Source: Bacteroidota bacterium (GTDB taxonomy: Bacteria > Bacteroidota > Bacteroidia > B-17B0 > Aurantibacillaceae). Taken from it: a DNA stretch of 64,000 nt. Below, in pieces: positions 1-64,000 of this stretch; within the stretch, counting starts at the first letter, position 1, and each line of letters begins with the position of its first letter. The stretch spans positions 1 through 64,000 of the forward strand of contig JAAFIQ010000009.1 of assembly GCA_013298715.1 (NCBI GenBank). Reading direction: 5' to 3'. The notes beneath the pieces were generated by a model that was not told the origin of the DNA, did not search any database, and saw only the letters and a program-made list of their open reading frames with translations. The position numbers and the translations under genes were made by a program.

Positions 1-21
1 GTAGATATTTATGTAATTAAA

Positions 22-413
22 GGTGTTTATCAATAAGTCAAAGATATCCGCTGAAAAAGCGGACAGGCTATTTTGAACCTGCCCGCCGATAACAATCATT
101 TGCGTGGCAGGCGGGAGCAAATCACAACACCTTGCTCTCCTGTTAAGGCTAACATAACGGTGTTTATCAATAAGTCAAAGATATCCGCTGAAAAAGCGGA
201 CAGGCTATTTTGAACCTGCCCGCCGATAACAATCATTTGCGTGGCAGGCGGGAGCAAATCACAACAACCTCGTTAATGCTTGGTAATTCTGAATAGGTGT
301 TTATCAATAAGTCAAAGATATCCGCTGAAAAAGCGGACAAGCTATTTTGAAATGCTTTGCATTCAGCGAATACAAACAAAGCAACTAAAAAAATGAGCTA
401 AAACAAATCACAA
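22..413. repeat. Three-copy intergenic repeat array, 137-bp period
   Basis: Copies start at 22, 159 and 296, exactly 137 bp apart. Copies 1 and 2 are identical for 108 bp (22-129 and 159-266) and are followed by unrelated 29-bp spacers. Copy 3 keeps the first 56 bp with one mismatch (296-351) and a short 3' motif (404-413), but its middle is replaced by other sequence. Each copy holds a perfect hairpin with stem TCCGCT/AGCGGA and a 5-nt loop. Copies 1 and 2 also hold a GC-rich inverted repeat (CCTGCCCGCC facing GGCAGGCGGG). Copy 3 has a different small palindrome (AATGC-TTT-GCATT) in that place. The whole 1-546 stretch contains no gene that I can see. It looks like a REP-like, hairpin-bearing intergenic element. 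Confidence 0.85.
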
Positions 414-546
414 AGCAATTTCTAAAATTTTTAAATTTTGGGGTAATTTATAATTGCTACTTGTAAATTTTTCAGTTAAGTTTAATTTTAAATAATCTAC
501 TTTACTTAAAAGATTAGTTTGTTAGGTAATTCAAATCAACTATTAC

Positions 547-1401
547 TTAAAATTTATAGTCTTTATAATCCTTTGTAAACTCAGCCTCATCAAACTTTGG
601 GTTTACTTGCAAGAAAAAATAATTGTATTCTTCAAATAAGCCAACATCATCTGTAATTTTTACGCTTATCGGCAACATATAAAATTTATCAATGTACATT
701 GTAACAGTTTTGCAATACCAAGTTGGCACCTGAATTACTTGCCCCTTTTTTAGTATATCAAAATAATCTTTAAATTTTTTATTTTTTTCTACAATCATAT
801 ACTCTGAAACATAGAGTTTACGAGCTATTGAAGTAATGCTTTCATTTTCACCAACTGTGTAATTTGTGTAGCCAAAATCTTTATTGTTAATACTAACTTT
901 ATAACACTGGCGGTTATTTTTAGATTCTTCACCATCAAGACTAAACGTTTCATCAAATTTATCGCCCATTTTATTAGCAGCATATTCAATAACACTTGCT
1001 AAATAATCGTAGCCCATTTCGTTAAGTGTATGGTGTTGATCTTGACGCATTAAATCACCCATTGGATCTAAATTCAAATTTATGTAAGGGAACGAATTTG
1101 GTTTTACATAAGCCTTTCCATTGTTTTTGCCTTCCAACCAAAGTAGCTCAATTCCTTTGATATATAAATAAATTTGTCTAGGTTTTTTTTGAAATTTTAC
1201 TGCGCTCTCGTAAAAATTAAACTTACTCCCTTTTTTACTGCGCTCGGTAATTTTTAAATGGTACTTTAAACTTTTAACTTCTTTAATTGCTTTAAGACTT
1301 TTATGCACAATTTCTTTGCAAGTATAATCTGGTAATTTTTTTGCCGACGAAAATAAAAACGCAAACGAAGTTGTAATTATAAATAGTTTAAGAAGTTTCA
1401 T
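547..1401 (-). CDS. Secreted DUF1571-type protein with embedded LysM-like segment
   Basis: The protein has 284 residues. It starts with a signal peptide (residues 1 to about 20, ending SSA). The body resembles the DUF1571 family of exported proteins related to lipoprotein-carrier folds. Residues about 181-228 look like a LysM module (YTVGENESITSIARKLYVS then a KKGQVIQVP end), which normally binds peptidoglycan glycans. This suggests a periplasmic protein held at the cell wall. The start is the ATG right after the signal-peptide-like N-terminus. A promoter sits almost on top of it, so the leader would be very short. It stands alone on the minus strand. The family call rests on general resemblance and is only moderately sure. 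The function is unknown. Confidence 0.7.
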   Translation of the reverse strand: MKLLKLFIITTSFAFLFSSAKKLPDYTCKEIVHKSLKAIKEVKSLKYHLKITERSKKGSKFNFYESAVKFQKKPRQIYLYIKGIELLWLEGKNNGKAYVKPNSFPYINLNLDPMGDLMRQDQHHTLNEMGYDYLASVIEYAANKMGDKFDETFSLDGEESKNNRQCYKVSINNKDFGYTNYTVGENESITSIARKLYVSEYMIVEKNKKFKDYFDILKKGQVIQVPTWYCKTVTMYIDKFYMLPISVKITDDVGLFEEYNYFFLQVNPKFDEAEFTKDYKDYKF

Positions 1402-1414
1402 TTTAAATGTGTGG

Positions 1415-1444
1415 CAAAAATAAGATAATTAACGTAAAACACAA
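1415..1444 (-). promoter_or_regulatory. Bacteroidota-type promoter for the DUF1571 gene
   Basis: On the minus strand TATTTTTG (1422-1415) fits the -7 consensus TAnnTTTG. A TTG lies 19 bp upstream (1444-1442), as expected for the -33 element. Transcription would begin close to 1408, giving a leader of only a few bases before the ATG at 1401. Confidence 0.5.
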
Positions 1445-1555
1445 GGGATTTAGTATAATTGGCAGTTAGTTTGGTAGATTTATTTAAAGCTGACATTAGT
1501 TAAAATGAAGTGCTCTTTTATTAAACCCAAAACTTAGGCTTCATAAAAACCAAAA

Positions 1556-1576
1556 ACCCCGAGTATTACTCGGGGT
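1556..1576 (-). terminator. Rho-independent terminator of rpsA
   Basis: A perfect 9-bp stem (ACCCCGAGT pairing with ACTCGGGGT) closes a 3-nt loop. On the minus strand it is followed by a T-rich run. It lies about 85 bp after the rpsA stop codon at 1662. Confidence 0.85.
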
Positions 1577-1661
1577 ATATTGGCTCTCAAAAAACTAAAA
1601 CCTTGGCAGGATTTAGTTGCCCTTTACTAACTCGTAGTAATGGGAGTATGTTTGGTGTTTA

Positions 1662-3452
1662 TTATTTTTTACCATCCATTTTATCTCTTAAATCAGATAA
1701 AGCGGAGATATCACCTAACGTTGAACGCTCAACGTTTTCTTTTACTTTTTTAACTGCTTTTTTAGCATCTTCTGCTTCAGCTTTTTTGTTAGCTTTTTCA
1801 GTTTTCTTAGCTTCTTCTTTCACTTCTTCGTGTAAACGAGCGTGAGAAACAACTATACGCTTAGCATCTTTACTAAATTCAATTACTTTAAAATCAGCAA
1901 TCTCCTCCATTTTCACATTACCACCTTCAGCTTTAGCTAAGTGGCGCGCAGGACAAAAACCTTCAACACCATAAGGTAAGCCAACAGTAGCACCTTTGTC
2001 GTTAACTGTCATAACAGTTCCTTTGTGCACTGAATCAATAGTGAAAATTGTTTCAAAAACATCCCATGGATTTTCTTCTAATTGTTTGTGGCCTAAAGAT
2101 AAACGACGGTTTTCGCCATCAATTTCTAACACAACAACATCCAATTTTTCTCCTACTTTGCAGAACTCACTTGGGTGTTTAATTTTTTTGCTCCAGCTTA
2201 AATCAGAGATATGAACTAATCCATCAACTCCTTCTTCTAACTCAACAAATACACCAAAGTTTGTAAAATTACGCACAGTACCAGAATGTTTGCTGCCTTT
2301 TGAGTATTTGTCAACAATCATAGCCCAAGGATCAGGTGTTAATTGTTTCATGCCTAAACTCATTTTGCGCTCTTCTCTATCTAACGTTAAAACCAACGCT
2401 TCTACTTCATCACCAACTTTAACAAACTCTTGCGCACTGCGTAAATGTTGGCTCCAACTCATTTCACTTACGTGAACTAAACCTTCAACACCAGCCGCAA
2501 TTTCAATAAATGCACCATAATCATTAATTACAACTACTTTACCTTTTACTTTATCACCTACGTTTAATTCAGCATTAAGATTTTCCCAAGGATGTTTGCT
2601 TAGTTGTTTTAAACCTAAAGCAATACGTTTTTTATCATCATCAAACTCTAAAATTACAACTTGAATTTTCTCGTCTAATTTCACAATTTCTTCTGGGTGA
2701 TTGATACGACCCCATGATAAATCTGTAATGTGGATTAAGCCATCAACACCACCTAAATCAATAAACACTCCATAAGAAGTAATGTTTTTAACAGTACCTT
2801 CTAATACTTGTCCTTTTTCTAATTTAGAAATGATATCGCGTTTTTGTGTTTCCATTTCAGCTTCAATTAAGGCTTTGTGAGAAACAACTACGTTTTTAAA
2901 TTCGTTGTTAATTTTTACAACTTTAAATTCCATTGTTTTACCAACGTAAATATCGTAATCGCGAATTGGTTTTACATCAATTTGCGAACCTGGTAAAAAT
3001 GCTTCGATACCAAACACATCAACAATTAATCCACCTTTTGTGCGGCATTTAACATGGCCTTTCACAATTTCTTCGCTTGTTAATGCTTCGTTTACTCTAT
3101 CCCAGCTTTTATTAGCACGTGCTTTTTTGTGCGATAAAATTAATTGACCTTGTTCGTTTTCAGCACTCTCAACGAATACTTCAACCATATCGCCAACTTT
3201 TAAATCAGGGTTGTATCTAAACTCTGATAAAGCTACAACTCCATCAGATTTGTAACCAATGTTTACAATAACCTCGCGGCTATTTTTTGCTACCACTTTA
3301 CCTTCTAAAATTTGAAGATCAGTAATAGTGTTTAATGATTTTCCATACAATTCATCCAACTGAACTTTTTCTTCTTTGGTGTAACTGTCGGTTTTTTTTC
3401 CAATTGAATTCCAATCGAAATCTGCGTTTCCTACTAAGGCGTTATTTGCCAT
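1662..3452 (-). CDS. rpsA: 30S ribosomal protein S1
   Basis: The protein has 596 residues and consists of six S1 RNA-binding domains of about 70 residues, roughly at 48-115, 130-197, 214-283, 300-370, 386-456 and 472-540. Repeats 3 to 5 carry the classic GVFIDL/GLIHITDLSW-type motif. The first two and the last are more divergent, as in other S1 proteins. The C-terminus is a Lys/Ala/Glu-rich tail. S1 sits on the small ribosomal subunit and draws mRNA to it, which matters in Bacteroidota where Shine-Dalgarno sequences are mostly absent. No Shine-Dalgarno is seen before this ATG. The gene is a single unit with its own terminator, and is divergent from the toxin-antitoxin pair. Confidence 0.97.
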   Translation of the reverse strand: MANNALVGNADFDWNSIGKKTDSYTKEEKVQLDELYGKSLNTITDLQILEGKVVAKNSREVIVNIGYKSDGVVALSEFRYNPDLKVGDMVEVFVESAENEQGQLILSHKKARANKSWDRVNEALTSEEIVKGHVKCRTKGGLIVDVFGIEAFLPGSQIDVKPIRDYDIYVGKTMEFKVVKINNEFKNVVVSHKALIEAEMETQKRDIISKLEKGQVLEGTVKNITSYGVFIDLGGVDGLIHITDLSWGRINHPEEIVKLDEKIQVVILEFDDDKKRIALGLKQLSKHPWENLNAELNVGDKVKGKVVVINDYGAFIEIAAGVEGLVHVSEMSWSQHLRSAQEFVKVGDEVEALVLTLDREERKMSLGMKQLTPDPWAMIVDKYSKGSKHSGTVRNFTNFGVFVELEEGVDGLVHISDLSWSKKIKHPSEFCKVGEKLDVVVLEIDGENRRLSLGHKQLEENPWDVFETIFTIDSVHKGTVMTVNDKGATVGLPYGVEGFCPARHLAKAEGGNVKMEEIADFKVIEFSKDAKRIVVSHARLHEEVKEEAKKTEKANKKAEAEDAKKAVKKVKENVERSTLGDISALSDLRDKMDGKK

Positions 3453-3538
3453 TTTTTTAATAATTGTATTAGGCTTTAAGACATACCTAAGGGGTTAAAC
3501 TTTATAATTAACAATTTAGCCTTAATTAAATTGGGTTA

Positions 3539-3546
3539 CAAATATA
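3539..3546 (-). promoter_or_regulatory. Probable -7 element of rpsA
   Basis: On the minus strand TATATTTG (3546-3539) matches TAnnTTTG exactly. It lies about 87 bp before the rpsA start. I see no convincing -33 element. The leader of about 80 nt could hold a regulatory structure, but I cannot show one. Confidence 0.4.
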
Positions 3547-3686
3547 CTACAAAATTAGGGGTGATTGGCTATTTATAGGCTTTTTTATACCCCTGAAAAT
3601 CAATAAAATAATTATTTTAACAAGGTGTTAAAAAGATAGAATTGTTAAAAAATGAAGTTGTACGTATAAAATTAAAAAAAAGGTCG

Positions 3687-3694
3687 TATATTTG
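3687..3694 (+). promoter_or_regulatory. -7 element directly before the antitoxin start
   Basis: TATATTTG matches the Bacteroidota -7 consensus and ends only 4 bp before the ATG at 3699. The transcript would therefore be leaderless or nearly so. CGTATA occurs twice, at 3663 and 3685, 22 bp apart. This could be an autoregulatory binding site, as is common for antitoxins. Confidence 0.45.
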
Positions 3695-3698
3695 AGGT

Positions 3699-3956
3699 AT
3701 GGATACCAAAGTAACATTATCGTTTGATAAAGCCGTAATAGAAAAAGCAAAAAAATATGCCGAATCTCAAAACATGAGCCTTTCGCGCCTTATGGAATTT
3801 TTGCTTAAACAAGTTACAGATAAGCCAACCGCAAAGGTTTATGAGTTGCCTGTTTCTAATTGGGTAAACATGGTTGCTGAAGGTGAAGCTGAATATATAA
3901 CACCAAACTCTAAAAAGAAACGCAATTTAAAAGAAGAATTTCGCAACAGAAAATGA
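3699..3956 (+). CDS. VapB-like antitoxin (DUF6364-type)
   Basis: The protein has 85 residues. The N-terminal half has the ribbon-helix-helix pattern of small antitoxins: a beta strand (VTLSFDKAVIEKAKKYA) followed by two helices with the SLSRLMEFLLK segment. The C-terminal half is basic and would wrap the toxin. It resembles the DUF6364 antitoxins of Bacteroidota. Its stop overlaps the start of the PIN gene by 4 bp (ATGA), the usual translational coupling of toxin-antitoxin operons. The antitoxin probably represses its own promoter. Confidence 0.8.
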   Translation: MDTKVTLSFDKAVIEKAKKYAESQNMSLSRLMEFLLKQVTDKPTAKVYELPVSNWVNMVAEGEAEYITPNSKKKRNLKEEFRNRK

Positions 3957-4369
3957 AATTATTTTTAGATGCAAATGTTTTAGTAACCGTTGTAAACAAG
4001 GAATATCCTGATTTTAATGCATGCGCCAGGGTACTAAGCATAACCGAAATAGATTTTTTTAAATTATACACGTCGCCTATTTGTTTATCGATTGCTTATT
4101 ATTATGCCGAAAAAAAGCACGGTACAGAAATGGCACGAAAAAAAATAGATTTGTTGTTAGAAAAAATTTTAGTTACCGATGTTGGTGAAATAGAAACCAA
4201 AAAAGTATCATTAAATAAAAAAATTCGCGATTTTGAGAATGGCTTACAATATTACTCTGCCTTACGAAGTGGATGCGAGGCAATAATAACAAACAATTTA
4301 AAAGATTATTATTTTTCAGAAATTGGTGTTTTTACGGCTGAAGATTTTTTGATTCAGCATTTTAGTTAG
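3953..4369 (+). CDS. VapC-like PIN-domain toxin
   Basis: The protein has 138 residues, the usual size of a VapC ribonuclease. The N-terminal FLDANV motif carries the first catalytic aspartate (D6). E53 lies in YYYAEKK at the expected second acidic position. The late motif TNNLKDY supplies D118. In the motif that is usually DFEDxxQ this protein reads DFENGLQ, with asparagine at residue 96 in place of the second aspartate. D93 and E95 are still present, so activity may be kept or weakened. PIN toxins cut RNA, commonly tRNA or rRNA. It overlaps the antitoxin gene by 4 bp. Confidence 0.82.
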   Translation: MKLFLDANVLVTVVNKEYPDFNACARVLSITEIDFFKLYTSPICLSIAYYYAEKKHGTEMARKKIDLLLEKILVTDVGEIETKKVSLNKKIRDFENGLQYYSALRSGCEAIITNNLKDYYFSEIGVFTAEDFLIQHFS

Positions 4370-4531
4370 GGTTCACTCAAAAGTACAAATTTGCTAAGTA
4401 ATAAGATGCGTGCAAAGCTTTTTCCTTCTTTTTAGAAAATCAATGCACAAAAAAAAGGTTTTTTTCTTTCTTTTTGCTTGATAAAAATTAACTAACTCAT
4501 CGCTAGCTTAGTTAGGGCTTGCTCAAAAACT
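4362..4531 (+). repeat. Imperfect direct repeat after the toxin gene
   Basis: TTAGTTAGGG plus a related TCAAAA tail occurs at 4362 and again at 4508. The first copy includes the toxin stop codon. Between them lie two degenerate C/T-rich blocks that resemble each other. The 292-bp gap between the toxin and the methyltransferase holds no gene that I can see. Confidence 0.5.
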
Positions 4532-4661
4532 CAAGTCTTTTTTTGAACCATAAACGGACATAAAAGATGACAGTATTTTAAGATTATATGACCTTAAATG
4601 CATTATAAGATTCAATTTTGTTACGTTATCCTTTTACCAATGAATCAAAAGGTAAAACAAT

Positions 4662-5306
4662 TCAAGTATATTTAATATTCCTATGTTTGAAAATATACAC
4701 AATGTGAGTTTCCATTGTGCCATCACCTTTTTGATATGGAAATGAAAATTCTTTTACAAAATCAAATCCAATTTGTTGTAATGACGTTTTAATTTCAGCT
4801 TTATCAAAATAATAAAAATGCACACCTAAACCTGTGCTTCCGGTAATTCGAGAAGAATTTTCGTAATCACCATCAACAAAACTTAAGTAAAAAAAGCCAT
4901 TTTTATTTAGAACGGAATAAGCTTGAAGAAAAAATTGTTCTACGTCATTCCAAGCGAGATAAGGAATACAGAAGCCTGAGATAAGCACATCAAATTTTTT
5001 ATTGAGCGAATTTATTTTTGTTGTGTCTAATAAAATAGTTTCTGCTTCTGGAATATTTTTTTTAGCCAAAGCAAGCATGTTTGGCGCAACATCTGATAAA
5101 GTAAACTGTAAGTTGTTGTTTTTTGTATTCAAATAATAGGAGATATTTGCAGGACCACAACCTACTTCAAGCACAGCCGTTTGTGTGTGCTTTAGTTGCT
5201 CCAATAAAAAATTATACGAAGGTTTATAAATAGTAAGGTGCATGAATTTTTGTTCATACACCTCAGCTAATTTATTCCAGGAATTGTGTGTTTCTCTATA
5301 GTTCAA
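4662..5306 (-). CDS. Class I SAM-dependent methyltransferase
   Basis: The protein has 214 residues. Motif I of Rossmann-fold methyltransferases is clear at about 46-53 (LEVGCGPAN). An acidic motif II follows (FTLSDVAPNML). Later strands typical of the fold are visible (FDVLISGFCIPYL). The substrate cannot be read from the sequence. The start lies 7 bp after the permease stop codon on the same strand, so the two are probably one transcript. Nothing links the two functions directly. Confidence 0.85.
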   Translation of the reverse strand: MNYRETHNSWNKLAEVYEQKFMHLTIYKPSYNFLLEQLKHTQTAVLEVGCGPANISYYLNTKNNNLQFTLSDVAPNMLALAKKNIPEAETILLDTTKINSLNKKFDVLISGFCIPYLAWNDVEQFFLQAYSVLNKNGFFYLSFVDGDYENSSRITGSTGLGVHFYYFDKAEIKTSLQQIGFDFVKEFSFPYQKGDGTMETHIVYIFKHRNIKYT

Positions 5307-5313
5307 TGAGATA

Positions 5314-7050
5314 CTATTTTTCTTGAGCTTCCGAATTATTCAAATTACTATTTCTTTTACTATACAAGAAATAAACAATTATACCTAATGTACCCCAAAT
5401 AATAAATGTAAACCAAGTGTCTTTTCTTACAAAAAACATTAAAGCAATGTTGAAAGCTGCTCCTAAGGTTCCAATCAAGTAAACGGCAGGCGTGCGGTAA
5501 GGTCTATCAAGTTCAGGTTTTTTATACCTTAAAATCATAACAGCCAAACATACCATAGAAAATGCCAATAATGTACCCATACTGCACATTTCACTCACTT
5601 TTTTTATAGGTGTAAGTGCGGCAACTATAGAAATAAGTGCACCAACTAATATTGTACTCTTATGCGGTGTTTGAAATTTAGGGTGTACTTCTTTAAAAAA
5701 TTTAGGCAACAAACCATCTTTAGCCATACCTAAAAATATCCTAGTTTGACCTAGCATCATTACTAACATAACTGAGATTAATCCAGCGGTTGCAGCAATA
5801 ACAACTAGGTATTTCGCAATAGGATTTCCTGCCGCTTCAAAGGCAGAGGCTACAGGGGCTCTTAAATCTAATTGATCATATTTTACCATACCAGTTAGTA
5901 CTAATGAAACTAAAATATATAGCACAGTACAAATTACTAACGAAGATATAATAGCAAATGGCACATCTTTCTTGGGATTTATAGCTTCACCGGCTTGTGT
6001 GCTAACCGCATCAAAACCAATGTAAGCAAAGAATACAATTGAAGCTGCTGTAAACACACCTCGCAAGCCAAAATGACTTTCTCCTTTAAAATCTATTATT
6101 TTATTAGGAATAAAAGGCGACCAATTCTCAGTATTTATATAAAATGCACCAGCAATTATTACAAATAAAACAACAGCAATTTTAATTATTACAATAATAT
6201 TATTTGTACTAGCTGCTTCCTTAATTCCTTTAATAAGCACACCAGTTACAATCCAAGTAATTATAAACGCAAGGAGGTTGAAAGAAAAGCCTGGTAAATC
6301 TACCGAAGAATAATTTGAGCTAAATTGGGTAAAATTTGCTTGACTCGCTTTTTCTGCTAAAAGTGGGTAAAATTTAGAAGCCTCTAACACTTTTTTATCT
6401 GCATCCACACTTATGCTCTCAATAATATCTTTAGCAGGTGTGTTTGATAAAGCTGCAATAACTTCACTAACTGCAGGAAGATTTTGGGTGTTAAGAATAT
6501 CGGCGGCACTTTTAAAACTTTCAAAATTTACATGCAAATTATTATGTAAGTAATCTTGTATAGATGTAATTGCGTGTGAATTAGCAAGCATTTCTTTGGC
6601 AGAGCTATAGTCCATTGAGAGATACAAAGGCAAATGAACATTAAATAGGTGCATTAATTTTTCGAAATAACCACTCCAAGCAACTGCAACTGTTGTAGCT
6701 CCCATCATGTATTCCAAAATTAAATTCCAGCCAATAAACCAAGCAAAAATTTCACCAATAGTTCCATAAGAATAGGCATAGGCACTCCCTTCTACGGGCA
6801 ACACTGAAGCAAATTCTGCATAACATAGTGCGGCAAACATACAACCAATACCAGCAATAATAAATGAGAGCGCTAAAGCGGGTCCGGCTTGTTCATTTGC
6901 AGCTATCCCCGTTAAGGTAAAAATACCACCACCAATAATGGCTCCAATTCCTAAAGAAGTTAGTCCCCATTTTGTTAAAACGCGTTTTAAATCATTTTTC
7001 TTCATATCTGCCTCAAAGGCCGATACAGGTTTTAATCTCCAAATTGACAT
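5314..7050 (-). CDS. APC-superfamily amino acid permease
   Basis: The protein has 578 residues with about 12 predicted membrane helices. The N-terminal motif GIGAIIGGGIFTLTG is the substrate-binding unwound helix 1 of the APC family. PVEGSAYAY and the later FFAYIGFDAVSTQAGEAINP motif are typical of the cationic/general amino-acid transporter branch (YfnA-like). A long extra loop of about 100 residues (roughly 150-250) follows the fourth helix and lowers similarity to standard members. It is an inner-membrane transporter. The first gene of a likely two-gene operon with the methyltransferase. Confidence 0.9.
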   Translation of the reverse strand: MSIWRLKPVSAFEADMKKNDLKRVLTKWGLTSLGIGAIIGGGIFTLTGIAANEQAGPALALSFIIAGIGCMFAALCYAEFASVLPVEGSAYAYSYGTIGEIFAWFIGWNLILEYMMGATTVAVAWSGYFEKLMHLFNVHLPLYLSMDYSSAKEMLANSHAITSIQDYLHNNLHVNFESFKSAADILNTQNLPAVSEVIAALSNTPAKDIIESISVDADKKVLEASKFYPLLAEKASQANFTQFSSNYSSVDLPGFSFNLLAFIITWIVTGVLIKGIKEAASTNNIIVIIKIAVVLFVIIAGAFYINTENWSPFIPNKIIDFKGESHFGLRGVFTAASIVFFAYIGFDAVSTQAGEAINPKKDVPFAIISSLVICTVLYILVSLVLTGMVKYDQLDLRAPVASAFEAAGNPIAKYLVVIAATAGLISVMLVMMLGQTRIFLGMAKDGLLPKFFKEVHPKFQTPHKSTILVGALISIVAALTPIKKVSEMCSMGTLLAFSMVCLAVMILRYKKPELDRPYRTPAVYLIGTLGAAFNIALMFFVRKDTWFTFIIWGTLGIIVYFLYSKRNSNLNNSEAQEK

Positions 7051-7233
7051 ATTACTAAATAATTAATTTTTTGTTTCGTAAATAAACAAATTAAAGATGA
7101 GATTTGCAACTAACAAAATTGAATTAATAAGTTAGGAGAATTTGTAAGACTTTTAAAAATAATGGGGCATTAAAAAATTGAATTTTATTCCATAATAATT
7201 AACAGTAAATTAACTAATTGGTGAAGGGTACAT

Positions 7234-8451
7234 CTAAGGCATTATTGTGAATTTAATTTCACCATTTTCTTGACCTGCTTCACCTATGCTAATGTTTTTA
7301 TCGCCAGATAATTTTTTGTTAAGTAATTTCACACCCCTGTAATCGTATTTCATTGTATTATTATCAATGGTTCTTGCATTACTCCAAGCAAATCCTTTTT
7401 CAGATAGAGCTAAAAAGTGATTAATAAAACTATCGTAGCCAGTATCGAATTTAGTACCTAAGTATTTTTTTAATCTTTCTGGGTCTTTTAATTTAGTTTC
7501 ACCACTTAGCACATCAATCAATAAGTTGTGAAATTCATTGTACGAATTTTTTATTCCCTCTGCACTTGTTTTTGATTTAGTTTTCTTATTTATTTTATTG
7601 TAAACATTGGAAAATCCGACATCTTTTGCGCCTGCATAAAGGGTATCGTAATCGGTTTGTGATTCATAGAGCATTTTTGGAGGATAGGTGTTACAAGATC
7701 CAAGATCTTCATTACTTACACTTACAATTTTGCTTACTCCACTTGTAGTTTGTGTTTTTACATAAAAAACATGCTTATTCCAACGCAATGCCCTTATCCC
7801 ATTTTTTTCGGAGTTCATTTTCATTTCTAATACATCAGCAATCACAATATTCGTTTTTTTGTCAGCACCATCATCGCTTGCAAGAATATCGTAACCATTT
7901 GGACATTTAACAATATCTTGTGTTTCAAAGTTTTTAATAGATACTACATCATTATAACCGTAGTTGAGTTTTACTTTAAAATTATCGCTATTTACACTAA
8001 AAAAATCAATAAGTAATTTATTTGCATTAGCAATACTTTTTGTACCATTTACACTTTTGGGATCCCATACTTGAGTAATTGCGTGTTTCCAGACATTATC
8101 TAATTTACAACTGTTTGCAGAATTTGACCTTCTGTATTCTACGGTGCTCCTAATTGTGAGTTCATCATGTTGGTTATTTTTTTTACACGTACCTAAAAAT
8201 TCTACAACATAATAATCATGAGGTAATACATTTTTAATATACTCACATTGCGCACTATACATGTGTTGATTCCCAGCAAATTTAAAATCTACTTCGTTTG
8301 CATTTAACTTAAAAGCGTTAAGTTTTGCTTTTAATTCTGGACTTGCTTTTAATAGCGCTAAAGCTGAGGCATTACTTGGATCTGGTATAGTTTGTGAATA
8401 AGCTTTTATGCCGATGAAAAGCATAAAACAGTTGGAGATTAACAATTTCAT
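7234..8451 (-). CDS. Secreted protein of unknown function
   Basis: The protein has 405 residues. A signal peptide ends around residue 20 (GIKAYSQ). I do not recognise a domain. The N-terminal region is rich in Lys/Ala/Leu and the middle is predicted to be mostly beta structure. Several cysteines are scattered through it, which is compatible with disulfides outside the cytoplasm. There is no T9SS tail at the C-terminus. It is the last of three secreted-protein genes on the minus strand, 13 bp after the preceding one, so it is probably co-transcribed. Confidence 0.65.
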   Translation of the reverse strand: MKLLISNCFMLFIGIKAYSQTIPDPSNASALALLKASPELKAKLNAFKLNANEVDFKFAGNQHMYSAQCEYIKNVLPHDYYVVEFLGTCKKNNQHDELTIRSTVEYRRSNSANSCKLDNVWKHAITQVWDPKSVNGTKSIANANKLLIDFFSVNSDNFKVKLNYGYNDVVSIKNFETQDIVKCPNGYDILASDDGADKKTNIVIADVLEMKMNSEKNGIRALRWNKHVFYVKTQTTSGVSKIVSVSNEDLGSCNTYPPKMLYESQTDYDTLYAGAKDVGFSNVYNKINKKTKSKTSAEGIKNSYNEFHNLLIDVLSGETKLKDPERLKKYLGTKFDTGYDSFINHFLALSEKGFAWSNARTIDNNTMKYDYRGVKLLNKKLSGDKNISIGEAGQENGEIKFTIMP

Positions 8452-8464
8452 ATTTTTTATGGAA

Positions 8465-10138
8465 TTAGTGTTTTACAAATTTTATGGTTTCTGAATTATT
8501 TATTCTCAAAAAATAAACGCCTTTTACTAAACCGCCTAATGTGATGATTTGATTTTGAGAATCCAAGGTGCCAGCTTGTTTCATGCTACCGTTGCTATCA
8601 TAAATCTTGTAACTACTATTAGCAGGTATATTGTTTTTAACGTGTATATAATTTTCACTTGGGTTAGGAAAAATCGAAATAGGCTCTACTTCATTTTGAG
8701 AATTTATATTGGTTGTGATTGGAGAATATTTTACAAAAAAACCATTGTAAGGATTAACGGAATAGGATGTAACACCTACATTGTGATCAAAATCAATTGT
8801 ATAACCAACGGTACCATCAATCCAACCAGTAACGATATAATCTTGATTGGATTTAGTTAATGAAGTGGTGTAAATCATTGGGTTGTTTTCTGCTATGTTC
8901 TGATAGCTTATTAAATTGCCGCTAGAAGATAATTTTACTAAACAACACGAACTTAAAGCACACGTTAAGTTAGAAACTGCCATACCTGGGTCTAAATCTA
9001 CACTTGAGACGTAATAAACCAAGGTGTTTATTTCACCATTTGCATCAACAAATAAACTTTCGGCTGAACTATTATTATTACTTTGAAACTGTTTTGCGAA
9101 AATTAAATTACCATTTTGATTGAGCTTAATTAGAACACCGTTATAAACTCCTGATGTTGACAAAGTAAACGTACTAGCACTATTATCAAAGTCTACAGTA
9201 TTTCTAAACGATCCAGAAATAATTACATCGTTTCCACTTAAATTCATATCAAATAATTCATCACTGGCGGTTCCTCCATAACTATATGCCCAAATAAATG
9301 AACCCGTGGCGCTGTACTTAACCACATACGAATCTCTTAATCCATTAGAACTAAGCACATTTAGTGCAGGCGATGAATCTACATCAACAGTACCTTGATA
9401 GATACCTGCAAGGTAAATTTCGTTTGCTGCATTTGTTAGTACCTGAACGGCGAAGGTGCCTAGATTTTTTTGCACGAATAGTAAATTAAAGTTTGCATCG
9501 TATTTAGCTAAAAAAGCGGCGTTACTTACGGTTGATGAACTAACGGCTGGGCTAGGATCAAAATCACAATTGTTTCCGGCTGTTCCAGATACGAAGATAT
9601 TTCCAGAATTATCAATATGCATATCCCTAAGTTCATCATTCGCTGGTCCAGCTATAATTGCGGCTGAGATAAAACTGCCGTTTGACGTAAGCTTAAGCAT
9701 AAAAAAATCGACTGAATTTATAAAGGCAGAAACACTGTAGGTAGCATTTGATGGATCAAGATCCACCGTTCCTTGAAAGGTTCCGCCTAAGATTATTTCA
9801 TTATTAGAATTTATACTTATTCGTTTGATATCTGAGCTACCAGTACCTTGCAATGTTTTAGCCCACACTAAAGTTCCGGTACTGCTAAACTTACAGATGT
9901 AACCTTGGTTATTTCCCGTATTCGTGTAAGTTGCGGTTGAGGAAGAAGGATCAAAATCAACTGCGGTATCATAGACACCAGCTACATAAATATTTCCATT
10001 TGCATCTACTGCACTGCATTGAGTTTCAGATTGATTCGCACCAACAAAAGCGCCGGCAAAATCTAAATTTAATTGCGCATAGGTATTTGCGGTTACAGCT
10101 AAAGCAACAATAAAAAGGAGTTTAGTTAATTTTTGCAT
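8465..10138 (-). CDS. T9SS-secreted beta-propeller-like repeat protein
   Basis: The protein has 557 residues. It has a signal peptide (to about residue 21). The body has repeats of about 50 residues with the pattern DxxGNIYVAGxYxGTVDFDPS, resembling SBBP-type beta-propeller repeats. The tail of about 75 residues (ISIFPNPSENYIHV ending in a Lys-rich strand) is a T9SS type A sorting domain, which directs export across the outer membrane. It is likely a surface or extracellular protein. It lies 20 bp after the M43 protease gene and 13 bp before the 405-residue secreted protein. Confidence 0.8.
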   Translation of the reverse strand: MQKLTKLLFIVALAVTANTYAQLNLDFAGAFVGANQSETQCSAVDANGNIYVAGVYDTAVDFDPSSSTATYTNTGNNQGYICKFSSTGTLVWAKTLQGTGSSDIKRISINSNNEIILGGTFQGTVDLDPSNATYSVSAFINSVDFFMLKLTSNGSFISAAIIAGPANDELRDMHIDNSGNIFVSGTAGNNCDFDPSPAVSSSTVSNAAFLAKYDANFNLLFVQKNLGTFAVQVLTNAANEIYLAGIYQGTVDVDSSPALNVLSSNGLRDSYVVKYSATGSFIWAYSYGGTASDELFDMNLSGNDVIISGSFRNTVDFDNSASTFTLSTSGVYNGVLIKLNQNGNLIFAKQFQSNNNSSAESLFVDANGEINTLVYYVSSVDLDPGMAVSNLTCALSSCCLVKLSSSGNLISYQNIAENNPMIYTTSLTKSNQDYIVTGWIDGTVGYTIDFDHNVGVTSYSVNPYNGFFVKYSPITTNINSQNEVEPISIFPNPSENYIHVKNNIPANSSYKIYDSNGSMKQAGTLDSQNQIITLGGLVKGVYFLRINNSETIKFVKH

Positions 10139-10158
10139 AATAAAAGTTTTTAAATGTT

Positions 10159-12174
10159 TTACTTATAAATAATTATTTTTTTGGTTTGACTTAAGCTTCC
10201 GTTGGTTACTTTTATAAAATAAGTGCCACTTGCTAACTCGTTTACATTTAATAGGTGATTTATACTACTGGTGGTTGCTACTCTTTCGTTTTTAATTACT
10301 CTTCCAACAACATCTAACACTTGTATTTGCGACGAATTATCTTTTAAAAGTTGTACATTAATTACTGATTTTGCTGGGTTTGGGAAAACGTTAAATAACT
10401 CAGCGAATTTTGTATTTTCTGTTATAGAAACGTTTTGTGCCGTTATATTTACATTATCGATAAATAAATTGTTGCCTTTATCGCACTCTATTTTAAACAT
10501 AAATCTTACACTACTTTCGTTCACTAATGGTGATAAATCTATAGTATCGTTATCCCATTGGTTGCTCGCGTTTGGAATGAAATTAGAGCTTAACGAACTT
10601 GTTGTGGCTAAGGCTAATCCAGATTTATTATAAGAGGTACTTGTCCATGTCTTTCCGCAATCAGTAGAAAATAATACACTAAGTTTATCATTTGAATTAT
10701 TAACTCGGCAGAAAGAACGGGCAAAAATCAATTTAGGCATAACGGCACCAACTAAATTAATTGCAGGAGATATTAATCCATCTGTTTCATTATTATTAGA
10801 AGTAAAGTTTTGAATGAGTGCCGCGCCCGTTCCGCTTAAGGCAGTAAGCGTAGATTGTTGCCAAACATTATTCAATTTACTTTGTACTGTCCAATCATTA
10901 GTAAATGTTGCGCTTGTTTCAAATCCTTCAAAATAAGGTAAATTTTTAGTTAGCGAGGCATTTGATATAGTTACAATATTTGCTTTTGTTAGGCTTGTTG
11001 AACCAGCAGCGTTGCTTGCCATTAAAGTTGCTGAATAGGTGCCAGGGGCGTTGTATTTTACCCAAACATTTTGAAGAGTTGATGTTGATGGAGTTCCGCC
11101 TGGAAAAGTCCATTGCCAAGCAGTTGCATCGCTACCATACGATAAATCTTTATAAAAAACAGAATCACCTTGGCATCTGTATACACCATAACCAGGCATA
11201 AAATCAACATTAGGCTTGCATTGTTGCATAGGTAATAATATCCCAGTTGCAATAGCTGTGCTATTCGTTACCAAATTTCCTCTTAACCCATTGTTTAGCG
11301 CAATTTGATTATGCATTCGGTTAACTTGTCCATTAGTAAACATAACGCCGCAGGTAGTGTAGTCCATAAAATTTTGATAGTTTTCTTTTATTCCAGGATT
11401 GCACACATCAACAGTACTTGGATTGGGGCAATTAAAAAAGCCCTTTGTATCTGGAGTATCTCCTACTAAGTCACCTCCTAAACAACTAACTCCACAAGGA
11501 TTACTACCATCCCAAATATGTAATAGACCAAAGTAATGTCCGGCTTCATGTGTAAGAGTTCTACTCCAAGGATTAAAAGAATTGTACTGAACAGTAATAC
11601 CATGGCTTGTAAAAGGTGGATTACCAAAGGAAAAGCTTGCATACCCTCCCGATCCTCCAGTAATATTGTTCACAACAAATATATTAATGTATTTACTTTG
11701 CGGCCAGAAGTTAGAATGCCCATAACCGTTATAAGTTGTTTCGTCAGGTATCCGAACGATGCCATTGGTACAATTACCTAATGGATCAAAACGAGCAAGT
11801 ATAAAGCGTATGCTAGCATTACCGATTATATTTTTAAACGGTAAAATTACATTTGCTGTATCGCTGTTATACGAATTAAAATCTTCGTTTAATTGTTGTA
11901 TGGTATTATAAATTTGTGAGTTTGGTATATTCTCGGCACCATAGTCGTGCTCTACATGTACAACAATTGGTACAGAGTAAGTGCTTACACTAGGGCTGGC
12001 GTTAGCCTTTAAATAGGTACTAAGATTTGTAATGAGCTGTTGCCCTAAATCAATTTTCGGATTTTTTTGTCTATCACTATTTAATAGAATTTGAGCTGCG
12101 CATTTCTCTTGAGCTTTAGAAACACTAAAGAAAAATGATAGGGCAGTTAAAATTAAAACCGTTAATTTTTTCAT
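10159..12174 (-). CDS. M43-family zinc metalloprotease with PKD and T9SS tail
   Basis: The protein has 671 residues. It has a signal peptide. The catalytic domain (about 60-300) contains HEAGHYFGLLH with H209, E210, H213 and H219, the HExxHxxGxxH zinc site of M43 (cytophagalysin/pappalysin) proteases. A Met-turn follows (NFMDYTTCGVMF). Next come a PKD domain (about 330-400), a jelly-roll-like region with SxxFxFxxECDKGNNLFIDNV features, and a T9SS type A sorting domain over the last 75 residues (FNVFPNPAKSVINV). It is a secreted or surface protease. First gene of a three-gene minus-strand cluster. Confidence 0.9.
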   Translation of the reverse strand: MKKLTVLILTALSFFFSVSKAQEKCAAQILLNSDRQKNPKIDLGQQLITNLSTYLKANASPSVSTYSVPIVVHVEHDYGAENIPNSQIYNTIQQLNEDFNSYNSDTANVILPFKNIIGNASIRFILARFDPLGNCTNGIVRIPDETTYNGYGHSNFWPQSKYINIFVVNNITGGSGGYASFSFGNPPFTSHGITVQYNSFNPWSRTLTHEAGHYFGLLHIWDGSNPCGVSCLGGDLVGDTPDTKGFFNCPNPSTVDVCNPGIKENYQNFMDYTTCGVMFTNGQVNRMHNQIALNNGLRGNLVTNSTAIATGILLPMQQCKPNVDFMPGYGVYRCQGDSVFYKDLSYGSDATAWQWTFPGGTPSTSTLQNVWVKYNAPGTYSATLMASNAAGSTSLTKANIVTISNASLTKNLPYFEGFETSATFTNDWTVQSKLNNVWQQSTLTALSGTGAALIQNFTSNNNETDGLISPAINLVGAVMPKLIFARSFCRVNNSNDKLSVLFSTDCGKTWTSTSYNKSGLALATTSSLSSNFIPNASNQWDNDTIDLSPLVNESSVRFMFKIECDKGNNLFIDNVNITAQNVSITENTKFAELFNVFPNPAKSVINVQLLKDNSSQIQVLDVVGRVIKNERVATTSSINHLLNVNELASGTYFIKVTNGSLSQTKKIIIYK

Positions 12175-12283
12175 AAGTTTTTTTTCAAAAATCGTAAATA
12201 GAATATCAGTAAAAACTAAAAGATGGCCAAATGGGTTAAAATTTGAGCGAGCTGGGGTAAAAAAGTGGTGAAATTTTTAGAAA

Positions 12284-12997
12284 CTAAATTGTTCCTAGCT
12301 TATTAATAAGCTGTACTCGATTTGCTTCACTTACTGGAATTTCTTTACCGCTGATAATAACATGTTTGGTAGAAATTTTTTCAATAAGATTGAGATTTGC
12401 CAAGAAACTGCGATGCGTTCTAAAGAAATTATGTGGTTCTAATTTTTGTTCTATTACTTTCAATGTTTGGCTAATAACATGTTTTGAGTTTTGTGTATAT
12501 ATAATAGAGTAATTATCACACGCCTCAATGTGAGTAATGTTTTTATAAAATATTTTTATATACGTCTCCTTTTCTTTAATAAAAAAGAAATCTCCAACTT
12601 CTGCGGCCGGAGAATTTGTTGTTTTACTATTAATTTTATGGCTAACAATTTCAAGGTTCGACTTAATATCAGATTTCGTAAACGGTTTAATTATATAAGT
12701 TTCAGGGAAAGTGAGTTTAGCTTTATCGATTGTAATACTATCAGACTTTGAGGTTAAATAAATAAATTTAATAGCGTTGTTATTCAAAAAATGTCCTAAA
12801 TCAATCCCATTTAAATTACCTTTTAAGTTGATATCAACCAAGGCAATATCGGGTTTAGTTTTAGAAATTAAACTTATAGCATTTTCATATCTATCTGCTA
12901 CGCCAATTACGTCATAATTTAATTCAGTCAAAATTTCATAAATAAAATCAGCTATAATTGCTTCATCTTCAACTATTAACACACTAATTTTTTTCAT
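12284..12997 (-). CDS. LytTR-family response regulator
   Basis: The protein has 237 residues. The receiver domain (1 to about 120) has the acidic pair at E10-D11, the phospho-acceptor D55 (ALVDINLKG) and the conserved Lys in the YIIKPF motif. The C-terminal half (about 130-237) is a LytTR DNA-binding domain, with the typical FFRTHRSFLANL motif. It overlaps the end of the kinase gene by 14 bp, so the pair is translationally coupled and is almost certainly a cognate two-component system. The target promoters are not known. Confidence 0.93.
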   Translation of the reverse strand: MKKISVLIVEDEAIIADFIYEILTELNYDVIGVADRYENAISLISKTKPDIALVDINLKGNLNGIDLGHFLNNNAIKFIYLTSKSDSITIDKAKLTFPETYIIKPFTKSDIKSNLEIVSHKINSKTTNSPAAEVGDFFFIKEKETYIKIFYKNITHIEACDNYSIIYTQNSKHVISQTLKVIEQKLEPHNFFRTHRSFLANLNLIEKISTKHVIISGKEIPVSEANRVQLINKLGTI

Positions 12998-14738
12998 ACA
13001 GCATAAAGTTTTTAATAATTAGTTTAATTGAACAGCCATTACCTCCTTCAGTAATTACTTCCGCATCTAGCTGCCTGCAAAGGGAATTTATTAATTTTAA
13101 TCCAAATCCTTTTTGTATTTCGTTATAATTAAATCCAATACCATTATCCAGATAATAAAAATGGAGCAGATTATTTGAAAGAAAAAATTTTATTGTAATG
13201 CTAGGGTTCTCATTTTTTTTAAATGCATACTTAATTGAGTTTGTAATTAATTCATTCAATATTAAACCTATAGGCACAGACGCATCTACTATTAACTTCA
13301 GTGCTTGAACTTCTTGTAAGAATTGGATCTGATTACCGAAACTATATCCAGATTTAATCATAGCAATTATATTATCGAAAAAAGCAGCAGCCTCAATGTA
13401 AGCAAACTTATCGTCGTGATATAAATTACGGTGCAATAACAGCATGGTGTTTATTCTATTTCTGCTCTCTTCAAGCGCACCTTGCGCATTAGAATCCTTT
13501 ACATTTTTAAGCTGCAATTCCAATAAGCCAGCAACTAATTGTAAATTATTTTTAACTCTATGATGTATCTCGCCAAGTAAAAGTTCTTTTTCAGTTAAAC
13601 TTTCTTTTACAATTTTTCGTTGCGCTATCAATTCTTTGTTTCGATTTCTTAGTAAAACAAAAAAGACTATTAATATGAGTACAATTACAGCCAATGATAC
13701 AGTTATATACAAAATAGCCCTTTTTTGATTTTTATTGTAGGCTATTTCTTTGTTTTTACTTTCTAGTTGAAGATTTTTTAAATCAACCTCTAACTTATTT
13801 TCAATGTTTGAAATTTGCTGTTTTACATTTTCACTAAATAAAGAATCTTTGAGTTGGAAATGTTTTTTATGATAAAATAGTGCAGAATCTTGTTTGCCTA
13901 AGGTCTGATATATTTCGAAAAGTGTTTTATAGGTTTCAATGAGTTTTGGATAGGTTGAAGTGGAAATTAAAATAGATTTGGCCTTGAAGCCATAATCTAG
14001 GGCTTGCTTATGCTTCTGGTCTAAAAAAAAATTTCGTGATAGATTGCTATAACAAATTCCCAACAGTCTTGTCTCTTTATACCTCTGGCATGTATCTACA
14101 CAAATTTCAAAATAATCTTGAGCTAAATTATAATTTCCTTCTTTTTGAAAAGTTATACCTATGTTATTGTATAACGCTGCTATTTCAGACTTGCTGGTTA
14201 TGAATTTACTTTTTAAAACATAATTAAAATTCTCTCTAGCCTCTTTATATTTCCCCAGGCGGAGTAAAATAACACCAGATCTGTTTTTATAATATACTAC
14301 TGTAGAATCGGCTTGTTCGGTAGTTAATTTCTTTGCTTTATTTAGCCATGAAAGCGAGTATTTCGTAAACTCAGTACTTATGGTAGAATAAACAAAAGCA
14401 ATATCGGTATAGTTTTTAACCAAACCATCTTTGTTATTCAATTGTTCGTTTATTTTTGATGATTCGAGGTAGCATTCTATTGCCTTTTCAAATTTATTCT
14501 TGTAAAAATTAATATTGCCCTTTTGGATGTAAACCAACTGTAATACTGATAAATCATTATTGGCAATGGCGCTTTTAATTGCTAAATCATTGTATACAGT
14601 TGCAGAATCTAAATCTTTCGGAATGTTTCTTTTTGAAAGTTTGTAATAATTAAGTTGGGCATTGAATACGTTAACACAAACTATTACTAAAAAGCACAAA
14701 ATGAGTTTCTTAGTTTTTTTCTGGTTCAACATAATCAT
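12984..14738 (-). CDS. TPR-containing sensor histidine kinase (HisKA_2 type)
   Basis: The protein has 584 residues. It has an N-terminal signal or membrane segment. Tetratricopeptide repeats extend to about residue 300. One membrane helix lies near 335-360. The phospho-acceptor motif is GEIHHRVKNNLQLVAGLLELQ-like (HisKA_2 type). The C-terminal HATPase domain has the N box (NELITNSIKYAF) and G1 box (DNGIGFN). The periplasmic TPR domain would sense a peptide or protein. This architecture with a LytTR partner is common in Bacteroidota. The partner gene overlaps its 3' end. Confidence 0.92.
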   Translation of the reverse strand: MIMLNQKKTKKLILCFLVIVCVNVFNAQLNYYKLSKRNIPKDLDSATVYNDLAIKSAIANNDLSVLQLVYIQKGNINFYKNKFEKAIECYLESSKINEQLNNKDGLVKNYTDIAFVYSTISTEFTKYSLSWLNKAKKLTTEQADSTVVYYKNRSGVILLRLGKYKEARENFNYVLKSKFITSKSEIAALYNNIGITFQKEGNYNLAQDYFEICVDTCQRYKETRLLGICYSNLSRNFFLDQKHKQALDYGFKAKSILISTSTYPKLIETYKTLFEIYQTLGKQDSALFYHKKHFQLKDSLFSENVKQQISNIENKLEVDLKNLQLESKNKEIAYNKNQKRAILYITVSLAVIVLILIVFFVLLRNRNKELIAQRKIVKESLTEKELLLGEIHHRVKNNLQLVAGLLELQLKNVKDSNAQGALEESRNRINTMLLLHRNLYHDDKFAYIEAAAFFDNIIAMIKSGYSFGNQIQFLQEVQALKLIVDASVPIGLILNELITNSIKYAFKKNENPSITIKFFLSNNLLHFYYLDNGIGFNYNEIQKGFGLKLINSLCRQLDAEVITEGGNGCSIKLIIKNFMLYEKN

Positions 14739-14917
14739 TTAATAGCTAACTTAAATTTGAAATTAAGGTACTTATTTTTTGTAATACTAGTTGATTCTTT
14801 GTTTATATACTCAAAAAAATAGCAACTTTTAGTTGAATTGTATTAGTAACAGTAGTTGTGATTAAAATTAGAACTTTAAAGCCTTTGAGGAATGAACTTT
14901 AGTTATGTTAATAACTA

Positions 14918-14949
14918 TTTGCTCAGAATCTAAAAAAGTTGTATATTTG
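14918..14949 (+). promoter_or_regulatory. Promoter of the initiator tRNA gene
   Basis: TTTG (14918-14921), 20 bp, then TATATTTG (14942-14949) is a textbook Bacteroidota promoter. The start would be near 14956, leaving about 85 nt of leader before the tRNA. The 301-bp gap 14739-15039 holds this promoter and nothing else that I can see. Confidence 0.75.
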
Positions 14950-15039
14950 CACCTCGAAAAAAATAAGTTAAACAAACGCATTGTTATAGCTTTTTTCGGA
15001 AAAATTATAAATACCCTAAAAGCGCAAATTAAGATATAT

Positions 15040-15111
<72 letters not shown>

Positions 15112-15116
15112 CTAAC

Positions 15117-15144
15117 AAACCCTCGGCTTTCGCTGAGGGTTTTT
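15117..15144 (+). terminator. Terminator after tRNA-fMet
   Basis: AAACCCTC pairs with GAGGGTTT around a short loop and is followed by a T run. An identical copy lies at 15461-15488. Confidence 0.85.
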
Positions 15145-15151
15145 AAATTTA

Positions 15152-15397
15152 ATGGAATTTGTAGTTTACATACTTTATTCTGAATTACACAAAAAACATT
15201 ATGTTGGTTATACATCTGATTTAGAAGCCCGTTTTAAATCTCATAATGAACTTGCAACTAAAGGTTTTACTGTAAAATACCGTCCGTGGCGTTTGCTATA
15301 CACAGAAAGTTTTAAAACAAAAACAGAAGCTCTACAACGAGAAAAGTATTTAAAAAGTGGTGTTGGCAGAGAATTTATAAAAGCATTACCACACTAG
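15152..15397 (+). CDS. Small GIY-YIG nuclease family protein next to tRNA
   Basis: The protein has 81 residues, the size of the stand-alone UvrC-N-like GIY-YIG proteins. The VYI strand (5-7) and YVG (17-19) form the GIY-YIG signature. R27 in LEARF and the TEALQREKYLK helix with E59 and E64 match the catalytic positions. The start lies 7 bp after the T-run of the tRNA terminator. Its stop codon TAG is the first three bases of a duplicated tRNA segment (TAGCTC), so the tRNA-derived sequence closes the frame. Such nucleases can cut DNA and can be mobile. Its own biological role is unknown. Confidence 0.85.
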   Translation: MEFVVYILYSELHKKHYVGYTSDLEARFKSHNELATKGFTVKYRPWRLLYTESFKTKTEALQREKYLKSGVGREFIKALPH

Positions 15398-15460
15398 CTC
15401 GTTGGGCTCATATCCGCCTATTCGGCGGACGGGTGTTCGAATCACCCTCCCGCTACTAAC
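15395..15460 (+). pseudogene. Broken duplicate of tRNA-fMet 3' part
   Basis: Bases 15395-15412 repeat the tRNA from its D stem to the anticodon (same as 15058-15075). Bases 15430-15455 repeat the T arm and acceptor 3' strand exactly. Between them the 3' half of the anticodon stem and the variable loop (10 bp in the intact gene) are replaced by 17 bp forming a perfect hairpin, TCCGCC-TATTC-GGCGGA. The 5' acceptor strand is absent. It cannot make a tRNA. Confidence 0.85.
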
Positions 15461-15515
15461 AAACCCTCGGCTTTCGCTGAGGGTTTTTAAATTTAATGGA
15501 ATTTGTAGTTTACAT
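15430..15515 (+). repeat. 86-bp exact direct repeat of tRNA end, terminator and nuclease start
   Basis: 15430-15515 is identical to 15086-15171. It covers the T arm and acceptor end of the tRNA, the terminator and the first codons of the GIY-YIG gene (MEFVVYI). In the second copy the frame continues for a few codons and stops (MEFVVYILNSKK, stop), so it is an N-terminal remnant of a nuclease gene. Confidence 0.9.
15461..15488 (+). terminator. Duplicated tRNA terminator
   Basis: Identical to 15117-15144: stem AAACCCTC/GAGGGTTT plus T run. It now ends any transcript through the GIY-YIG gene. Confidence 0.75.
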
Positions 15516-15619
15516 TTTAAATTCAAAAAAATAAGAAGAGATTACAAAAGTAAAACCCAACCTATCTTTTCGAAAAAAGAAACTATACGTTGGGTTCAGC
15601 TAATGATTTAAGAAAATCG

Positions 15620-18600
15620 TTATTTTATCAAACTCACATGCCCAGTTAAATCGTGGTATTTATTAAATACATCCACCACTTGCGCTTTCCATACATAAAC
15701 ATCTTGCTTAATAGGCTCTATACTATTTTTCATCGTTCCATCCCATGTTTCATCCAAACTATTTCCTACAAAAATTTTGTGTCCCCATCTATCGTAAATT
15801 TGAATAGTAAATTTAGATATACCCACTCCTTTAGCAAAAAAATCATCATTCACACCATCGCCATTTGGTGTAAAAGCATTTGGTATATAAATTACAAACG
15901 ATGGTTTAAATTTTATTACTTGGCTTGTTGTATCAGCACAACCAAATTCATTTTTTACAACCTGAAAAATTACAGGAGTTGTTGCAGTATTTGAGAATGT
16001 ATGATTAAAACTTTGAGAAAGATACGTGCCACCATCATTAATAAAATAATTAGTACTTCCTGCCCCACTTGCCGTTGAGCTTACGGTAACATTTGGTTCG
16101 TTCTCATCTACCTCTGCTGGCGAGGTTACAAAACCAGCATTTGGTTTAGGAAATACATTTACATAATTATTTTTTACTATTGTGCTAATACAGCCGCTAT
16201 CGCTAACAAGTTTAAGTGTTATAGAATAATTTCCTTTATCGTAACAATGTGTTGGATTTAATTCATAATTCGGCAAACTTCCATCTCCGAAATTCCATTG
16301 TTGAGTAACAATATTTCCAGTTGCAATCATTGAACTATTAGTAAATTTCACACAATGCATTGGGCAACCATTAGGGTTTGGTGCTGCAAAAGCTGGTTGT
16401 GGCTTAGGATTTACATTTAACGAACGCGAATAAATATTGGTACAACCATAAACGGTTTGCACCTCTAATTTTACTAAATATGTTCCATTGGCTGCGTATG
16501 TGTAACTAGGATTTGGGAAAATATTGTCAGTGATATTATCTCCATTAAAATCCCAACTATAACTTGCAATGCCACCATCAACACTTGTAGTTTGATTTGA
16601 GAAGGTGGTAACATCGCCCAAACAAACAGATTTTACTGAAAATTTTGCTACTGGGTTTGCACGAACCACAACCGGATTAATTTTTGTATTAATGCAATTA
16701 TAATTACTAACGGCTTGCAATCTACAGTTATAATTACCATGATTCGCATACATTTTCACTGGATTCACAGTTAGTGTATCGTCCCAAATACCATCATTCT
16801 CAAAATCCCAACGCCATTTTACTATACTTCCATTGCTAATTAATGTTGTATTATTAAACTGTGTGCTTTGATTTAAACAAGCAGTATTGCTGCTAAAATT
16901 GGTATTTGGCAACGCATGTACACTAACAATTTGCGAAGTACTGCTACTACAATTATTATTGGAAGTGGCAACCAATGTAACAACGTAATTCCCAGCTTGT
17001 GTATATTGTTGATTAGGCTGAGCTAAATTTGAAATTTGATTATTTCCAAAATTCCACATATAGGAATTGATAGAATTGTTTAAAGCAATGGTAGAAGTAT
17101 TCACAAAATTAATAGCATTTCCAAAACATTTGTTGGTAAATGAAAAAGATGGAACTGGATTGTTATAAACTTGTGCTAGTAGTGTTTGTGTACTTAGGCA
17201 ATTATTATTACTAACAGCCTGCACATTTACTATGTAATTTCCTGAAGCTGTGTAATTATAGCTGGGGTTTAAAGAATTAGCATCAACAATGGCATCCATA
17301 TTAAAATCCCAAAAATAATTTGAAATGTTTCCACCTAAAATACTACTATTGTTTGCGAAATTACTTGCGTTGCCTAAACAAACATTTGTAGTTGTTATGG
17401 CAATTTGAGGTAACGGAAATATTTGAAGTGTTTTTGTAATTGCAGTTACGCAACCTACATCAGAAGTTACACTTAATTGTACAGTATAAATTGAAGGATT
17501 GCTGTAAACCACTGTTGGTTGAACTAAAGAAGATGTAGAAGAATTCCCAAAATTCCATGTATAGGAGCTAATACTCCCAACTCCAATAGAACTAGAGTTG
17601 GTGAAAGTTGATAAAGTATTTAAACAAACATTATTAACATTAAAATTTAAAGTAGGCAAAGGAAAAATTGTAACAGTTTGTACTGCATTGCCTAGGCAAC
17701 CTTTATCAGATAAAGCGTTTAAGCTAACATTATAGTTTCCAGCATTTGTAAAATTATTAATTGGCTGAAATAAGTTACTTGTTGAATTTCCAAAATTCCA
17801 AGTGTAAGATTGAATGCTACCTACGCTTATTGAACTTGCATTTACAAAACTTAGCATCGGATTGCAAGGTGTAACGTTTTGGTAATTGAATGCTACCGTT
17901 GGTAAAGGAAAATTACTTAATGTATAGGTGAAGTCAGGTCCGGCACAACCCGTTACCAATGTAGTTTGGCATGTATAAATACCCACCGAACTTGCATTAA
18001 TACATTGCCCTACTTGATTCGAAACGTTTGGGCCATTCCAAACATAATTTGCGAAACCATTAGGTGCACAAAAGTTTTTCACATCTCCAACACATACTGT
18101 GTCACTAGTACCTTTTACAAATGCCGCGCATATACCGTCAATATAAGCATAACCAAAATGTCCGCCTAAAGAACAATCAAAAGTTGTAAATCTAATTGTA
18201 ACATTTTGTCCAATATAGTTAGTTAAATCCACTGCTACATTTGTCCAAGGTTTATATATTACTCCGTTTTGTGTAGTTGAACTTAAAAAACCTGGAATAT
18301 TTCCTCCAGCAGCTACGTTATAAAACGTACATGGAATTTGAACATTATTACTGTCTAACATTTCTATTTGAAAAGCTGGTTGCTGAGTAGCCACATGGCC
18401 AGGGTCTTGAAACACAACAGCATAGCGGTAAGTAAAATTTGCATTATTTGCATTTACCATAAAGGTTTGTTCAATTCTATCTGCCTCTCCTCCATTTTGG
18501 TTATCCCCAAGTAATAATGAAAAATTTCCTCCAGGAGCCACTCTATTAAATCCACCAGCAGCATCAACGCCACCACCAACAACTAATTGCTGACCACCAG

Positions 18601-18958
18601 GATTTAAACAACATCCTGCAGCATTAAACAAAGGATGAAAACCAGAAGTTAAAACCCAGCCATTTGTGTTGCCGCCTTCAAAATCAATATTAACGCAACC
18701 TGCGGCCTGTATGTAATTGTTGTTTTGTGAATTGGGCTTAAAAGCAACAGAACTGTTAGCTTTTGGATGATTGTGCAGTTTTTTGTGAGCGTTTACAAAC
18801 TCTAATTTATCTGCTGCACTCAGTTGTTGTTTATCGGCCAATGCTGACCAATAGGAATAATTAAACGGTACTTGAGAATTCGTTGAAACGGAATGCTGTG
18901 CCACAACTATTTGAGCGCCTAGGCCAAACAGTGCAAAAGTTAATACATGTGTTTTCAT
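15620..18958 (-). CDS. Giant PKD-repeat adhesin with T9SS type B C-terminus
   Basis: The protein has 1112 residues. A signal peptide ends near residue 20 (IVVAQ). An N-terminal lectin-like or jelly-roll region (about 85-280) is followed by a long series of PKD-type domains of about 80 residues, each with an SYTWNFGN-like core and Cys at domain joints. The C-terminal 85 residues (IYIPNAFTPNGDGVNDDF, YDRWGHKIF) are the gliding-motility-associated type B sorting domain used by T9SS cargo such as SprB. It is a likely cell-surface or secreted adhesin. It stands alone on the minus strand, divergent from a similar gene at 19214. Confidence 0.88.
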   Translation of the reverse strand: MKTHVLTFALFGLGAQIVVAQHSVSTNSQVPFNYSYWSALADKQQLSAADKLEFVNAHKKLHNHPKANSSVAFKPNSQNNNYIQAAGCVNIDFEGGNTNGWVLTSGFHPLFNAAGCCLNPGGQQLVVGGGVDAAGGFNRVAPGGNFSLLLGDNQNGGEADRIEQTFMVNANNANFTYRYAVVFQDPGHVATQQPAFQIEMLDSNNVQIPCTFYNVAAGGNIPGFLSSTTQNGVIYKPWTNVAVDLTNYIGQNVTIRFTTFDCSLGGHFGYAYIDGICAAFVKGTSDTVCVGDVKNFCAPNGFANYVWNGPNVSNQVGQCINASSVGIYTCQTTLVTGCAGPDFTYTLSNFPLPTVAFNYQNVTPCNPMLSFVNASSISVGSIQSYTWNFGNSTSNLFQPINNFTNAGNYNVSLNALSDKGCLGNAVQTVTIFPLPTLNFNVNNVCLNTLSTFTNSSSIGVGSISSYTWNFGNSSTSSLVQPTVVYSNPSIYTVQLSVTSDVGCVTAITKTLQIFPLPQIAITTTNVCLGNASNFANNSSILGGNISNYFWDFNMDAIVDANSLNPSYNYTASGNYIVNVQAVSNNNCLSTQTLLAQVYNNPVPSFSFTNKCFGNAINFVNTSTIALNNSINSYMWNFGNNQISNLAQPNQQYTQAGNYVVTLVATSNNNCSSSTSQIVSVHALPNTNFSSNTACLNQSTQFNNTTLISNGSIVKWRWDFENDGIWDDTLTVNPVKMYANHGNYNCRLQAVSNYNCINTKINPVVVRANPVAKFSVKSVCLGDVTTFSNQTTSVDGGIASYSWDFNGDNITDNIFPNPSYTYAANGTYLVKLEVQTVYGCTNIYSRSLNVNPKPQPAFAAPNPNGCPMHCVKFTNSSMIATGNIVTQQWNFGDGSLPNYELNPTHCYDKGNYSITLKLVSDSGCISTIVKNNYVNVFPKPNAGFVTSPAEVDENEPNVTVSSTASGAGSTNYFINDGGTYLSQSFNHTFSNTATTPVIFQVVKNEFGCADTTSQVIKFKPSFVIYIPNAFTPNGDGVNDDFFAKGVGISKFTIQIYDRWGHKIFVGNSLDETWDGTMKNSIEPIKQDVYVWKAQVVDVFNKYHDLTGHVSLIK

Positions 18959-19213
18959 GACCGTAAATTTTTAGAGGGTTAAATGTTGTTTTCATTATTT
19001 TATTTTGTTTGTTATTACTATTTAGTTTTACTCGAGTTTTGTATTTAAGTTGTGAAAGGTTACAGCCATTTAGCTTATTTCCAATTTTAGATTTACTAAA
19101 TCCACCCAAATAACGACCAATTCGATGAATTTATAGTTCGATATTAAAAAATTCCTTATTTTTACTTTTAGAGAAACTAACAGGTTATTAACAATTTCCA
19201 ACCTTACCCCTTT

Positions 19214-22200
19214 ATGAAACTAAAATATCTATTTCTATTTTTTTTTATTACAACTTTTAAACTAAGCGCTACCCGATGGTATGTTGATGAAGGCTCAAAC
19301 GCTGGCGATTACTACACGCCACTTTCAATTCCAGGCAATAACGCTAATGCTGGTACACCTAATTCGCCTTTTGCTACTGTAAATTTTGCCATAGGAGTTG
19401 CAGCGCCCTTTGATACTATTTGTGTTGATGCTGGTGTTTTTACCGAATTCGTACTAGTAACTAAAAACATTTTTATTTTTGGTGCAGGAAAAAACACAAC
19501 TTTTTTTGATGGTCTGAATAAAAGTGCTGGTGGAGGAATTGGTTTTAGAGTTTTTCCAAACACACGTATTGATATTAGAAGCCTCGCCATACAAAATTAT
19601 AACAGCGGTTTACAAATGGTATCTTCTGGTCCCTCAGATACCCTAAGGTGTTTTTTTGATAGTTTGAACGTAAACAATAATTTTGGTAATGGGTTCAATT
19701 ACCAAGGGCAATGTAAAATCAGACAGTTCAGAATTAGAAATTCTGATTTAACATTAAACAATGGTACAGCCATATCTAGAGCAGTTTTTGTAATAGGACC
19801 ATCTAATGATTCGTGTTTTATTTCAAACACGCTTGTAACTGGTAACTCTTTTGTTGGTATAGATTTTAATACACCTAGTCCCGCTAGTGCAAGTAGCAGG
19901 TACGCAAGTATACAAACTTGCACCTTTGTTGGTGGAACCGCTCCTGGCTTAGCACTTGTTGGTTTTAAAGGTGCACTTATTAAAGATAATATTTTAAGAG
20001 ACAATCAATTTTGCTCAATTGAAATAAAAACCTGTGAAGGCAATGGTTTGACAAGTGGGCCGGGTAGTTTCGTAATTAGAACAAATAGTATTTCCCTAAC
20101 AGCACCATCCATTCAACGAAGAGATATTGCGGCAATTGCTATCATGAATAGGGATGCAAACATTGCAGGTTCTAATGGAACACTTACTACTAAAGGAATT
20201 GTTCTAATAGAAAATGAAATTTCAGGGTTTCAAGTATTAAACACAAATGTTACTAATCCTCCATTTACTGCACAGGATGTTACGAATTGGTCAGCAGCGC
20301 CTTATAACGGTGAAGTGCCAGATACTCTATTTGATGCGTTTGGGATTGTATTAGAAGGTACAGGACATATTGCTACACGTAATAAATTTATTAATTGTGA
20401 AATTGGGATACAAGCACAACAACTGCCTGCGTTTAGTGGCACCTTTGCGCCCATTTCAGATTATTTTGATGCAAACCGTGTTTTTCCAGGCACCACAGCA
20501 AGTTTAACTTTACAACAAAATGGCTATTATAATTGCAAAAGAAATATTCGTGCGGTCAATCTTTCCACTTCAATTGATGCTTCTAATTCTTTTCAAACTG
20601 TTAATACATTTACACTTATCTCGAACAAAGTTCTAACGCTTCCAGGCGCGCCAATTGCTCCCTTCCCAGCAATCAATCCGCATTTTAATGCTCTTAATGC
20701 GTCAAAACCAACAGGTTTAATTGACTTTAGTCCTTGGGTTAAAAACAACACAGATGCCCCGGCAATTGGTTATCAAGGTGATATAAGTTATTTAATAGTT
20801 GATGAACGCTCACCAAAAGCTAATTTAATTGATTATGTGCAGGAAGGACATGATACAGTAAGTGGTGGGCCAATTTTAACAGTAGAAATTTCACCTGGGT
20901 TTTATAATGAAAGAAATAAGCTGAATAAAACTGTACATTATATTGGCGTCTCAAGTCCAACAATAAACGTTTTAGACATGCAAGGCTTAAGTGATACGCT
21001 ATATGTTGATGGTGGCTTTGAGATTCGAGATTCACTCATCTGCAATCTTGGTGTAATTAAAACAACAACACTTAATACCATTTTACTTAAATCTAATTGC
21101 AAAAGTGATTTAGGAACTATAAACTCATTTGTACACGGACCTATTAGAGCAGAAAACTTGTCAACTGGTAATTTTACTTTAAATCTTCCAACTGGCTATG
21201 CAACCATTGGTAACAGACATATTAAACTAACACTTAATCAAACAAACTCTAGCTTAACTACTTATCAAGCACAGTATTTAAGTACCGGTGCGCCAACAAT
21301 TACTATCAATTCTCCAATTACCTCAACGTGGAATCCTCAATCTTATTGGTTTATAGATGATGGGGGAGCGGCAAATTTTACCAATCCAGAAATCACTTTA
21401 AACTATGGAACAAATGACTATCCAACGGCCACGGCGCATACTGTGGCGAAACGTGTTACATCTCCAAGCATTGCTTGGGAATACATAAAAGATTTAACAC
21501 CAACATTTGTTGCCACTACTGGCACGGTTAATAGTTCAATTTCGCAAAATGCAAAGTTTACAAACATGGGCGCTTTTGCAATTGCTCCAATAGAAGTTTG
21601 TACTAAACCAAGTTTTACAATGTCAACAAGTGTTTGTTTGGGTAGCAGCATCAATCCCATAAATACTACAACTGCAGCGCCTACAACTACCATTACAAAT
21701 TATACTTGGAATTTTGGAAATGGTTCGCCTCAAATTGTTCAAACAGGAAGTTTTACAGCACCTTTCCCAGTAAATAACCCAACACTTGCACCCTACTCCT
21801 ACTCTGCAGCTGGCACATATACATTAAAACTTTATGCTACAAACGATTTTGGTTGCAGAGACTCTTCTGCAATTACTGTAACCGTAAATCCATTGCCAAC
21901 AGGCACAGTAAGCCCAACAGGAACTTTAAGCATTTGTCTAGGTAGTTCAATTACAATTAATGCAAATACTAGTTCTAGTTTTACTTGGAACGCAATTCCT
22001 AGCTTAACATCAACGTCAAGCTCCACACTGTTAGTAAATGTTCCTGGTAAATATTTTTTCAATATGGTGGATGCTAATGGTTGTTCGGGAACCAGTGATA
22101 CTTTGCGTGTTAATTTAATCAACTGCACCAGCTATTTAGGAATTAGCAAAGCTTCAGTGTTTGTTGAACGCAACGGCACAAATTATAACGTGAGGTACAG

Positions 22201-22882
22201 AATAAAAGCAATTAATTATGGTAGCACAACAATAACAGATGTGTCATTAATAGAAAACTTAACTGCCACCTTCCCAAGCCCAGCCACATTTACAATTCAA
22301 AATTTAGTTGCATTATATGGCAACCTTACTGCAAATCCTTTGTTTAATGGCGTTTCAAACACTTCTTTAGTTGTAACTCCAAGTAATACAATAAATCCTA
22401 ACGATAGTGCAATTTTTCAATTAGACTTAATTGTAAATCCAGGTTCACAAACTAAATTTATGAATAGCGTAACAGGCACTGCCACCTACACTGGTGGAAC
22501 ATTAACGGATGTATCTACTAATGGCAATAACCCAGACGTAAACGGAAATGGGATTCCTGATGAAAGTGTAACAACAGATATAGAACTCTTTAGCGAATTA
22601 GTTATCCCAGATGGATTTTCACCAAACGCTGACAACACAAATGATTTATTTGAAATTAGAGGTATAGAAGCTTACCCAGATAATGAATTACAAATTTTTA
22701 ATCGTTGGGGTAACTTAGTTTATTCTAAAAAAGCTTACAGCAGTTTAGACTATTGGAATGGCGCACCAAACAGCGGGATTAATTTCCCTGGAAACAAAGT
22801 TCCATTAGGAACGTATTACTATATTTTGAAATTAAATGCGTCAGATAAACCTAAAACCGGTTACCTCACTATAAAATATTAA
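19214..22882 (+). CDS. T9SS type B surface protein with beta-helix region
   Basis: The protein has 1222 residues. After a signal peptide comes a DUF1565/pectin-lyase-like right-handed beta-helix region, starting with the GTPNSPFATVNFAIGVAA motif. Near 800-900 there is a PKD-type domain (NYTWNFGNG). Next follow an Ig-like segment and a DUF11-like beta domain (RYRIKAINYGSTTITDV). The type B sorting domain closes the protein (VIPDGFSPNADNTNDLF, IFNRWGNLVY). PorP/SprF and an OmpA-type protein follow at 5- and 10-bp spacing. This is the standard arrangement for type B cargo and its dedicated outer-membrane partner. Confidence 0.88.
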   Translation: MKLKYLFLFFFITTFKLSATRWYVDEGSNAGDYYTPLSIPGNNANAGTPNSPFATVNFAIGVAAPFDTICVDAGVFTEFVLVTKNIFIFGAGKNTTFFDGLNKSAGGGIGFRVFPNTRIDIRSLAIQNYNSGLQMVSSGPSDTLRCFFDSLNVNNNFGNGFNYQGQCKIRQFRIRNSDLTLNNGTAISRAVFVIGPSNDSCFISNTLVTGNSFVGIDFNTPSPASASSRYASIQTCTFVGGTAPGLALVGFKGALIKDNILRDNQFCSIEIKTCEGNGLTSGPGSFVIRTNSISLTAPSIQRRDIAAIAIMNRDANIAGSNGTLTTKGIVLIENEISGFQVLNTNVTNPPFTAQDVTNWSAAPYNGEVPDTLFDAFGIVLEGTGHIATRNKFINCEIGIQAQQLPAFSGTFAPISDYFDANRVFPGTTASLTLQQNGYYNCKRNIRAVNLSTSIDASNSFQTVNTFTLISNKVLTLPGAPIAPFPAINPHFNALNASKPTGLIDFSPWVKNNTDAPAIGYQGDISYLIVDERSPKANLIDYVQEGHDTVSGGPILTVEISPGFYNERNKLNKTVHYIGVSSPTINVLDMQGLSDTLYVDGGFEIRDSLICNLGVIKTTTLNTILLKSNCKSDLGTINSFVHGPIRAENLSTGNFTLNLPTGYATIGNRHIKLTLNQTNSSLTTYQAQYLSTGAPTITINSPITSTWNPQSYWFIDDGGAANFTNPEITLNYGTNDYPTATAHTVAKRVTSPSIAWEYIKDLTPTFVATTGTVNSSISQNAKFTNMGAFAIAPIEVCTKPSFTMSTSVCLGSSINPINTTTAAPTTTITNYTWNFGNGSPQIVQTGSFTAPFPVNNPTLAPYSYSAAGTYTLKLYATNDFGCRDSSAITVTVNPLPTGTVSPTGTLSICLGSSITINANTSSSFTWNAIPSLTSTSSSTLLVNVPGKYFFNMVDANGCSGTSDTLRVNLINCTSYLGISKASVFVERNGTNYNVRYRIKAINYGSTTITDVSLIENLTATFPSPATFTIQNLVALYGNLTANPLFNGVSNTSLVVTPSNTINPNDSAIFQLDLIVNPGSQTKFMNSVTGTATYTGGTLTDVSTNGNNPDVNGNGIPDESVTTDIELFSELVIPDGFSPNADNTNDLFEIRGIEAYPDNELQIFNRWGNLVYSKKAYSSLDYWNGAPNSGINFPGNKVPLGTYYYILKLNASDKPKTGYLTIKY

Positions 22883-22887
22883 TAGCC

Positions 22888-23799
22888 ATGAAAAAAATAA
22901 TTTTACTTCTATTCGTAACTGTTTGCTTTTTAAGTAAAGCACAATTCGATCCACATTTTACACAGTACATGTATAACGAAAGTTTTATAAACCCAGCTTA
23001 CGCAGGAAGCCACGATGCCTTGAGCCTTACTGCGCTTGGCCGAAAACAATGGGTTGGATTTAATGGTGCCCCAACAAATGTTACATTTAGTGGTCATGCT
23101 CCAGTAGCAAATGATAAGCTAGGTATAGGCCTAAATTTTATGAATGAAAGCATTGGCGTAATGAAACGAAATTATATTTTAGTAAACTGTGCTTATCGCT
23201 TAAAACTTAAAACTGGTAAATTTTGTTTTGGTATTCAAGGTGGTGTTAATGGTTTTAGCGAAAATCTTACAAACGTAAACACTATTCAAACAAACGACAA
23301 TCAATTTTTGCAAAATACAACTTTGGCCTTTGCGCCTAACGTTGGAGCAGGAATGTATTATTATACTAAAAATTGGTATGTAGGATTTTCAACACCTCGC
23401 ATGTTAATTAACACTACAGCTGGCACAAGTGTTTCCACGGCATTTATCGCACCAAGCTTAAGTTACTATTTAACAGGAGGCTATGTTTTTACTTTGAATA
23501 ATGATTATAAACTTAAAACAAGCGCCATGTTAAAACTAGCAGCTGGTGCGCCAATTCAGCCAGAAGTAAATGCACACGTAATAATGAAAGATGTTTTTTG
23601 GATTGGTGCTACATATAGATTAAACGATGCAGTTGCTGCCATAATCGGTTATCAAGCCACACCACAATTTAGAATTGGTTATTCTTACGATTACACGTTA
23701 AGTAAACTACAGCAATTTAATACTGGCAGCCATGAAATAATGCTTAATTACATTTTTAAATACAAAAATAAAAACTTTAGTAGCCCACGTTTTTTCTAA
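22888..23799 (+). CDS. PorP/SprF-family T9SS outer-membrane protein
   Basis: The protein has 303 residues. A signal peptide (to about residue 18) is followed by the family start motif FDPHFTQYMYNESFINPAYAG, then beta strands typical of a membrane barrel, ending in an aromatic residue. In Flavobacterium johnsoniae, SprF is needed to secrete the type B protein SprB. Related genes usually lie next to type B cargo genes. The spacing of 5 bp after the cargo gene and 10 bp before the OmpA-type gene fits one operon for assembly of that surface protein. Confidence 0.93.
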   Translation: MKKIILLLFVTVCFLSKAQFDPHFTQYMYNESFINPAYAGSHDALSLTALGRKQWVGFNGAPTNVTFSGHAPVANDKLGIGLNFMNESIGVMKRNYILVNCAYRLKLKTGKFCFGIQGGVNGFSENLTNVNTIQTNDNQFLQNTTLAFAPNVGAGMYYYTKNWYVGFSTPRMLINTTAGTSVSTAFIAPSLSYYLTGGYVFTLNNDYKLKTSAMLKLAAGAPIQPEVNAHVIMKDVFWIGATYRLNDAVAAIIGYQATPQFRIGYSYDYTLSKLQQFNTGSHEIMLNYIFKYKNKNFSSPRFF

Positions 23800-23809
23800 A
23801 AAATAATTT

Positions 23810-26035
23810 ATGAAGTCAGTCATTCAAACAAAACTTTTAATCCTTCTTTTATTAATAAACACGCTTGCTTACTCGCAAAGTACTGATAAGCGTTTGCTAA
23901 GCGCAGATAAACTATTTATCAAAATGGCTTACGCCGAAGCTGTGGAAAAATACGAAGCTTTCTTGAAAAAAAATCCTAAAGATTTTTACGCTTCACGTCA
24001 GGCTGCACTCTGTTATACAAAAATAAATGAGCATAGCAAGGCTATTGACCATTGGCCAAACGTTGCCGATAATTCGCAAGCGAGCGAAAAAGATAAACTT
24101 GCTTATGCAAAATGTTTATTAGCAAATTATAGGATAGATGAAGCTAAAAAAGTTTTCATCTCATTAAAATCAAGTTCAGATAAAAACATTGCAGCATGGG
24201 GCAAAGCCTTTGAGAATGTAGAACAATTTTATGAAGACTCTGCCCTAACAAAAGTTACAGAGTTAAGCGGAATCAATACGCCTAAGCCAGAATATAGTCC
24301 TTACATGTACAGTAACAAATTAATTTATGTAAACGAACCTAAAAAAAATAGTATAATAAAAATTTTAAGCTCTTGGACAAACGAAAAATTCTACACCATT
24401 TCAGCGGCTGATAGATTGGACAGCTTGTCGCTAAAGAATTCTACAACATTCAACAAGCACATACAAAGTAAAAAAATGAATGGTCCAGTATGTTTCACAC
24501 CAAATGATTCAGTTATTTATTTCTCAAAATCTGCTCCTAAAAAAGAATTAAAAAAAGTAAAAGGACTTACCTACCGTATGCAATTGTTCTACACACGAAT
24601 GAATCAATTTGGAGATGCACATCCTGAAATTATGCCTTTTGCCTATAACTCTATCGATTATGATTGTATGCATCCTACTATTAGTAAAGATGGGGCACAC
24701 CTTTATTTTGCAAGTAATATGAGTGGAGGACAAGGAGGATTTGATATTTGGGTATGCACCTGGGATAAGGGAGCTTGGAGTAAACCCGTAAATTGTGGGC
24801 CAGAGGTAAATACAATTGGAAATGAAGTATTTCCGTTTATAACAAAAGAGAGCATACTTTATTTTGCTAGTGATTACAAACCTGGACTAGGTGGCCTAGA
24901 TGTTTTTACCGCAGACCCAATAAATAAAAATGAAAAATTTAGAGAGGCAGAAAACCTGGGAGCATCCATAAATACCCAGTTTGACGACTTTGGTGTATTT
25001 GTGAAGAATGGAGAGAAAACAGGTTATTTATCCAGTAATAGAAAAAATAATTTTAGAGATGATGACTTGTTTTATTTTGTAAATAATAAACCAAAATGGT
25101 TTGATTCAAAAATTAAAATTATTGATTCTGTAACACAATTACCTATTACTGCAAACTATACCATTTCGCTTCCTAAACCCGATGCTTTTGACAAGGTTGA
25201 TAGTGGAAAGTTTATAAGTATACGTTTAAAACCGGGTAAAGATTTACAGATTAATTTAAGCGCACCAAACTATAAGGATAGATTTATTACTCGTAAAATA
25301 ACCAAAGAAGACACAGTTATAGCATTGAGCTTGCCTTCAAAATCTGAAAAAAGCATAAAAGGAAAAGTAATTGATAAAGAAACAAATTTACCCTTGGCTG
25401 GCGTAAAAGTTGCTATTTACGATGAGTTTGGTAATAATTACTTAAATACAATTACTGATAGTACAGGTGATTATAAAGCAGTAAATCTTCCTCTTGATAA
25501 ACCACTTTTTATAGGTTCTGAAAAAAGACCTGATTATTTCAGCAACACAGAAAAGTTCAGAATAAAACAGGATTCAGATTTGGTGAAAAATATTTACACA
25601 CAAAAAATTGTAATTGGTAAAGCTATTAAAGTAGATAACATCTACTTTGATTTGGGTAAATTTAATGTACGAGCCGATGCAGCTTTAGAATTAGATAAGC
25701 TTGTTCAATTAATGAAAGATAATCCTGATATAATTATTGAGTTGAGTTCACATACTGATTGCAGAGGTTCTGCGTCCGCTAATTTATCCTTAAGTGATAA
25801 ACGTGCTAAAAGCAGTGCAGCATACATTGTAAGCAAAGGAATAGCCAAAAATCGTATTAAAGGAAAAGGTTATGGCGAAGGTAAACTATTGAACGCGTGC
25901 GCTTGCGAAGGAAAAAAACCAAGTACGTGTAGCGAAGATGAACATGCCCAAAACAGAAGAAGCGAATTTAAAGTAACAGGATTTTTACAGGCAAAAACAG
26001 ACTCAAAAAGCAACCAAACAAAAAAAGGAAAGTAA
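23810..26035 (+). CDS. OmpA-family protein with TPR, PD40 propeller and carboxypeptidase-regulatory-like domain
   Basis: The protein has 741 residues. It has a signal peptide, TPR-like helices (about 25-150), a WD40-like PD40 beta-propeller (about 160-430, with DCMHPTISKDGAHLYFAS and GGFDIWVC motifs), a carboxypeptidase-regulatory-like beta sandwich (about 515-590), and an OmpA peptidoglycan-binding domain (about 605-725, with LSSHTDCRGSASANLSLSDKRA). This order resembles PorE-type proteins that anchor T9SS parts to peptidoglycan. Third gene of the cargo-PorP/SprF-OmpA operon. Confidence 0.92.
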   Translation: MKSVIQTKLLILLLLINTLAYSQSTDKRLLSADKLFIKMAYAEAVEKYEAFLKKNPKDFYASRQAALCYTKINEHSKAIDHWPNVADNSQASEKDKLAYAKCLLANYRIDEAKKVFISLKSSSDKNIAAWGKAFENVEQFYEDSALTKVTELSGINTPKPEYSPYMYSNKLIYVNEPKKNSIIKILSSWTNEKFYTISAADRLDSLSLKNSTTFNKHIQSKKMNGPVCFTPNDSVIYFSKSAPKKELKKVKGLTYRMQLFYTRMNQFGDAHPEIMPFAYNSIDYDCMHPTISKDGAHLYFASNMSGGQGGFDIWVCTWDKGAWSKPVNCGPEVNTIGNEVFPFITKESILYFASDYKPGLGGLDVFTADPINKNEKFREAENLGASINTQFDDFGVFVKNGEKTGYLSSNRKNNFRDDDLFYFVNNKPKWFDSKIKIIDSVTQLPITANYTISLPKPDAFDKVDSGKFISIRLKPGKDLQINLSAPNYKDRFITRKITKEDTVIALSLPSKSEKSIKGKVIDKETNLPLAGVKVAIYDEFGNNYLNTITDSTGDYKAVNLPLDKPLFIGSEKRPDYFSNTEKFRIKQDSDLVKNIYTQKIVIGKAIKVDNIYFDLGKFNVRADAALELDKLVQLMKDNPDIIIELSSHTDCRGSASANLSLSDKRAKSSAAYIVSKGIAKNRIKGKGYGEGKLLNACACEGKKPSTCSEDEHAQNRRSEFKVTGFLQAKTDSKSNQTKKGK

Positions 26036-26089
26036 TTCTTAAGAAATATACAGTTCAATAAAAGTGTATAAAAATATGAGCTTCTAAAT

Positions 26090-26119
26090 TTTGCTTTGTA
26101 TGAAACTGTTATATATTTG
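26090..26119 (+). promoter_or_regulatory. Promoter of the PepSY-like gene
   Basis: TTTG (26090-26093), 18 bp, TATATTTG (26112-26119). Transcription would begin about 27 bp before the ATG at 26153. Confidence 0.6.
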
Positions 26120-26152
26120 TTATAATTTTTTTTAAATCTTAAATTTATTGTA

Positions 26153-26572
26153 ATGAAAAACTTAATCTTAGTCTTCTTGGCTTTAATAGTTTCATCTTTA
26201 GCAAAAGCAACAACAGTTCCTGATGCTGTAAAGAGAGCGTTTCAACAAAAATTTCCAACTGCAAAAAAAATAAAGTGGGAAAAAGAAAATACAAATGAAT
26301 TTGAAGCATCATTTATGTTAGATAAAAAAGAAGTTTCAGCAGTTTATAATTCAGAAGGAGGGTTAAAAGAAATTGAAACAGAAATTTCTACTTCAGAATT
26401 ACCTCAAGCTGTAAAAGATGCGTTTAACAATAAGTACTCAAACGTAAAAATTTTAGAAGTCGAAAAAATTGAGATGATTTCAACAAACTCATTACTTTTT
26501 GAAATTGAAGTAAAAATAAATAAGAAAAAAACCGATTTACTATTTGATGAAAAGGGTAATGAAACGAAATAG
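26153..26572 (+). CDS. Periplasmic PepSY-like (DUF2874) protein
   Basis: The protein has 139 residues. A signal peptide (to about residue 19) is followed by two PepSY-like units, each beginning with the VP(D/Q)AVKxAFxxKF/Y motif and continuing with KIKWEKE-type strands. Proteins of this family are small exported proteins of unknown role, often induced in Bacteroidota. It has its own promoter and lies between the OmpA-type gene and the third giant surface protein. It may not belong to either unit. Confidence 0.8.
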   Translation: MKNLILVFLALIVSSLAKATTVPDAVKRAFQQKFPTAKKIKWEKENTNEFEASFMLDKKEVSAVYNSEGGLKEIETEISTSELPQAVKDAFNNKYSNVKILEVEKIEMISTNSLLFEIEVKINKKKTDLLFDEKGNETK

Positions 26573-26782
26573 TAAACTTTTCTTTTAATGTTTTATTCTC
26601 GACTTATCCTTTTCTATTTTCACAAAAAATAATCATCCTAAAACTATCTAAACTAATTAGCTCACAAAAAATGAGTGAACTTACTTTTACAGTTAGTTAA
26701 TAATTTCTCAACCGTTTTAGTTTCATGTAACTTTAACATTTTCTTAAAAAACACAATTACGATTTTCAATCACAAAACGAAT

Positions 26783-29700
26783 ATGAAACTAAATCTTATC
26801 GCACTTGCTCTTACCCTTGCTTTAACAACTCTAAAAGCGCAAACTACTCAAACCTTTAATTTTACTGGTGGTATGCAAACCTTCACTGTTCCTCCTTGCA
26901 TCACCTCAATTACGGTAGATGTTAGAGGTGCTCAAGGTGCTAATTCTCAGGATAAATTAATTACAAATGCCACTGGCGGTAGAGGAGGTAGGGTTACAGG
27001 TGTTTTAGCTGTAACTCCTGGTCAGGTTTATAATATTTTTGTTGGAGGAACAGGCAATATAACAGGCGCTGGCGGATTTAATGGTGGAGGAACAGGTGGC
27101 GTTTCGAGTGCTGGTAGTAGCTGTTTTGGTGGACCAGCAGCAGGCGGTGGTGGCGCTAGTGATATACGTTTTGGTGGTGTTGCTTTAGGAAATAGAATTG
27201 TGGTTGCCGGTGGTGGTGGTGGATCGGGAAGAGATTATTGTAATGGTACCTGCCAACCATGTGGATGCGGCGGGAACGGAGGTTCTGGCGGTTTATTAAC
27301 AGGTGTGGCAGGAAATGCAGCAAACAATTGTGGCTTTAGTTACCCAGGCACTAATGTAAACGGTGGACTAGGCGGAACACAAGTTGCTGGCGGAAATGGC
27401 GGTATTGGCGATGGCGGTGGTCCTTCTGGCCTTGCTGGAACTTTAGGAACTGGAGGCACAGGTGCAGGTGGAACTTATGATGTAGCGGGTGGCGGCGGTG
27501 GCGGTGGATACTACGGTGGTGGCGGTGGCGGTGGCGCTAGCAGTGGAAGTGGTGTTGGTGGCGGTGGCGGTGGTGGCGGTTCATCATTTCTTGGAACTCT
27601 GACTTCGGCGGTAACAACTCCTAGTGTTCAATTAGGAAATGGTGTAGTTACAATCTCATATTTAGCAACCGCATCAGTAGCTGTTGTTGCAACCAATACC
27701 CAAGTGTGCGCTGGAACATCTGTAACGCTAACAGCTAACGGAACCTTAACGTATACTTGGAACACAGGTTCTAATGCAAACAACATTGTAGTTACCCCTA
27801 CAACAAATACTACCTATACTGTTTCAGGCTCCAACGGTAGTACTTGTACTGCTAGTACGACTATTTTAATCGCTATTTCTGCCCCTCCTTTAGTTCCGGC
27901 CACTAATCCTTCTGTTTGTGCTGGATCAGCCATTAACCTAACTTCTAGTGGTGGTTCCACTTATAATTGGTCTGGTCCTTTAGGTTATTCTTCATCGGCT
28001 CAAAACCCTACAATTGTTAACGCTACAAACCCAATGTCTGGTGCTTATACAGTTACTGTAACAACAGCAGCTGGTTGCTCCAATACGGCAGTTTCTAATG
28101 TGACTGTTATTAATACACCAATTGCGAACTTAGTAAGCAATTCACCTGTTTGTATTGGTTCAACTTTAACTTTTACAGCAAGTGGGGGTGTAATTAATTT
28201 AACTGGACCTAATGGTTTTTCGAGTGCAGCAAGTAATCCATCAGTTATAAATGTAAGCGCATTAGCTAATGGAACATATAGTTTACTGGTTTCGGCAGGT
28301 ACTTGCACAGCCAGTACAACAACTCCTGTAGTTATTAATACATTACCAGTACCAACTTTATCAAGCAATAGTCCCGTTTGTGTAAATAAACCAATCGTAT
28401 TTTCAGGTGGCGGAGGTGTTTCCTATTCCTGGACGGGACCAAGCGGATTTACATCATCAGCTCAAAATCCAACAATAGTAAGTGCAAGTGCGGCAAATGG
28501 TGGTACATATAGCTTAACGGTAACCGGACCTAATGGATGCACTAGCTTTTCAACAACAGCAGTAAATGTAAATCCATTGCCAGTAATTGCGCCATTAACA
28601 AACCCAACAGTATGTTTAAACACAACAATTAATCTTGCTTCAAACGGAGGCACATCGTATTCTTGGAATGGTCCTCTAGGATTTACTTCACCCCTACAAA
28701 ATCCAAGTTTAACAAATGCAAGTATTCCTATGAGCGGTGCTTATACTGTAGTTGTAACAAGCGCACTTGGCTGTTCAAATTCTGCTGTTGCTAACGTTAC
28801 AGTGCTAAATACACCTACAGCTAATTTGCTCAGTAACTCACCGGTGTGTATTGGTTCTGTTTTATCTTTTACCGCAAGTGGGGGTACAATAAATTTAACT
28901 GGACCTAACGGTTTTGCCAGTGCGGTCAGTAATCCATCAATTTTAAATGTAAGTGCTTTAGCTAATGGTACATACACTTTATTAGTTTCTGCTGGTACAT
29001 GCACTGCAAATATTACTGCTGCTGTGGTTATTAACCCTTCGCCAGTACCAACATTATCTAGTAATAGCCCTGTGTGTATTAACAAACCTATTAATTTTAG
29101 CGGGAACGGTGGCGTTTCTTATTCTTGGTCAGGTCCAAATGGGTTTACATCGGCCTCACAAAATCCAACAATTGTAAGTGCAAGTGCCGCAAATGCAGGA
29201 ACGTATAGCCTAACAATAACAGGTGCGAATGGATGCACTGGATTTTCTACAACAGCGGTTGCAATTAATCCTTTACCTGTAATTGCACCATTAACTAACC
29301 CAACAGTGTGTTTAAATACAACAATTAACCTTAATGCCAACGGTGGTAATGCTTATGCTTGGAGCGGACCATTGGGCTTTACCTCGCTTTTACAAAATCC
29401 AAATTTAACCAATGCGAGTTTGGCAATGAGTGGAGCATATAGCGTAATTGTTACAAGTGCTGCGGGTTGTACTAATTCAGCAATTTCAAATGTAACTGTT
29501 TTATCCTTGCCAACACCAGCCATAACAAGCAACACGCCTTGTATAGGTAGTTCATTAAACTTAGGTGCTAGCGGTGGTGCAACATATACTTGGCTAGGGC
29601 CAAATGGATTTACAAGTAACCTCCAAAATCCAATTATAGCAAACGTTATAGCCTTGGCAAGTGGAAACTATAGTTTAATTGCTTCGGTAGGAACTTGTTC

Positions 29701-31213
29701 TGCATTAACGAGCAGTGTTGTTGCCATAAATGCGTTACCTGTTGTAACCGCGGCTAACAGTGGTCCCGCATGTGCTACCACTAGTGTTCAATTAACAGGA
29801 GGCGGAGCAACCACCTACCAATGGATTGGGCCAAATGGATTTACAAGTACCTCTCAAAACCCAATCATTAATTCAACTTCAATTGGTAATTCTGGTACTT
29901 ATACCGTAGTTGCTACAAACGCAAATAACTGTACCTCAACCAATACAACTGCACTAGTAATAAACGCCAATCCTACGCCAAATGCCACTGGAGCAAGTGT
30001 TTGTTTTGGTTACTCTGCCACTTTATCAGCTAGTGGTGGTAATAGTTATGTTTGGAGTGGGCCTAATGGTTTTACATCAACTAGCGCCAATGCAACTATT
30101 CCATCAGTAGATGCTGCTGCTAGCGGAATGTATACGGTTGTAGTTACAAATAACGGTATTTGCTCAGCCAGTACCTCTGTCTTAGTTTCTGCAAATCCAA
30201 TTCCGAGCCCTACTATTAATGGGATTGCAAAGGCTTGCCTATTTGGTACTGTGGCTTTACAAGGTAGCGGCGGACTAACCTACAGTTGGACCGGACCAGG
30301 AGGCTTTGCTGCAAATACACAGAACGTTACAATTCCATTACCGAGTTTGTCGTCTGGCGGAAATTATACCTTAACTGCTGTTAATAACGGTGGGTGCGTT
30401 AGTTCAATCAGTATACCTGTAATTGTAAACCCTTTGCCAGAAGCAATTTTAAGTAGTGATGGAAAAAATAGCTGTGCACCGTTTTGTGCAAACTTTAATT
30501 TACAAACACAATCTGGGTCTTCTGCAATTGTAAATGCGCTGTGGCAAGTTGAAGGGCAGACATTTAATACGCCACAATTTAACTATTGTTTTAATAACCC
30601 AGGAAATATTTCTGTAAAAGCAATCTTTACAGACGGCAACGGTTGCTCAAACACCAACACTTTTGCAATAACGGCATATGGTGCGCCAATTGCCAATTTT
30701 GAAAGTTACCCAACAAAACCTGTTGAAGGAATTGATGAAGTAAACTTTATGAATCTTTCTTCTGGCGATTCTGTAAAAACATGGAATTGGTACTTCGTTA
30801 ATAATAACGGTGCTACTAGTGAGCTCAAAAATCCAGCATTAATATTTGAAAAAGCTGGCGTATATCCAGTAGCAATGGTAGTTGCAAACAAATGGGGCTG
30901 CACAGATACTATAACAAAATCTGTTCGTATTTATGAAGAGTTTGCACTTTATATACCAAACTCGTTCACACCAAATGGTGATGGTTTGAATGAGGAGTTT
31001 TTACCAAAAGGCAAAGCAGTTGAAAAATACAATATGAAAATTTTTAATAGATGGGGTCAGTTAGTATTTGAAACCAGTGAATTTGAAAAAGGTTGGGATG
31101 GGAAACTAAAAGGAGTTGATTGCGAGAGCGATGTGTATGTTTGGAAAATTACTGCCGAAAATGAGATTACGAAATACAAAGAGTACTCGGGGCAAGTGAA
31201 TTTGATAAGGTAG
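26783..31213 (+). CDS. Giant Gly-rich/Ig-like repeat protein with T9SS type B C-terminus
   Basis: Read from ATG 26783 it has 1476 residues. The longer frame from 26675 adds 36 residues before a clear signal peptide (MKLNLIALALTLAL, TTLKAQ) and is rejected. After the signal peptide comes a Gly-rich domain with long Gly runs (about 45-305). Then there are about 13 Ig-like modules of about 77 residues (GxTYxWSGPxGFTSxxQNP, SGxYxVxVTxxxGC). A PKD domain follows near 1330-1390. The type B sorting domain ends the protein (LYIPNSFTPNGDGLNEEF, IFNRWGQLVF). Three Ig modules form a 696-bp unit repeated in tandem. It is a surface adhesin candidate. Confidence 0.88.
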   Translation: MKLNLIALALTLALTTLKAQTTQTFNFTGGMQTFTVPPCITSITVDVRGAQGANSQDKLITNATGGRGGRVTGVLAVTPGQVYNIFVGGTGNITGAGGFNGGGTGGVSSAGSSCFGGPAAGGGGASDIRFGGVALGNRIVVAGGGGGSGRDYCNGTCQPCGCGGNGGSGGLLTGVAGNAANNCGFSYPGTNVNGGLGGTQVAGGNGGIGDGGGPSGLAGTLGTGGTGAGGTYDVAGGGGGGGYYGGGGGGGASSGSGVGGGGGGGGSSFLGTLTSAVTTPSVQLGNGVVTISYLATASVAVVATNTQVCAGTSVTLTANGTLTYTWNTGSNANNIVVTPTTNTTYTVSGSNGSTCTASTTILIAISAPPLVPATNPSVCAGSAINLTSSGGSTYNWSGPLGYSSSAQNPTIVNATNPMSGAYTVTVTTAAGCSNTAVSNVTVINTPIANLVSNSPVCIGSTLTFTASGGVINLTGPNGFSSAASNPSVINVSALANGTYSLLVSAGTCTASTTTPVVINTLPVPTLSSNSPVCVNKPIVFSGGGGVSYSWTGPSGFTSSAQNPTIVSASAANGGTYSLTVTGPNGCTSFSTTAVNVNPLPVIAPLTNPTVCLNTTINLASNGGTSYSWNGPLGFTSPLQNPSLTNASIPMSGAYTVVVTSALGCSNSAVANVTVLNTPTANLLSNSPVCIGSVLSFTASGGTINLTGPNGFASAVSNPSILNVSALANGTYTLLVSAGTCTANITAAVVINPSPVPTLSSNSPVCINKPINFSGNGGVSYSWSGPNGFTSASQNPTIVSASAANAGTYSLTITGANGCTGFSTTAVAINPLPVIAPLTNPTVCLNTTINLNANGGNAYAWSGPLGFTSLLQNPNLTNASLAMSGAYSVIVTSAAGCTNSAISNVTVLSLPTPAITSNTPCIGSSLNLGASGGATYTWLGPNGFTSNLQNPIIANVIALASGNYSLIASVGTCSALTSSVVAINALPVVTAANSGPACATTSVQLTGGGATTYQWIGPNGFTSTSQNPIINSTSIGNSGTYTVVATNANNCTSTNTTALVINANPTPNATGASVCFGYSATLSASGGNSYVWSGPNGFTSTSANATIPSVDAAASGMYTVVVTNNGICSASTSVLVSANPIPSPTINGIAKACLFGTVALQGSGGLTYSWTGPGGFAANTQNVTIPLPSLSSGGNYTLTAVNNGGCVSSISIPVIVNPLPEAILSSDGKNSCAPFCANFNLQTQSGSSAIVNALWQVEGQTFNTPQFNYCFNNPGNISVKAIFTDGNGCSNTNTFAITAYGAPIANFESYPTKPVEGIDEVNFMNLSSGDSVKTWNWYFVNNNGATSELKNPALIFEKAGVYPVAMVVANKWGCTDTITKSVRIYEEFALYIPNSFTPNGDGLNEEFLPKGKAVEKYNMKIFNRWGQLVFETSEFEKGWDGKLKGVDCESDVYVWKITAENEITKYKEYSGQVNLIR
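27905..29296 (+). repeat. Two tandem 696-bp in-frame repeats
   Basis: The phrase encoding NPxVC...INL starts at 27905, 28601 and 29297, exactly 696 bp (232 codons) apart each time. Each unit holds three Ig-like modules. A third, partial and more diverged unit begins at 29297. Protein similarity is higher between corresponding modules of different units than between neighbours, so the three-module block was duplicated as a whole. Confidence 0.85.
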
Positions 31214-31301
31214 AGCGTTCTTTAATATAGATTGTGTTTCAACTTCAAGATTAAATTTTCAATTTCGTGAAAAAATTTCTAAATTTATTGTAAAATATAA
31301 A

Positions 31302-32236
31302 ATGAAAAAATCCTCCTTTATACTTGTATTAATTTTACTATTTACAACTCTTCATTCTCAAAATTATTTTCCATTCCCAACAGATAGCGCTGAATGGGGC
31401 ATAGACTTTACATGTCAGGTTTCTTTTTGTCCTTCTAGTAACTTGGTATCCCCATTTAAAATTATTCAAAAAGGTGATACAACTATGAACGGAAAATTTA
31501 TCATAAACTCTACAATAAACTAAATAATCAATTACATAGTTTTTACAGAGAGTTCAATAAAAAAATCTACTAGAAATATCCTTTAGGATCAGTTTTTTCT
31601 GGCGATAGAGCAGAGTTTGTTTTGTACGATTTTAACATAAATATTGGTGATACCTTTGTTGTGAAAGTTCCAGCTAATTGGATAGGTCAATTTGGTACTA
31701 TTTCAAGTCAACCAAAAATCATTTTAACGAGCACAACAACTATAAATGTAAATTCTTCAAACCATAAAATGTATAATTTTTCTCATAATGGAACATTATG
31801 TAATGGCATAGTAAAATGGATTGAAGGAGTTGGAAGCACAAGTGGTTTATTGTACAATTTAAATGCGAGACCTTGGTCAGTTTGCATTTCTTATCCCGCA
31901 CCTTATAATATTTTTTTAACATGTTTTTCAAGAAATTATTATACCTACCCTTATGCAGGAAACGGCTGTGTTACTGGAATTAGAAGTAATGAACAAACTC
32001 CTAATTCTGATATAAAAGTATTTCCTAATCCCACTATTGGTTCATTTACAATTCAAATCTATAATTTTAACGAGCCTATAAAAAATATATTTCTATCAAA
32101 TACCTTAGGGCAAAATGTTTTATCACTAGAGAATCCCTCAAACGAAATCAGTATATCTAGTATAGGGACAGGGGTTTATTTTATCACTATTATTGGGGCT
32201 AACAGTACAATTATCAAAAAGTTAATAGTTGAATAG
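31302..32236 (+). pseudogene. Decayed T9SS type A secreted protein gene
   Basis: The first part (31302-31523) starts with a signal peptide (residues 1-19) and reads GKFIINSTIN then stop. The second part (31622-32236) lies in another frame and ends in a type A sorting domain (IKVFPNPTIGSFTI). Between them the second frame reads on smoothly: HKLYNKLNNQLHSFYREFN, then a TAG at 31571-31573, then KYPLGSVFSGDRAEFVLYDF. So one base is missing near 31495-31501, in a T run, and one nonsense codon follows. The reading is direct. Sequencing error could explain the frameshift, but hardly both lesions. Confidence 0.8.
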
Positions 32237-32260
32237 TAGTATCTGAAAAAATTCGCTCTT

Positions 32261-32692
32261 ATGAAGTTGCAATCATTTTACCTTTTTTACCTGTTAGCAG
32301 TTTTACTATTGGTATTTGGAATCTTAACCAAAGACGTTGTTATATTTGCTTCATCGCATAATATGACGATTATAAGAGGGATGTGGCCATTCTTTATTCC
32401 TTTAGCAATTGTTTCACTTCTAACTGCACTTATCTATCATTTTAAATTTTACTCAAGCCGCATTTTAAACAGATCGTTAGTAATTACTCATTTCTTTCTT
32501 GTAGTTTTCGGAATTCTTTTCTCATTAAATATTTATCGATTGATAATTGTAATAACAAATGCAAGTGCGCCAGATACTGGTGCTCTTGGTGGAAACAGTT
32601 TTATCTATATTTTTCTTGGGCCACTTTTATTAATAGCTTCTTTAATTGTTTTTATTGTGTCGCTTATAAATGCAAAGCGGAAACATACGTAA
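32261..32692 (+). CDS. Small four-helix membrane protein, unknown
   Basis: The protein has 143 residues with four hydrophobic segments (about 5-25, 40-62, 72-96, 112-136) and a Lys/Arg-rich C-terminus (NAKRKHT). I do not recognise the family. It begins 24 bp after the decayed T9SS gene, in the same direction, and has no other close neighbour. Between its end and the helicase gene (32693-32882) there is only an imperfect inverted repeat, GTAGCG/CGCTAC (about 42 bp span), without a T run. Confidence 0.6.
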   Translation: MKLQSFYLFYLLAVLLLVFGILTKDVVIFASSHNMTIIRGMWPFFIPLAIVSLLTALIYHFKFYSSRILNRSLVITHFFLVVFGILFSLNIYRLIIVITNASAPDTGALGGNSFIYIFLGPLLLIASLIVFIVSLINAKRKHT

Positions 32693-32882
32693 AAATTAAC
32701 GTAGCGTTCACTCATACTTTTGCCACCTTTCGGCTTCGCTACAATATCAAAAAGGAGTTTATAATCTCTAGGATAATTGAAAGTTTTACTCAGATTTTTA
32801 TACTACCTCTATAGAAATTTGGTATTAAAATTTTTACATAGTCCCTGATAAACTTCTATATCCCAAGCCGGATTTTTTATCC

Positions 32883-34820
32883 TTACTCAACAAATTCCCA
32901 AGCACTCCTGTAATACTTATTTTTCTCACAGTAATCAATAAAAGCTTTGTAAAATGGGTGATTTCCAACAGTAGCGCTATCGCCAATAACCACTAACTTT
33001 TTTTTAGCACGGGTAATTGCAACATTCATTCTTCTTATATCATTTAAAAAACCAATAATTTGTTGCTCATTACTGCGCACTAAAGAGATATAGATTACAT
33101 CACACTCCTCTCCTTGAAAACCATCTATTGTTTTTATTCGTAATTCAGAAATAGTTTCTAAATCAATTTCATAATGAGTATAGTTTTCCTTTAACCATCC
33201 TACTTGCTCTTTGTATGGCGAAATAATTCCAATTTCAATTTTAACTGTTATAGCGTGTTGTTTGTACCAAGCTAATAATTGCTTTAAATGATTAAATAAA
33301 ATATTACCCTCTCCTCTGTTATAACTACTCAATGTTTCTGGATTCTGCTCTTCATCAAAACTACAACCAGCAGTATCAATAAACTCAATTGGTAAATTAT
33401 AAAAACCATCCTCTTCATCATTCACTAAAACACTGTTCGCAACACTTTTATCTGCCTCTAATTGATGGTTGTAAAAATAAACATTACTAAAATGCATAAT
33501 TGGCACATTCATCCTATATTGTTTGTTCAATAAACTTACTGCTTCATTTCGTTCAATACATCTATCCAACATGGTAACTTGCAGACCATCTTTTTGTGCA
33601 ATTAAACTTTTTACCACAGGTGGTAATTGGTGATTGTCTCCAGCTAAAATTAATCGGTTACATTTTAGTAAAGGTATCCACACCATTGGTTCTAGCGCTT
33701 GCGAAGCTTCATCAAAAAACAAGGTGTTAAATTTTTTCTTATTCAATTGCCTATTGCTTGATGTTACAGGCGTACAACAAATAACGTGCGCCGTAGAAAA
33801 TAAATCATCTAAAATATAATCTTCAATAACTCGTGCTTCCTTCAAACAATTTCTGGCCTCGGAGTAAAATGCGGCACGTTGTTGGGCATCTTGTTTCCCA
33901 AATACGCGCTTGTATTTACTTGCCATTTTAAAATACTCCTCGGCAGTTTTGCGAAGGTTTTTAATTTCATAGTAATTTTTATGATTCAACAGTTTTCCGT
34001 CAACACTTGTATTCATCAACTCCTCTGAAATGCGAGCTGGATGTCCTAAACGTAAAACATTTAATCCTAATTCATTTAACTTTTCGCTTAACAAGTCTAC
34101 AGCAGTATTTGTTGGCGCACAAACCAATACTTGATTTTCGGTTTGCACACATTTTAAAATGGCATGAACTAACGTTGTAGTCTTGCCTGTTCCAGGTGGA
34201 CCATGAATAACAGCAACATCTTTAGCGCTTAAAGCTTTTCTAATAGCTTTGTTTTGCGACAAATTTAAATTAGGAAATAAAACTGAATCTTCCTCTTTTT
34301 CAAACGCAAATGATTCAGCTCCTTCCAATTTTTCTCTTAATTCTTTTATTCTGCCACTTGTGGATGTAATAACAGTATCTAACGCTTTTTGCATTTCGTT
34401 GTAACTATTATCATCAAATTGAATATTTAAACCTAATTTTCCTTCGTAACACCAATCTGGTAGCTCATCCGTATGTGCAATAATTTTTAGTTTGTTTTTT
34501 TGTGAAGCTTTTATCGTGCCCTGTAATTCAAACACTTCGTTATTAGCCTGATTAGAGAAAATAGTAACATTCTTTCCACTGCTAAACTGGTGTGCGAAAT
34601 CTAAGTGCGTTGTGCGTTCCACTTCGAGTTGTATTAAATCTGCGTAACCTAATTCTTCGCTATTAATTTTTATTGGAAACCATGTAACGCCCTTTTGGCG
34701 GCGCTTTTCAATACTTGCTTTTAAAAATTCTTCTTTGTATTGCAAATAATCTTCTTCACGTTCAACCAATAAAAGTTGTTTTAAATTTTTTAAACGTTGT
34801 AATGAAATAGAATCACTCAT
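32883..34820 (-). CDS. UPF1/IGHMBP2-like superfamily 1 helicase
   Basis: The protein has 645 residues. The N-terminal third resembles the beta-barrel region of SMUBP2/UPF1-type helicases. Walker A is VIHGPPGTGKTTTLVHAI. Walker B is LFFDEASQALEP. Motif III is LAGDNHQLPPVV. Motif V/VI regions follow (TIDGFQGEECDVIYISLVRS and RRMNVAITRAKKKLVVIGD). It would unwind or translocate on nucleic acid in the cytoplasm, probably RNA or DNA in repair or RNA metabolism. It lies 14 bp after the sterol desaturase family gene and may be the last gene of the kinase-hydroxylase-helicase transcript. Confidence 0.93.
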   Translation of the reverse strand: MSDSISLQRLKNLKQLLLVEREEDYLQYKEEFLKASIEKRRQKGVTWFPIKINSEELGYADLIQLEVERTTHLDFAHQFSSGKNVTIFSNQANNEVFELQGTIKASQKNKLKIIAHTDELPDWCYEGKLGLNIQFDDNSYNEMQKALDTVITSTSGRIKELREKLEGAESFAFEKEEDSVLFPNLNLSQNKAIRKALSAKDVAVIHGPPGTGKTTTLVHAILKCVQTENQVLVCAPTNTAVDLLSEKLNELGLNVLRLGHPARISEELMNTSVDGKLLNHKNYYEIKNLRKTAEEYFKMASKYKRVFGKQDAQQRAAFYSEARNCLKEARVIEDYILDDLFSTAHVICCTPVTSSNRQLNKKKFNTLFFDEASQALEPMVWIPLLKCNRLILAGDNHQLPPVVKSLIAQKDGLQVTMLDRCIERNEAVSLLNKQYRMNVPIMHFSNVYFYNHQLEADKSVANSVLVNDEEDGFYNLPIEFIDTAGCSFDEEQNPETLSSYNRGEGNILFNHLKQLLAWYKQHAITVKIEIGIISPYKEQVGWLKENYTHYEIDLETISELRIKTIDGFQGEECDVIYISLVRSNEQQIIGFLNDIRRMNVAITRAKKKLVVIGDSATVGNHPFYKAFIDYCEKNKYYRSAWEFVE

Positions 34821-34834
34821 TTTTTTTAGAGTGA

Positions 34835-35728
34835 TTAATTGGTTTGTTTTGCTTTGAGTTCTCGCCTTAACTGGCTACTTGTTTTTCTGCTACCATCGTG
34901 GCTCCACCCGGGAGGACCGAAAATATATAATAACTTTTCTTTAAAATTTCCTTTAGTAAACACGTCCTTTACAATTTGTTGCCACTCATGAAAAACCATT
35001 TTTAGAGGGTGATAAGTGTTAATGTTTGTTGTTAGTCCGTATTTAACGGGTTCCTTCTCATCTTCAGCTTCAAATGTTCCAAATAATTTATCCCAAATTA
35101 TTAATAACATTCCCATGTTTTTATCTAAGTACTTTACATTGCTTGCGTGGTGAACACGGTGGTGCGAAGGTGTAACAAATATATGTTCTAAGACTCCCAA
35201 TTTTTTTACGGTTTGTGTATGTACTAAAATTCCAACAATTTGAGTGGCACTGTACGCAAACATAATATCTAAAGCTGAAAAGCCTAAAATAGCAAGTGGA
35301 ATAAAATATATAAAACGGTAAAGTGGTTGAAATACGGATGAACGGAAGCCCACAGTAAAATTAAACTCTTCGCTATTATGATGGGTAACATGCACAGCCC
35401 AAAAAAATCTGCAATAATGATCTATGCGGTGCAACCAATAATACATAAAATCTTCTAGTAGAATTAAAAGTACCCAGTAAAGAATAATACTTGATGTAAA
35501 ATCGGTAACTTTAAATTGATAAAAATAATTTAATACAGTAAGCACAGTAACCCTTATTAATATATCTAAACCCATGTTTAAAGCGGTTAAGTATATATTA
35601 GATATAAGTCCTTTTGTAGTGTAAAGTTGCTTGTTTTTTAGGTGCGAATAAATTAATTCTCCGCCAATGATGAGGGCATAAATTGGTACGGAAATTAAAA
35701 GTAAAAGTGTTTCTCTAAAGTTCTCCAT
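34835..35728 (-). CDS. Sterol desaturase / fatty acid hydroxylase family membrane protein
   Basis: I read it from the ATG at 35728 (MENFRETLLLLISVPIYAL), giving 297 residues. The longer frame to 35824 would overlap the kinase gene and lacks a natural N-terminus. It has several membrane helices and the three His clusters of the di-iron hydroxylase family: HRIDH, HVTHH and HRVHHASN. A further conserved histidine follows (YHPLKMVFHEW). It likely hydroxylates a lipid in the membrane. It begins 22 bp after the NtrY-like kinase gene. No direct functional link is visible. Confidence 0.88.
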   Translation of the reverse strand: MENFRETLLLLISVPIYALIIGGELIYSHLKNKQLYTTKGLISNIYLTALNMGLDILIRVTVLTVLNYFYQFKVTDFTSSIILYWVLLILLEDFMYYWLHRIDHYCRFFWAVHVTHHNSEEFNFTVGFRSSVFQPLYRFIYFIPLAILGFSALDIMFAYSATQIVGILVHTQTVKKLGVLEHIFVTPSHHRVHHASNVKYLDKNMGMLLIIWDKLFGTFEAEDEKEPVKYGLTTNINTYHPLKMVFHEWQQIVKDVFTKGNFKEKLLYIFGPPGWSHDGSRKTSSQLRRELKAKQTN

Positions 35729-35750
35729 CGAAAGTAGCAAATTTAATAAT

Positions 35751-38700
35751 TTATAGTTTAATAAACTCCAAACAGAAGCTTGCGCCAGTTTTATTTTTCT
35801 TATTAAACCATACCTTGCCCCCAAAACTTTGCATACTGCTTTTTACAATTGCTAAGCCCAAGCCACTTCCTGTATTTTTAGTGGTGAAATTAGGAGTAAA
35901 TAGTCTTTGTTCTATTTCCGGGCTTATACCAATTCCATTATCGGTAATTGTAAATACAACACTATTATCCATTTCAGTTTTTGAAATTTCAATTTTAGCA
36001 TCTGAAATAGTTTCGAGTGCTTGTACTGCATTTTTAATAAGGTTGTTAAACACACGTAAAGCTTGGTCTTTATCACCTTTTACAAATAGTGGAGGGCCTG
36101 CCGTATGATTTATAATTGTAACTTCATTGTTATTTTGAAATAATAAAACGGCAGAATTTATAACTTCAGTTATATTAATAGACCCTAACTCGGGCGTTGG
36201 CAATTTTGCAAAGTTGCTAAACTCGGTTGCAATATTAGCAAGTGTATCAATTTGTTCAATAATACTGTTGCTTGCCTTCTCAAATCTTTCTTTAAAATTT
36301 TCATCATCGCTTTTTATAACGTGTTGTAAGTATTGTAAATTCAGCTTCATGGGGGTTAGCGGGTTTTTAATTTCGTGCGCTACTTGTTTGGCCATTTCAC
36401 GCCATGCACTTTCTCGTTCGCTTTGCGCCAATAAATTAGCGCTTTGTTCTAATTTTAAAAGCATTTGATTGTATTCGCTTATTAATTTACCAATTTCATC
36501 GTTACTTTGCCAAACTATGGTTTCGTTTTTGCCGCCTAAATTTATACGTGATAATTGTTGTTGAATAAGGCGCAACGGCCTTGTAATATAGCTCGCCAAC
36601 ACTAAACCTACAAAAATACTTATCACAAAAAGTATTACGTAAATATTTATTAAGGCACTTATAATATTTGATAACTCATTTGTTAAATCGTTTTGTTTTG
36701 CAAAGTAAGGCAGGTTTAAAAAACCAATAATTTGTTTGTTGGCGTTGTAAAGCGGACTATAGTAAGATAAGTAATTTAAATTCCCGGCTTTTTCGTTTGC
36801 ACAAATACCAGAACTTTGATTATTCATTAAATCCGTAAAAGCAGCTTTATTTACAAGATTTGAGGCTAAACCTAATTCATACAATCTACTTTGACTTGTA
36901 TTAAATAAAAAACCTTTAGCATCGTACAAACTGATGTCTGTATTAAATAAATGCGCATACTCTTTTAACTTGGTGTTAATTAATTCTTTTTGAATTGGAT
37001 TAAAAAGTGCATCGGGTTTAAAAATAGCTTGTAACTCGTTTGTAATTGTTACCGATTTTTCTGACAACTGTTTTTTATTATCTGTTTCAAACTGCTTACT
37101 AACAAGAGAACCAGATATAAACGCAACCGAACTTAAAGCAAGTAATAGTAAAACAATAATAATGCTTTGAATTCTCCGCGTAAGCGATGTTGTTTTAAAT
37201 ACCGAAGTATAAACAACAAGGTAAAATCCAAACAATAAGAAACTGAGTAATGAAAACAGAAGAAGAATGTAGGAATTGTATGTGAAAAAATATTTCCAAT
37301 CGCTTGTTTTTTCGCTAATAATCACGGTTGTTGATTCTTCTGGATAAAAGTAATAATGATTGTAGCTTTTGTTAGTTGATGCGAGTGTAGAAGAGTCTGA
37401 AAGTAAAAATGGATAATTAAAATCGCCGTACCTAGTTGTAGTTTGCTTGTTACGGTATACGGCGTAAGTTATGTACTTTTGTTTTTCGGGCCGCTGTTGT
37501 GATTGATCTAAAAACAAATCCGGAAAACTCCCTAAATCCTCAAATTGTTTGGGTTCTAATAAAACAAATAACTTTTTATCGTCAATGTTTACTTGTGCTA
37601 TGTACCTTGCATTTTCTTTATGTTTTTCAATAAAAAATATTTTTTTAGAAAAGCTAGTGTCAGATTGGTACTGCATTTGATCTAAAAAAAATCCTTCGTT
37701 CAAAAAAATACTTTGGGTTGTTTCTAAAAGTGGGGTGCAATCTTTATCAAACATACTAAACTCAACGTCGTATTTATTAAAATAGCCACCAAAATACGTT
37801 TGCTTTAAATATTGTTTTAGTGCCTCACCACTCATAGGTAGCACGTTGATTAAATTTTTTAATTTTTCATCTGCTTTAAATTTATCAATCAAAGGTTCGT
37901 ATTCACTTGGCAAACTTATATCCTGGCGTTCGTTAAGTTTGTAACTTAAAAATTCAAAATCTAATACCTTGTTTTTTGAAATGTAAAAATTAAGTATTCC
38001 TGTTAAAAGCGCACTTGCCAACATCAATTGCGCACCAATAACAAATGCATTATTTTTAATTGCTAAAAAATGAAATGCATAAATTAAAGAGAGTAAAATG
38101 AGAGGCCACAACACTATATACCATTTTAGGTTCGTATCAAAAAAGTAAACAAAGAAACATAAACCTGCTAATGAAATAAAATTTATAGCCGTATTTTTAA
38201 AATTTATTAATACAAGTTTTAACAAATTATTGCTTAGTACAATCACGGCCAACATATTTAGTATAAGTGTCGCCAAAGCAAGCCATGCCGTTGCCTTGAT
38301 ATTAAACACACTTAAGAAATCAAAATTTAAGGTAGAGTTGGTAATTAAACTTTTTACGCTATGATTAAACTGGAAAGTTGCAATAAAAATTACTAGAATA
38401 TGAAAGAACCAAGTTGCGTTTTTAGTAAGTGTAAGAGAAATTAAAAGTGTTGCAAGTAAGGCGAAATAGATTAAAAAAATGCTATTTAAAAAAATATCAT
38501 TCAAATAATAATTAAGCTGCGATTGAGCATTACTAAACAATTGCACATTGTACAACTGTGTTTGCAAAAGAAAGCCAGGTGTGTAAAAAGTTAAGACAAA
38601 TTTTAAAACAATTGGCAGAATTAAACTTAAAAGTAAGCCTAATTTAGAATAATTTTTTTGAAAATAGAGCAAACCTGCGGCCAGAAATAAAATTAAGCTC

Positions 38701-39299
38701 AAATAAAAAAAAACTGAACACCATGATGAGACTGATTCACTCAGATAATTCCTTTCGGTTCCTTTTAGGCTGAAAAGTGTAATACCGTCTAAAACTACTT
38801 TTGTTTGTTCGTTATTTTTAAACTCAATCTCAATTTGAGCTGGAACATTAAGCCAAGCAGCAAACTGGTTTTGTAAATAATTATTTTGTAAACTATAATT
38901 TGATTTGATTTTTGAAATACTAACAGCGCATAAATTTTTTGAAGTATTTTTAAAATAAATGTAAAAACCACTTTTTAATGTAAGTATGCCTTGATTTTTA
39001 TTGAATACTTTATGGTTGAAGATAGATTCAGGTTCACTTCCAAACCACTCAACTAAGCTATCGTTTTTAAATAAATATGAACTGTAATTAGAATTACGAA
39101 AATTTTTTGTCGCTTCAGTGTCATCCAGAAGCAAGAGATTTTGAGAAACACAATTTGTTTTTAATGCCTGAATATCCTTACACAAATTTGAAGCAATTTG
39201 TGGCAACGTAAATTTGTTAGTTTGGTAATAAACCAAAGTAAGTACTAGCGAAATAACCGCCAGGCCCAGTAATAACCAAGTAATTTTTAGGCGTTTCAC
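35751..39299 (-). CDS. Large NtrY-like membrane histidine kinase
   Basis: The protein has 1182 residues. There are two helix-rich membrane parts: one or two N-terminal helices, then a block of about seven helices (about 190-450). A second extracytoplasmic domain (about 450-660 and 740-870) is flanked by helices. HAMP follows near 890-945. The dimerisation site is AHEIKNPLTPMKLNLQYLQ, with the phospho-histidine in HEIKNP. The HATPase has DNGIGIS and GSGLGLAIVKSS. NtrY-type kinases usually pair with an NtrC-like regulator, but none is adjacent. The long extra membrane region is unusual, compared with the usual NtrY length of about 700-750. Confidence 0.9.
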   Translation of the reverse strand: MKRLKITWLLLGLAVISLVLTLVYYQTNKFTLPQIASNLCKDIQALKTNCVSQNLLLLDDTEATKNFRNSNYSSYLFKNDSLVEWFGSEPESIFNHKVFNKNQGILTLKSGFYIYFKNTSKNLCAVSISKIKSNYSLQNNYLQNQFAAWLNVPAQIEIEFKNNEQTKVVLDGITLFSLKGTERNYLSESVSSWCSVFFYLSLILFLAAGLLYFQKNYSKLGLLLSLILPIVLKFVLTFYTPGFLLQTQLYNVQLFSNAQSQLNYYLNDIFLNSIFLIYFALLATLLISLTLTKNATWFFHILVIFIATFQFNHSVKSLITNSTLNFDFLSVFNIKATAWLALATLILNMLAVIVLSNNLLKLVLINFKNTAINFISLAGLCFFVYFFDTNLKWYIVLWPLILLSLIYAFHFLAIKNNAFVIGAQLMLASALLTGILNFYISKNKVLDFEFLSYKLNERQDISLPSEYEPLIDKFKADEKLKNLINVLPMSGEALKQYLKQTYFGGYFNKYDVEFSMFDKDCTPLLETTQSIFLNEGFFLDQMQYQSDTSFSKKIFFIEKHKENARYIAQVNIDDKKLFVLLEPKQFEDLGSFPDLFLDQSQQRPEKQKYITYAVYRNKQTTTRYGDFNYPFLLSDSSTLASTNKSYNHYYFYPEESTTVIISEKTSDWKYFFTYNSYILLLFSLLSFLLFGFYLVVYTSVFKTTSLTRRIQSIIIVLLLLALSSVAFISGSLVSKQFETDNKKQLSEKSVTITNELQAIFKPDALFNPIQKELINTKLKEYAHLFNTDISLYDAKGFLFNTSQSRLYELGLASNLVNKAAFTDLMNNQSSGICANEKAGNLNYLSYYSPLYNANKQIIGFLNLPYFAKQNDLTNELSNIISALINIYVILFVISIFVGLVLASYITRPLRLIQQQLSRINLGGKNETIVWQSNDEIGKLISEYNQMLLKLEQSANLLAQSERESAWREMAKQVAHEIKNPLTPMKLNLQYLQHVIKSDDENFKERFEKASNSIIEQIDTLANIATEFSNFAKLPTPELGSINITEVINSAVLLFQNNNEVTIINHTAGPPLFVKGDKDQALRVFNNLIKNAVQALETISDAKIEISKTEMDNSVVFTITDNGIGISPEIEQRLFTPNFTTKNTGSGLGLAIVKSSMQSFGGKVWFNKKNKTGASFCLEFIKL

Positions 39300-39417
39300 A
39301 AAAATGTACTAATTTTTCAAATTTATAGTATTTTAATTGAACTTATTTAAAAAAGAGGTGTATTAATTGGTAATTAATTAGTATTTTGCATAGTTTTTTA
39401 AAACCTTTTTACACATT

Positions 39418-42132
39418 ATGAGTACGGAACAAACATCTTTTAAAAACCCTGAATTTCCTGAGCTTACGCAAAAGTTCAAACTTTTCCCTTATTTAAATCA
39501 AAAAATAGCCATGATACTAATTGGCTTAATTGGTTTTTCGTTTTATATAGGTTCTTACAATGGAGAGTATGCCTTAGATGACGGGATTATTATTCATCAA
39601 AACGATCACGTAATTAAAGGAACTGCCGGTATTTGGGGAATTTTGACCAAAGATGCGTATGAAAGTTTTTACCGCCGCATGTGCGCTACCGATCAGTTGG
39701 CTGGGGGCCGCTACCGTCCTTTATCTGTTGTTAGTTTTGCTATTGAACAAGAATTTATTGGCTCATACCGAAGCGGCTTATATAACCAAACACGAGATTT
39801 GAATAATAACGGGGTATTAGATCCTGGAAAAGTAAATTGGACCACCGAATGTGGAAGACCCGAATCGCAATACGAATACAACGATTTTGTTGATCTTAAT
39901 AATAACGGAAAAGCTGAAGGGAACGAATGTTATCCTTGCTGGGATTTAAACAAAGATTTTAAAAATCAAACCGATGAGGATTTAAACGTGGACGGTGTTT
40001 TTAACGAGGTAGACTGCCAAGTGTATAAGGCTAATATTCGCCACTTTAATAATATTTGGACCTATGCTTTAGGTTGTATTTTTCTCTACTTAGTTTTTGC
40101 CCGCTATTTTTTCCGTTTTAATCAAGATTTAGCTTTCTTAGCGGCCTTGCTATTTACAATGCACCCTATACACAGTGAGGCTATTGCCAACGTAAAAAGT
40201 CGCGATGAAATTTTTTCACTCATTTTTGTCTCGCTCACCTTCCTCTTCTCCTTTAAATACTTAGAAAGTAAAAAGTTACAACACCTCGTTGTGGCTTGTA
40301 TCATGTTCTTATTAGCATTGCTTTCTAAAGAATATGCTATTATGTTGTTAATACTTGTGCCACTTTCAGTTTACACATTTACTGATAACGATGTTTATAA
40401 AAAATACATTAATACAAATGTAGTATACTATATTGCAGGAATTATTATAGCGGCAATTGTTGTAGCCTTTATACACAAGGGAATTGTGAATCCTTTATTT
40501 GGTGGCGAAACAAAAGGTAAGTTATTAACGCGTGGTGTAAGCTTCCTGATTTTCTGTGGCTTATGTTATGTAGCCATTAACTTTATTAATACTTCAAAAA
40601 AGTTTTCAGGTATGAGTAAATTTAAAGTAGATAGTAACATTGTAGCAGTACTTGTTATTTTGTTAGGATTTATTGCCTGCGTTGCTTTTATGACCTTAAT
40701 CAAATACAAACACGATATTAAAGTGCCACCGCCTGCTAAAGCTACAAACGCTTATTGGCTATTTCCTTTTGTTTACATATTTGTAATTTTAATTGGTATA
40801 AACCGCACCATTAAAGAAAATAAATTTTTATCACTAATGGCTTGGTTTGGTTTTATAATGTTGTTTTATGTGGGTATGCGTTGGGTAGCTGTAAAATTAA
40901 AACCTGGTGTACCAGATACTGAAATTTTAAATAATCCTTACTTATTGGCGAATGAGCAAGAACGCTTTTGTACTAAAGCCTTTGTGTTAATGAAGTATTT
41001 AATTTTACAAGTATTCCCGCACCCGTTATCATCTGATTATTCATATAACACCATTCACTACCGTCACTTTAAAGATTGGGATTTCTTATTGGCCTTTATT
41101 ATTCATTTAGGATTATTGTTCTCGGGCATTGTCTTATCATTACGTCGCCATGTGCTTGGTTTCTGTATTATGGTATACATTTTATTTGCTTTACTAATTG
41201 GTAATGTGTTAATGGATGTAGGTGCCACCATGGGCGAACGTTTAATATTCCATTCAAACATTGGTTTCTGTATTGCTATGGCTTGGTTTATTTTAAAAGG
41301 ATTTGAGAAATTACAAAACATATCTTTAGGAGTTCGAAGAGCTGTTATCAGCATTTTAGTTTTAGCAATTGGTGTTGGCTACGGCTGCAAATGCTGGGAA
41401 CGTAGCTTAGACTGGAAAAATGATGTAACCTTATTTTTAAAAGACGTAAAAACAATGCCACACTCCGTGCTGGTGCTTGGTAATGCGGGCGCACGTTGGG
41501 TTGATTTAGCAGATACTAAAGAAGTTACTGGTATTCCTTTAGCTGGGCAAGAAAACAAACCTTACAACGATTACAATGGTACTTTAAAAATTACCGACGA
41601 AGATTTAAAAATGTATAAAACAACTAATAAACGCGAGGCTGCCCTTTACAAAGGCGTTGCGTTTTTAAAACATGCGGTTGAGTTACACCCACGTTACGTT
41701 AATGGTTATTTAAATTTAGGTTTAGCCCATTTTAAATTACGTAAAGATTTTGAAGCTTTATACTATTGGAAAAATGCCGAGCGTTTGTATCCTAATAATC
41801 CTTACCTGCGTAGCTACTACCAGGTATATTCTAACGATTTAAAAAACCGTGGTGCGCAATGTTTTAACAGAGGAAGAATGGATAGTGCGGCTTATCACTA
41901 CAACATGGCAACAATTTTAGACCCATACAATGCCGAGGCTTGGTACAATATGGGAGGTGCTTACTTTAACCGTCAAAAGTTTTTGCAAGCTAAATATTGT
42001 TGGGAACGTGCTGTTCAAATTAACCCTAATTACAACGATGCAAAGGCTAACCTTTCGCGCATTACACCAGCTATGCTCGGGCAACAACCAAATGTTAGCG
42101 TACCATTGAAAGCGCCTAAAAACGGGGTTTAA
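39418..42132 (+). CDS. TMTC-like membrane glycosyltransferase/TPR protein with EF-hand-like insert
   Basis: The protein has 904 residues. The N-terminal 600 residues have about 10-12 membrane helices and the GT-C pattern of TMTC-type O-mannosyltransferases: an acidic pair in the first loop (ALDDGIII, D54-D55), GGRYRPLSVVSFA (96-108) and HPIHSEAIANVKSRDE. The C-terminal 250 residues are TPRs. An insert at about 127-200 carries four acidic calcium-loop-like motifs (DLNNNG twice, DLNKDF, DLNVDG) and several cysteines. It may transfer sugar to secreted proteins at the periplasmic face, but the sugar and target are unknown. The cupin gene follows after 1 bp. Confidence 0.82.
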   Translation: MSTEQTSFKNPEFPELTQKFKLFPYLNQKIAMILIGLIGFSFYIGSYNGEYALDDGIIIHQNDHVIKGTAGIWGILTKDAYESFYRRMCATDQLAGGRYRPLSVVSFAIEQEFIGSYRSGLYNQTRDLNNNGVLDPGKVNWTTECGRPESQYEYNDFVDLNNNGKAEGNECYPCWDLNKDFKNQTDEDLNVDGVFNEVDCQVYKANIRHFNNIWTYALGCIFLYLVFARYFFRFNQDLAFLAALLFTMHPIHSEAIANVKSRDEIFSLIFVSLTFLFSFKYLESKKLQHLVVACIMFLLALLSKEYAIMLLILVPLSVYTFTDNDVYKKYINTNVVYYIAGIIIAAIVVAFIHKGIVNPLFGGETKGKLLTRGVSFLIFCGLCYVAINFINTSKKFSGMSKFKVDSNIVAVLVILLGFIACVAFMTLIKYKHDIKVPPPAKATNAYWLFPFVYIFVILIGINRTIKENKFLSLMAWFGFIMLFYVGMRWVAVKLKPGVPDTEILNNPYLLANEQERFCTKAFVLMKYLILQVFPHPLSSDYSYNTIHYRHFKDWDFLLAFIIHLGLLFSGIVLSLRRHVLGFCIMVYILFALLIGNVLMDVGATMGERLIFHSNIGFCIAMAWFILKGFEKLQNISLGVRRAVISILVLAIGVGYGCKCWERSLDWKNDVTLFLKDVKTMPHSVLVLGNAGARWVDLADTKEVTGIPLAGQENKPYNDYNGTLKITDEDLKMYKTTNKREAALYKGVAFLKHAVELHPRYVNGYLNLGLAHFKLRKDFEALYYWKNAERLYPNNPYLRSYYQVYSNDLKNRGAQCFNRGRMDSAAYHYNMATILDPYNAEAWYNMGGAYFNRQKFLQAKYCWERAVQINPNYNDAKANLSRITPAMLGQQPNVSVPLKAPKNGV

Positions 42133-42133
42133 T

Positions 42134-42538
42134 TTGAACTTGGGTTTTAAAATAATTTTTACTTATGTATTGCTGCAATTTTGCAGCAATACTTTTTCTG
42201 CACAAGTTGTAACTGTTGATACTGTTGGCAATACAAGCAAAAGCAATTTATACATAAAAAAAATTAGTGGCGATAGTTTATCGAGCACTTTTTGTATTGT
42301 TATTAAAAATGAAGTTAAAACGCATTACCACCAACTACATAGCGAGAGTATTGTTGTGCTTAGCGGGCAAGGTATAATGAAACTTAATGGAATTGAAAGT
42401 AAAATAAAAAAAGGCGATGTAATTTTTGTACCAAAAAAGACAAAGCACTCAGTTAAAGTTATAGGAGATAAGCCGCTAAAAGTTATTAGCACACAAGCTC
42501 CTTTTTTTGATGGAACCGATAGAATTTTTATAGATTAA
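42134..42538 (+). CDS. Secreted cupin-domain protein, TTG start
   Basis: The protein has 134 residues. It starts with TTG 1 bp after the preceding stop. No in-frame ATG precedes the signal peptide, so TTG is the only sensible start. The signal peptide ends near residue 23 (NTFSAQ). The cupin barrel has the metal site H-x-H plus Glu (THYHQLHSESIVVLSG) and a later His (KKTKHSVKV). It would bind a metal and perhaps a small molecule in the periplasm. It belongs to an apparent operon with the TMTC-like gene and the next T9SS gene (3-bp spacing). Confidence 0.83.
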   Translation: MNLGFKIIFTYVLLQFCSNTFSAQVVTVDTVGNTSKSNLYIKKISGDSLSSTFCIVIKNEVKTHYHQLHSESIVVLSGQGIMKLNGIESKIKKGDVIFVPKKTKHSVKVIGDKPLKVISTQAPFFDGTDRIFID

Positions 42539-42541
42539 GTT

Positions 42542-44632
42542 ATGACAAAAAAGAATATATTTTTAGTAAGTGCGCTTTTAGTGGTGCAACTCGTATCTTC
42601 GCAAACAATTTTTTCAGATAGATTTAGTACCTACACATTGAATGCCTTTAACAATGGCTCTGTTACTACAACGTATTCAACCATTCCGCAAAACTACAGT
42701 TTAATTAACGATGGCAGAAATAACAACATAGGCACTATTTACAATCCCAATGCGCCTTTTAATGTGGCAGGATTTAAAAAAACAGGATGGGCACTTGTAA
42801 AAAATAATTCAGAAAACGATACCTTTTTGGTAAGCACAAGTTGGTTTGATACTATTACGAATCCTGCAAATAGATGGATAATTTCTCCACCAATAGCTGT
42901 TACAACAAATAATATGCTTACTTGGTTAGCAAAAAGTGCAGACTATGTGTATCCTGAAAAATACGAAGTATATGTAACAAATAAAACTGGTTCGCTTACG
43001 CCAAATGATTTTACAACCGCCGATAGATTTTTTGAAACCGCAGCATTAAACTTGAATTTACAAGGTGGCGAAAATCCTTACTGGACAAGTAGAGCGGTTA
43101 ATCTTTCATCTTTTTCTGGTCAAACCATACGTTTTGCTTTTAGAAATATATCGCTCGATAAATACCAACTTTGGATCGATGACATTAAAATTTTGCAAGT
43201 AAACACAAGCCTTGATGCCAAAGTCATAGCAAGTAACTTTAATAAATTTAATTTAACCACAGGTTCATCGCCAGTAGGTATAGTAATTGAAAATTTGGGT
43301 TCAACCCCAATTACTAATTGTTTTATTAATTACAAGGTTGGTAATTCTTCTATTCAATCGCAGTCGGTTTCGTTTTCGCCACCTCTCACCTATTCAGAGG
43401 TAAGATCACAATCCTTTACAGGTTTAATTGCCTTAACCACGGCAAGTTTGTATCCGCTAAAATGTTGGGTGAGTAATGTAAATGGGCAGGTAGATAATAA
43501 TAGTAGTAACGATAGTACAAGCTCATTTATATCTTTTCAATCAAGCAAACCACGTAAATCTGTTTTGGTAGAGCAGTTTGTAAGCGCCTTTGATCCTCAA
43601 ACTCCTGAAGGACAAAATAAACTAGAAACATTACAAAATGATTCGGTTGTTGTTGTTAATTTGCATTGCAACGATTCTATAAAAACTCCAGGCCTTAATC
43701 TTATTGTTTCTGATTACAAAAAAAACACAACAACAGCTTTAATTGATAGGCAGTACTTACCAAGTTTAGAAACCTACGCCACCTTACCTCAAAATTATCA
43801 AGCGCAGATAAATTCTCGCCTTGGCTCAGTTAGTCCTGCCTCGGTAAGTATTATTAATAAAAATTATAACACGGGTACAAGAGAATTGAGCTTTACTGTT
43901 AAGGCAGATTTTATAGGAAGTGTGATTGGAGATTACCGTTTGAATGCTTACTTAACAGAAAATTTAGTTACTGGTTTTATGCCTGATACCTCCTTAAATG
44001 GCTTTAATCAAGTGTCGGGATTTTACAATGTAAGTTGGAGCGCCTACTATCAGAAAGGTTATTATAACACACAAATAAATGCGCACATTTTAAATAGCAA
44101 TTTATATAAACATCAAAACACGCTAATCCATACATTTGATTCGCCCTACGGAGTTACAGGAACTCCTGCAAATGCACCTGTTTTAGCAGGTACAAGCATT
44201 ACAAAAACCTATTCTTATACTTTACCTACAACAACTGTAAACGTAAATAAATTTATTGCAGATAACATTTACATTGTAGCCTATTTAGCAGAAAACAGTT
44301 ATGAGGCAAATTTTAGAAATATTATAAACGTTGCAAAAACAAAACTAACAGCAAATGCAGAGGTAGTTGGTGTTGGAGAATTTTTATATAAAAATAAATT
44401 GGTTTCTGTTTTCCCAAATCCAAGTAATGGAAAATTTTATGTAACCAGTTTAAATAAATTTAAACATATTGAAGTTTTAGATTTATTGGGAAAAACGGTG
44501 TTTAGCCAAGAACATACAAATACCCAAAACTTTATAAGTATAGATTTAGGTGCTATCACTACAGGAACATACTTACTAAAATGCATATCTGAGGGCAGTA
44601 TTGAAATTAAAAAAATTGTAGTAAGCGAGTAA
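42542..44632 (+). CDS. T9SS type A protein with choice-of-anchor J and Omp28-like region
   Basis: The protein has 696 residues. A signal peptide (to about residue 20) is followed by a choice-of-anchor J jelly-roll domain (about 50-220, RWIISPPIAV through FRNISLDKYQLWIDDIKIL). Then comes a middle region resembling Omp28-type proteins (RKSVLVEQFVSA, LNLIVSDYKK). It ends in a T9SS type A sorting domain (LVSVFPNPSNGKFYV...SIEIKKIVVSE). It is likely a surface or secreted protein. Last gene before tRNA-Leu. Confidence 0.88.
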   Translation: MTKKNIFLVSALLVVQLVSSQTIFSDRFSTYTLNAFNNGSVTTTYSTIPQNYSLINDGRNNNIGTIYNPNAPFNVAGFKKTGWALVKNNSENDTFLVSTSWFDTITNPANRWIISPPIAVTTNNMLTWLAKSADYVYPEKYEVYVTNKTGSLTPNDFTTADRFFETAALNLNLQGGENPYWTSRAVNLSSFSGQTIRFAFRNISLDKYQLWIDDIKILQVNTSLDAKVIASNFNKFNLTTGSSPVGIVIENLGSTPITNCFINYKVGNSSIQSQSVSFSPPLTYSEVRSQSFTGLIALTTASLYPLKCWVSNVNGQVDNNSSNDSTSSFISFQSSKPRKSVLVEQFVSAFDPQTPEGQNKLETLQNDSVVVVNLHCNDSIKTPGLNLIVSDYKKNTTTALIDRQYLPSLETYATLPQNYQAQINSRLGSVSPASVSIINKNYNTGTRELSFTVKADFIGSVIGDYRLNAYLTENLVTGFMPDTSLNGFNQVSGFYNVSWSAYYQKGYYNTQINAHILNSNLYKHQNTLIHTFDSPYGVTGTPANAPVLAGTSITKTYSYTLPTTTVNVNKFIADNIYIVAYLAENSYEANFRNIINVAKTKLTANAEVVGVGEFLYKNKLVSVFPNPSNGKFYVTSLNKFKHIEVLDLLGKTVFSQEHTNTQNFISIDLGAITTGTYLLKCISEGSIEIKKIVVSE

Positions 44633-44649
44633 TAATTCTCAAAAATTAG

Positions 44650-44657
44650 TATATTTG
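44650..44657 (+). promoter_or_regulatory. -7 element of tRNA-Leu
   Basis: TATATTTG matches TAnnTTTG exactly and lies 11 bp before the tRNA. I see no good -33 element at the usual distance. Confidence 0.5.
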
Positions 44658-44667
44658 CAGTCGCTTT

Positions 44668-44749
44668 GCAGGTGTGGCGTAATTGGCAGCCGCGCCAGAC
44701 TTAGGATCTGGTGCCGAAAGGCGTGGGGGTTCGAGTCCCTTCACCTGTA
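44668..44749 (+). tRNA. tRNA-Leu (anticodon TAG)
   Basis: It is 82 nt long. The acceptor stem has six Watson-Crick pairs plus a G-T at 1-72. The anticodon stem CCAGA/TCTGG closes loop CTTAGGA with anticodon TAG. A long variable arm (TGCCGAAAGGCG) marks a class II tRNA. It reads CUA codons. CCA is not encoded. The serine recombinase gene lies just beyond its terminator. Confidence 0.93.
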
Positions 44750-44754
44750 CTAAA

Positions 44755-44794
44755 CCGGACTTTTCTAATAAATTTAGAGAGTCCGGCTTTTTTA
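44755..44794 (+). terminator. Terminator after tRNA-Leu
   Basis: CCGGACT pairs with AGTCCGG, followed by C and a run of seven T. Confidence 0.8.
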
Positions 44795-44838
44795 TTTCTC
44801 CCAAAACCTTTGATGTGTGGGCAACACAGCCAATCACA

Positions 44839-46314
44839 TCATTTACAATCGGGGGTTCGATAATGCTCTATTTTTGAATCATAGACCAAACCTTTAGGAA
44901 ACACCGTATTTTGAAAAATTTGTTTTTGGTAATAATCGCCCAAAGCCCAAACAGGTGCGAGATTGGCGGATAGCTTGCAGGTAAATTGGATCAATTCTTT
45001 AGGGTTCGATAATTTTTGGTTTAGCTTTTCAAGGTCACCCAAAAGCTTCTCTTTTCGAACCTTCATTTCAGTCGAAAATTCTTCGTAAATATCCAAACTT
45101 ACCGACCCAATTGCGTGTCTTTTGCGAAGATTATAAAACTCTTCCTCAACCTCGTTAAGTTTCAACGAAAGGGCTTTTTTCTCCCCTGTGTTGGTTTCTG
45201 TTAGGTTTTCCCAAGTATAGCGCAGTTGGATGGATAAAGGCTCAATTTGGTCGGAATCTACCGAATAAGTCGCCAATAGTTCTTTGAACTTATCGTGCAT
45301 AATATTGGTGCTGCGGTTTATCCTAATTCCGATTTTATTTACCTTGTAATAATACAGCCCTTTCTTTTTTACCAAGTAGCCTGTAAATGGCGCACCGCTT
45401 TCAGCATCTTTTACAAATACCTTTAATGGCAGATTATCATTGGCTTTGTTGGTTGTATAGCCCTCCGTTTTCTTTATTTCATTTGCTCGTAAAAATAAAT
45501 CCTCATCTATTAAAGCCGGATGCCTTCCTTTTATTACTTCACCGTTCAATAAATTGTGCGACATAAATCCGCAATAAAATGGATTTTTGAAAATCCCACC
45601 AAGCGTTTGTTTTGGTACGTTTAAACCCAAGTGTTTTAATTTTTCAATAATCTGTTCGTAGGTCATTGCATTGGCTCTCCAAATAAACGCTTGTTTAATT
45701 AGCTCTCCTTTTTCATTGATAACAATGGTTTGCGATTCCATTCCTTTTACAAATGAATATCCAGTTGGTGCATTTCCAATCCAATCGCCTCGCAGTAATT
45801 TCTCACGCATTCCGTCAATTGTTTTTTGCCTTCGTAAATCGTTATCGTATTTACCAAAAATGAATTGAATGTTTTGTTGCAATACTCCTGCATGGGAGTT
45901 GGTATCAATAGGCTGAGTAACAGCTATAATATTTACTCCGGTCTTTTTTAATTCTCCTGCTATATAAATAGCACTATCTCCGGTTCTGCTAAAACGGTCA
46001 AGACTATAAACTAAAATGAATGAAACTTTTTCTTTACTCGCTTTTACAAATTTGAGCATCCGGCTAAACTCTTTCCGTTCATCGCTTTTTGCACTTTCGT
46101 AAGTTCCACCAAAAAAACCTTTAACATCCAATTTGTTTTTAACAGCGTATTCTACACAATATTTTTTCTGCCATTCCAAACTTTGATTGGTATCCATTTG
46201 TTCTTTAGAACTTACCCTTGTATAGATCACACAATTTTGTATGCCTAAATCTTTTACTTCGTTGTTTTTGCCTTTGGCAAATTGTTTAAGCAACATCTCG
46301 TTTTCCTTCTTCAT
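44839..46314 (-). CDS. Large serine recombinase (site-specific integrase)
   Basis: Read from the ATG at 46314 it has 491 residues. This start has an ideal Shine-Dalgarno (AAGGAGG, 8 nt upstream). A GTG at 46323 would overlap that site. The resolvase domain starts NCVIYTRVSSKEQ, with the catalytic serine in RVS, and has the SLDRFSR motif. The recombinase domain (about 190-290) has PTGYSFVKG and FKNPFYCGFM motifs. A coiled-coil follows near 380-450. It has no second Cys pair of a zinc ribbon that I can see. It would integrate or excise the island. It is last in an operon with the 76-residue protein and the MerR-like protein. Confidence 0.93.
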   Translation of the reverse strand: MKKENEMLLKQFAKGKNNEVKDLGIQNCVIYTRVSSKEQMDTNQSLEWQKKYCVEYAVKNKLDVKGFFGGTYESAKSDERKEFSRMLKFVKASKEKVSFILVYSLDRFSRTGDSAIYIAGELKKTGVNIIAVTQPIDTNSHAGVLQQNIQFIFGKYDNDLRRQKTIDGMREKLLRGDWIGNAPTGYSFVKGMESQTIVINEKGELIKQAFIWRANAMTYEQIIEKLKHLGLNVPKQTLGGIFKNPFYCGFMSHNLLNGEVIKGRHPALIDEDLFLRANEIKKTEGYTTNKANDNLPLKVFVKDAESGAPFTGYLVKKKGLYYYKVNKIGIRINRSTNIMHDKFKELLATYSVDSDQIEPLSIQLRYTWENLTETNTGEKKALSLKLNEVEEEFYNLRKRHAIGSVSLDIYEEFSTEMKVRKEKLLGDLEKLNQKLSNPKELIQFTCKLSANLAPVWALGDYYQKQIFQNTVFPKGLVYDSKIEHYRTPDCK

Positions 46315-46516
46315 ATATTTCACCTCCTTGTATTTGTTTTATTTTTTGTTGTTGTTGCTTCTGCTTCATGTAAAGTTCATAAAACAGAATAGACAATTTT
46401 TCTAACGATTTAATTGTTTCTTCAGCGTGTTCGTCTGAATAGTTTTCAAAACCCTTGCAATTTTTTAATTCGGCAATGGTCAATCGCTTGTGTACTTTCT
46501 CCTTCTTCTCAGCCAT
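46286..46516 (-). CDS. Small coiled-coil protein of the recombinase operon
   Basis: The protein has 76 residues. It is Lys/Glu/Gln rich with a predicted helix (about 25-60) that would form a coiled coil. Its ATG is preceded by AAGGAGG (46527-46521) with a short 4-nt gap. It overlaps the recombinase start by 29 bp and begins 15 bp after the MerR-like gene, so the three genes are one operon. I do not recognise it. It may be an accessory factor or directionality partner of the recombinase. Confidence 0.7.
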   Translation of the reverse strand: MAEKKEKVHKRLTIAELKNCKGFENYSDEHAEETIKSLEKLSILFYELYMKQKQQQQKIKQIQGGEIYEEGKRDVA

Positions 46517-46531
46517 TGTGCCTCCTTACTC

Positions 46532-47512
46532 CTAAACAGTTATTACTTTAAATTTCCTTTTGCTTCTTGGATCATCATTTTCTACCAAAATTTTCTTCTC
46601 AACAAGTTTCTTAGGTTCGTCTTCCTTATCAGTTATTCGGAACTCATTATTTTTTTTGTCAATCAAAATAAACTCTCGGTATTCTTTTTCGCGAAGTATT
46701 CGTATGATGTCTTCTTGTGATGTTTTGCTTTTTGTTATTTCAAGTGGTTCTTGTTTTTTAGATTTGAAAAGGACAAATACTTTTTTATAATCACCTTCTT
46801 TAATATAATACAACAGCTTTCTTTCCTTTACAGTAAATAAGTGCAAACCATTTAAGTATTCAATTAAATAGTCTTCAATAATAAATTTGAAAATTAAATC
46901 GGTGATGTTTACTCTTACTTGAGAATGAAATTCTTTTTTATAAAGTAACTCTTTGGGATAATGATGTTCGTTCTCTTTAATAAAAGGAAACCACTCGCCA
47001 TCATTAAATACAATAAGCGAAACCGATTTTCGTGTTGCGATTGCTTCTGTGATTAAAATTTGTAGGTAATTAAAATTGAAAGGAAGTGAATCGTAATCCG
47101 CAGTTTTGTATTCTCCCGATTTAAAGAAGTTCATAAACTCTTCTTTTTCTTCGCCTTCGTAGTTTTTTAATACATCCATGTGGTTAACAAAATTCTCGAA
47201 CAACTCCTTCAAAGGCAATGGTTCGTAAATATCATCGGCTATCTTTTTTATAACCGGAAGTTGAATACCAAAGGATCGCAATTCATTAACTACTTTAATC
47301 CAAATAAAATCTACAAAACTAAATTTGCGATTACTTTCTTTTTTTTCTCGTGAAAAACGGATGATCCCCTTTTCATCCCAATGATTAAGCACACGGTAGT
47401 TTACTCCGGTATCTTTTGCGCTTAATTTTTCTTCGCACAGCAATTCATATAACTCTGCGAGTTTATCCAAGCTTTTGGTGTCTATAAACTCTTCTAATTT
47501 TACCGAAATCAT
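46532..47512 (-). CDS. MerR-like HTH protein of the recombinase operon
   Basis: Read from ATG 47512 (MISVKLEEFID) it has 326 residues. The longer frame to 47554 lacks a Shine-Dalgarno and overlaps the promoter. Residues about 30-95 form a MerR-type winged helix (VNYRVLNHWDEKGIIRFSREKK, followed by FSFVDFIWIKVVNELRSFGIQL). The C-terminal part (about 100-326) is unknown. The ATG has AAGGAGG 4 nt upstream. It probably controls the recombinase operon and perhaps the divergent gene at 47904. Confidence 0.78.
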   Translation of the reverse strand: MISVKLEEFIDTKSLDKLAELYELLCEEKLSAKDTGVNYRVLNHWDEKGIIRFSREKKESNRKFSFVDFIWIKVVNELRSFGIQLPVIKKIADDIYEPLPLKELFENFVNHMDVLKNYEGEEKEEFMNFFKSGEYKTADYDSLPFNFNYLQILITEAIATRKSVSLIVFNDGEWFPFIKENEHHYPKELLYKKEFHSQVRVNITDLIFKFIIEDYLIEYLNGLHLFTVKERKLLYYIKEGDYKKVFVLFKSKKQEPLEITKSKTSQEDIIRILREKEYREFILIDKKNNEFRITDKEDEPKKLVEKKILVENDDPRSKRKFKVITV

Positions 47513-47551
47513 GCTTCCTCCTTTTATTTTAGTGTTTTGTTTTATTATACA

Positions 47552-47583
47552 CAAATGTAAGACAATTAAAACGATGATTCAAA
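47552..47583 (-). promoter_or_regulatory. Promoter of the recombinase operon
   Basis: On the minus strand TTTG (47583-47580), 20 bp, TACATTTG (47559-47552). The start would be near 47545, giving a leader of about 33 nt with a Shine-Dalgarno. Confidence 0.65.
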
Positions 47584-47721
47584 GCAAAAGTTTCAATATT
47601 TTTATCCAAATGGGCAAATAATTGCTAAAAATCAGTAAATCACGGAGTTAAATATTTATATTGATAATCAAGTATATAAGTCAACAATAATCAAAAATTG
47701 ATGCCGGAACGACCAAAACTA

Positions 47722-47752
47722 TTGTGGGATTAATTGGGGATGATTACATTTG
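47722..47752 (+). promoter_or_regulatory. Promoter of the winged-helix gene
   Basis: TTG (47722-47724), 20 bp, TACATTTG (47745-47752). The -7 box is identical to that of the divergent recombinase operon. The start would be near 47759, so the 11-bp repeat array lies in the leader. The 391-bp gap 47513-47903 thus holds two divergent promoters and the array. Confidence 0.65.
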
Positions 47753-47755
47753 CCG

Positions 47756-47839
47756 TAAGAACTCTATAATACGACATTAAGAACATTATAAGAGAAGTGT
47801 TAGAACAATGTAGTGTAACATTAAGAACTCCGTAAGAAA
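47756..47839 (+). repeat. Helically phased array, TAAGAAC-type motif every 11 bp
   Basis: TAAGAAC occurs at 47756, 47778 and 47822, and TTAGAAC at 47800, exactly 22 bp apart. Midway between them lie weaker copies: TAATACG (47767), TAAGAGA (47789), TAGTGTA (47811) and TAAGAAA (47833). So eight motifs lie 11 bp apart, one per helical turn. This looks like a cooperative protein-binding site. It lies 65 bp before the gene at 47904. Confidence 0.75.
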
Positions 47840-47903
47840 CCTATTGCGGAGCAATTGAAAGCACATTGGTTTTAGCTCAAAACAACAATAAACTGGTAGT
47901 AAA

Positions 47904-48419
47904 ATGAAAGATTTAGTAATGAAATACCTCGAAAGATTCGTTTTGGATTCACAATCCAAGAGTGAATTGATAAATAAGATAATGGAATTACAGGAACGTG
48001 ATAAAGAATGGTTTGATAAATACTCTAACCTCTACAAATCCAAGAAAGAAAGCGAGAAGCGATTAGAAGAACGTATCAAAGAATATGCGGATCGAATGGA
48101 AGAGGTGTTTAAAATGCACGCACAGGGGCAAGTAATAACTGAAGAATACAAACGTTTGGTTGATTTAAAACTGGGTAACACCTATAACATAAATGCTACA
48201 TGGATTGATAAGATTGTTTTTGTTTTAAAAGCTGCCGGAAGACCGATGCGATCTGCTGAAATTATACAAGTGCTTTTAAAGAACGATATGACCTTTCGCA
48301 CTCTCACCGATCATCAAAAAGGGTTATCGGCTCATTTAACAAAGGCATTAAAATACGGTCGAATTATCGGCACAAAACAAAAAGGTCAGAATGGATATGT
48401 GTTTTCTTTGCCGGAATAA
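47904..48419 (+). CDS. Coiled-coil / winged-helix protein of the island
   Basis: The protein has 171 residues. The N-terminal half is Lys/Glu-rich and predicted to be coiled coil (about 25-85). The C-terminal half (about 95-171) resembles a HARE-HTH/winged-helix fold: WIDKIVFVLKAAGRPMRSAEI, then LTKALKYGRIIGTKQKGQNGYVF. A DNA-binding or regulatory role is likely but not proven. It lies alone between the recombinase operon and the secreted SH3 gene, and has its own promoter. Confidence 0.68.
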   Translation: MKDLVMKYLERFVLDSQSKSELINKIMELQERDKEWFDKYSNLYKSKKESEKRLEERIKEYADRMEEVFKMHAQGQVITEEYKRLVDLKLGNTYNINATWIDKIVFVLKAAGRPMRSAEIIQVLLKNDMTFRTLTDHQKGLSAHLTKALKYGRIIGTKQKGQNGYVFSLPE

Positions 48420-48481
48420 ACATTAAACACACATTTTAATATATTGATGATCAATACGTTGTAATTATTTTTAGCATTTAT

Positions 48482-48514
48482 GGTTACCTTTTTATTGTTG
48501 GATTATCAATTGAT
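48482..48514 (+). promoter_or_regulatory. Bipartite promoter-like element P1
   Basis: GGTTACC (48482-48488), 16 bp, ATCAATTGAT (48505-48514), then GAAACCAAT and the start codon of the next gene 21 bp after the second box. The same two boxes at the same spacing occur on the minus strand at 63635-63603, before the gene at 63579. General similarity extends upstream for tens of base pairs. The 16-bp spacing fits an ECF sigma promoter (-35/-10). It has no TAnnTTTG box. Confidence 0.65.
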
Positions 48515-48535
48515 GAAACCAATAAAAAAGAAATC

Positions 48536-48985
48536 ATGAAAACATTAATCTTAACAATCGCAATTACACTATTAAACTTAGTTTCTAATGTTACAAGTGC
48601 TCAAAGCTATACAACAGAGAGCAAGAGTTGCGGAGCATGTCATAAAGAAGTTTCAATAAATTCTCGTTCCGGTATGACTTGCCCTCATTGTGGTGCAAGA
48701 TGGGGCAGAGAAAATACAAGTTATTCTACAAACACTTATTCCTCTTATGATTATAACAGCTATAACAACTATTACACTAGCGCTACAACTCTTTCAAAAT
48801 GTAATGTTAGAAGCTATCCTTCAACAAGCGCAGATATTTTAGGTCAGGCTTCTGCGTATTCTTCTTTTGATGTTGTAGAGGTGGGTACAAATTGGGTAAA
48901 AATTAAATACTCTTATTATGATGAGTATTATGGTTACAGAACAGCAACCGGTTATATCCATAAAAGCCTTGTATTGCTTGCCTAA
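48536..48985 (+). CDS. Secreted zinc-ribbon plus SH3b protein
   Basis: The protein has 149 residues. A signal peptide ends near residue 22 (NVTSAQ). Two CxxC knuckles (CGAC and CPHC, about 33-55) form a zinc-ribbon, which is unusual in an exported protein. A Tyr/Asn/Ser-rich linker (about 60-82) follows. Then a bacterial SH3 domain (about 87-148) has the LSKCNVRSYPSTSADILG start and GYIHKSLV end. SH3b domains usually bind peptidoglycan. It directly follows element P1. It may be the first gene of the sigma operon, 135 bp upstream of the sigma gene with no terminator visible. Confidence 0.8.
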   Translation: MKTLILTIAITLLNLVSNVTSAQSYTTESKSCGACHKEVSINSRSGMTCPHCGARWGRENTSYSTNTYSSYDYNSYNNYYTSATTLSKCNVRSYPSTSADILGQASAYSSFDVVEVGTNWVKIKYSYYDEYYGYRTATGYIHKSLVLLA

Positions 48986-49008
48986 CAATAAGAAAAAAGA
49001 AACTTTAA

Positions 49009-49023
49009 GATTATTCAATAATC
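49009..49023. promoter_or_regulatory. Perfect palindrome before the sigma gene
   Basis: GATTATT, C, AATAATC. It is 98 bp before the sigma gene and not followed by a T run, so it is more likely an operator than a terminator. Function unknown. Confidence 0.4.
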
Positions 49024-49120
49024 AGCTAATGGCTCAACAAGAAAAATAAAAGCACATGATTTTACACCTGAAAAAACAAAAAAAAGTGTTAATTTACGCT
49101 ACTATTATACCAATGGCAAT

Positions 49121-49696
49121 ATGGCAATTAGCACTTCAATACCGGATAATGAAATTGTTCTTTTATTAAAGGAAAGTAGCGCGAATCTGGATATACTATA
49201 CAAAAGACACCGGGATTATTGTATGAACTTTATGAAAGGAATAAATAATAACCAAGAACTTAATCAAGATATTTTTCATGATGCGTTGATTGTATTTTAT
49301 GAAAAGGTAAATAAGAATGATTTCACTTTAAACTGCTCAATACAAACTTATTTGAACTCGATATGCAGAAATCAGATTCTAGTACGGTTTAAAAAAACAT
49401 CGAAACATTCGGAATATTCGGAAGAATACGACAACAGAATAGATGATTGGTTTGAAGAAGATGAAAGTGAAAGAACAGAAAAGGTTCAAGCTACAGTTAA
49501 GGCGTTGGACTCCCTAAAGGAACTTGGTGGTAAATGCTATGAAATAATGCGAAGATTCTTTTACGAAAATCAAACGATGGATAAAATCGCATACGAATTA
49601 GGGTACACAAATGCAGACAATGTTAAAAATCAAAAGTCAAGATGTCAGAAAAAATTAAAAGAACTTGTTTTTGAATTGCTTAATAAAAAAGGATGA
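49121..49696 (+). CDS. ECF-like sigma-70 factor
   Basis: The protein has 191 residues, the size of an ECF sigma factor. Region 2 (about 20-95) includes LDILYKRHRDYCMNFMKG and DIFHDALIVFYEKV, then IQTYLNSICRNQILVRFKK. Region 4 (about 130-185) has KCYEIMRRFFYENQTMDKIAYELGY with a helix-turn-helix. It would direct RNA polymerase to a special promoter set. Its stop overlaps the start of the membrane protein gene by 4 bp (ATGA), the usual coupling of sigma and anti-sigma. Candidate targets are the two matching elements at 48482 and 63603. No anti-sigma family is recognised by name. Confidence 0.88.
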   Translation: MAISTSIPDNEIVLLLKESSANLDILYKRHRDYCMNFMKGINNNQELNQDIFHDALIVFYEKVNKNDFTLNCSIQTYLNSICRNQILVRFKKTSKHSEYSEEYDNRIDDWFEEDESERTEKVQATVKALDSLKELGGKCYEIMRRFFYENQTMDKIAYELGYTNADNVKNQKSRCQKKLKELVFELLNKKG

Positions 49697-50895
49697 ATAC
49701 TAAAGAAATAGAAATAGCTAATTCAATTATTGAAAGTATTTTAAGTACGGAGGAGATTGCACAACTCAAACAGAGCTTGCAGACAGAAGATAATTTTCAA
49801 CATTTTCTAAGTAAATACATTGAAATAGCGATCGGGATGGATCAATCCATTTCTCTTATGGCTTTTTTAGAATTTAATAATATAGCTTCAAAGTTCGCCT
49901 CTTTTAAACATAAAGCGACTGATCTAATTGAAGAATTGGCAGATCTTAATTTCAATGGGCATAATTCAAATAGTACAAATTTTTTACAAAGCGGTGAAAA
50001 TGCAATATTTTTGAATCAGCTTGAATTCTTAAAAAACACAAATAAAGCTATAAAGATCAATCAACGATCTGAATTAAAAAAAAAGTTTCAGCAACTTGAA
50101 AAACTAGATGCTTTCGACTTAACGGAAAACGAAATAAAATCTGCAATAAATATTTTAGAAAGACAAAAAATAAAGAGCCGTTTAAATGAAATAGCCAGTA
50201 GTGAAAAGAAAGAAGCAAAAATTATTTCCATTAATTTTAAAACAGTTTTAAAATATGCTGCGATAATAATCTTGATTCTTAGCCCGGCCATATTTTTCAT
50301 TAATCGTTTAAATCATATTGAAAGCAATAATGGGCAAGAATTAGCCGACAACAAGAAGCCGAATAAAGTAGATACAGCCGCAAATAAAAAGAAGCAACAA
50401 TTAGATACCTTTAAATTGCCTGCGGCTGAATTATATTCGATTGACAATGAAGTATTGAAATCGAAGAATTTCGGATTTAAACCAAGCCTGATAACCAAAG
50501 TTAAAATATCCGTTATTAATATTTCAAATCAAATAGATGCTTTAGAACATCAATGTAAAATTGCTTCAATAGGGAATTCAAATGCCGGTTTTGGGACAGT
50601 AGCTAAACAATATTGTGCCAGTTATGACTCGTTAATTTCAATAACAGAAACATATACATTTGACAAAAAAGTAAATACGTTATCTATTTATACTAAAAAA
50701 TGGAAGGCGAATAAAAAATTGATTTCACAAATGATAATAATATCATTTGATAAGAAAAATGAAAATATAATTTACCTGAAAACGGATATAAATTATTATT
50801 TAATAAAAGATAAAGGCATTAACAACCTTCTTAGTCAAGAAACAGATGAGGAACTTATTGATCAATTAAAATTAATTGAAAATCAAAATGAGTAG
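49693..50895 (+). CDS. Single-pass membrane protein, candidate anti-sigma factor
   Basis: The protein has 400 residues. Residues 1 to about 186 are charged and helical, with no signal peptide. A single membrane helix lies at about 187-203 (YAAIIILILSPAIFFI). Basic residues before it place the N-terminus in the cytoplasm. About 195 residues would lie in the periplasm, of which 274-400 look folded. This is the topology of an anti-sigma factor. It is encoded directly after the sigma gene with a 4-bp overlap. I do not recognise a zinc-binding anti-sigma motif, so the role is inferred from topology and position. The TPR-CHAT gene overlaps its end by 8 bp. Confidence 0.7.
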   Translation: MNTKEIEIANSIIESILSTEEIAQLKQSLQTEDNFQHFLSKYIEIAIGMDQSISLMAFLEFNNIASKFASFKHKATDLIEELADLNFNGHNSNSTNFLQSGENAIFLNQLEFLKNTNKAIKINQRSELKKKFQQLEKLDAFDLTENEIKSAINILERQKIKSRLNEIASSEKKEAKIISINFKTVLKYAAIIILILSPAIFFINRLNHIESNNGQELADNKKPNKVDTAANKKKQQLDTFKLPAAELYSIDNEVLKSKNFGFKPSLITKVKISVINISNQIDALEHQCKIASIGNSNAGFGTVAKQYCASYDSLISITETYTFDKKVNTLSIYTKKWKANKKLISQMIIISFDKKNENIIYLKTDINYYLIKDKGINNLLSQETDEELIDQLKLIENQNE

Positions 50896-53851
50896 AAAGA
50901 CCAGGAAAATATTATTAAATGGATTTTTGCTATTGGTTGCAAATTTTTGTTACGCACAAAATTGGAATGATTCCGAAAATTTATTTTTGAATTATTTAGG
51001 TACAAATATGATTCCTGAAGCCAAAATTCTGAGCAAGAAATTAATAACTGATGCAGAAAAACATTACGGAGATACCTCAATTCAGTACTCAAAATCAATA
51101 TACTACGAAGGTTTAATTGATTTAGTAGAAGGGGATTACAAGCCAGCAATTAGTCACTTTGGTATAGCAAAGAAATATTATGCAAAAGAAAGCCAAAAAA
51201 AATGTGGTTTCTATCACCTAATTTTAGACAAACTTGCATTTTGTTTTTTTTATAATTACGACTATGAGAATGCTTATAAAATCTCCTTTGAATTAATCGA
51301 ACTCGAGAACAAGTGCAGGGAATTAGGTAATTATGAATATAAATTAGCCGTTGATGTCTATGCTCAAATATGTCTAAATATTCCATCTGAAGAGGAGAAA
51401 GGAGTCAAACTTATGTTTAATTCAATTGGCATTAATAATAATGTTATAGAAAAAATAAAAGACGACAAGCAATACGAAAAGCTTAAATTCCAACTTATTG
51501 GTGAGAACATAAATTACATTAGCCTAATTCAAAATTATTATTTATTAAACAACAATTTAAGTAACGCCTTGCTCGCTAATGATTTGTTGAATCAATATTT
51601 TAGTTTAAATCTTCCAGATAAATTAATATACGAATTATTAGAGCCATACAAAAGATTCCAAGATGATGAAACTAAAAGAAAACTGATAGACAATCAGATT
51701 TATCTGATAAAAAACAAAAATATTTTTGCAGACTATTCTGTTGATTATTATTACAATTTAGCCTTTTTAAACCGCCAAATAAATAATTTTTCCGAATCTG
51801 CAATAAATTATGAAAACGCACTCGCTGCGCTAAAAAAAGAACCGAAATCTGAAATTTATCAATCAGGAAAACTACTTCATTATTTAGCAGATGCTTATAT
51901 GGGAATGGAAAATTATAAAATAGCATTAGAAGCAATTAATAAAGAAGTAGATATTTTAAAAAAGGAAAAAAGTTTTGACAAAAAAAATCAAATTAACACA
52001 GATATATTTTTGGCTGAATGCAATTTTAGAAGCAAAAACTATAAGGATGCTGAAATAATATCAGACCGACTTATTGCAGAACTCAGTGGAAAAGAAGAGT
52101 CATCGAATTATATATTAAGTGTCAATATAAAACTGATGACACTCGAAAAATTAAGTAGGTGGGAACAATGCATTCCGTACATAAACATTTCTTATAAGAA
52201 TTATTTAAGTGCGCTAATACAAATTTTTAGTATCGGAAGTGGTCGAGAGAAAAAAAACGAGAGTGCCATTTACATTTTAAAATTAGAAGACAACTACGAA
52301 GTAATATGCAATACACATACATCTAATCCAACAACCACAGAATTAGCATATAATACTTCCTTATTAACCAAAGCAATACTTCTTGAATCGGACATTAAAG
52401 TTCAAAATCTAATAAAATCACTAGGTGATTCGAGTATAACGATTCCTTATAATTATCTTAGGTCAATCAAATCAATAGTCGCGAAGCTGTCTTCAGAAGG
52501 AGGGCAACAAAAAGATTACATAAAAAAACTAGAACACCGAGCCGACTCATTAGACCAACTACTATCCCGAAAAATTTCTGCTTACACTGCTTACAAAAAG
52601 AATTTTTCGTTAACATGGAAAGATGTTCAATCAAATCTGAGTAACAGTGAAGCTTCAATAGAGTTCGCAAGATATTATGATGATAAGGATAGTGCTTTTA
52701 ATTATATGGCACTAATTGTAAAATCCGGAGATAAATATCCTGCTTTAGTAAAAATTTGTAGTGAAGACAAATTGAAAAAATTATCGCCCGAAAAAGAATT
52801 AGGTGAAATTTATTCATTGATATGGAAACCAATTACTAATGAATTAATTGGCATTAATACAATTTATTATACGCCAGCGGGTTTAATGAATAACATACCC
52901 TTTCAAGCACTTTATGGAGATAAAGCCGAAGGAAGAGAATACCTTTTAGATAAGTATTCCTTAAATCAATTAACATCAACACGTTACCTTGCATTGGGGT
53001 TAAAAAAGAAAAGTCAAGAGCCAATTGAAACTAATATTGCTTTGTTTGGAGGCGTGAATTACAATGACTTTCCGGAAACAAAATCGGATACTTCAAATTA
53101 CGTAGCCTCGGAAGCCGCATTTTTATACAAGAACTTGATTGCAAGCAGAAATTTGGACGATACCCGTTCAGGAGCATCTTATTTACCGGGTACAAAAAAA
53201 GAGGTAGAAAATATTGCAGATTTATTAAAGTCAAATAAATGGGAAGTAACAACAACGGAAGGTAAAAACGCCTCTGAAAATAAATTTAAAGCGTTTTCAG
53301 GAATAAACAGTAAAAGTATATTGCACATTGCTACACACGGTTTTGCTTTTCCAGATAAAGAAGAAAGAAAAAGGAAAGAATTATTCGGAATAGAAAATGG
53401 AAATGAGAAGTATAAAGTTTCAGACAATCCGATGATTCGCTGTGGTCTTTTATTTAGCGGTGCTAATATGACTTGGCAGGGAAAAGGAGATTCTCTTCTT
53501 AAAACTACCAATGAAGATGCGGTTTTAACTGCATATGAACTATCGCAATTAGATCTCAGTAATACTAAGCTCGTAGTTCTTTCGGCTTGTGAAACTGGCA
53601 AGGGGGCAATACAAGGCTCGGAAGGAACGTTCGGCTTGAAACGTGCCTTAAAACTGGCAGGAGTGGATAATATGATTGTAAGTCTTTGGAAAGTGCCTGA
53701 CGATGCAACAATGGAAATGATGACACTTTTTTATAAAGAACTTGCAAAAACAAAACTGCCGGTTTCTGCATTTGAAACGGCACAAAAAGCAATGCGAAAC
53801 AAATATTCGTCCGAACCCCAAAAATGGGCGGGCTTTGTATTTGTTAGATAG
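50888..53851 (+). CDS. Secreted TPR-CHAT caspase-like protease 1
   Basis: Read from ATG 50888 it has 987 residues. A TTG at 50876 is rejected because the signal peptide starts at this ATG (MSRKTRKILLNGFLLLV, ending CYAQ near residue 24). TPR-like helices fill about 30-490. A coiled-coil linker follows, then the CHAT protease domain (about 580-987). The catalytic pair is His817 (HIATHGF) and Cys901 (LSACETG), 84 residues apart. CHAT proteases are caspase-like and often sense through their TPRs. Export makes this one periplasmic. It overlaps the membrane protein gene by 8 bp. Its last 240 bp are nearly identical to those of the gene at 57726. Confidence 0.9.
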   Translation: MSRKTRKILLNGFLLLVANFCYAQNWNDSENLFLNYLGTNMIPEAKILSKKLITDAEKHYGDTSIQYSKSIYYEGLIDLVEGDYKPAISHFGIAKKYYAKESQKKCGFYHLILDKLAFCFFYNYDYENAYKISFELIELENKCRELGNYEYKLAVDVYAQICLNIPSEEEKGVKLMFNSIGINNNVIEKIKDDKQYEKLKFQLIGENINYISLIQNYYLLNNNLSNALLANDLLNQYFSLNLPDKLIYELLEPYKRFQDDETKRKLIDNQIYLIKNKNIFADYSVDYYYNLAFLNRQINNFSESAINYENALAALKKEPKSEIYQSGKLLHYLADAYMGMENYKIALEAINKEVDILKKEKSFDKKNQINTDIFLAECNFRSKNYKDAEIISDRLIAELSGKEESSNYILSVNIKLMTLEKLSRWEQCIPYINISYKNYLSALIQIFSIGSGREKKNESAIYILKLEDNYEVICNTHTSNPTTTELAYNTSLLTKAILLESDIKVQNLIKSLGDSSITIPYNYLRSIKSIVAKLSSEGGQQKDYIKKLEHRADSLDQLLSRKISAYTAYKKNFSLTWKDVQSNLSNSEASIEFARYYDDKDSAFNYMALIVKSGDKYPALVKICSEDKLKKLSPEKELGEIYSLIWKPITNELIGINTIYYTPAGLMNNIPFQALYGDKAEGREYLLDKYSLNQLTSTRYLALGLKKKSQEPIETNIALFGGVNYNDFPETKSDTSNYVASEAAFLYKNLIASRNLDDTRSGASYLPGTKKEVENIADLLKSNKWEVTTTEGKNASENKFKAFSGINSKSILHIATHGFAFPDKEERKRKELFGIENGNEKYKVSDNPMIRCGLLFSGANMTWQGKGDSLLKTTNEDAVLTAYELSQLDLSNTKLVVLSACETGKGAIQGSEGTFGLKRALKLAGVDNMIVSLWKVPDDATMEMMTLFYKELAKTKLPVSAFETAQKAMRNKYSSEPQKWAGFVFVR

Positions 53852-53870
53852 TTAATTAAAATAAATAATC

Positions 53871-55433
53871 ATGAGAAAATTATTTTTGACACTAAGTTAT
53901 TCTCTGCTTTCGATCTGTTCTGAAGGTCAGGAGGTTCCAAAGTATATTAGCGAGCTGTATAATCGCTTATACACGTCTATGTCAAATGGAACTGTAATCA
54001 AACCGCAAATCAAAATAAAAGATGATTTAAATCTCGAAACTTCTGCGAAAGAAGTTGCAACGTACTCTCCATACAATAAAACAATTACAATTGGTTTAAG
54101 TTTTATTGAATTAACTAGAAAATTTGGAAAAGATTCGACCAATGCAAGAGCCCATGTTTTAAGCCATGAATTAGCTCATTTGTTTTTAAATCATGGTTAC
54201 GTTTCAGTAATAGGAACCGGATTTGCGTCAAAAGAATTTAATAAAGAATTTAAAAAAACAAAAGAAGCTTTAGAAGATAAGCTAGGGGAAATGGAAGCAG
54301 ATCAATGGGCGTCTTTCTACGCTTATATTGCAGGATACAACACAAATCGCATTGCTCCTATTTTGTTAGACACAATATACAAGTATTATAATTTAAACGA
54401 TAAGATTTTAAATAAATACCCTCCACTAACGGAAAGAAAAAAATATGCTGGCTCTGCAAGTGTAAAAATGAAAAGTATGTGCGAGGCATTTGACTTTGCA
54501 AACATTGCAACAATACATGGAGATTATAATCTTTCAATAGAAATTTATAATGCTATAATACAAGAAGGATTCAAAAGCAGAGAAATTGTTTCAAATTTAG
54601 GAACCGCTTATTTGTTAAAAGCAATTAGTTTAATGGATACTGCCAAGATTGATTTTATCCTTCCTCTTCAAATTGACATGGATACCCGAATGCAACAAGA
54701 TGGAGAAAGAGGTTTGAACAATGATGATGAAATTGAAGAGTTGATTAATAGGTCTATTGATTTGTTTAAGCAAGCTACCACGATAGATCCTGAATATGCA
54801 ATTGGTTATTTTAATTTGAGTATGGCGTATTGGCTTCATAAAGAACAAAAAGACGCTGAATATTTTCTTGACAAGGCAAAAAATAAAATGCCTCTAGATC
54901 AGCAAAATAAAATAAAACTTTTTGAAGCTGTTATAAAATTACATTTGTCAGAAAGCAAAGATAAAGAAGAAGGATTGTTAACTTTAAAAAAACTGGATAT
55001 TGAAGGATACTCGTTAGCGAAGGCAAATTTGAATTTAATAAATAAATCAAACAGCAACATCAATAAGATAGTTCCCGATTGGATTATTGAAATTTCCAAA
55101 ACTAAGCTGCCAGAAAATTTTCAGGATTCGAGAAATATATTAGATTCTACCTTTCAGAAAGATAAATATAGGACACTAACATGTAAGGAAGTTGATGGAA
55201 ATATTACATACAGAAAGTGGAAATACATTGGCGAAGAGTCTTACATTGCTATTCAATATCTCTTCAAATCCGCTGTTAATAAGCCCATAGCTGAAAATGA
55301 AAAAAATAGTTTATTTTTATACTGTCATTCAGTCTTTGAAGCATCAAACTATACTTACTTAAGCTTCGGGGATGTGATTCTGATAATTGATTCTCAAAAC
55401 AATATAAAATATCAAATAATAAAAAGTCTATGA
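53871..55433 (+). CDS. Secreted M48-like metallopeptidase with TPRs
   Basis: The protein has 520 residues. A signal peptide (to about residue 20) precedes the zinc site HELAH (H99, E100, H103) and a third ligand in EMEADQWA (E142), the M48 pattern HExxH...ExxxD. After the protease domain (about 30-190) come TPR helices (about 205-345) and a C-terminal beta-rich part. Unlike classic HtpX/Ste24 it has no membrane helices after the signal, resembling BepA-like periplasmic M48 peptidases that also carry TPRs. It begins 19 bp after TPR-CHAT 1 and overlaps the next gene by 4 bp. Confidence 0.85.
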   Translation: MRKLFLTLSYSLLSICSEGQEVPKYISELYNRLYTSMSNGTVIKPQIKIKDDLNLETSAKEVATYSPYNKTITIGLSFIELTRKFGKDSTNARAHVLSHELAHLFLNHGYVSVIGTGFASKEFNKEFKKTKEALEDKLGEMEADQWASFYAYIAGYNTNRIAPILLDTIYKYYNLNDKILNKYPPLTERKKYAGSASVKMKSMCEAFDFANIATIHGDYNLSIEIYNAIIQEGFKSREIVSNLGTAYLLKAISLMDTAKIDFILPLQIDMDTRMQQDGERGLNNDDEIEELINRSIDLFKQATTIDPEYAIGYFNLSMAYWLHKEQKDAEYFLDKAKNKMPLDQQNKIKLFEAVIKLHLSESKDKEEGLLTLKKLDIEGYSLAKANLNLINKSNSNINKIVPDWIIEISKTKLPENFQDSRNILDSTFQKDKYRTLTCKEVDGNITYRKWKYIGEESYIAIQYLFKSAVNKPIAENEKNSLFLYCHSVFEASNYTYLSFGDVILIIDSQNNIKYQIIKSL

Positions 55434-56692
55434 AAAAAATTGTTTTATTTTCTTACTTACTAATAACTGTAAGTATTTCTTTTGCGCAGGGTTTAAAGCT
55501 TGATCCGGCAAAATATAAATCAGCTGAACAATATGTTGCTCCGAAAGAAAAGGGTTTCTCAGCAGCTTCATTGCCGGCTAAGATCTCTTACCGTCAATAT
55601 TGCCCTACTCCCAATTATCAAGGTGATGTTTCTACCTGTGTTGGTTGGGCTGCGGCCTATGGAGCCTTGTCAACGCAGCTAAACATTCAAATGGGTATTA
55701 CAAATTATACTCATAAGTGGGCAAGAGCATTTGATCCGCATTTTATTTACAGTTTTATCAAAAAGGATGATGATCAATGGTGCCAGAACGGAACTTCATT
55801 AGCTAGTGCTTTGGCTGTTTTAGAGCAATATGGCTGCAAGCCTATGATATGGGAGCCATGGTTAAAATGCAATGATAATACCACCTTCAATGAATTTACT
55901 TTACAACTAGCATCACAATATAAAATCGAAGAGTGGAAGGCAGTTGCAAATGATGACATAGTTGAAAACACAAAGATGGCGCTTTATTATAAACTCCCTG
56001 TGTTAATTGGGGTTTACCTTACAGAATCGTTTATGAATGGTACTGCGTTAGGAAATGGTGTATGGACACCACAGGCCGGTGAAAAAATGCTGGGTGGTCA
56101 TGCAATGTGTGTAATTGGCTATGACAACAACAAGAATGGTGGAGCTTTTGAAGTAATGAATAGTTATGGTGCAGATTATGGAGATAAGGGTTTTGTATGG
56201 ATTCCTTATAAAGATTTTGCAAACCTAGTTGGAGAAGCCTATGTGATGAAAACCACTACCTACAAAACAGGTAACTGTTCCTTTGGTGATTGCTTAAATA
56301 CATACTCTAGATTCAAATTTAACAATGGTGATATTTATGAAGGGGTAATAAAAAATACCGAGCTTGATATTTATGGATCCATGTTATATGGCAACGGATC
56401 TTTTTATGTTGGAGGTTGGAATAAGGGCAGAAAACACGGCTGGGGCTTGCTTTATGACGTACCTAATCAAAAATTCTACAGTACCTATTATCAAAATGAT
56501 GTATTAACTGAATATTCCGAAAAAACTTTCGGCTTTGCCCAATCGGAAAGTGACAAAAAAGTAAAAGAAAATTTGGATCAATTAATCAAATCATTACCCA
56601 CTAAAGAAAAACCTGTAAGTGATTTTGAAACGGTTCAGAAAGCATTGTCGAAATATGAGGCTCCGGATAAGCCTATTTCAGTTAAAAAATAA
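55430..56692 (+). CDS. Secreted papain-like (C1) protease with MORN repeats
   Basis: The protein has 420 residues. A signal peptide ends near residue 20 (ISFAQ). The papain site is complete: oxyanion Gln64, catalytic Cys70 (YQGDVSTCVGWAAAYGA), His224 (GGHAMCVIGY) and Asn244 (EVMNSYG). The C-terminal part has MORN-like repeats (about 285-350: YEGVIKN, FYVGGWNKGRKHGWGLLY). There is no obvious pro-domain, only about 40 residues between signal and catalytic domain. It overlaps the M48-like gene by 4 bp, so both are translated together. A weak hairpin (56694-56715) follows its stop. Confidence 0.88.
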   Translation: MKKIVLFSYLLITVSISFAQGLKLDPAKYKSAEQYVAPKEKGFSAASLPAKISYRQYCPTPNYQGDVSTCVGWAAAYGALSTQLNIQMGITNYTHKWARAFDPHFIYSFIKKDDDQWCQNGTSLASALAVLEQYGCKPMIWEPWLKCNDNTTFNEFTLQLASQYKIEEWKAVANDDIVENTKMALYYKLPVLIGVYLTESFMNGTALGNGVWTPQAGEKMLGGHAMCVIGYDNNKNGGAFEVMNSYGADYGDKGFVWIPYKDFANLVGEAYVMKTTTYKTGNCSFGDCLNTYSRFKFNNGDIYEGVIKNTELDIYGSMLYGNGSFYVGGWNKGRKHGWGLLYDVPNQKFYSTYYQNDVLTEYSEKTFGFAQSESDKKVKENLDQLIKSLPTKEKPVSDFETVQKALSKYEAPDKPISVKK

Positions 56693-56693
56693 C

Positions 56694-56715
56694 CTTCTAA
56701 AATAAATTATAGAAG
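56694..56715 (+). terminator. Weak hairpin after the papain-like gene
   Basis: CTTCTA pairs with TAGAAG across a 10-nt loop. No strong T run follows. It could be a weak terminator or an RNA processing site between the five-gene operon and the FRG gene. Confidence 0.3.
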
Positions 56716-56797
56716 ATTTGTTCAGGAAGTTTGGATAATTGTTTTTTTATTCCATTTTTCATTAGGTATTATTTCTCAGCCAAGCAAAATCTCCAAA

Positions 56798-57664
56798 ATG
56801 AAAATGGATTCTATTATATGTAATTCTTATGCGGATGTCGAAAATGCTATAAGTAAAATAAGATGCCCCGGAATGGGGTTTGTCTTTAGGGGGCTTCCGA
56901 ACATTTCTTACTCGTTACAAACTAGAATAGAAGATAAACTAAAAGATAAATTTAAAGCCAATGATTACGTCAAGGAAATGATTGAATCTTTCAAAAACTT
57001 GTTGGATATAAGCGGTTTGACAAATGAAATTTATAAAGATGATTTTCCTTTTGAAAAACCGAATTATAAAAATGAATGGTATTTACTTTGCCAATCACCA
57101 CATTTAGGGATTCCTACTATGTTAATGGATTGGAGTGCCGATTGGAAAAAGGCATTATTTTTTTCAACTTTTGATTCTCGTAATGAAAGAAAATCAGGTT
57201 TGTTATGGTGTTTTGATACGAGTACATTTACATATAATGATGATCAATTAGACATGAAGAGTATATACTCTACCAATCCGTTTGATTACAGGGGGCAACC
57301 TAGGATTATAAATCTAAGTTTCGAACTCGGAGTGAAAGGATGTTTAGCGACAAAAAGAATGGACTATCAATGTGGGCGTTTTTTCATAAGCTCATTAGAT
57401 GGTAATTGCGAGATTATGGAAAATCAAGCTTGTTTTAAAGACAGATTGACTAAAATTGTTATAACGCCTGAATGCAAAGCGGACATTATAAAAAAGTATT
57501 GTACGCCACAGGAAGTGCCCTTTGTTTTATCAGGATTGCAGGGAGTTTATAATGAGAACGGAAAATGGTTTAAAAAATTCGATCATACTTTTTTCTACGG
57601 AAGTATTTCTGAGTCTTTATCCAAAATTGTAAATCAAGTTAAGAAAAATGCCAATTTCATTTAG
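56798..57664 (+). CDS. FRG-domain protein
   Basis: The protein has 288 residues and no signal peptide, so it is cytoplasmic. The FRG signature is at 30-32 (GFVFRGLPN). The second signature is near 102-116 (HLGIPTMLMDWSADW). Both are typical of the FRG family, whose activity is not established. It sits alone, 105 bp after the papain-like gene and 61 bp before TPR-CHAT 2, in the same direction. It is the only cytoplasmic product among these four genes, which makes it a candidate effector or sensor rather than a protease partner. Confidence 0.82.
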   Translation: MKMDSIICNSYADVENAISKIRCPGMGFVFRGLPNISYSLQTRIEDKLKDKFKANDYVKEMIESFKNLLDISGLTNEIYKDDFPFEKPNYKNEWYLLCQSPHLGIPTMLMDWSADWKKALFFSTFDSRNERKSGLLWCFDTSTFTYNDDQLDMKSIYSTNPFDYRGQPRIINLSFELGVKGCLATKRMDYQCGRFFISSLDGNCEIMENQACFKDRLTKIVITPECKADIIKKYCTPQEVPFVLSGLQGVYNENGKWFKKFDHTFFYGSISESLSKIVNQVKKNANFI

Positions 57665-57725
57665 CCATTTCAGTGCAATTAGTTTAGGGAATTAAATACT
57701 TATAAGAAGAAATAAAAAAGTAGTA

Positions 57726-60700
57726 ATGAGTAATAAAAATTCAAATATATTTCATTATGTTTTTATTATACTATTTTGCACCATAATTCCTTGTATTATC
57801 CATGCTCAGTCTTGGAATCAAATGGAAAATGAATACAATAATTTATTAAAAAATAAAGAGAATGATTTAGCTGTAAATAAAGCTAAAGAAATGTACAACT
57901 GGGTTAAAAAAAATGAAAGTGATACTTGTATTCATTTACCGATGAGTTTAAAATATATTGGCAATGCATTCATCAATAATGATTCAGCCATTGCATATTA
58001 TGATATCGCTTTAAATATTTTAAAAAAGCAAAAGCGAGAAAATCACATTCAGTCCTCTAAAATCTACTACAATAAATCAAATAGATATAACTCCCTAAGC
58101 AACAGGGAACTTAGTTTAAGAGAGGCAGAAAGTTCAATTCAAGTTTTAACCTATCTAAATTTTCCGGAGTATCCTTTTTGTACATGGCCTTTAAATTTAA
58201 AAGCACAGATATATTTTTCAGGAGGTGAATTTGAAAAAGCGGAAGTTTTGTATAAACAGATAGTTGAAATTACTTCAAAATATAAGGGGAATTATAGTGC
58301 TGAATATGCAACAGCGATAACTGCATTAGCGAATATGTACTTTAATGAAGATAATTATTCCGCAGCGGATCCGCTATATCAAGAGGCTTCAAAATTATAC
58401 AAAACCATATACGGAGAATCAAATGTAGATTACGCGAAGTCACTTCACAATTTGGGAGCATTATATCATGAGACAAATAATAATACACTTGCAAAAGATC
58501 TATTTATTGAGGCGTTGAAAATCAAGAAAGATCAGCTAGGTTCTAACAATTTAAATTACGCTGTAACATTAATTGGTCTCGGTATTGTTCAATATTCTCT
58601 TGGAGAGAGTAAGGATGCTAAAAAAACTTTTAAAAATGTACTTAACATTTATAGTAAAAATTATGACACACTTAGTATCGAATATTCTTCTGCCCTTAAT
58701 TCAATTGCGATATCCTATTTCGATAATGGTGAGTTTCTAAATGCAGAAGAATTGTATTCGAAATCCAGTGATATAATAATAAAAAAATATGGTTCTAATC
58801 ATCCTGAATATGCAAGGTCACTTGAGAATATAGCTCTAGTTCATTGGAAAGGACTCAATTATACAGAAGCAGAAATAAAATTTAAGGAGGCTTCTAGTAT
58901 TTTTAAAAATTCCTTAGGTAATGAAAACTCGTATTACATTCGCTCATTATTCAGAATTGGTACACTTTATGGCGACATGGGTAAATATTCCCTTGCAGAG
59001 TCAAATATTGAGACGGCAATTTCAATAATGAAAAAAATTAAACAAGAATATTCAAACGACTACGCATCATATATTAATGGACTCGCAAACCTTTATGCTG
59101 AACAATCTCTATATAGTAAAGCGGAATCATTGTACGTTGTAGCAGTAAAAATTCATTTAGAAAAGGATGGAGCAAACTCCCTTAGTTATATTGAGTCTCT
59201 GAATAATTTAGCTTTAATAAAATTAAATAGTGGAAATTATTTAGAAGCGGAGAAATATATTTATGAGGCGTATGGAAAAGCTAAAAAATATTTCCCGAAC
59301 AATCCGAGCATTTTAGCAAGTACAACTCTTAGGATGGCATTTCTAAATGAAGATAAAGGAAATTTTGATTTAGCAGAAAGTTTCTATAAGGAGGGATTAA
59401 AGGTTGAAAAATATTCATTAGGCATTAACAGCCCCAAGTATAATAATACCTTATTGGATCTCGGAGGATTTTATGAAAGTATTGGTCAAGATGAGAAGGC
59501 AGAAAATCTATACTTAGAGGCTTCCCAATCAATAAAAAATAGCTTAGGCATTGTTCATCCAAGATATGCTAGATCACTTTACAACCTCGGAGGATTTTAT
59601 TTAAGCCATGAAAATTACCAAGCATCTGAAAAATATTGTTTAGAAGCGCTGGATATTTATAAACAAACCTATGGGAGGGATAACAAAGATTATTTATTAA
59701 CTCTTTTTAATTTAGGAGGGGTTTACTCAAATTTATCAAATTATTATGCAGCAAAGAATTGTTTTCTTGAAGTATATAATTCTAATTTAAAAAGCATTGA
59801 AAATGACACTGTCTCATATTTAAAAGCTTCGATTCAATTAAGTAAAGCATATTATAATTTGAATGATTTTAAATCAAGTGATAAATATTTAACAGAAGCG
59901 GAAAAGGTTATTAATCCAAGTATTATTAATGATAATCCTGAGATTGCAGGGGAATTGGCTTATTTTCTTTTTACATTAGATAAATATAAGGAGTCCGAAT
60001 CTATATATAAAATCGCAATCACAAGCTATAAGAAAAAAAATGACATAAGAGATAATAAGCTATTGGCAAAATGTCTACATAACTTGAGTTTAGTTTATTT
60101 AAATATGTCGAAATATGATGATGCAGAAACTACCCTCAATCAAGCATTGGCATTGAAGAAAAAATACTATGGCACAAGAAACAATAATTACAATCAATCA
60201 CAATATCTTTTAGCAAGAATAAAATTTCAAAAGGGGGATTACGCTTCATCATATAAAATATTCGAGCAAAATTATTTCCAAAAAAACAAAGAAATCACTG
60301 ATAATTTTAGCTTTTTAAGTGAGAAGGAAAGAGAACTAACCTGGAATGAAAAGGATTATTATTATTCTCAATTAATTGAATATAGTTCAAAAATTTACAA
60401 TGATATTCAATCTAGTTCTGCTTTAGCATATAATAGCTCTTTAATTTCAAAGGCTATTTTGATGGAGACATCTAGAGGTTTTAATGACGCAGTTAATAAT
60501 TCCAAAGACTCAACATTTATTAATTTATACCAAGATTTAAAATCATTACGAAAATATAGTGCAAAATTGTCATCTGAAGGATCTGACAAACAAACTTTGA
60601 CTTCAACTTTAGATCGGCAAGCAGATTCTTTGGATCAAATTCTTTCTAGGAAAATGAGTTTTTACGCAAATTACAAGAAGAATTTTTCTTTAACTTGGAA

Positions 60701-61931
60701 AGATGTGCAGGCGAATTTACTCAATGATGAAGCCTCAATTGAATTTGCACGGTACTATGATGAAAAAGATAGCACCTATCATTATATGGCGTTAATAGTT
60801 AGAGCCAATGATAAATACCCTTTGCTTATAAAGTTATGTAGTGAAGATGAATTAAAACAATTGTCACCGGAGAAAGAATTAAGTGAATTGTATTCTTTGT
60901 TATGGAAACCAATCTCCAGCCAATTAGCCGGTATCAAAACAATTTATTATACGCCCGCTGGTTTAATGAATAATGTATCGTTTCAAGCGCTTTATGAGGA
61001 TAAAACGGAAGGAAGGGAATACCTTATAGATAAATATTCTTTAAATCAATTAACATCCACACGTTATCTTGCACTAGGATTAAAGAAGAGGGCTCAAGAA
61101 CCAATTGAAACTAACATTGCTTTATTTGGAGGGGTGAATTACAATGATTTTCCGGAAACAATATCAGATACTTCAAATTACTTAGCCTCAGAAGCCGCAT
61201 TTTTATATAAGAACTTGATTGCAAGCAGAGATTTGGACGAGACCCGATCAGGCGCATCTTATTTACCGGGTACAAAACAAGAGGTAGAAGGTATTGCAGG
61301 ATTACTAAAATTAAACAATTGGGATGTAATTGTATCAGAAGGGAAAAATGCTTCGGAGGAAAAAATGAAAAGTTTTTGTGGAAAAAGCAGCAAAAGTATA
61401 TTGCATATTGCAACTCATGGATTTGCTTTCTCTGATAAATCAGAAAAACAAAAGAAAGAAACTTTTGAAACACAAAATGGAAATGAGAAATATAAAATTT
61501 CCAACAATCCAATGATCCGTAGCGGTTTATTATTTAGCGGAGCTAACATGACTTGGCAAGGGAAAGGAGATAGTCTTCTAAAAATAACAAATGAAGATGC
61601 GGTTTTAACTGCGTATGAACTATCGCAATTGGATTTTAGTAATACAAAGCTCGTAGTTCTTTCGGCTTGTGAAACTGGCAAGGGGGCAATACAAGGCTCG
61701 GAAGGAACGTTCGGACTGAAACGTGCCTTAAAACTGGCAGGAGTGGATAATATGATTGTAAGTCTTTGGAAAGTGCCTGACGATGCAACAATGGAAATGA
61801 TGACACTTTTTTATAAAGAACTTGCAAAAACAAAACTGCCGGTATCTGCATTTGAAACGGCACAAAAGGCAATGAGAAACAAATATCTAACCGAACCAAA
61901 GAAATGGGCGGGTTTTGTTTTTGTGAGATAA
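57726..61931 (+). CDS. Secreted TPR-CHAT caspase-like protease 2
   Basis: The protein has 1401 residues. A signal peptide ends near residue 34 (IIHAQ). About 17 or more TPRs of about 42 residues (kinesin light chain type, YAKSLHNLGALYHETNN) fill about 60-880. The CHAT domain occupies about 990-1401, with His1231 (HIATHGF) and Cys1315 (LSACETG), again 84 residues apart. It shares most of the CHAT domain with the gene at 50888 but has a much longer sensor part. The two probably answer different signals with the same protease. Its end lies 20 bp from the convergent secreted-protein gene. Confidence 0.9.
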   Translation: MSNKNSNIFHYVFIILFCTIIPCIIHAQSWNQMENEYNNLLKNKENDLAVNKAKEMYNWVKKNESDTCIHLPMSLKYIGNAFINNDSAIAYYDIALNILKKQKRENHIQSSKIYYNKSNRYNSLSNRELSLREAESSIQVLTYLNFPEYPFCTWPLNLKAQIYFSGGEFEKAEVLYKQIVEITSKYKGNYSAEYATAITALANMYFNEDNYSAADPLYQEASKLYKTIYGESNVDYAKSLHNLGALYHETNNNTLAKDLFIEALKIKKDQLGSNNLNYAVTLIGLGIVQYSLGESKDAKKTFKNVLNIYSKNYDTLSIEYSSALNSIAISYFDNGEFLNAEELYSKSSDIIIKKYGSNHPEYARSLENIALVHWKGLNYTEAEIKFKEASSIFKNSLGNENSYYIRSLFRIGTLYGDMGKYSLAESNIETAISIMKKIKQEYSNDYASYINGLANLYAEQSLYSKAESLYVVAVKIHLEKDGANSLSYIESLNNLALIKLNSGNYLEAEKYIYEAYGKAKKYFPNNPSILASTTLRMAFLNEDKGNFDLAESFYKEGLKVEKYSLGINSPKYNNTLLDLGGFYESIGQDEKAENLYLEASQSIKNSLGIVHPRYARSLYNLGGFYLSHENYQASEKYCLEALDIYKQTYGRDNKDYLLTLFNLGGVYSNLSNYYAAKNCFLEVYNSNLKSIENDTVSYLKASIQLSKAYYNLNDFKSSDKYLTEAEKVINPSIINDNPEIAGELAYFLFTLDKYKESESIYKIAITSYKKKNDIRDNKLLAKCLHNLSLVYLNMSKYDDAETTLNQALALKKKYYGTRNNNYNQSQYLLARIKFQKGDYASSYKIFEQNYFQKNKEITDNFSFLSEKERELTWNEKDYYYSQLIEYSSKIYNDIQSSSALAYNSSLISKAILMETSRGFNDAVNNSKDSTFINLYQDLKSLRKYSAKLSSEGSDKQTLTSTLDRQADSLDQILSRKMSFYANYKKNFSLTWKDVQANLLNDEASIEFARYYDEKDSTYHYMALIVRANDKYPLLIKLCSEDELKQLSPEKELSELYSLLWKPISSQLAGIKTIYYTPAGLMNNVSFQALYEDKTEGREYLIDKYSLNQLTSTRYLALGLKKRAQEPIETNIALFGGVNYNDFPETISDTSNYLASEAAFLYKNLIASRDLDETRSGASYLPGTKQEVEGIAGLLKLNNWDVIVSEGKNASEEKMKSFCGKSSKSILHIATHGFAFSDKSEKQKKETFETQNGNEKYKISNNPMIRSGLLFSGANMTWQGKGDSLLKITNEDAVLTAYELSQLDFSNTKLVVLSACETGKGAIQGSEGTFGLKRALKLAGVDNMIVSLWKVPDDATMEMMTLFYKELAKTKLPVSAFETAQKAMRNKYLTEPKKWAGFVFVR
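61647..61886 (+). repeat. Near-identical catalytic segment shared by both TPR-CHAT genes
   Basis: 61647-61843 matches 53567-53763 with two mismatches in 197 bp. Similarity stays very high to about 61886/53806. It covers the catalytic Cys. Flanking CHAT sequence is clearly more diverged, including silent sites. Confidence 0.85.
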
Positions 61932-61950
61932 AGTGAAATAAGCAACTCAT

Positions 61951-62442
61951 TTATTTTATTTCTGTAACTGTGCCGGTTAATTTTTCATTCAGATAGCCTT
62001 TGTAGGTATTAATTTGAAAATCATTATCTATAAACATTCGTAGAATATAAAATGCTTGGTTTTTATCATAGACTATTGAAAATTCAATGTTAGCCCAACC
62101 TTGCTTACCATCATAAGAGTTTATATAATACCATTTGTAATAACTTTTTTCTGTTTTATTTCCTTCGTATAATTCATTATTTATTTTCACGGAGTTAACG
62201 GTAAGTGGCCCGTAACTCATAGAAGAATCGTGAGGCCATACCACCGCTAAACTCATTACACTGTCTTTTGTGTTTTGATAAAAAGTTACATAGTTCCCCT
62301 TTTCTCTATAGAATTTAGAGTAATCTTGTCCATTATGATCGGCTTCAATAATATCAAATGCAAGGATTGTCTTTTGGAAATATTGAGCGTTAACGTTAAA
62401 TTTAATTAACAGTAGGCAGATTATTATTACAGTTTTTTTCAT
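61951..62442 (-). CDS. Secreted protein of unknown function
   Basis: The protein has 163 residues. A signal peptide ends near residue 19 (NVNAQ). The rest looks like a beta-sandwich, rich in Tyr/Asn/Lys, with the ending NEKLTGTVTEIK. I do not recognise the family. It is the last gene of a minus-strand group of four that starts at 63579, 43 bp after the J-domain gene. It converges with TPR-CHAT 2. Confidence 0.65.
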   Translation of the reverse strand: MKKTVIIICLLLIKFNVNAQYFQKTILAFDIIEADHNGQDYSKFYREKGNYVTFYQNTKDSVMSLAVVWPHDSSMSYGPLTVNSVKINNELYEGNKTEKSYYKWYYINSYDGKQGWANIEFSIVYDKNQAFYILRMFIDNDFQINTYKGYLNEKLTGTVTEIK

Positions 62443-62485
62443 GTTAATTGTTTTATGTGATTAGTAATTTTGATTAATAAATGAT

Positions 62486-63001
62486 TTAATTACAACCCTT
62501 AGCAAAAAGTGCAAGGATAATTAAAATCAACGCACCTCCAATCAAGCGAGGTATTAATTCATTTACAAAGGTTTTTGCACCAATGCTTGCGATACCCTTG
62601 AAGTCTTCAATTGTTTGAGCTAAATAATCCGAAGCTTGCTTTGCGGCATTTTCCATCCATTTATTTAACACATCATCCGTTACATTATAATCTCTGCTTT
62701 GATATGTATCGTACTTATTTTTATAGTCGGATGCCTGCTCGAATTTATTTTCTGCCCTCTTTTCTTTTTGAGCATTTTTAAAAGCATTGTGTTTTCTATA
62801 TTCCTCATCATATCTTTTTCTCGCTTCAGAATCCTTTAAAATCAAATGCGCTTCTATAATTAATCGCATCCGATCGTTGGTATTGGCACCCGGATTTTTA
62901 TCCGGATGCCATTTTAAAGCTTGCATCTTGAACGCAGATTTGATTTCTGTTGGAGTTGCTGAAATATCAGCTTCAAGTATTTTATAATAATCTACAAACA
63001 T
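62486..63001 (-). CDS. Membrane-anchored J-domain protein
   Basis: The protein has 171 residues. The J domain (2 to about 65) has the HPD motif at 32-34 (KWHPDKNPG). A Lys-rich charged linker follows, then one C-terminal membrane helix (about 150-168, LIGGALILIILALFAKG). J domains recruit DnaK/Hsp70. The topology would put the J domain in the cytoplasm, next to the inner membrane. It lies 4 bp after the two-helix peptide gene. A chaperone in an envelope-stress group makes sense. Confidence 0.85.
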   Translation of the reverse strand: MFVDYYKILEADISATPTEIKSAFKMQALKWHPDKNPGANTNDRMRLIIEAHLILKDSEARKRYDEEYRKHNAFKNAQKEKRAENKFEQASDYKNKYDTYQSRDYNVTDDVLNKWMENAAKQASDYLAQTIEDFKGIASIGAKTFVNELIPRLIGGALILIILALFAKGCN

Positions 63002-63005
63002 GGCT

Positions 63006-63224
63006 TTAATCCTTTTTCAAATTTTGATCGTCCGAATTATTACCTGATTTGTATTTCCATACAGCTATAATAGCAGCTATACCGGCAGGAAAAATAATGA
63101 ATCCGATTCCTGAAGTTGCATGCCTGCCTCTTGCTTCCATTATCGCTGTGTTAATTAAGGTTATCACTAGGATTATCACGATTGTTAAAACAATTTTTAT
63201 TGCTGTTCTTGTTACTGTGTTCAT
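63006..63224 (-). CDS. Small two-helix membrane protein
   Basis: I start it at the ATG 63224 (MNTVTRTAIKIVLTIVIIL), 72 residues. A longer frame to 63410 runs back through the preceding gene and is rejected. There are two hydrophobic helices (about 8-27 and 40-58) and a polar Asn/Lys tail. I do not recognise it. It lies 49 bp after the Tyr/Asn-rich gene and 4 bp before the J-domain gene. Confidence 0.6.
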   Translation of the reverse strand: MNTVTRTAIKIVLTIVIILVITLINTAIMEARGRHATSGIGFIIFPAGIAAIIAVWKYKSGNNSDDQNLKKD

Positions 63225-63273
63225 TTTTTTACGTTTTGAGGTGAATATTTTAATTGAATTATTATTTCGATAC

Positions 63274-63579
63274 TTATCTTCTTCTGCGATTATAACTTCC
63301 TGAGCTGTTGTAATTGTAGTTATAACTTTTGTTTGAATTATAATTATAAGAAGTGTTATAATTATAGTTGTAATGTTTTGTTCCAACTGTGCCAGTATAT
63401 GGATTGACATTTGGATAAGTACTAAAATTATCTCTTACAGTGTTATTCTGAACTGTTCGATAATGTCCCTGAACGTATGTTCCGTTTGATTTGTAGTAAC
63501 CATTTACGTGAGTTACATTTTGCGAGAAAACAACAACTCCTATCAGTGTCATTGCTAAGGTTAAAATCATTTTTTTCAT
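63274..63579 (-). CDS. Small secreted Tyr/Asn-rich protein
   Basis: The protein has 101 residues. A signal peptide ends near residue 20 (VVVFSQ). The middle has a motif seen in many small exported bacterial proteins: GYYKSNGTYVQGHYRT, then NVNPYTGTVGT. The tail is low-complexity Tyr/Asn/Ser and ends in RRRR. It is the first gene of the minus-strand operon and is preceded by element P2. Both P1 and P2 therefore drive a secreted protein with a Tyr/Asn-rich stretch. Confidence 0.75.
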   Translation of the reverse strand: MKKMILTLAMTLIGVVVFSQNVTHVNGYYKSNGTYVQGHYRTVQNNTVRDNFSTYPNVNPYTGTVGTKHYNYNYNTSYNYNSNKSYNYNYNSSGSYNRRRR

Positions 63580-63602
63580 TTTATTTGTTTTTAATTGGTT
63601 TC

Positions 63603-63635
63603 ATCAATTGATAATCAACTCATGATCAGGTAACC
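63603..63635 (-). promoter_or_regulatory. Bipartite promoter-like element P2
   Basis: On the minus strand GGTTACC (63635-63629), 16 bp, ATCAATTGAT (63612-63603), then GAAACCAAT. The start codon is 23 bp further. It matches P1 at 48482-48514 in both boxes and in spacing, and points towards it. Similarity continues upstream for tens of base pairs. Confidence 0.65.
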
Positions 63636-63758
63636 ATAAAAGACAAAATAAAATCATAACACGTTGTTTATCACTTAGATAAAATGCGAAAAAATGACCA
63701 ATTAAAATTTAGGCAATAATAAATGGAGGATTTGTTTTGTAGATAATTTGATGCGTTT

Positions 63759-64000
63759 TTAAAATTTTCGATTAACCGAAATTTTTGCCACAGGTTTCCC
63801 TTTCAATCCCTGATTTACAAGGTGGGCTAAAAATTTAGCGAATGGTTCTATGTTTTGTTCGACACTCGCTTTTTCTAATGCCTGCATATAGGCTTTACGT
63901 TCTTCAACAGGAATAACTGTCCACGGATAACCACCTGAAGCCAACATAACATTCAATAAAAACCTCCCCATACGCCCATTACCATCCATATATGGATGTA
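63759..64000 (-). CDS. Fic-family protein, 5' end outside the window
   Basis: About 80 C-terminal residues are present. Going upstream from the first visible Met the frame reads HPYMDGNGRMGRF, which is the Fic active-site motif HPFxDGNGRxGR, so the N-terminal part lies beyond base 64000. Fic proteins transfer AMP or other groups to target proteins. Here the Arg and both Gly of the motif are intact. The neighbouring module is on its left with a 179-bp gap that holds P2. Whether it belongs to the module cannot be told. Confidence 0.85.
   Translation of the reverse strand, partial: HPYMDGNGRMGRFLLNVMLASGGYPWTVIPVEERKAYMQALEKASVEQNIEPFAKFLAHLVNQGLKGKPVAKISVNRKF

Follow-up and report, generated by a model that had tools for sequence, protein, structure and literature searches.

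The integrase operon and its boxes

Three consecutive genes, here called M, S and R in the order of their reading, lie on the minus strand of the 64,000-nt stretch of Bacteroidota DNA analysed here (the window). The first, M (46532..47512), encodes a MerR-like DNA-binding protein of 326 aa (PF13411 MerR_1, E 4.5e-10), S (46286..46516) is a small accessory open reading frame (ORF) of 76 aa, and R (44839..46314), an ORF of 491 aa as read, encodes a large serine recombinase. The Resolvase catalytic domain is N-terminal in R (PF00239, residues 29-178, E 1.2e-24) and the Recombinase domain comes after it (PF07508, residues 201-282, E 1.6e-10), which is the domain order of large serine recombinases. 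Residues Y31, R33 and S35, invariant in a 22-row alignment (A1), form the motif Y-x-R-x-S, which holds the catalytic serine of these enzymes. R also matches the integrase family phrog_95 (E 8.4e-60).

Each of the three genes is preceded by AAGGAGG, the sequence of a Shine–Dalgarno (SD) box, at the distances of 4, 4 and 8 nt from the ATG that the first-pass annotation had reported; the sequence bears this out. The box of M (47517..47523, minus strand, 4 nt from the ATG at 47512) has a pairing energy of -12.2 kcal/mol and is predicted to be 0.87 unpaired. That of S (46521..46527, minus strand, 4 nt from the ATG at 46516) reaches -11.9 kcal/mol and is predicted to be 0.52 unpaired. The box of R, AAGGAGG(TG) (46323..46329, minus strand, 8 nt from the ATG at 46314), is the strongest of the three at -15.5 kcal/mol and is predicted to be 0.91 unpaired. 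Complementarity to the 16S tail continues into the bases that flank the boxes on both sides (GAAAGGAGG, AAAGGAGGTG). S overlaps the start of R by 29 nt, and both the start codon and the box of R lie within the S coding sequence. M, the first gene, is without an overlapping gene ahead of it and yet has an SD.

The tRNA site and the recombinase tail

The operon ends close to a tRNA-Leu (TAG) gene on the plus strand (44668..44750), the presumed integration site, whose 3' end lies ~91 nt past R residue 491. Between this gene and the R stop is a terminator-like hairpin with a T run (44755..44795, plus strand), recognized by eye, and a counterpart stretch is present in two loci from other genomes of the phylum, L172 and L173. 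The stretch common to the window, L172 and L173 runs from the tRNA to 48412 (44750-48412) at ~89% DNA identity, so the divergent ORF of 171 aa at 47904..48419 (plus strand) belongs to the conserved module. An antisense tRNA gene just past the recombinase is a feature of the family, being found at 65/79 family loci (two more are too short) and at 64/76 loci of the named set (four too short), and it lies 88-92 nt past the counterpart of R residue 491 in nearly all cases. Many tRNA types are used across these loci, tRNA-Leu being that of the window's clade. Judged from the sequence, the operon probably serves as the integration module of a Bacteroidota element that targets tRNA genes by means of a serine integrase. 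No att repeat that would mark the ends of the island was found within the window, and the limits that could be drawn are those of the shared module.

In the relatives (L071-L150, L172-L251), the recombinase frame stays open across the terminator-like hairpin, enters the antisense strand of the tRNA gene and yields tails such as GLEP or GFEP, so the C-terminus would be encoded by the integration site itself. R of the window ends before this tail. At 44851..44855 (minus strand) it has a run of five C where L172 and L173, both 97% identical to it, have four, a +1 shift. This may be a true frameshift in the tail of the window R or an assembly error at 44851-44855; with a frameshifted tail, this copy of R may be inactive.

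Two repeats occur in the window. An inverted repeat of 66 nt, 82% complementary (48469-48534 and 63583-63648), begins just beyond the shared integrase module, and a direct repeat of 300 nt with 72% identity, its copies 8,080 nt apart (52530-52829 and 60610-60909), suggests two related large genes.

SD boxes in the genome and genus

When the 41 called genes of the window are ranked by pairing with a generic 16S tail (GGAUCACC), M, S and R come out strongest and are the only ones to reach -10 kcal/mol. The fourth-best gene has -9.5 and the remaining ones -6.0 or weaker. The pattern AAGGAGG-N3-10-ATG occurs at 39 sites genome-wide, compared with 52 for the reversed pattern, and is thus not enriched; AAAGGAGG-N3-9-ATG, summed over 21 genomes of the genus, occurs 366 times compared with 317 for its reverse. 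Most of the 39 sites are not gene starts. Three belong to the integrase operon and about nine of the other 36 look like true gene starts, namely those of rplI, rplE and rplF (named by reading their protein starts), hpf (PF02482), an antitoxin-like HTH gene and a few unknown genes. The SDs of rplE, rplF and rplI have energies of -12.2 to -13.5 kcal/mol. Within the ribosomal-protein region of this genome, scored with the generic tail, rplE and rplF alone reach -10 kcal/mol among 28 called ORFs, and rpsF, rpsR and rpsU have no SD. The antitoxin-like gene (L019, C12:370783 of the same genome) has its AAGGAGG inside an overlapping upstream ORF, and is another case of a mobile-type module with an SD.

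The genome as a whole does not use SDs; they mark a handful of genes. The observation that the first-pass annotation had named as fatal to its reading, AAGGAGG being equally frequent before ordinary genes, was therefore not made, either in the site counts or in the ranking of the window genes. One qualification applies: the operon is exceptional in the window and in the genome, but a few ordinary genes (rplE, rplF, rplI and hpf) have an SD as well.

The 16S gene is absent from the window's own assembly, and the tail was read from the genus. The sequence CTGGAACACCTCCTTT is present in 12 of the 40 genus genomes searched, with no match in the other 28, and reads on to CT in 8/8 loci. The genus tail, GGAACACCUCCUUUCU / CTGGAACACCTCCTTTCT (also given as GGAACACC), was read in all eight and has an intact CCUCC. 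Energies for the operon, for the sets of 78 family members and 134 loci discussed below, for hpf and HSP20 and for the viral contigs were calculated with this tail, and the generic tail was used for the 41-gene ranking, the 28-ORF region, the comparison of SDs with gene overlaps and the rpsU count.

The hpf gene, which encodes a ribosome hibernation factor and lies downstream of rpsU (G000:C42, loci L171 and L033, and loci L252-L280), keeps its SD in 25/26 usable genus copies (30 given). This lineage thus uses SDs on a ribosome-state gene. No rpsU copy of the genus has one (0/30, best -6.5 kcal/mol with the generic tail). In two related genomes, G296 and G313, 12 real-looking starts were found among 40 SD sites examined, and the SD-led genes encode a peroxiredoxin, TonB, an SPFH protein, a type III polyketide synthase, HSP20 and an unknown protein of 140 aa. 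A general stress regulon, suggested by the SDs of peroxiredoxin, HSP20, TonB and SPFH genes in G296, was considered and dropped because HSP20 has an SD in only 1/24 usable genus copies (25 given). The SD-led 140-aa gene, which has no Pfam match and an MS..ENKQQ-like start, lies upstream of several family recombinases and also elsewhere in G313 (L120:3212-3631, L333:767-1186), the L120 gene being likened to it by its start alone.

SDs among relatives of the recombinase

R finds a match at E 1e-20 in 51/100 related genomes, and 100 stretches around such matches were collected. A start could be used in 78 family members, of which 22 have an R SD of -11 kcal/mol or stronger, versus 2/78 in a mock window 33 nt further upstream. 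A larger set of 161 loci was reduced to 134 distinct ones by removing duplicates, loci with less than 37% identity and loci in which no start was usable; S homologues were called in 110 of these. An SD of -10 kcal/mol or stronger precedes M in 11/35 loci (mock 0), S in 32/110 (mock 5) and R in 28/134 (mock 3). The start codon was taken as the best-pairing in-frame candidate, a choice biased toward SDs, and the mock windows were scored under the same rule. SD-led M genes are always accompanied by an SD-led R (11/11, Fisher P = 8.7e-7) and an SD-led S (11/11, P = 1.5e-4), P-values that treat related loci among the 134 as independent. The three AAGGAGG boxes are very probably real SDs of some kind.

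Most recombinase family members among the 134 loci are without an SD, so the element does not need SDs. A second family member in the same genome (L133), 40% identical to R, has none, and in one clade with an SD-less R (L085-L088) the SD sits on the small gene instead. The suggestion that mobile genes keep host-independent translation signals therefore survives in part. The SD is tied to a mobile operon, but most recombinases of the same family, L133 included, do without it, so the signal has been gained or kept in some lineages and is absent from others. The idea that every serine recombinase in these hosts has an SD was also considered and rejected, as there was no SD-led start among 20 distant members (21-28% identical), most of them with unresolved starts.

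A possible role for ribosomes poor in bS21

In Bacteroidia, bS21, bS18 and bS6 are reported to form a pocket that holds the anti-SD (PMC9976891). Work on rpsU of Flavobacterium johnsoniae in the same source describes ribosomes without bS21 as better at translating strong-SD mRNAs, and reporters with the strong SD of rpsU as rising 3- to 4-fold upon bS21 mutation or depletion. When wild-type F. johnsoniae was given a reporter with a strong SD, protein output was somewhat reduced rather than increased (PMC9976891). Freshwater Bacteroidota phages are reported to encode a bS21 of their own (PMC9723584).

Tyr54, the bS21 residue that sequesters the anti-SD, is found in 30/30 genus copies of bS21 examined, own genome included, which makes occlusion of the anti-SD likely in this genus too, and most ribosomes of the host should then hide it. 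Complementarity, spacing and conservation suggest that the boxes pair with the 16S 3' tail. As Tyr54 would hide the anti-SD in most ribosomes, the boxes should favour those that are poor in bS21, and such ribosomes should preferentially translate M, S and especially R. Assembly stress, ageing and phage takeover are examples of conditions under which ribosomes could become poor in bS21, to judge from the published F. johnsoniae work. Given Tyr54 in 30/30 copies and the published mechanism, the preferred reading is that ribosomes poor in bS21 translate the integrase operon conditionally via functional, element-borne SDs, a reading whose regulatory step is inferred and which we hold with about even confidence. 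Several points count against it. The SD is absent from rpsU (0/30), most family members are SD-less, the S box is predicted to be only about half unpaired, HSP20 did not bear out a general stress regulon (1/24), and the window R has a frameshifted tail. Two of the three boxes, those of M (-12.2) and S (-11.9), are also weaker than the mark of about -13 kcal/mol used for rpsU in PMC9976891, which the R box exceeds at -15.5.

The main rival is that the SDs are used constitutively and do no more than ensure sufficient initiation where a start is buried within overlapping genes of a polycistronic message, with no need for ribosome heterogeneity; this is a serious possibility, although we think it short of probable. 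It draws on the way in which R starts in the relatives. When R has no SD, it often begins 1-4 nt inside the stop of the upstream small gene (16/44), an arrangement that would couple R to that gene, whereas none of the SD-led R genes does so (0/21; Fisher P = 0.0013; generic tail, the counts cover SD-led and SD-less members that have a called small gene, intermediate ones being set aside). The SD and the short overlap are thus mutually exclusive at the R start, and on the preferred reading, too, the SD appears to replace start/stop coupling in starting this internal gene. The R box of the window, lying inside S, fits the same account. M fits it less well, having an SD and no overlapping gene ahead, and the somewhat lower yield from a strong SD in wild-type F. 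johnsoniae (PMC9976891) is not what a constitutive aid to initiation would lead one to expect.

Conditional translation could be carried one step further. The element may read ribosome composition, its integration and excision genes lying behind SDs that only bS21-poor ribosomes use well, so that ribosome damage, hibernation or hijacking would switch on production of the integrase, and the operon together with hpf would then form a small SD regulon outside rpsU. This extension is tentative and on balance doubtful. If it is true, a mobile element uses a specialised ribosome as its trigger. The findings suggest that mobile elements may plug into a pool of bS21-poor ribosomes, and the operon and hpf offer a natural multi-gene test of whether such ribosomes form a specialised pool.

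Origin of the SDs

The first-pass annotation had read the boxes as a sign of transfer from another lineage. An operon acquired recently from an SD-using phylum, its signals not yet lost, would be expected to have its nearest relatives outside Bacteroidota, and this was not seen among the best 80 loci listed for named genomes. By title, 77 of these are Bacteroidota and three (L174, L175 and L199) are called only 'bacterium'; the named relatives include Chitinophaga, Adhaeribacter, Rufibacter, Fulvivirga, Agaribacillus and Flavisolibacter. Copies of 97% identity occur in other metagenome-assembled genomes of the phylum. A search of plasmid and phage records with R gave no match at E 1e-25, and the closest viral contigs are 41-43% identical to R, the two with a callable start (41-42%) being SD-less. 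What speaks for acquisition is that distant recombinases of viral contigs (21-29%) mostly have SD-like boxes and that the third-position GC of R, 0.343, lies near the top of the range of 0.200-0.351 seen in 32 window genes, whose mean is 0.259. The recombinase phylogeny that the annotation had proposed as a check points the other way. When SD presence is mapped onto a tree of 82 recombinases, it changes 8 times (at least 7), compared with a mean of 19.5 after shuffling, and SD clades are nested among SD-less ones. The SD comes and goes inside the Bacteroidota tree, and the claim of transfer finds no support. The relatives and the tree support SDs that arose and are kept inside Bacteroidota; the SD would be native to the lineage of the element and probably no remnant of a foreign donor. 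We regard recent acquisition as improbable.

Still less probable is that AAGGAGG is a DNA site, an operator or an accessory site for the recombinase, that stands before the starts by chance. The presence of three copies within a single operon for DNA-binding proteins would suit such a role, but the spacing is that of an SD at every gene, the boxes are extended along the 16S complement, and rplE, rplF, rplI and hpf are preceded by the same box. Simple chance in an A-rich upstream region, for which one might cite the many genome sites that are not gene starts, is already refuted by three boxes on adjacent genes of one operon, by the excess over the mock window (22/78 versus 2/78) and by the pairing of SD-led M with SD-led R in 11 of 11 loci.

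Comparison with known systems

Large serine recombinases include the integrases of the phiC31/Bxb1 type. R resembles them in its Resolvase and Recombinase domains and in its match to PHROG 95. Its family differs from the phiC31/Bxb1 type in lying next to a tRNA gene at an almost constant distance of 91 nt, in the C-terminus that in the relatives is read antisense through the tRNA, and in the company of a small gene and sometimes of a MerR-like gene.

The SDs of the operon have a counterpart in the ribosomal-protein genes of some Bacteroidia, where SDs are reported on rplE, rplF, rplI and others (PMC9976891). The window's genome has them on the same three genes. The integrase operon is unlike these in being non-ribosomal and in the greater strength of the R SD (-15.5 kcal/mol compared with -12.2 to -13.5).

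Another close parallel is the autoregulation of rpsU by bS21 in F. johnsoniae, as described in PMC9976891. Both cases have a strong SD, although the phylum makes no general use of this signal, and a bS21 with Tyr54; the CCUCC tail of F. johnsoniae has its match in the intact CCUCC of the eight genus loci read here. They differ in the genes concerned, which here are a mobile-element operon and hpf, and in the kind of evidence, which here comes from sequence. Autoregulation of rpsU through an SD was rejected for this genus, none of its 30 rpsU copies having one. In searches of the open-licence literature, the titles and opening lines of abstracts listed contained no report of SD-led integrase operons or of an SD-led hpf in Bacteroidota. 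The view published for Flavobacteriales is that SD-dependent control is confined to rpsU (PMC9976891). Set against it is another Bacteroidota lineage in which a whole mobile-element operon and hpf have strong, conserved SDs and rpsU has none.

Follow-up and report, generated by a model that had tools for sequence, protein, structure and literature searches.

What is the function of a run of direct repeats that lie exactly one DNA turn apart in the leader of a small gene, and which protein reads them? The question arises from a genomic island in a contig of a Bacteroidota bacterium, of which the first 64,000 nucleotides (the window) were analyzed. A first-pass annotation of this DNA described TAAGAAC-like motifs at 11-bp steps ahead of a gene for a winged-helix protein, here called p47. 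It proposed that they form a cooperative operator for this protein or for a neighboring MerR-like protein, or else an accessory site for the island's recombinase. The features on which the argument depends are as follows.

44668-44750, plus strand: tRNA-Leu(TAG), the site of island insertion
44747-44766: attL repeat GTACTAAACCGGACTTTTCT, with a second copy at contig position 65622
44839-46323, minus strand: large serine recombinase (Resolvase and Recombinase domains by Pfam)
46286-46516, minus strand: conserved small protein encoded in the recombinase operon
46532-47512, minus strand: MerR-like regulator of 326 aa with an N-terminal MerR HTH
47552-47559, minus strand: -7 box TACATTTG of the divergent MerR-small protein-recombinase operon, conserved in relatives as CAAATGTA
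47661-47671, no strand assigned: palindrome TTGATAATCAA, upstream of the p47 promoter and separate from the array, kept in many islands of the window's type
47722-47752, plus strand: p47 promoter, with a -33 TTG at 47722-47724, a 20-nt spacer and the -7 box TACATTTG at 47745-47752
47755-47842, plus strand: 11-bp-phased array of eight units, found by direct reading and kept in relatives
47843-47875, plus strand: three extra units of a different word that stay in the 11-bp phase of the array, ATTGCGGAGCA / ATTGAAAGCAC / ATTGGTTTTAG
47904-48419, plus strand: p47, 171 aa, a coiled coil (residues 19-86) and a winged helix (95-168) in the predicted structure

The sequence that follows the tRNA gene recurs at contig position 65622, where 20 bp are identical and 69 bp match at 86%. 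The island is thus about 20.9 kb long and ends 1.6 kb past the window. Relatives of its recombinase-MerR-p47 block adjoin tRNA-Leu genes of several anticodons. A search for the empty site via the clpP flank in 14 genomes of the same genus found none and was uninformative, since neither a tRNA-Leu gene nor left-flank synteny is present near clpP in these genomes. Between 49121 and 61931, the island carries genes for a sigma-70-like factor (49121), TPR-CHAT proteins (50876 and 57726), a papain-like peptidase (55430) and an FRG-domain protein (56798, PADLOC candidate PDC-S15), along with gene 49693. This cargo looks like an uncharacterized signaling or defense cluster. Toward the right end of the island, 5' of a minus-strand gene that is Fic-like by eye, there are three direct repeats of GTGTnWnAATTAGG with a spacing of about 23-24 bp (L051:1374-1434, contig C46 about 65374-65434). 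Another repetitive element, a 137-bp tandem repeat of 2.4 copies with 91% matches and GC-rich inverted segments, occupies window positions 20-351.

Direct reading of the array gives, in order, the units GTAAGAACTCT / ATAATACGACA / TTAAGAACATT / ATAAGAGAAGT / GTTAGAACAAT / GTAGTGTAACA / TTAAGAACTCC / GTAAGAAACCT. Strong words (TAAGAAC three times and TTAGAAC once) begin at 47756, 47778, 47800 and 47822, in 22-bp steps, and weaker copies are interleaved between them. Both the exact 11-bp step and this alternation had been described in the first-pass annotation, and both are borne out. Its count of eight motifs holds for the 11-bp slots, but unit 6 matches only two of seven motif positions, so that seven copies are recognizable in the array and one slot is degenerate. 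The degeneracy of this slot recurs in nearly all relatives with eight units. A simple TAAGAAC score with an 11-bp step is 16.0 for the array and at most 7.5 in 2000 first-order Markov shuffles of the intergenic DNA. A motif-free, position-independent scan of the 147-kb contig also ranks 47755 as the top 11-bp-phased locus if a GGTGGC simple repeat at 27486 is set aside. Across relatives, lags of 11 and 22 bp are raised 3' of the array as well, more weakly than within it, and the three extra units at 47843-47875 may belong to a single nucleoprotein site together with the array.

The first motif lies directly after the -7 box of the p47 promoter, as the annotation had it, with a distance of 3 bp. 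Because the box ends so close to the first motif, the array is expected to start at or near the p47 transcription start, which we presume from the Bacteroidetes promoter consensus. Related islands preserve this box as TACATTTG, TACCTTTG or TACTTTTG in most cases. The array had further been placed between divergent promoters with identical boxes. The two boxes do share the sequence TACATTTG, but the array is not midway between them, since the box on the MerR side is about 195 bp away.

An alignment of related islands had been proposed as a check on the 11-bp phase. Both the TAAGAAC words and the exact 11-bp phase are kept in related recombinase-MerR-p47 islands, as seen in about 18 different intergenic regions. 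These relatives have 4 to 8 units, which mostly begin directly after the -7 box. In one of them (L016), the MerR-like protein is only about 35% identical and p47 56% identical to its counterpart in the window, and the array words are nearly unchanged. Two other relatives extend the phase in different words. In L045, five units upstream of the TAAGAAC units (TTGATTTCC-like) and several downstream continue the 11-bp step, and in L039 the word TATAGAAATGG carries it on downstream. In these stretches (L045:4500-4850 and L039:465-650), the words beyond the TAAGAAC units are wholly different, as if a filament spreads over other sequences.

The predicted structure of p47 (mean pLDDT 82) consists of an N-terminal helix, the coiled coil and the winged helix. 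The best 50 structural matches of residues 95-171 or so (VIA-align, Z 8.9-10.7) are generic DNA binders such as linker histone, PadR, Fur and forkhead proteins. No convincing Pfam or PHROG family was found for p47, and neither a MerR nor a Rep match was obtained with Pfam. Weak Pfam, PHROG and PADLOC matches (DFF40, Saf4, JetA and others) fall mostly over the coiled coil and were discarded, and searches against PDB sequences returned coiled-coil matches only (E >= 0.014). By eye, the intergenic regions of the islands contain no conserved DnaA box, which, like a Rep initiator gene, would mark an iteron replication origin. In a profile search of the bacterial family, 33 of 87 genomes have p47-like genes; a search at the level of the order yielded the same 87 genomes. 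In a sample of the phylum, only 3 of 395 genomes have such genes, so the p47 family is largely confined to this bacterial family.

Remote p47 homologues, with about 25% identity, are found in other kinds of islands. The window represents type 1, with a serine recombinase and a MerR-like gene. In type 2, the p47-like gene is divergent from an XRE-M78 regulator gene and is followed by cargo, and type 3 consists of a tRNA gene, a tyrosine integrase gene, the array and a p47-like gene. In two further loci (L060 and L077), a remote p47 gene accompanies other serine recombinases. Leaders of the remote genes in the tyrosine-integrase and XRE-M78/defense-cargo islands also contain 11-bp arrays, which are built from other words. 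Repeat scores for 52 p47-like leaders average 7.6 at lag 11 and 8.2 at lag 22 compared to about 3.3 at other lags, and 519 other leaders of the same loci average 3.4 at lag 11. When type 1 is left out (35 leaders), the values are 7.2 at lag 11 and 6.2 at lag 22.

When each locus is scanned over its full 9-20 kb, the top-scoring 11-bp array is found no more than 330 bp upstream of the p47-like start in 34 of 43 cases, although many of these loci are related and do not represent independent events. The nine exceptions are mostly truncated or marginal p47 matches (L118, L122, L125-L128); no array accompanies the truncated or very weak matches L118, L122 and L125-L129. Among the remaining exceptions, lag 11 is the top lag in the leader of L062 and the second in that of L068, and L061 has no convincing array. 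The marginal match L127, which comes from another family, has a leader periodicity of 12 bp about 120 bp upstream of 9653. In a scan with position weight matrices, each locus has a single array, which is always the one at p47, with 29-58 bits in the leader and at most 15 bits for the next best match.

The arrays contain 4-10 units at 11 bp. While this period is constant, the word differs by p47 subfamily: TAAGAAC, TATGTTATT, GATATAGA, GGTAGAAACAA, CCAATG/CCAAGG or GCATGGCTCT. Word similarity follows p47 identity closely (Mantel r of 0.85 overall and 0.76 when type 1 is excluded; in neither case did any of 2000 permutations reach the observed value), although common descent of adjacent DNA may account for part of this co-variation. 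The MerR-like gene and the recombinase type change from one type of island to the next, and p47 alone is the constant partner of the 11-bp arrays. As the sole gene common to all types of array loci, it is the best candidate for the binder.

The pairing of an array with the same kind of small DNA-binding-protein gene suggests that p47 coats its own promoter. On these comparative grounds, the array is probably the cognate operator of p47, to which the protein would bind cooperatively to repress the promoter in an autoregulatory switch. The winged-helix option of the first-pass annotation therefore fits the comparative evidence well; its MerR option does not. We infer p47 as the binder, the cooperativity of binding and repression as the outcome from the arrangement of the loci. 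One winged helix would occupy each 11-bp unit, and possibly one p47 dimer each 22 bp, in which case the alternation of strong and weak words perhaps reflects the dimer. The resulting nucleoprotein filament would run along one face of the DNA for about eight helical turns and block RNA polymerase at the p47 promoter. Besides the loci without an array and the possible effect of common descent on the words, two further points count against this model. Direct repeats need head-to-tail contacts, which are not an obvious property of a symmetric coiled-coil dimer. In type 3 islands, no TAnnTTTG box is found near the array, so that repression of p47 is more tentative there.

The predicted filament could block a promoter on either side of the array, and such blocking fits both arrangements that are seen. 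Type 1 leaders have the -7 box upstream of the array, whereas in several leaders of type 2 (L059, L063, L065 and L067) the box follows the array. This difference also bears on the alternative that the repeats work at the level of the leader RNA, either as a site for RNA-protein contact or as an element that controls translation. In type 1, an array downstream of the -7 box is probably transcribed, as such an element would have to be. In the type 2 leaders with a downstream box, however, the array would lie outside the mRNA, and the change in box position indicates that the array acts as DNA. Folding of five leader RNAs gave z-scores from +0.04 to -1.98 and no shared structure, and the exact helical-turn step points to duplex DNA. 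An RNA element is accordingly very improbable. Binding by the MerR-like protein has more in its favor, in that its gene adjoins the array and is divergently transcribed, Pfam assigns it a MerR-type HTH, and the best structural matches of its model are CvkR, NmlR and other MerR regulators. Moreover, the MerR-type protein BldC sets a precedent for head-to-tail polymerization on direct repeats (PMC5859096). The protein is absent, however, from tyrosine-integrase and XRE-M78 islands that have 11-bp arrays. Only the integrase and p47 flank the array in type 3 loci, and in type 2 loci the XRE-M78 regulator and a protein of about 80 aa take its place. The divergence of the MerR-like protein in L016, where the array words stay, likewise argues against it, and the conserved palindrome at 47661 is a more usual MerR-type target than the array. 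These comparisons make it unlikely that the array is an operator for the MerR-like protein.

It is similarly unlikely that the array serves as an accessory site in recombination, at which p47 would act as an excisionase or recombination directionality factor (RDF) and build a filament in the manner of lambda Xis or 186 Apl. Tandem repeats with a one-turn spacing are bound by RDFs, and a second role of Apl is promoter repression (PMC7498355). In addition, p47-like genes adjoin recombinase genes in types 1 and 3 and in L060 and L077. Against this role, the array is about 3 kb from attL in the window and about 1.7-1.8 kb from the tRNA gene in type 3. The window contig holds both attL and attR, and no second array is present near either one (36.4 bits for the array compared to 13.3 bits for the best other match). 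The distance to attL and the lack of a second array in this contig disfavor the recombinase site proposed by the annotation. For type 3 loci, a search by the 3' end of the tRNA found no attR within the stretch covered. Least probable of all is a centromere-like site similar to parC or tubC, with p47 as an adaptor for segregation or clustering of the island after excision. A single iteron array directly 5' of its own adaptor gene, with autoregulatory overlap, would be in keeping with such a site, as would a winged-helix adaptor like TubR (PMC5016525). However, the p47 islands are chromosomal, and no ParM, TubZ or ParA-like motor gene was recognized among those window island genes that were scanned with Pfam or among the neighbors that were read in types 2 and 3.

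The palindrome TTGATnATCAA was considered as a further component of the p47 system and rejected, as it is missing from most type 2 and type 3 leaders. Three of its four copies in the 147-kb contig fall inside the island (47661-47671, 48444-48454 and 63608-63618), where they are located before p47, before the next gene (48536) and near minus-strand cargo at 63579. It is a possible target of the MerR-like protein or of a host factor.

Autoregulation by p47 would give a cooperative switch over its own gene and, where p47 comes first, over a defense operon as well. In type 2, the p47-like gene is followed by cargo on the same strand with gaps of mostly 34-101 bp (195 in L067). Defense matches were obtained in the cargo of the four type 2 loci that were scanned: L073 has GajA and GajB, which make up a Gabija pair, L063 has a GajB-like helicase, and L067 and L076 have a TIR-pAgo partner and restriction-modification genes. 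In types 1 and 3, the gene after p47 often has the opposite orientation, and cargo control by the array is therefore not a general feature. Three type 2 loci (L063, L075 and L076) have defense-type cargo and, beyond the XRE-M78 regulator, a conserved set of genes that is virus-like by eye. This set includes a protein of about 600 aa with a GVDCDCYTVF motif and a partner of about 240 aa; two of these proteins were scanned and have no Pfam match. The MerR-like protein of the window, used as a query against viral contigs, gave no confirmed match.

No paper that describes the combination of p47 and its array was found in the open-access literature. The p47 proteins thus appear to be a family, undescribed in the literature searched, whose arrays, unusually, keep a constant step and vary the word. 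A broader and more tentative proposal is that p47 and its leader array form a self-contained, undescribed filament module with a private 11-bp word in 4-10 copies. Such a module might have been carried into three unrelated kinds of islands, its spacing fixed and its word diversified, as a general switch over island genes that include phage-defense cargo.

Helically phased direct-repeat operators are known for a few proteins, among them Xis, Apl and BldC. The closest working analogue of the p47 array is that of Apl from phage 186. Between the promoters pR and pL, both of which it represses, Apl binds cooperatively to direct repeats that number seven and follow one another in 10-11-bp steps (PMC7498355). 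Both systems place direct repeats one DNA turn apart in the promoter region of an integrative element. Apl has five further repeats at attP (PMC7498355), whereas the window island lacks an array at either att end. Moreover, p47 is a 171-aa protein with a coiled coil and a winged helix, and its islands include those with large serine recombinases. BldC binds 9-bp direct repeats head-to-tail (PMC5859096), and RdfS forms filaments of winged HTH domains (PMC11963761). Both are comparable to the model for p47 in their winged helix, head-to-tail assembly on DNA and variable number of sites. They differ in that their domains are of the MerR/Xis type and BldC repeats measure 9 bp, while p47 has no MerR match by Pfam and carries a long N-terminal coiled coil.

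Other repressors and adaptors share the genetic setting of p47. RptR is encoded by the first gene of a defense island and represses itself through three 9-bp repeats that hold the palindrome TAGCTA (PMC12255303), and BrxR, a repressor from phage-defense islands, binds inverted repeats (PMC9122601). Both are small repressors that are encoded with defense genes and bind repeats at their own promoters, as is proposed for p47; in type 2, p47-like genes head same-strand cargo, with defense matches in the four loci scanned. The p47 arrays are distinguished by 4-10 units at 11 bp with subfamily-specific words, and the protein family is unrelated by Pfam and PADLOC. In ParR/parC and TubR/tubC, a direct-repeat array lies upstream of the gene for an adaptor that represses itself, and TubR is a winged-helix protein (PMC5016525); the p47 islands differ in being chromosomal and in having no recognized motor NTPase among the genes scanned or read. 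By analogy, the role of p47-like proteins in type 2 would resemble that of RptR, with an operator that is built like Apl's. Arrays of this kind point to a common control element for island-borne defense genes in this bacterial family, and little is known of the control of such genes according to the literature. The family as a whole would offer a natural experiment on how a filament-forming regulator shifts its specificity while its geometry stays the same.
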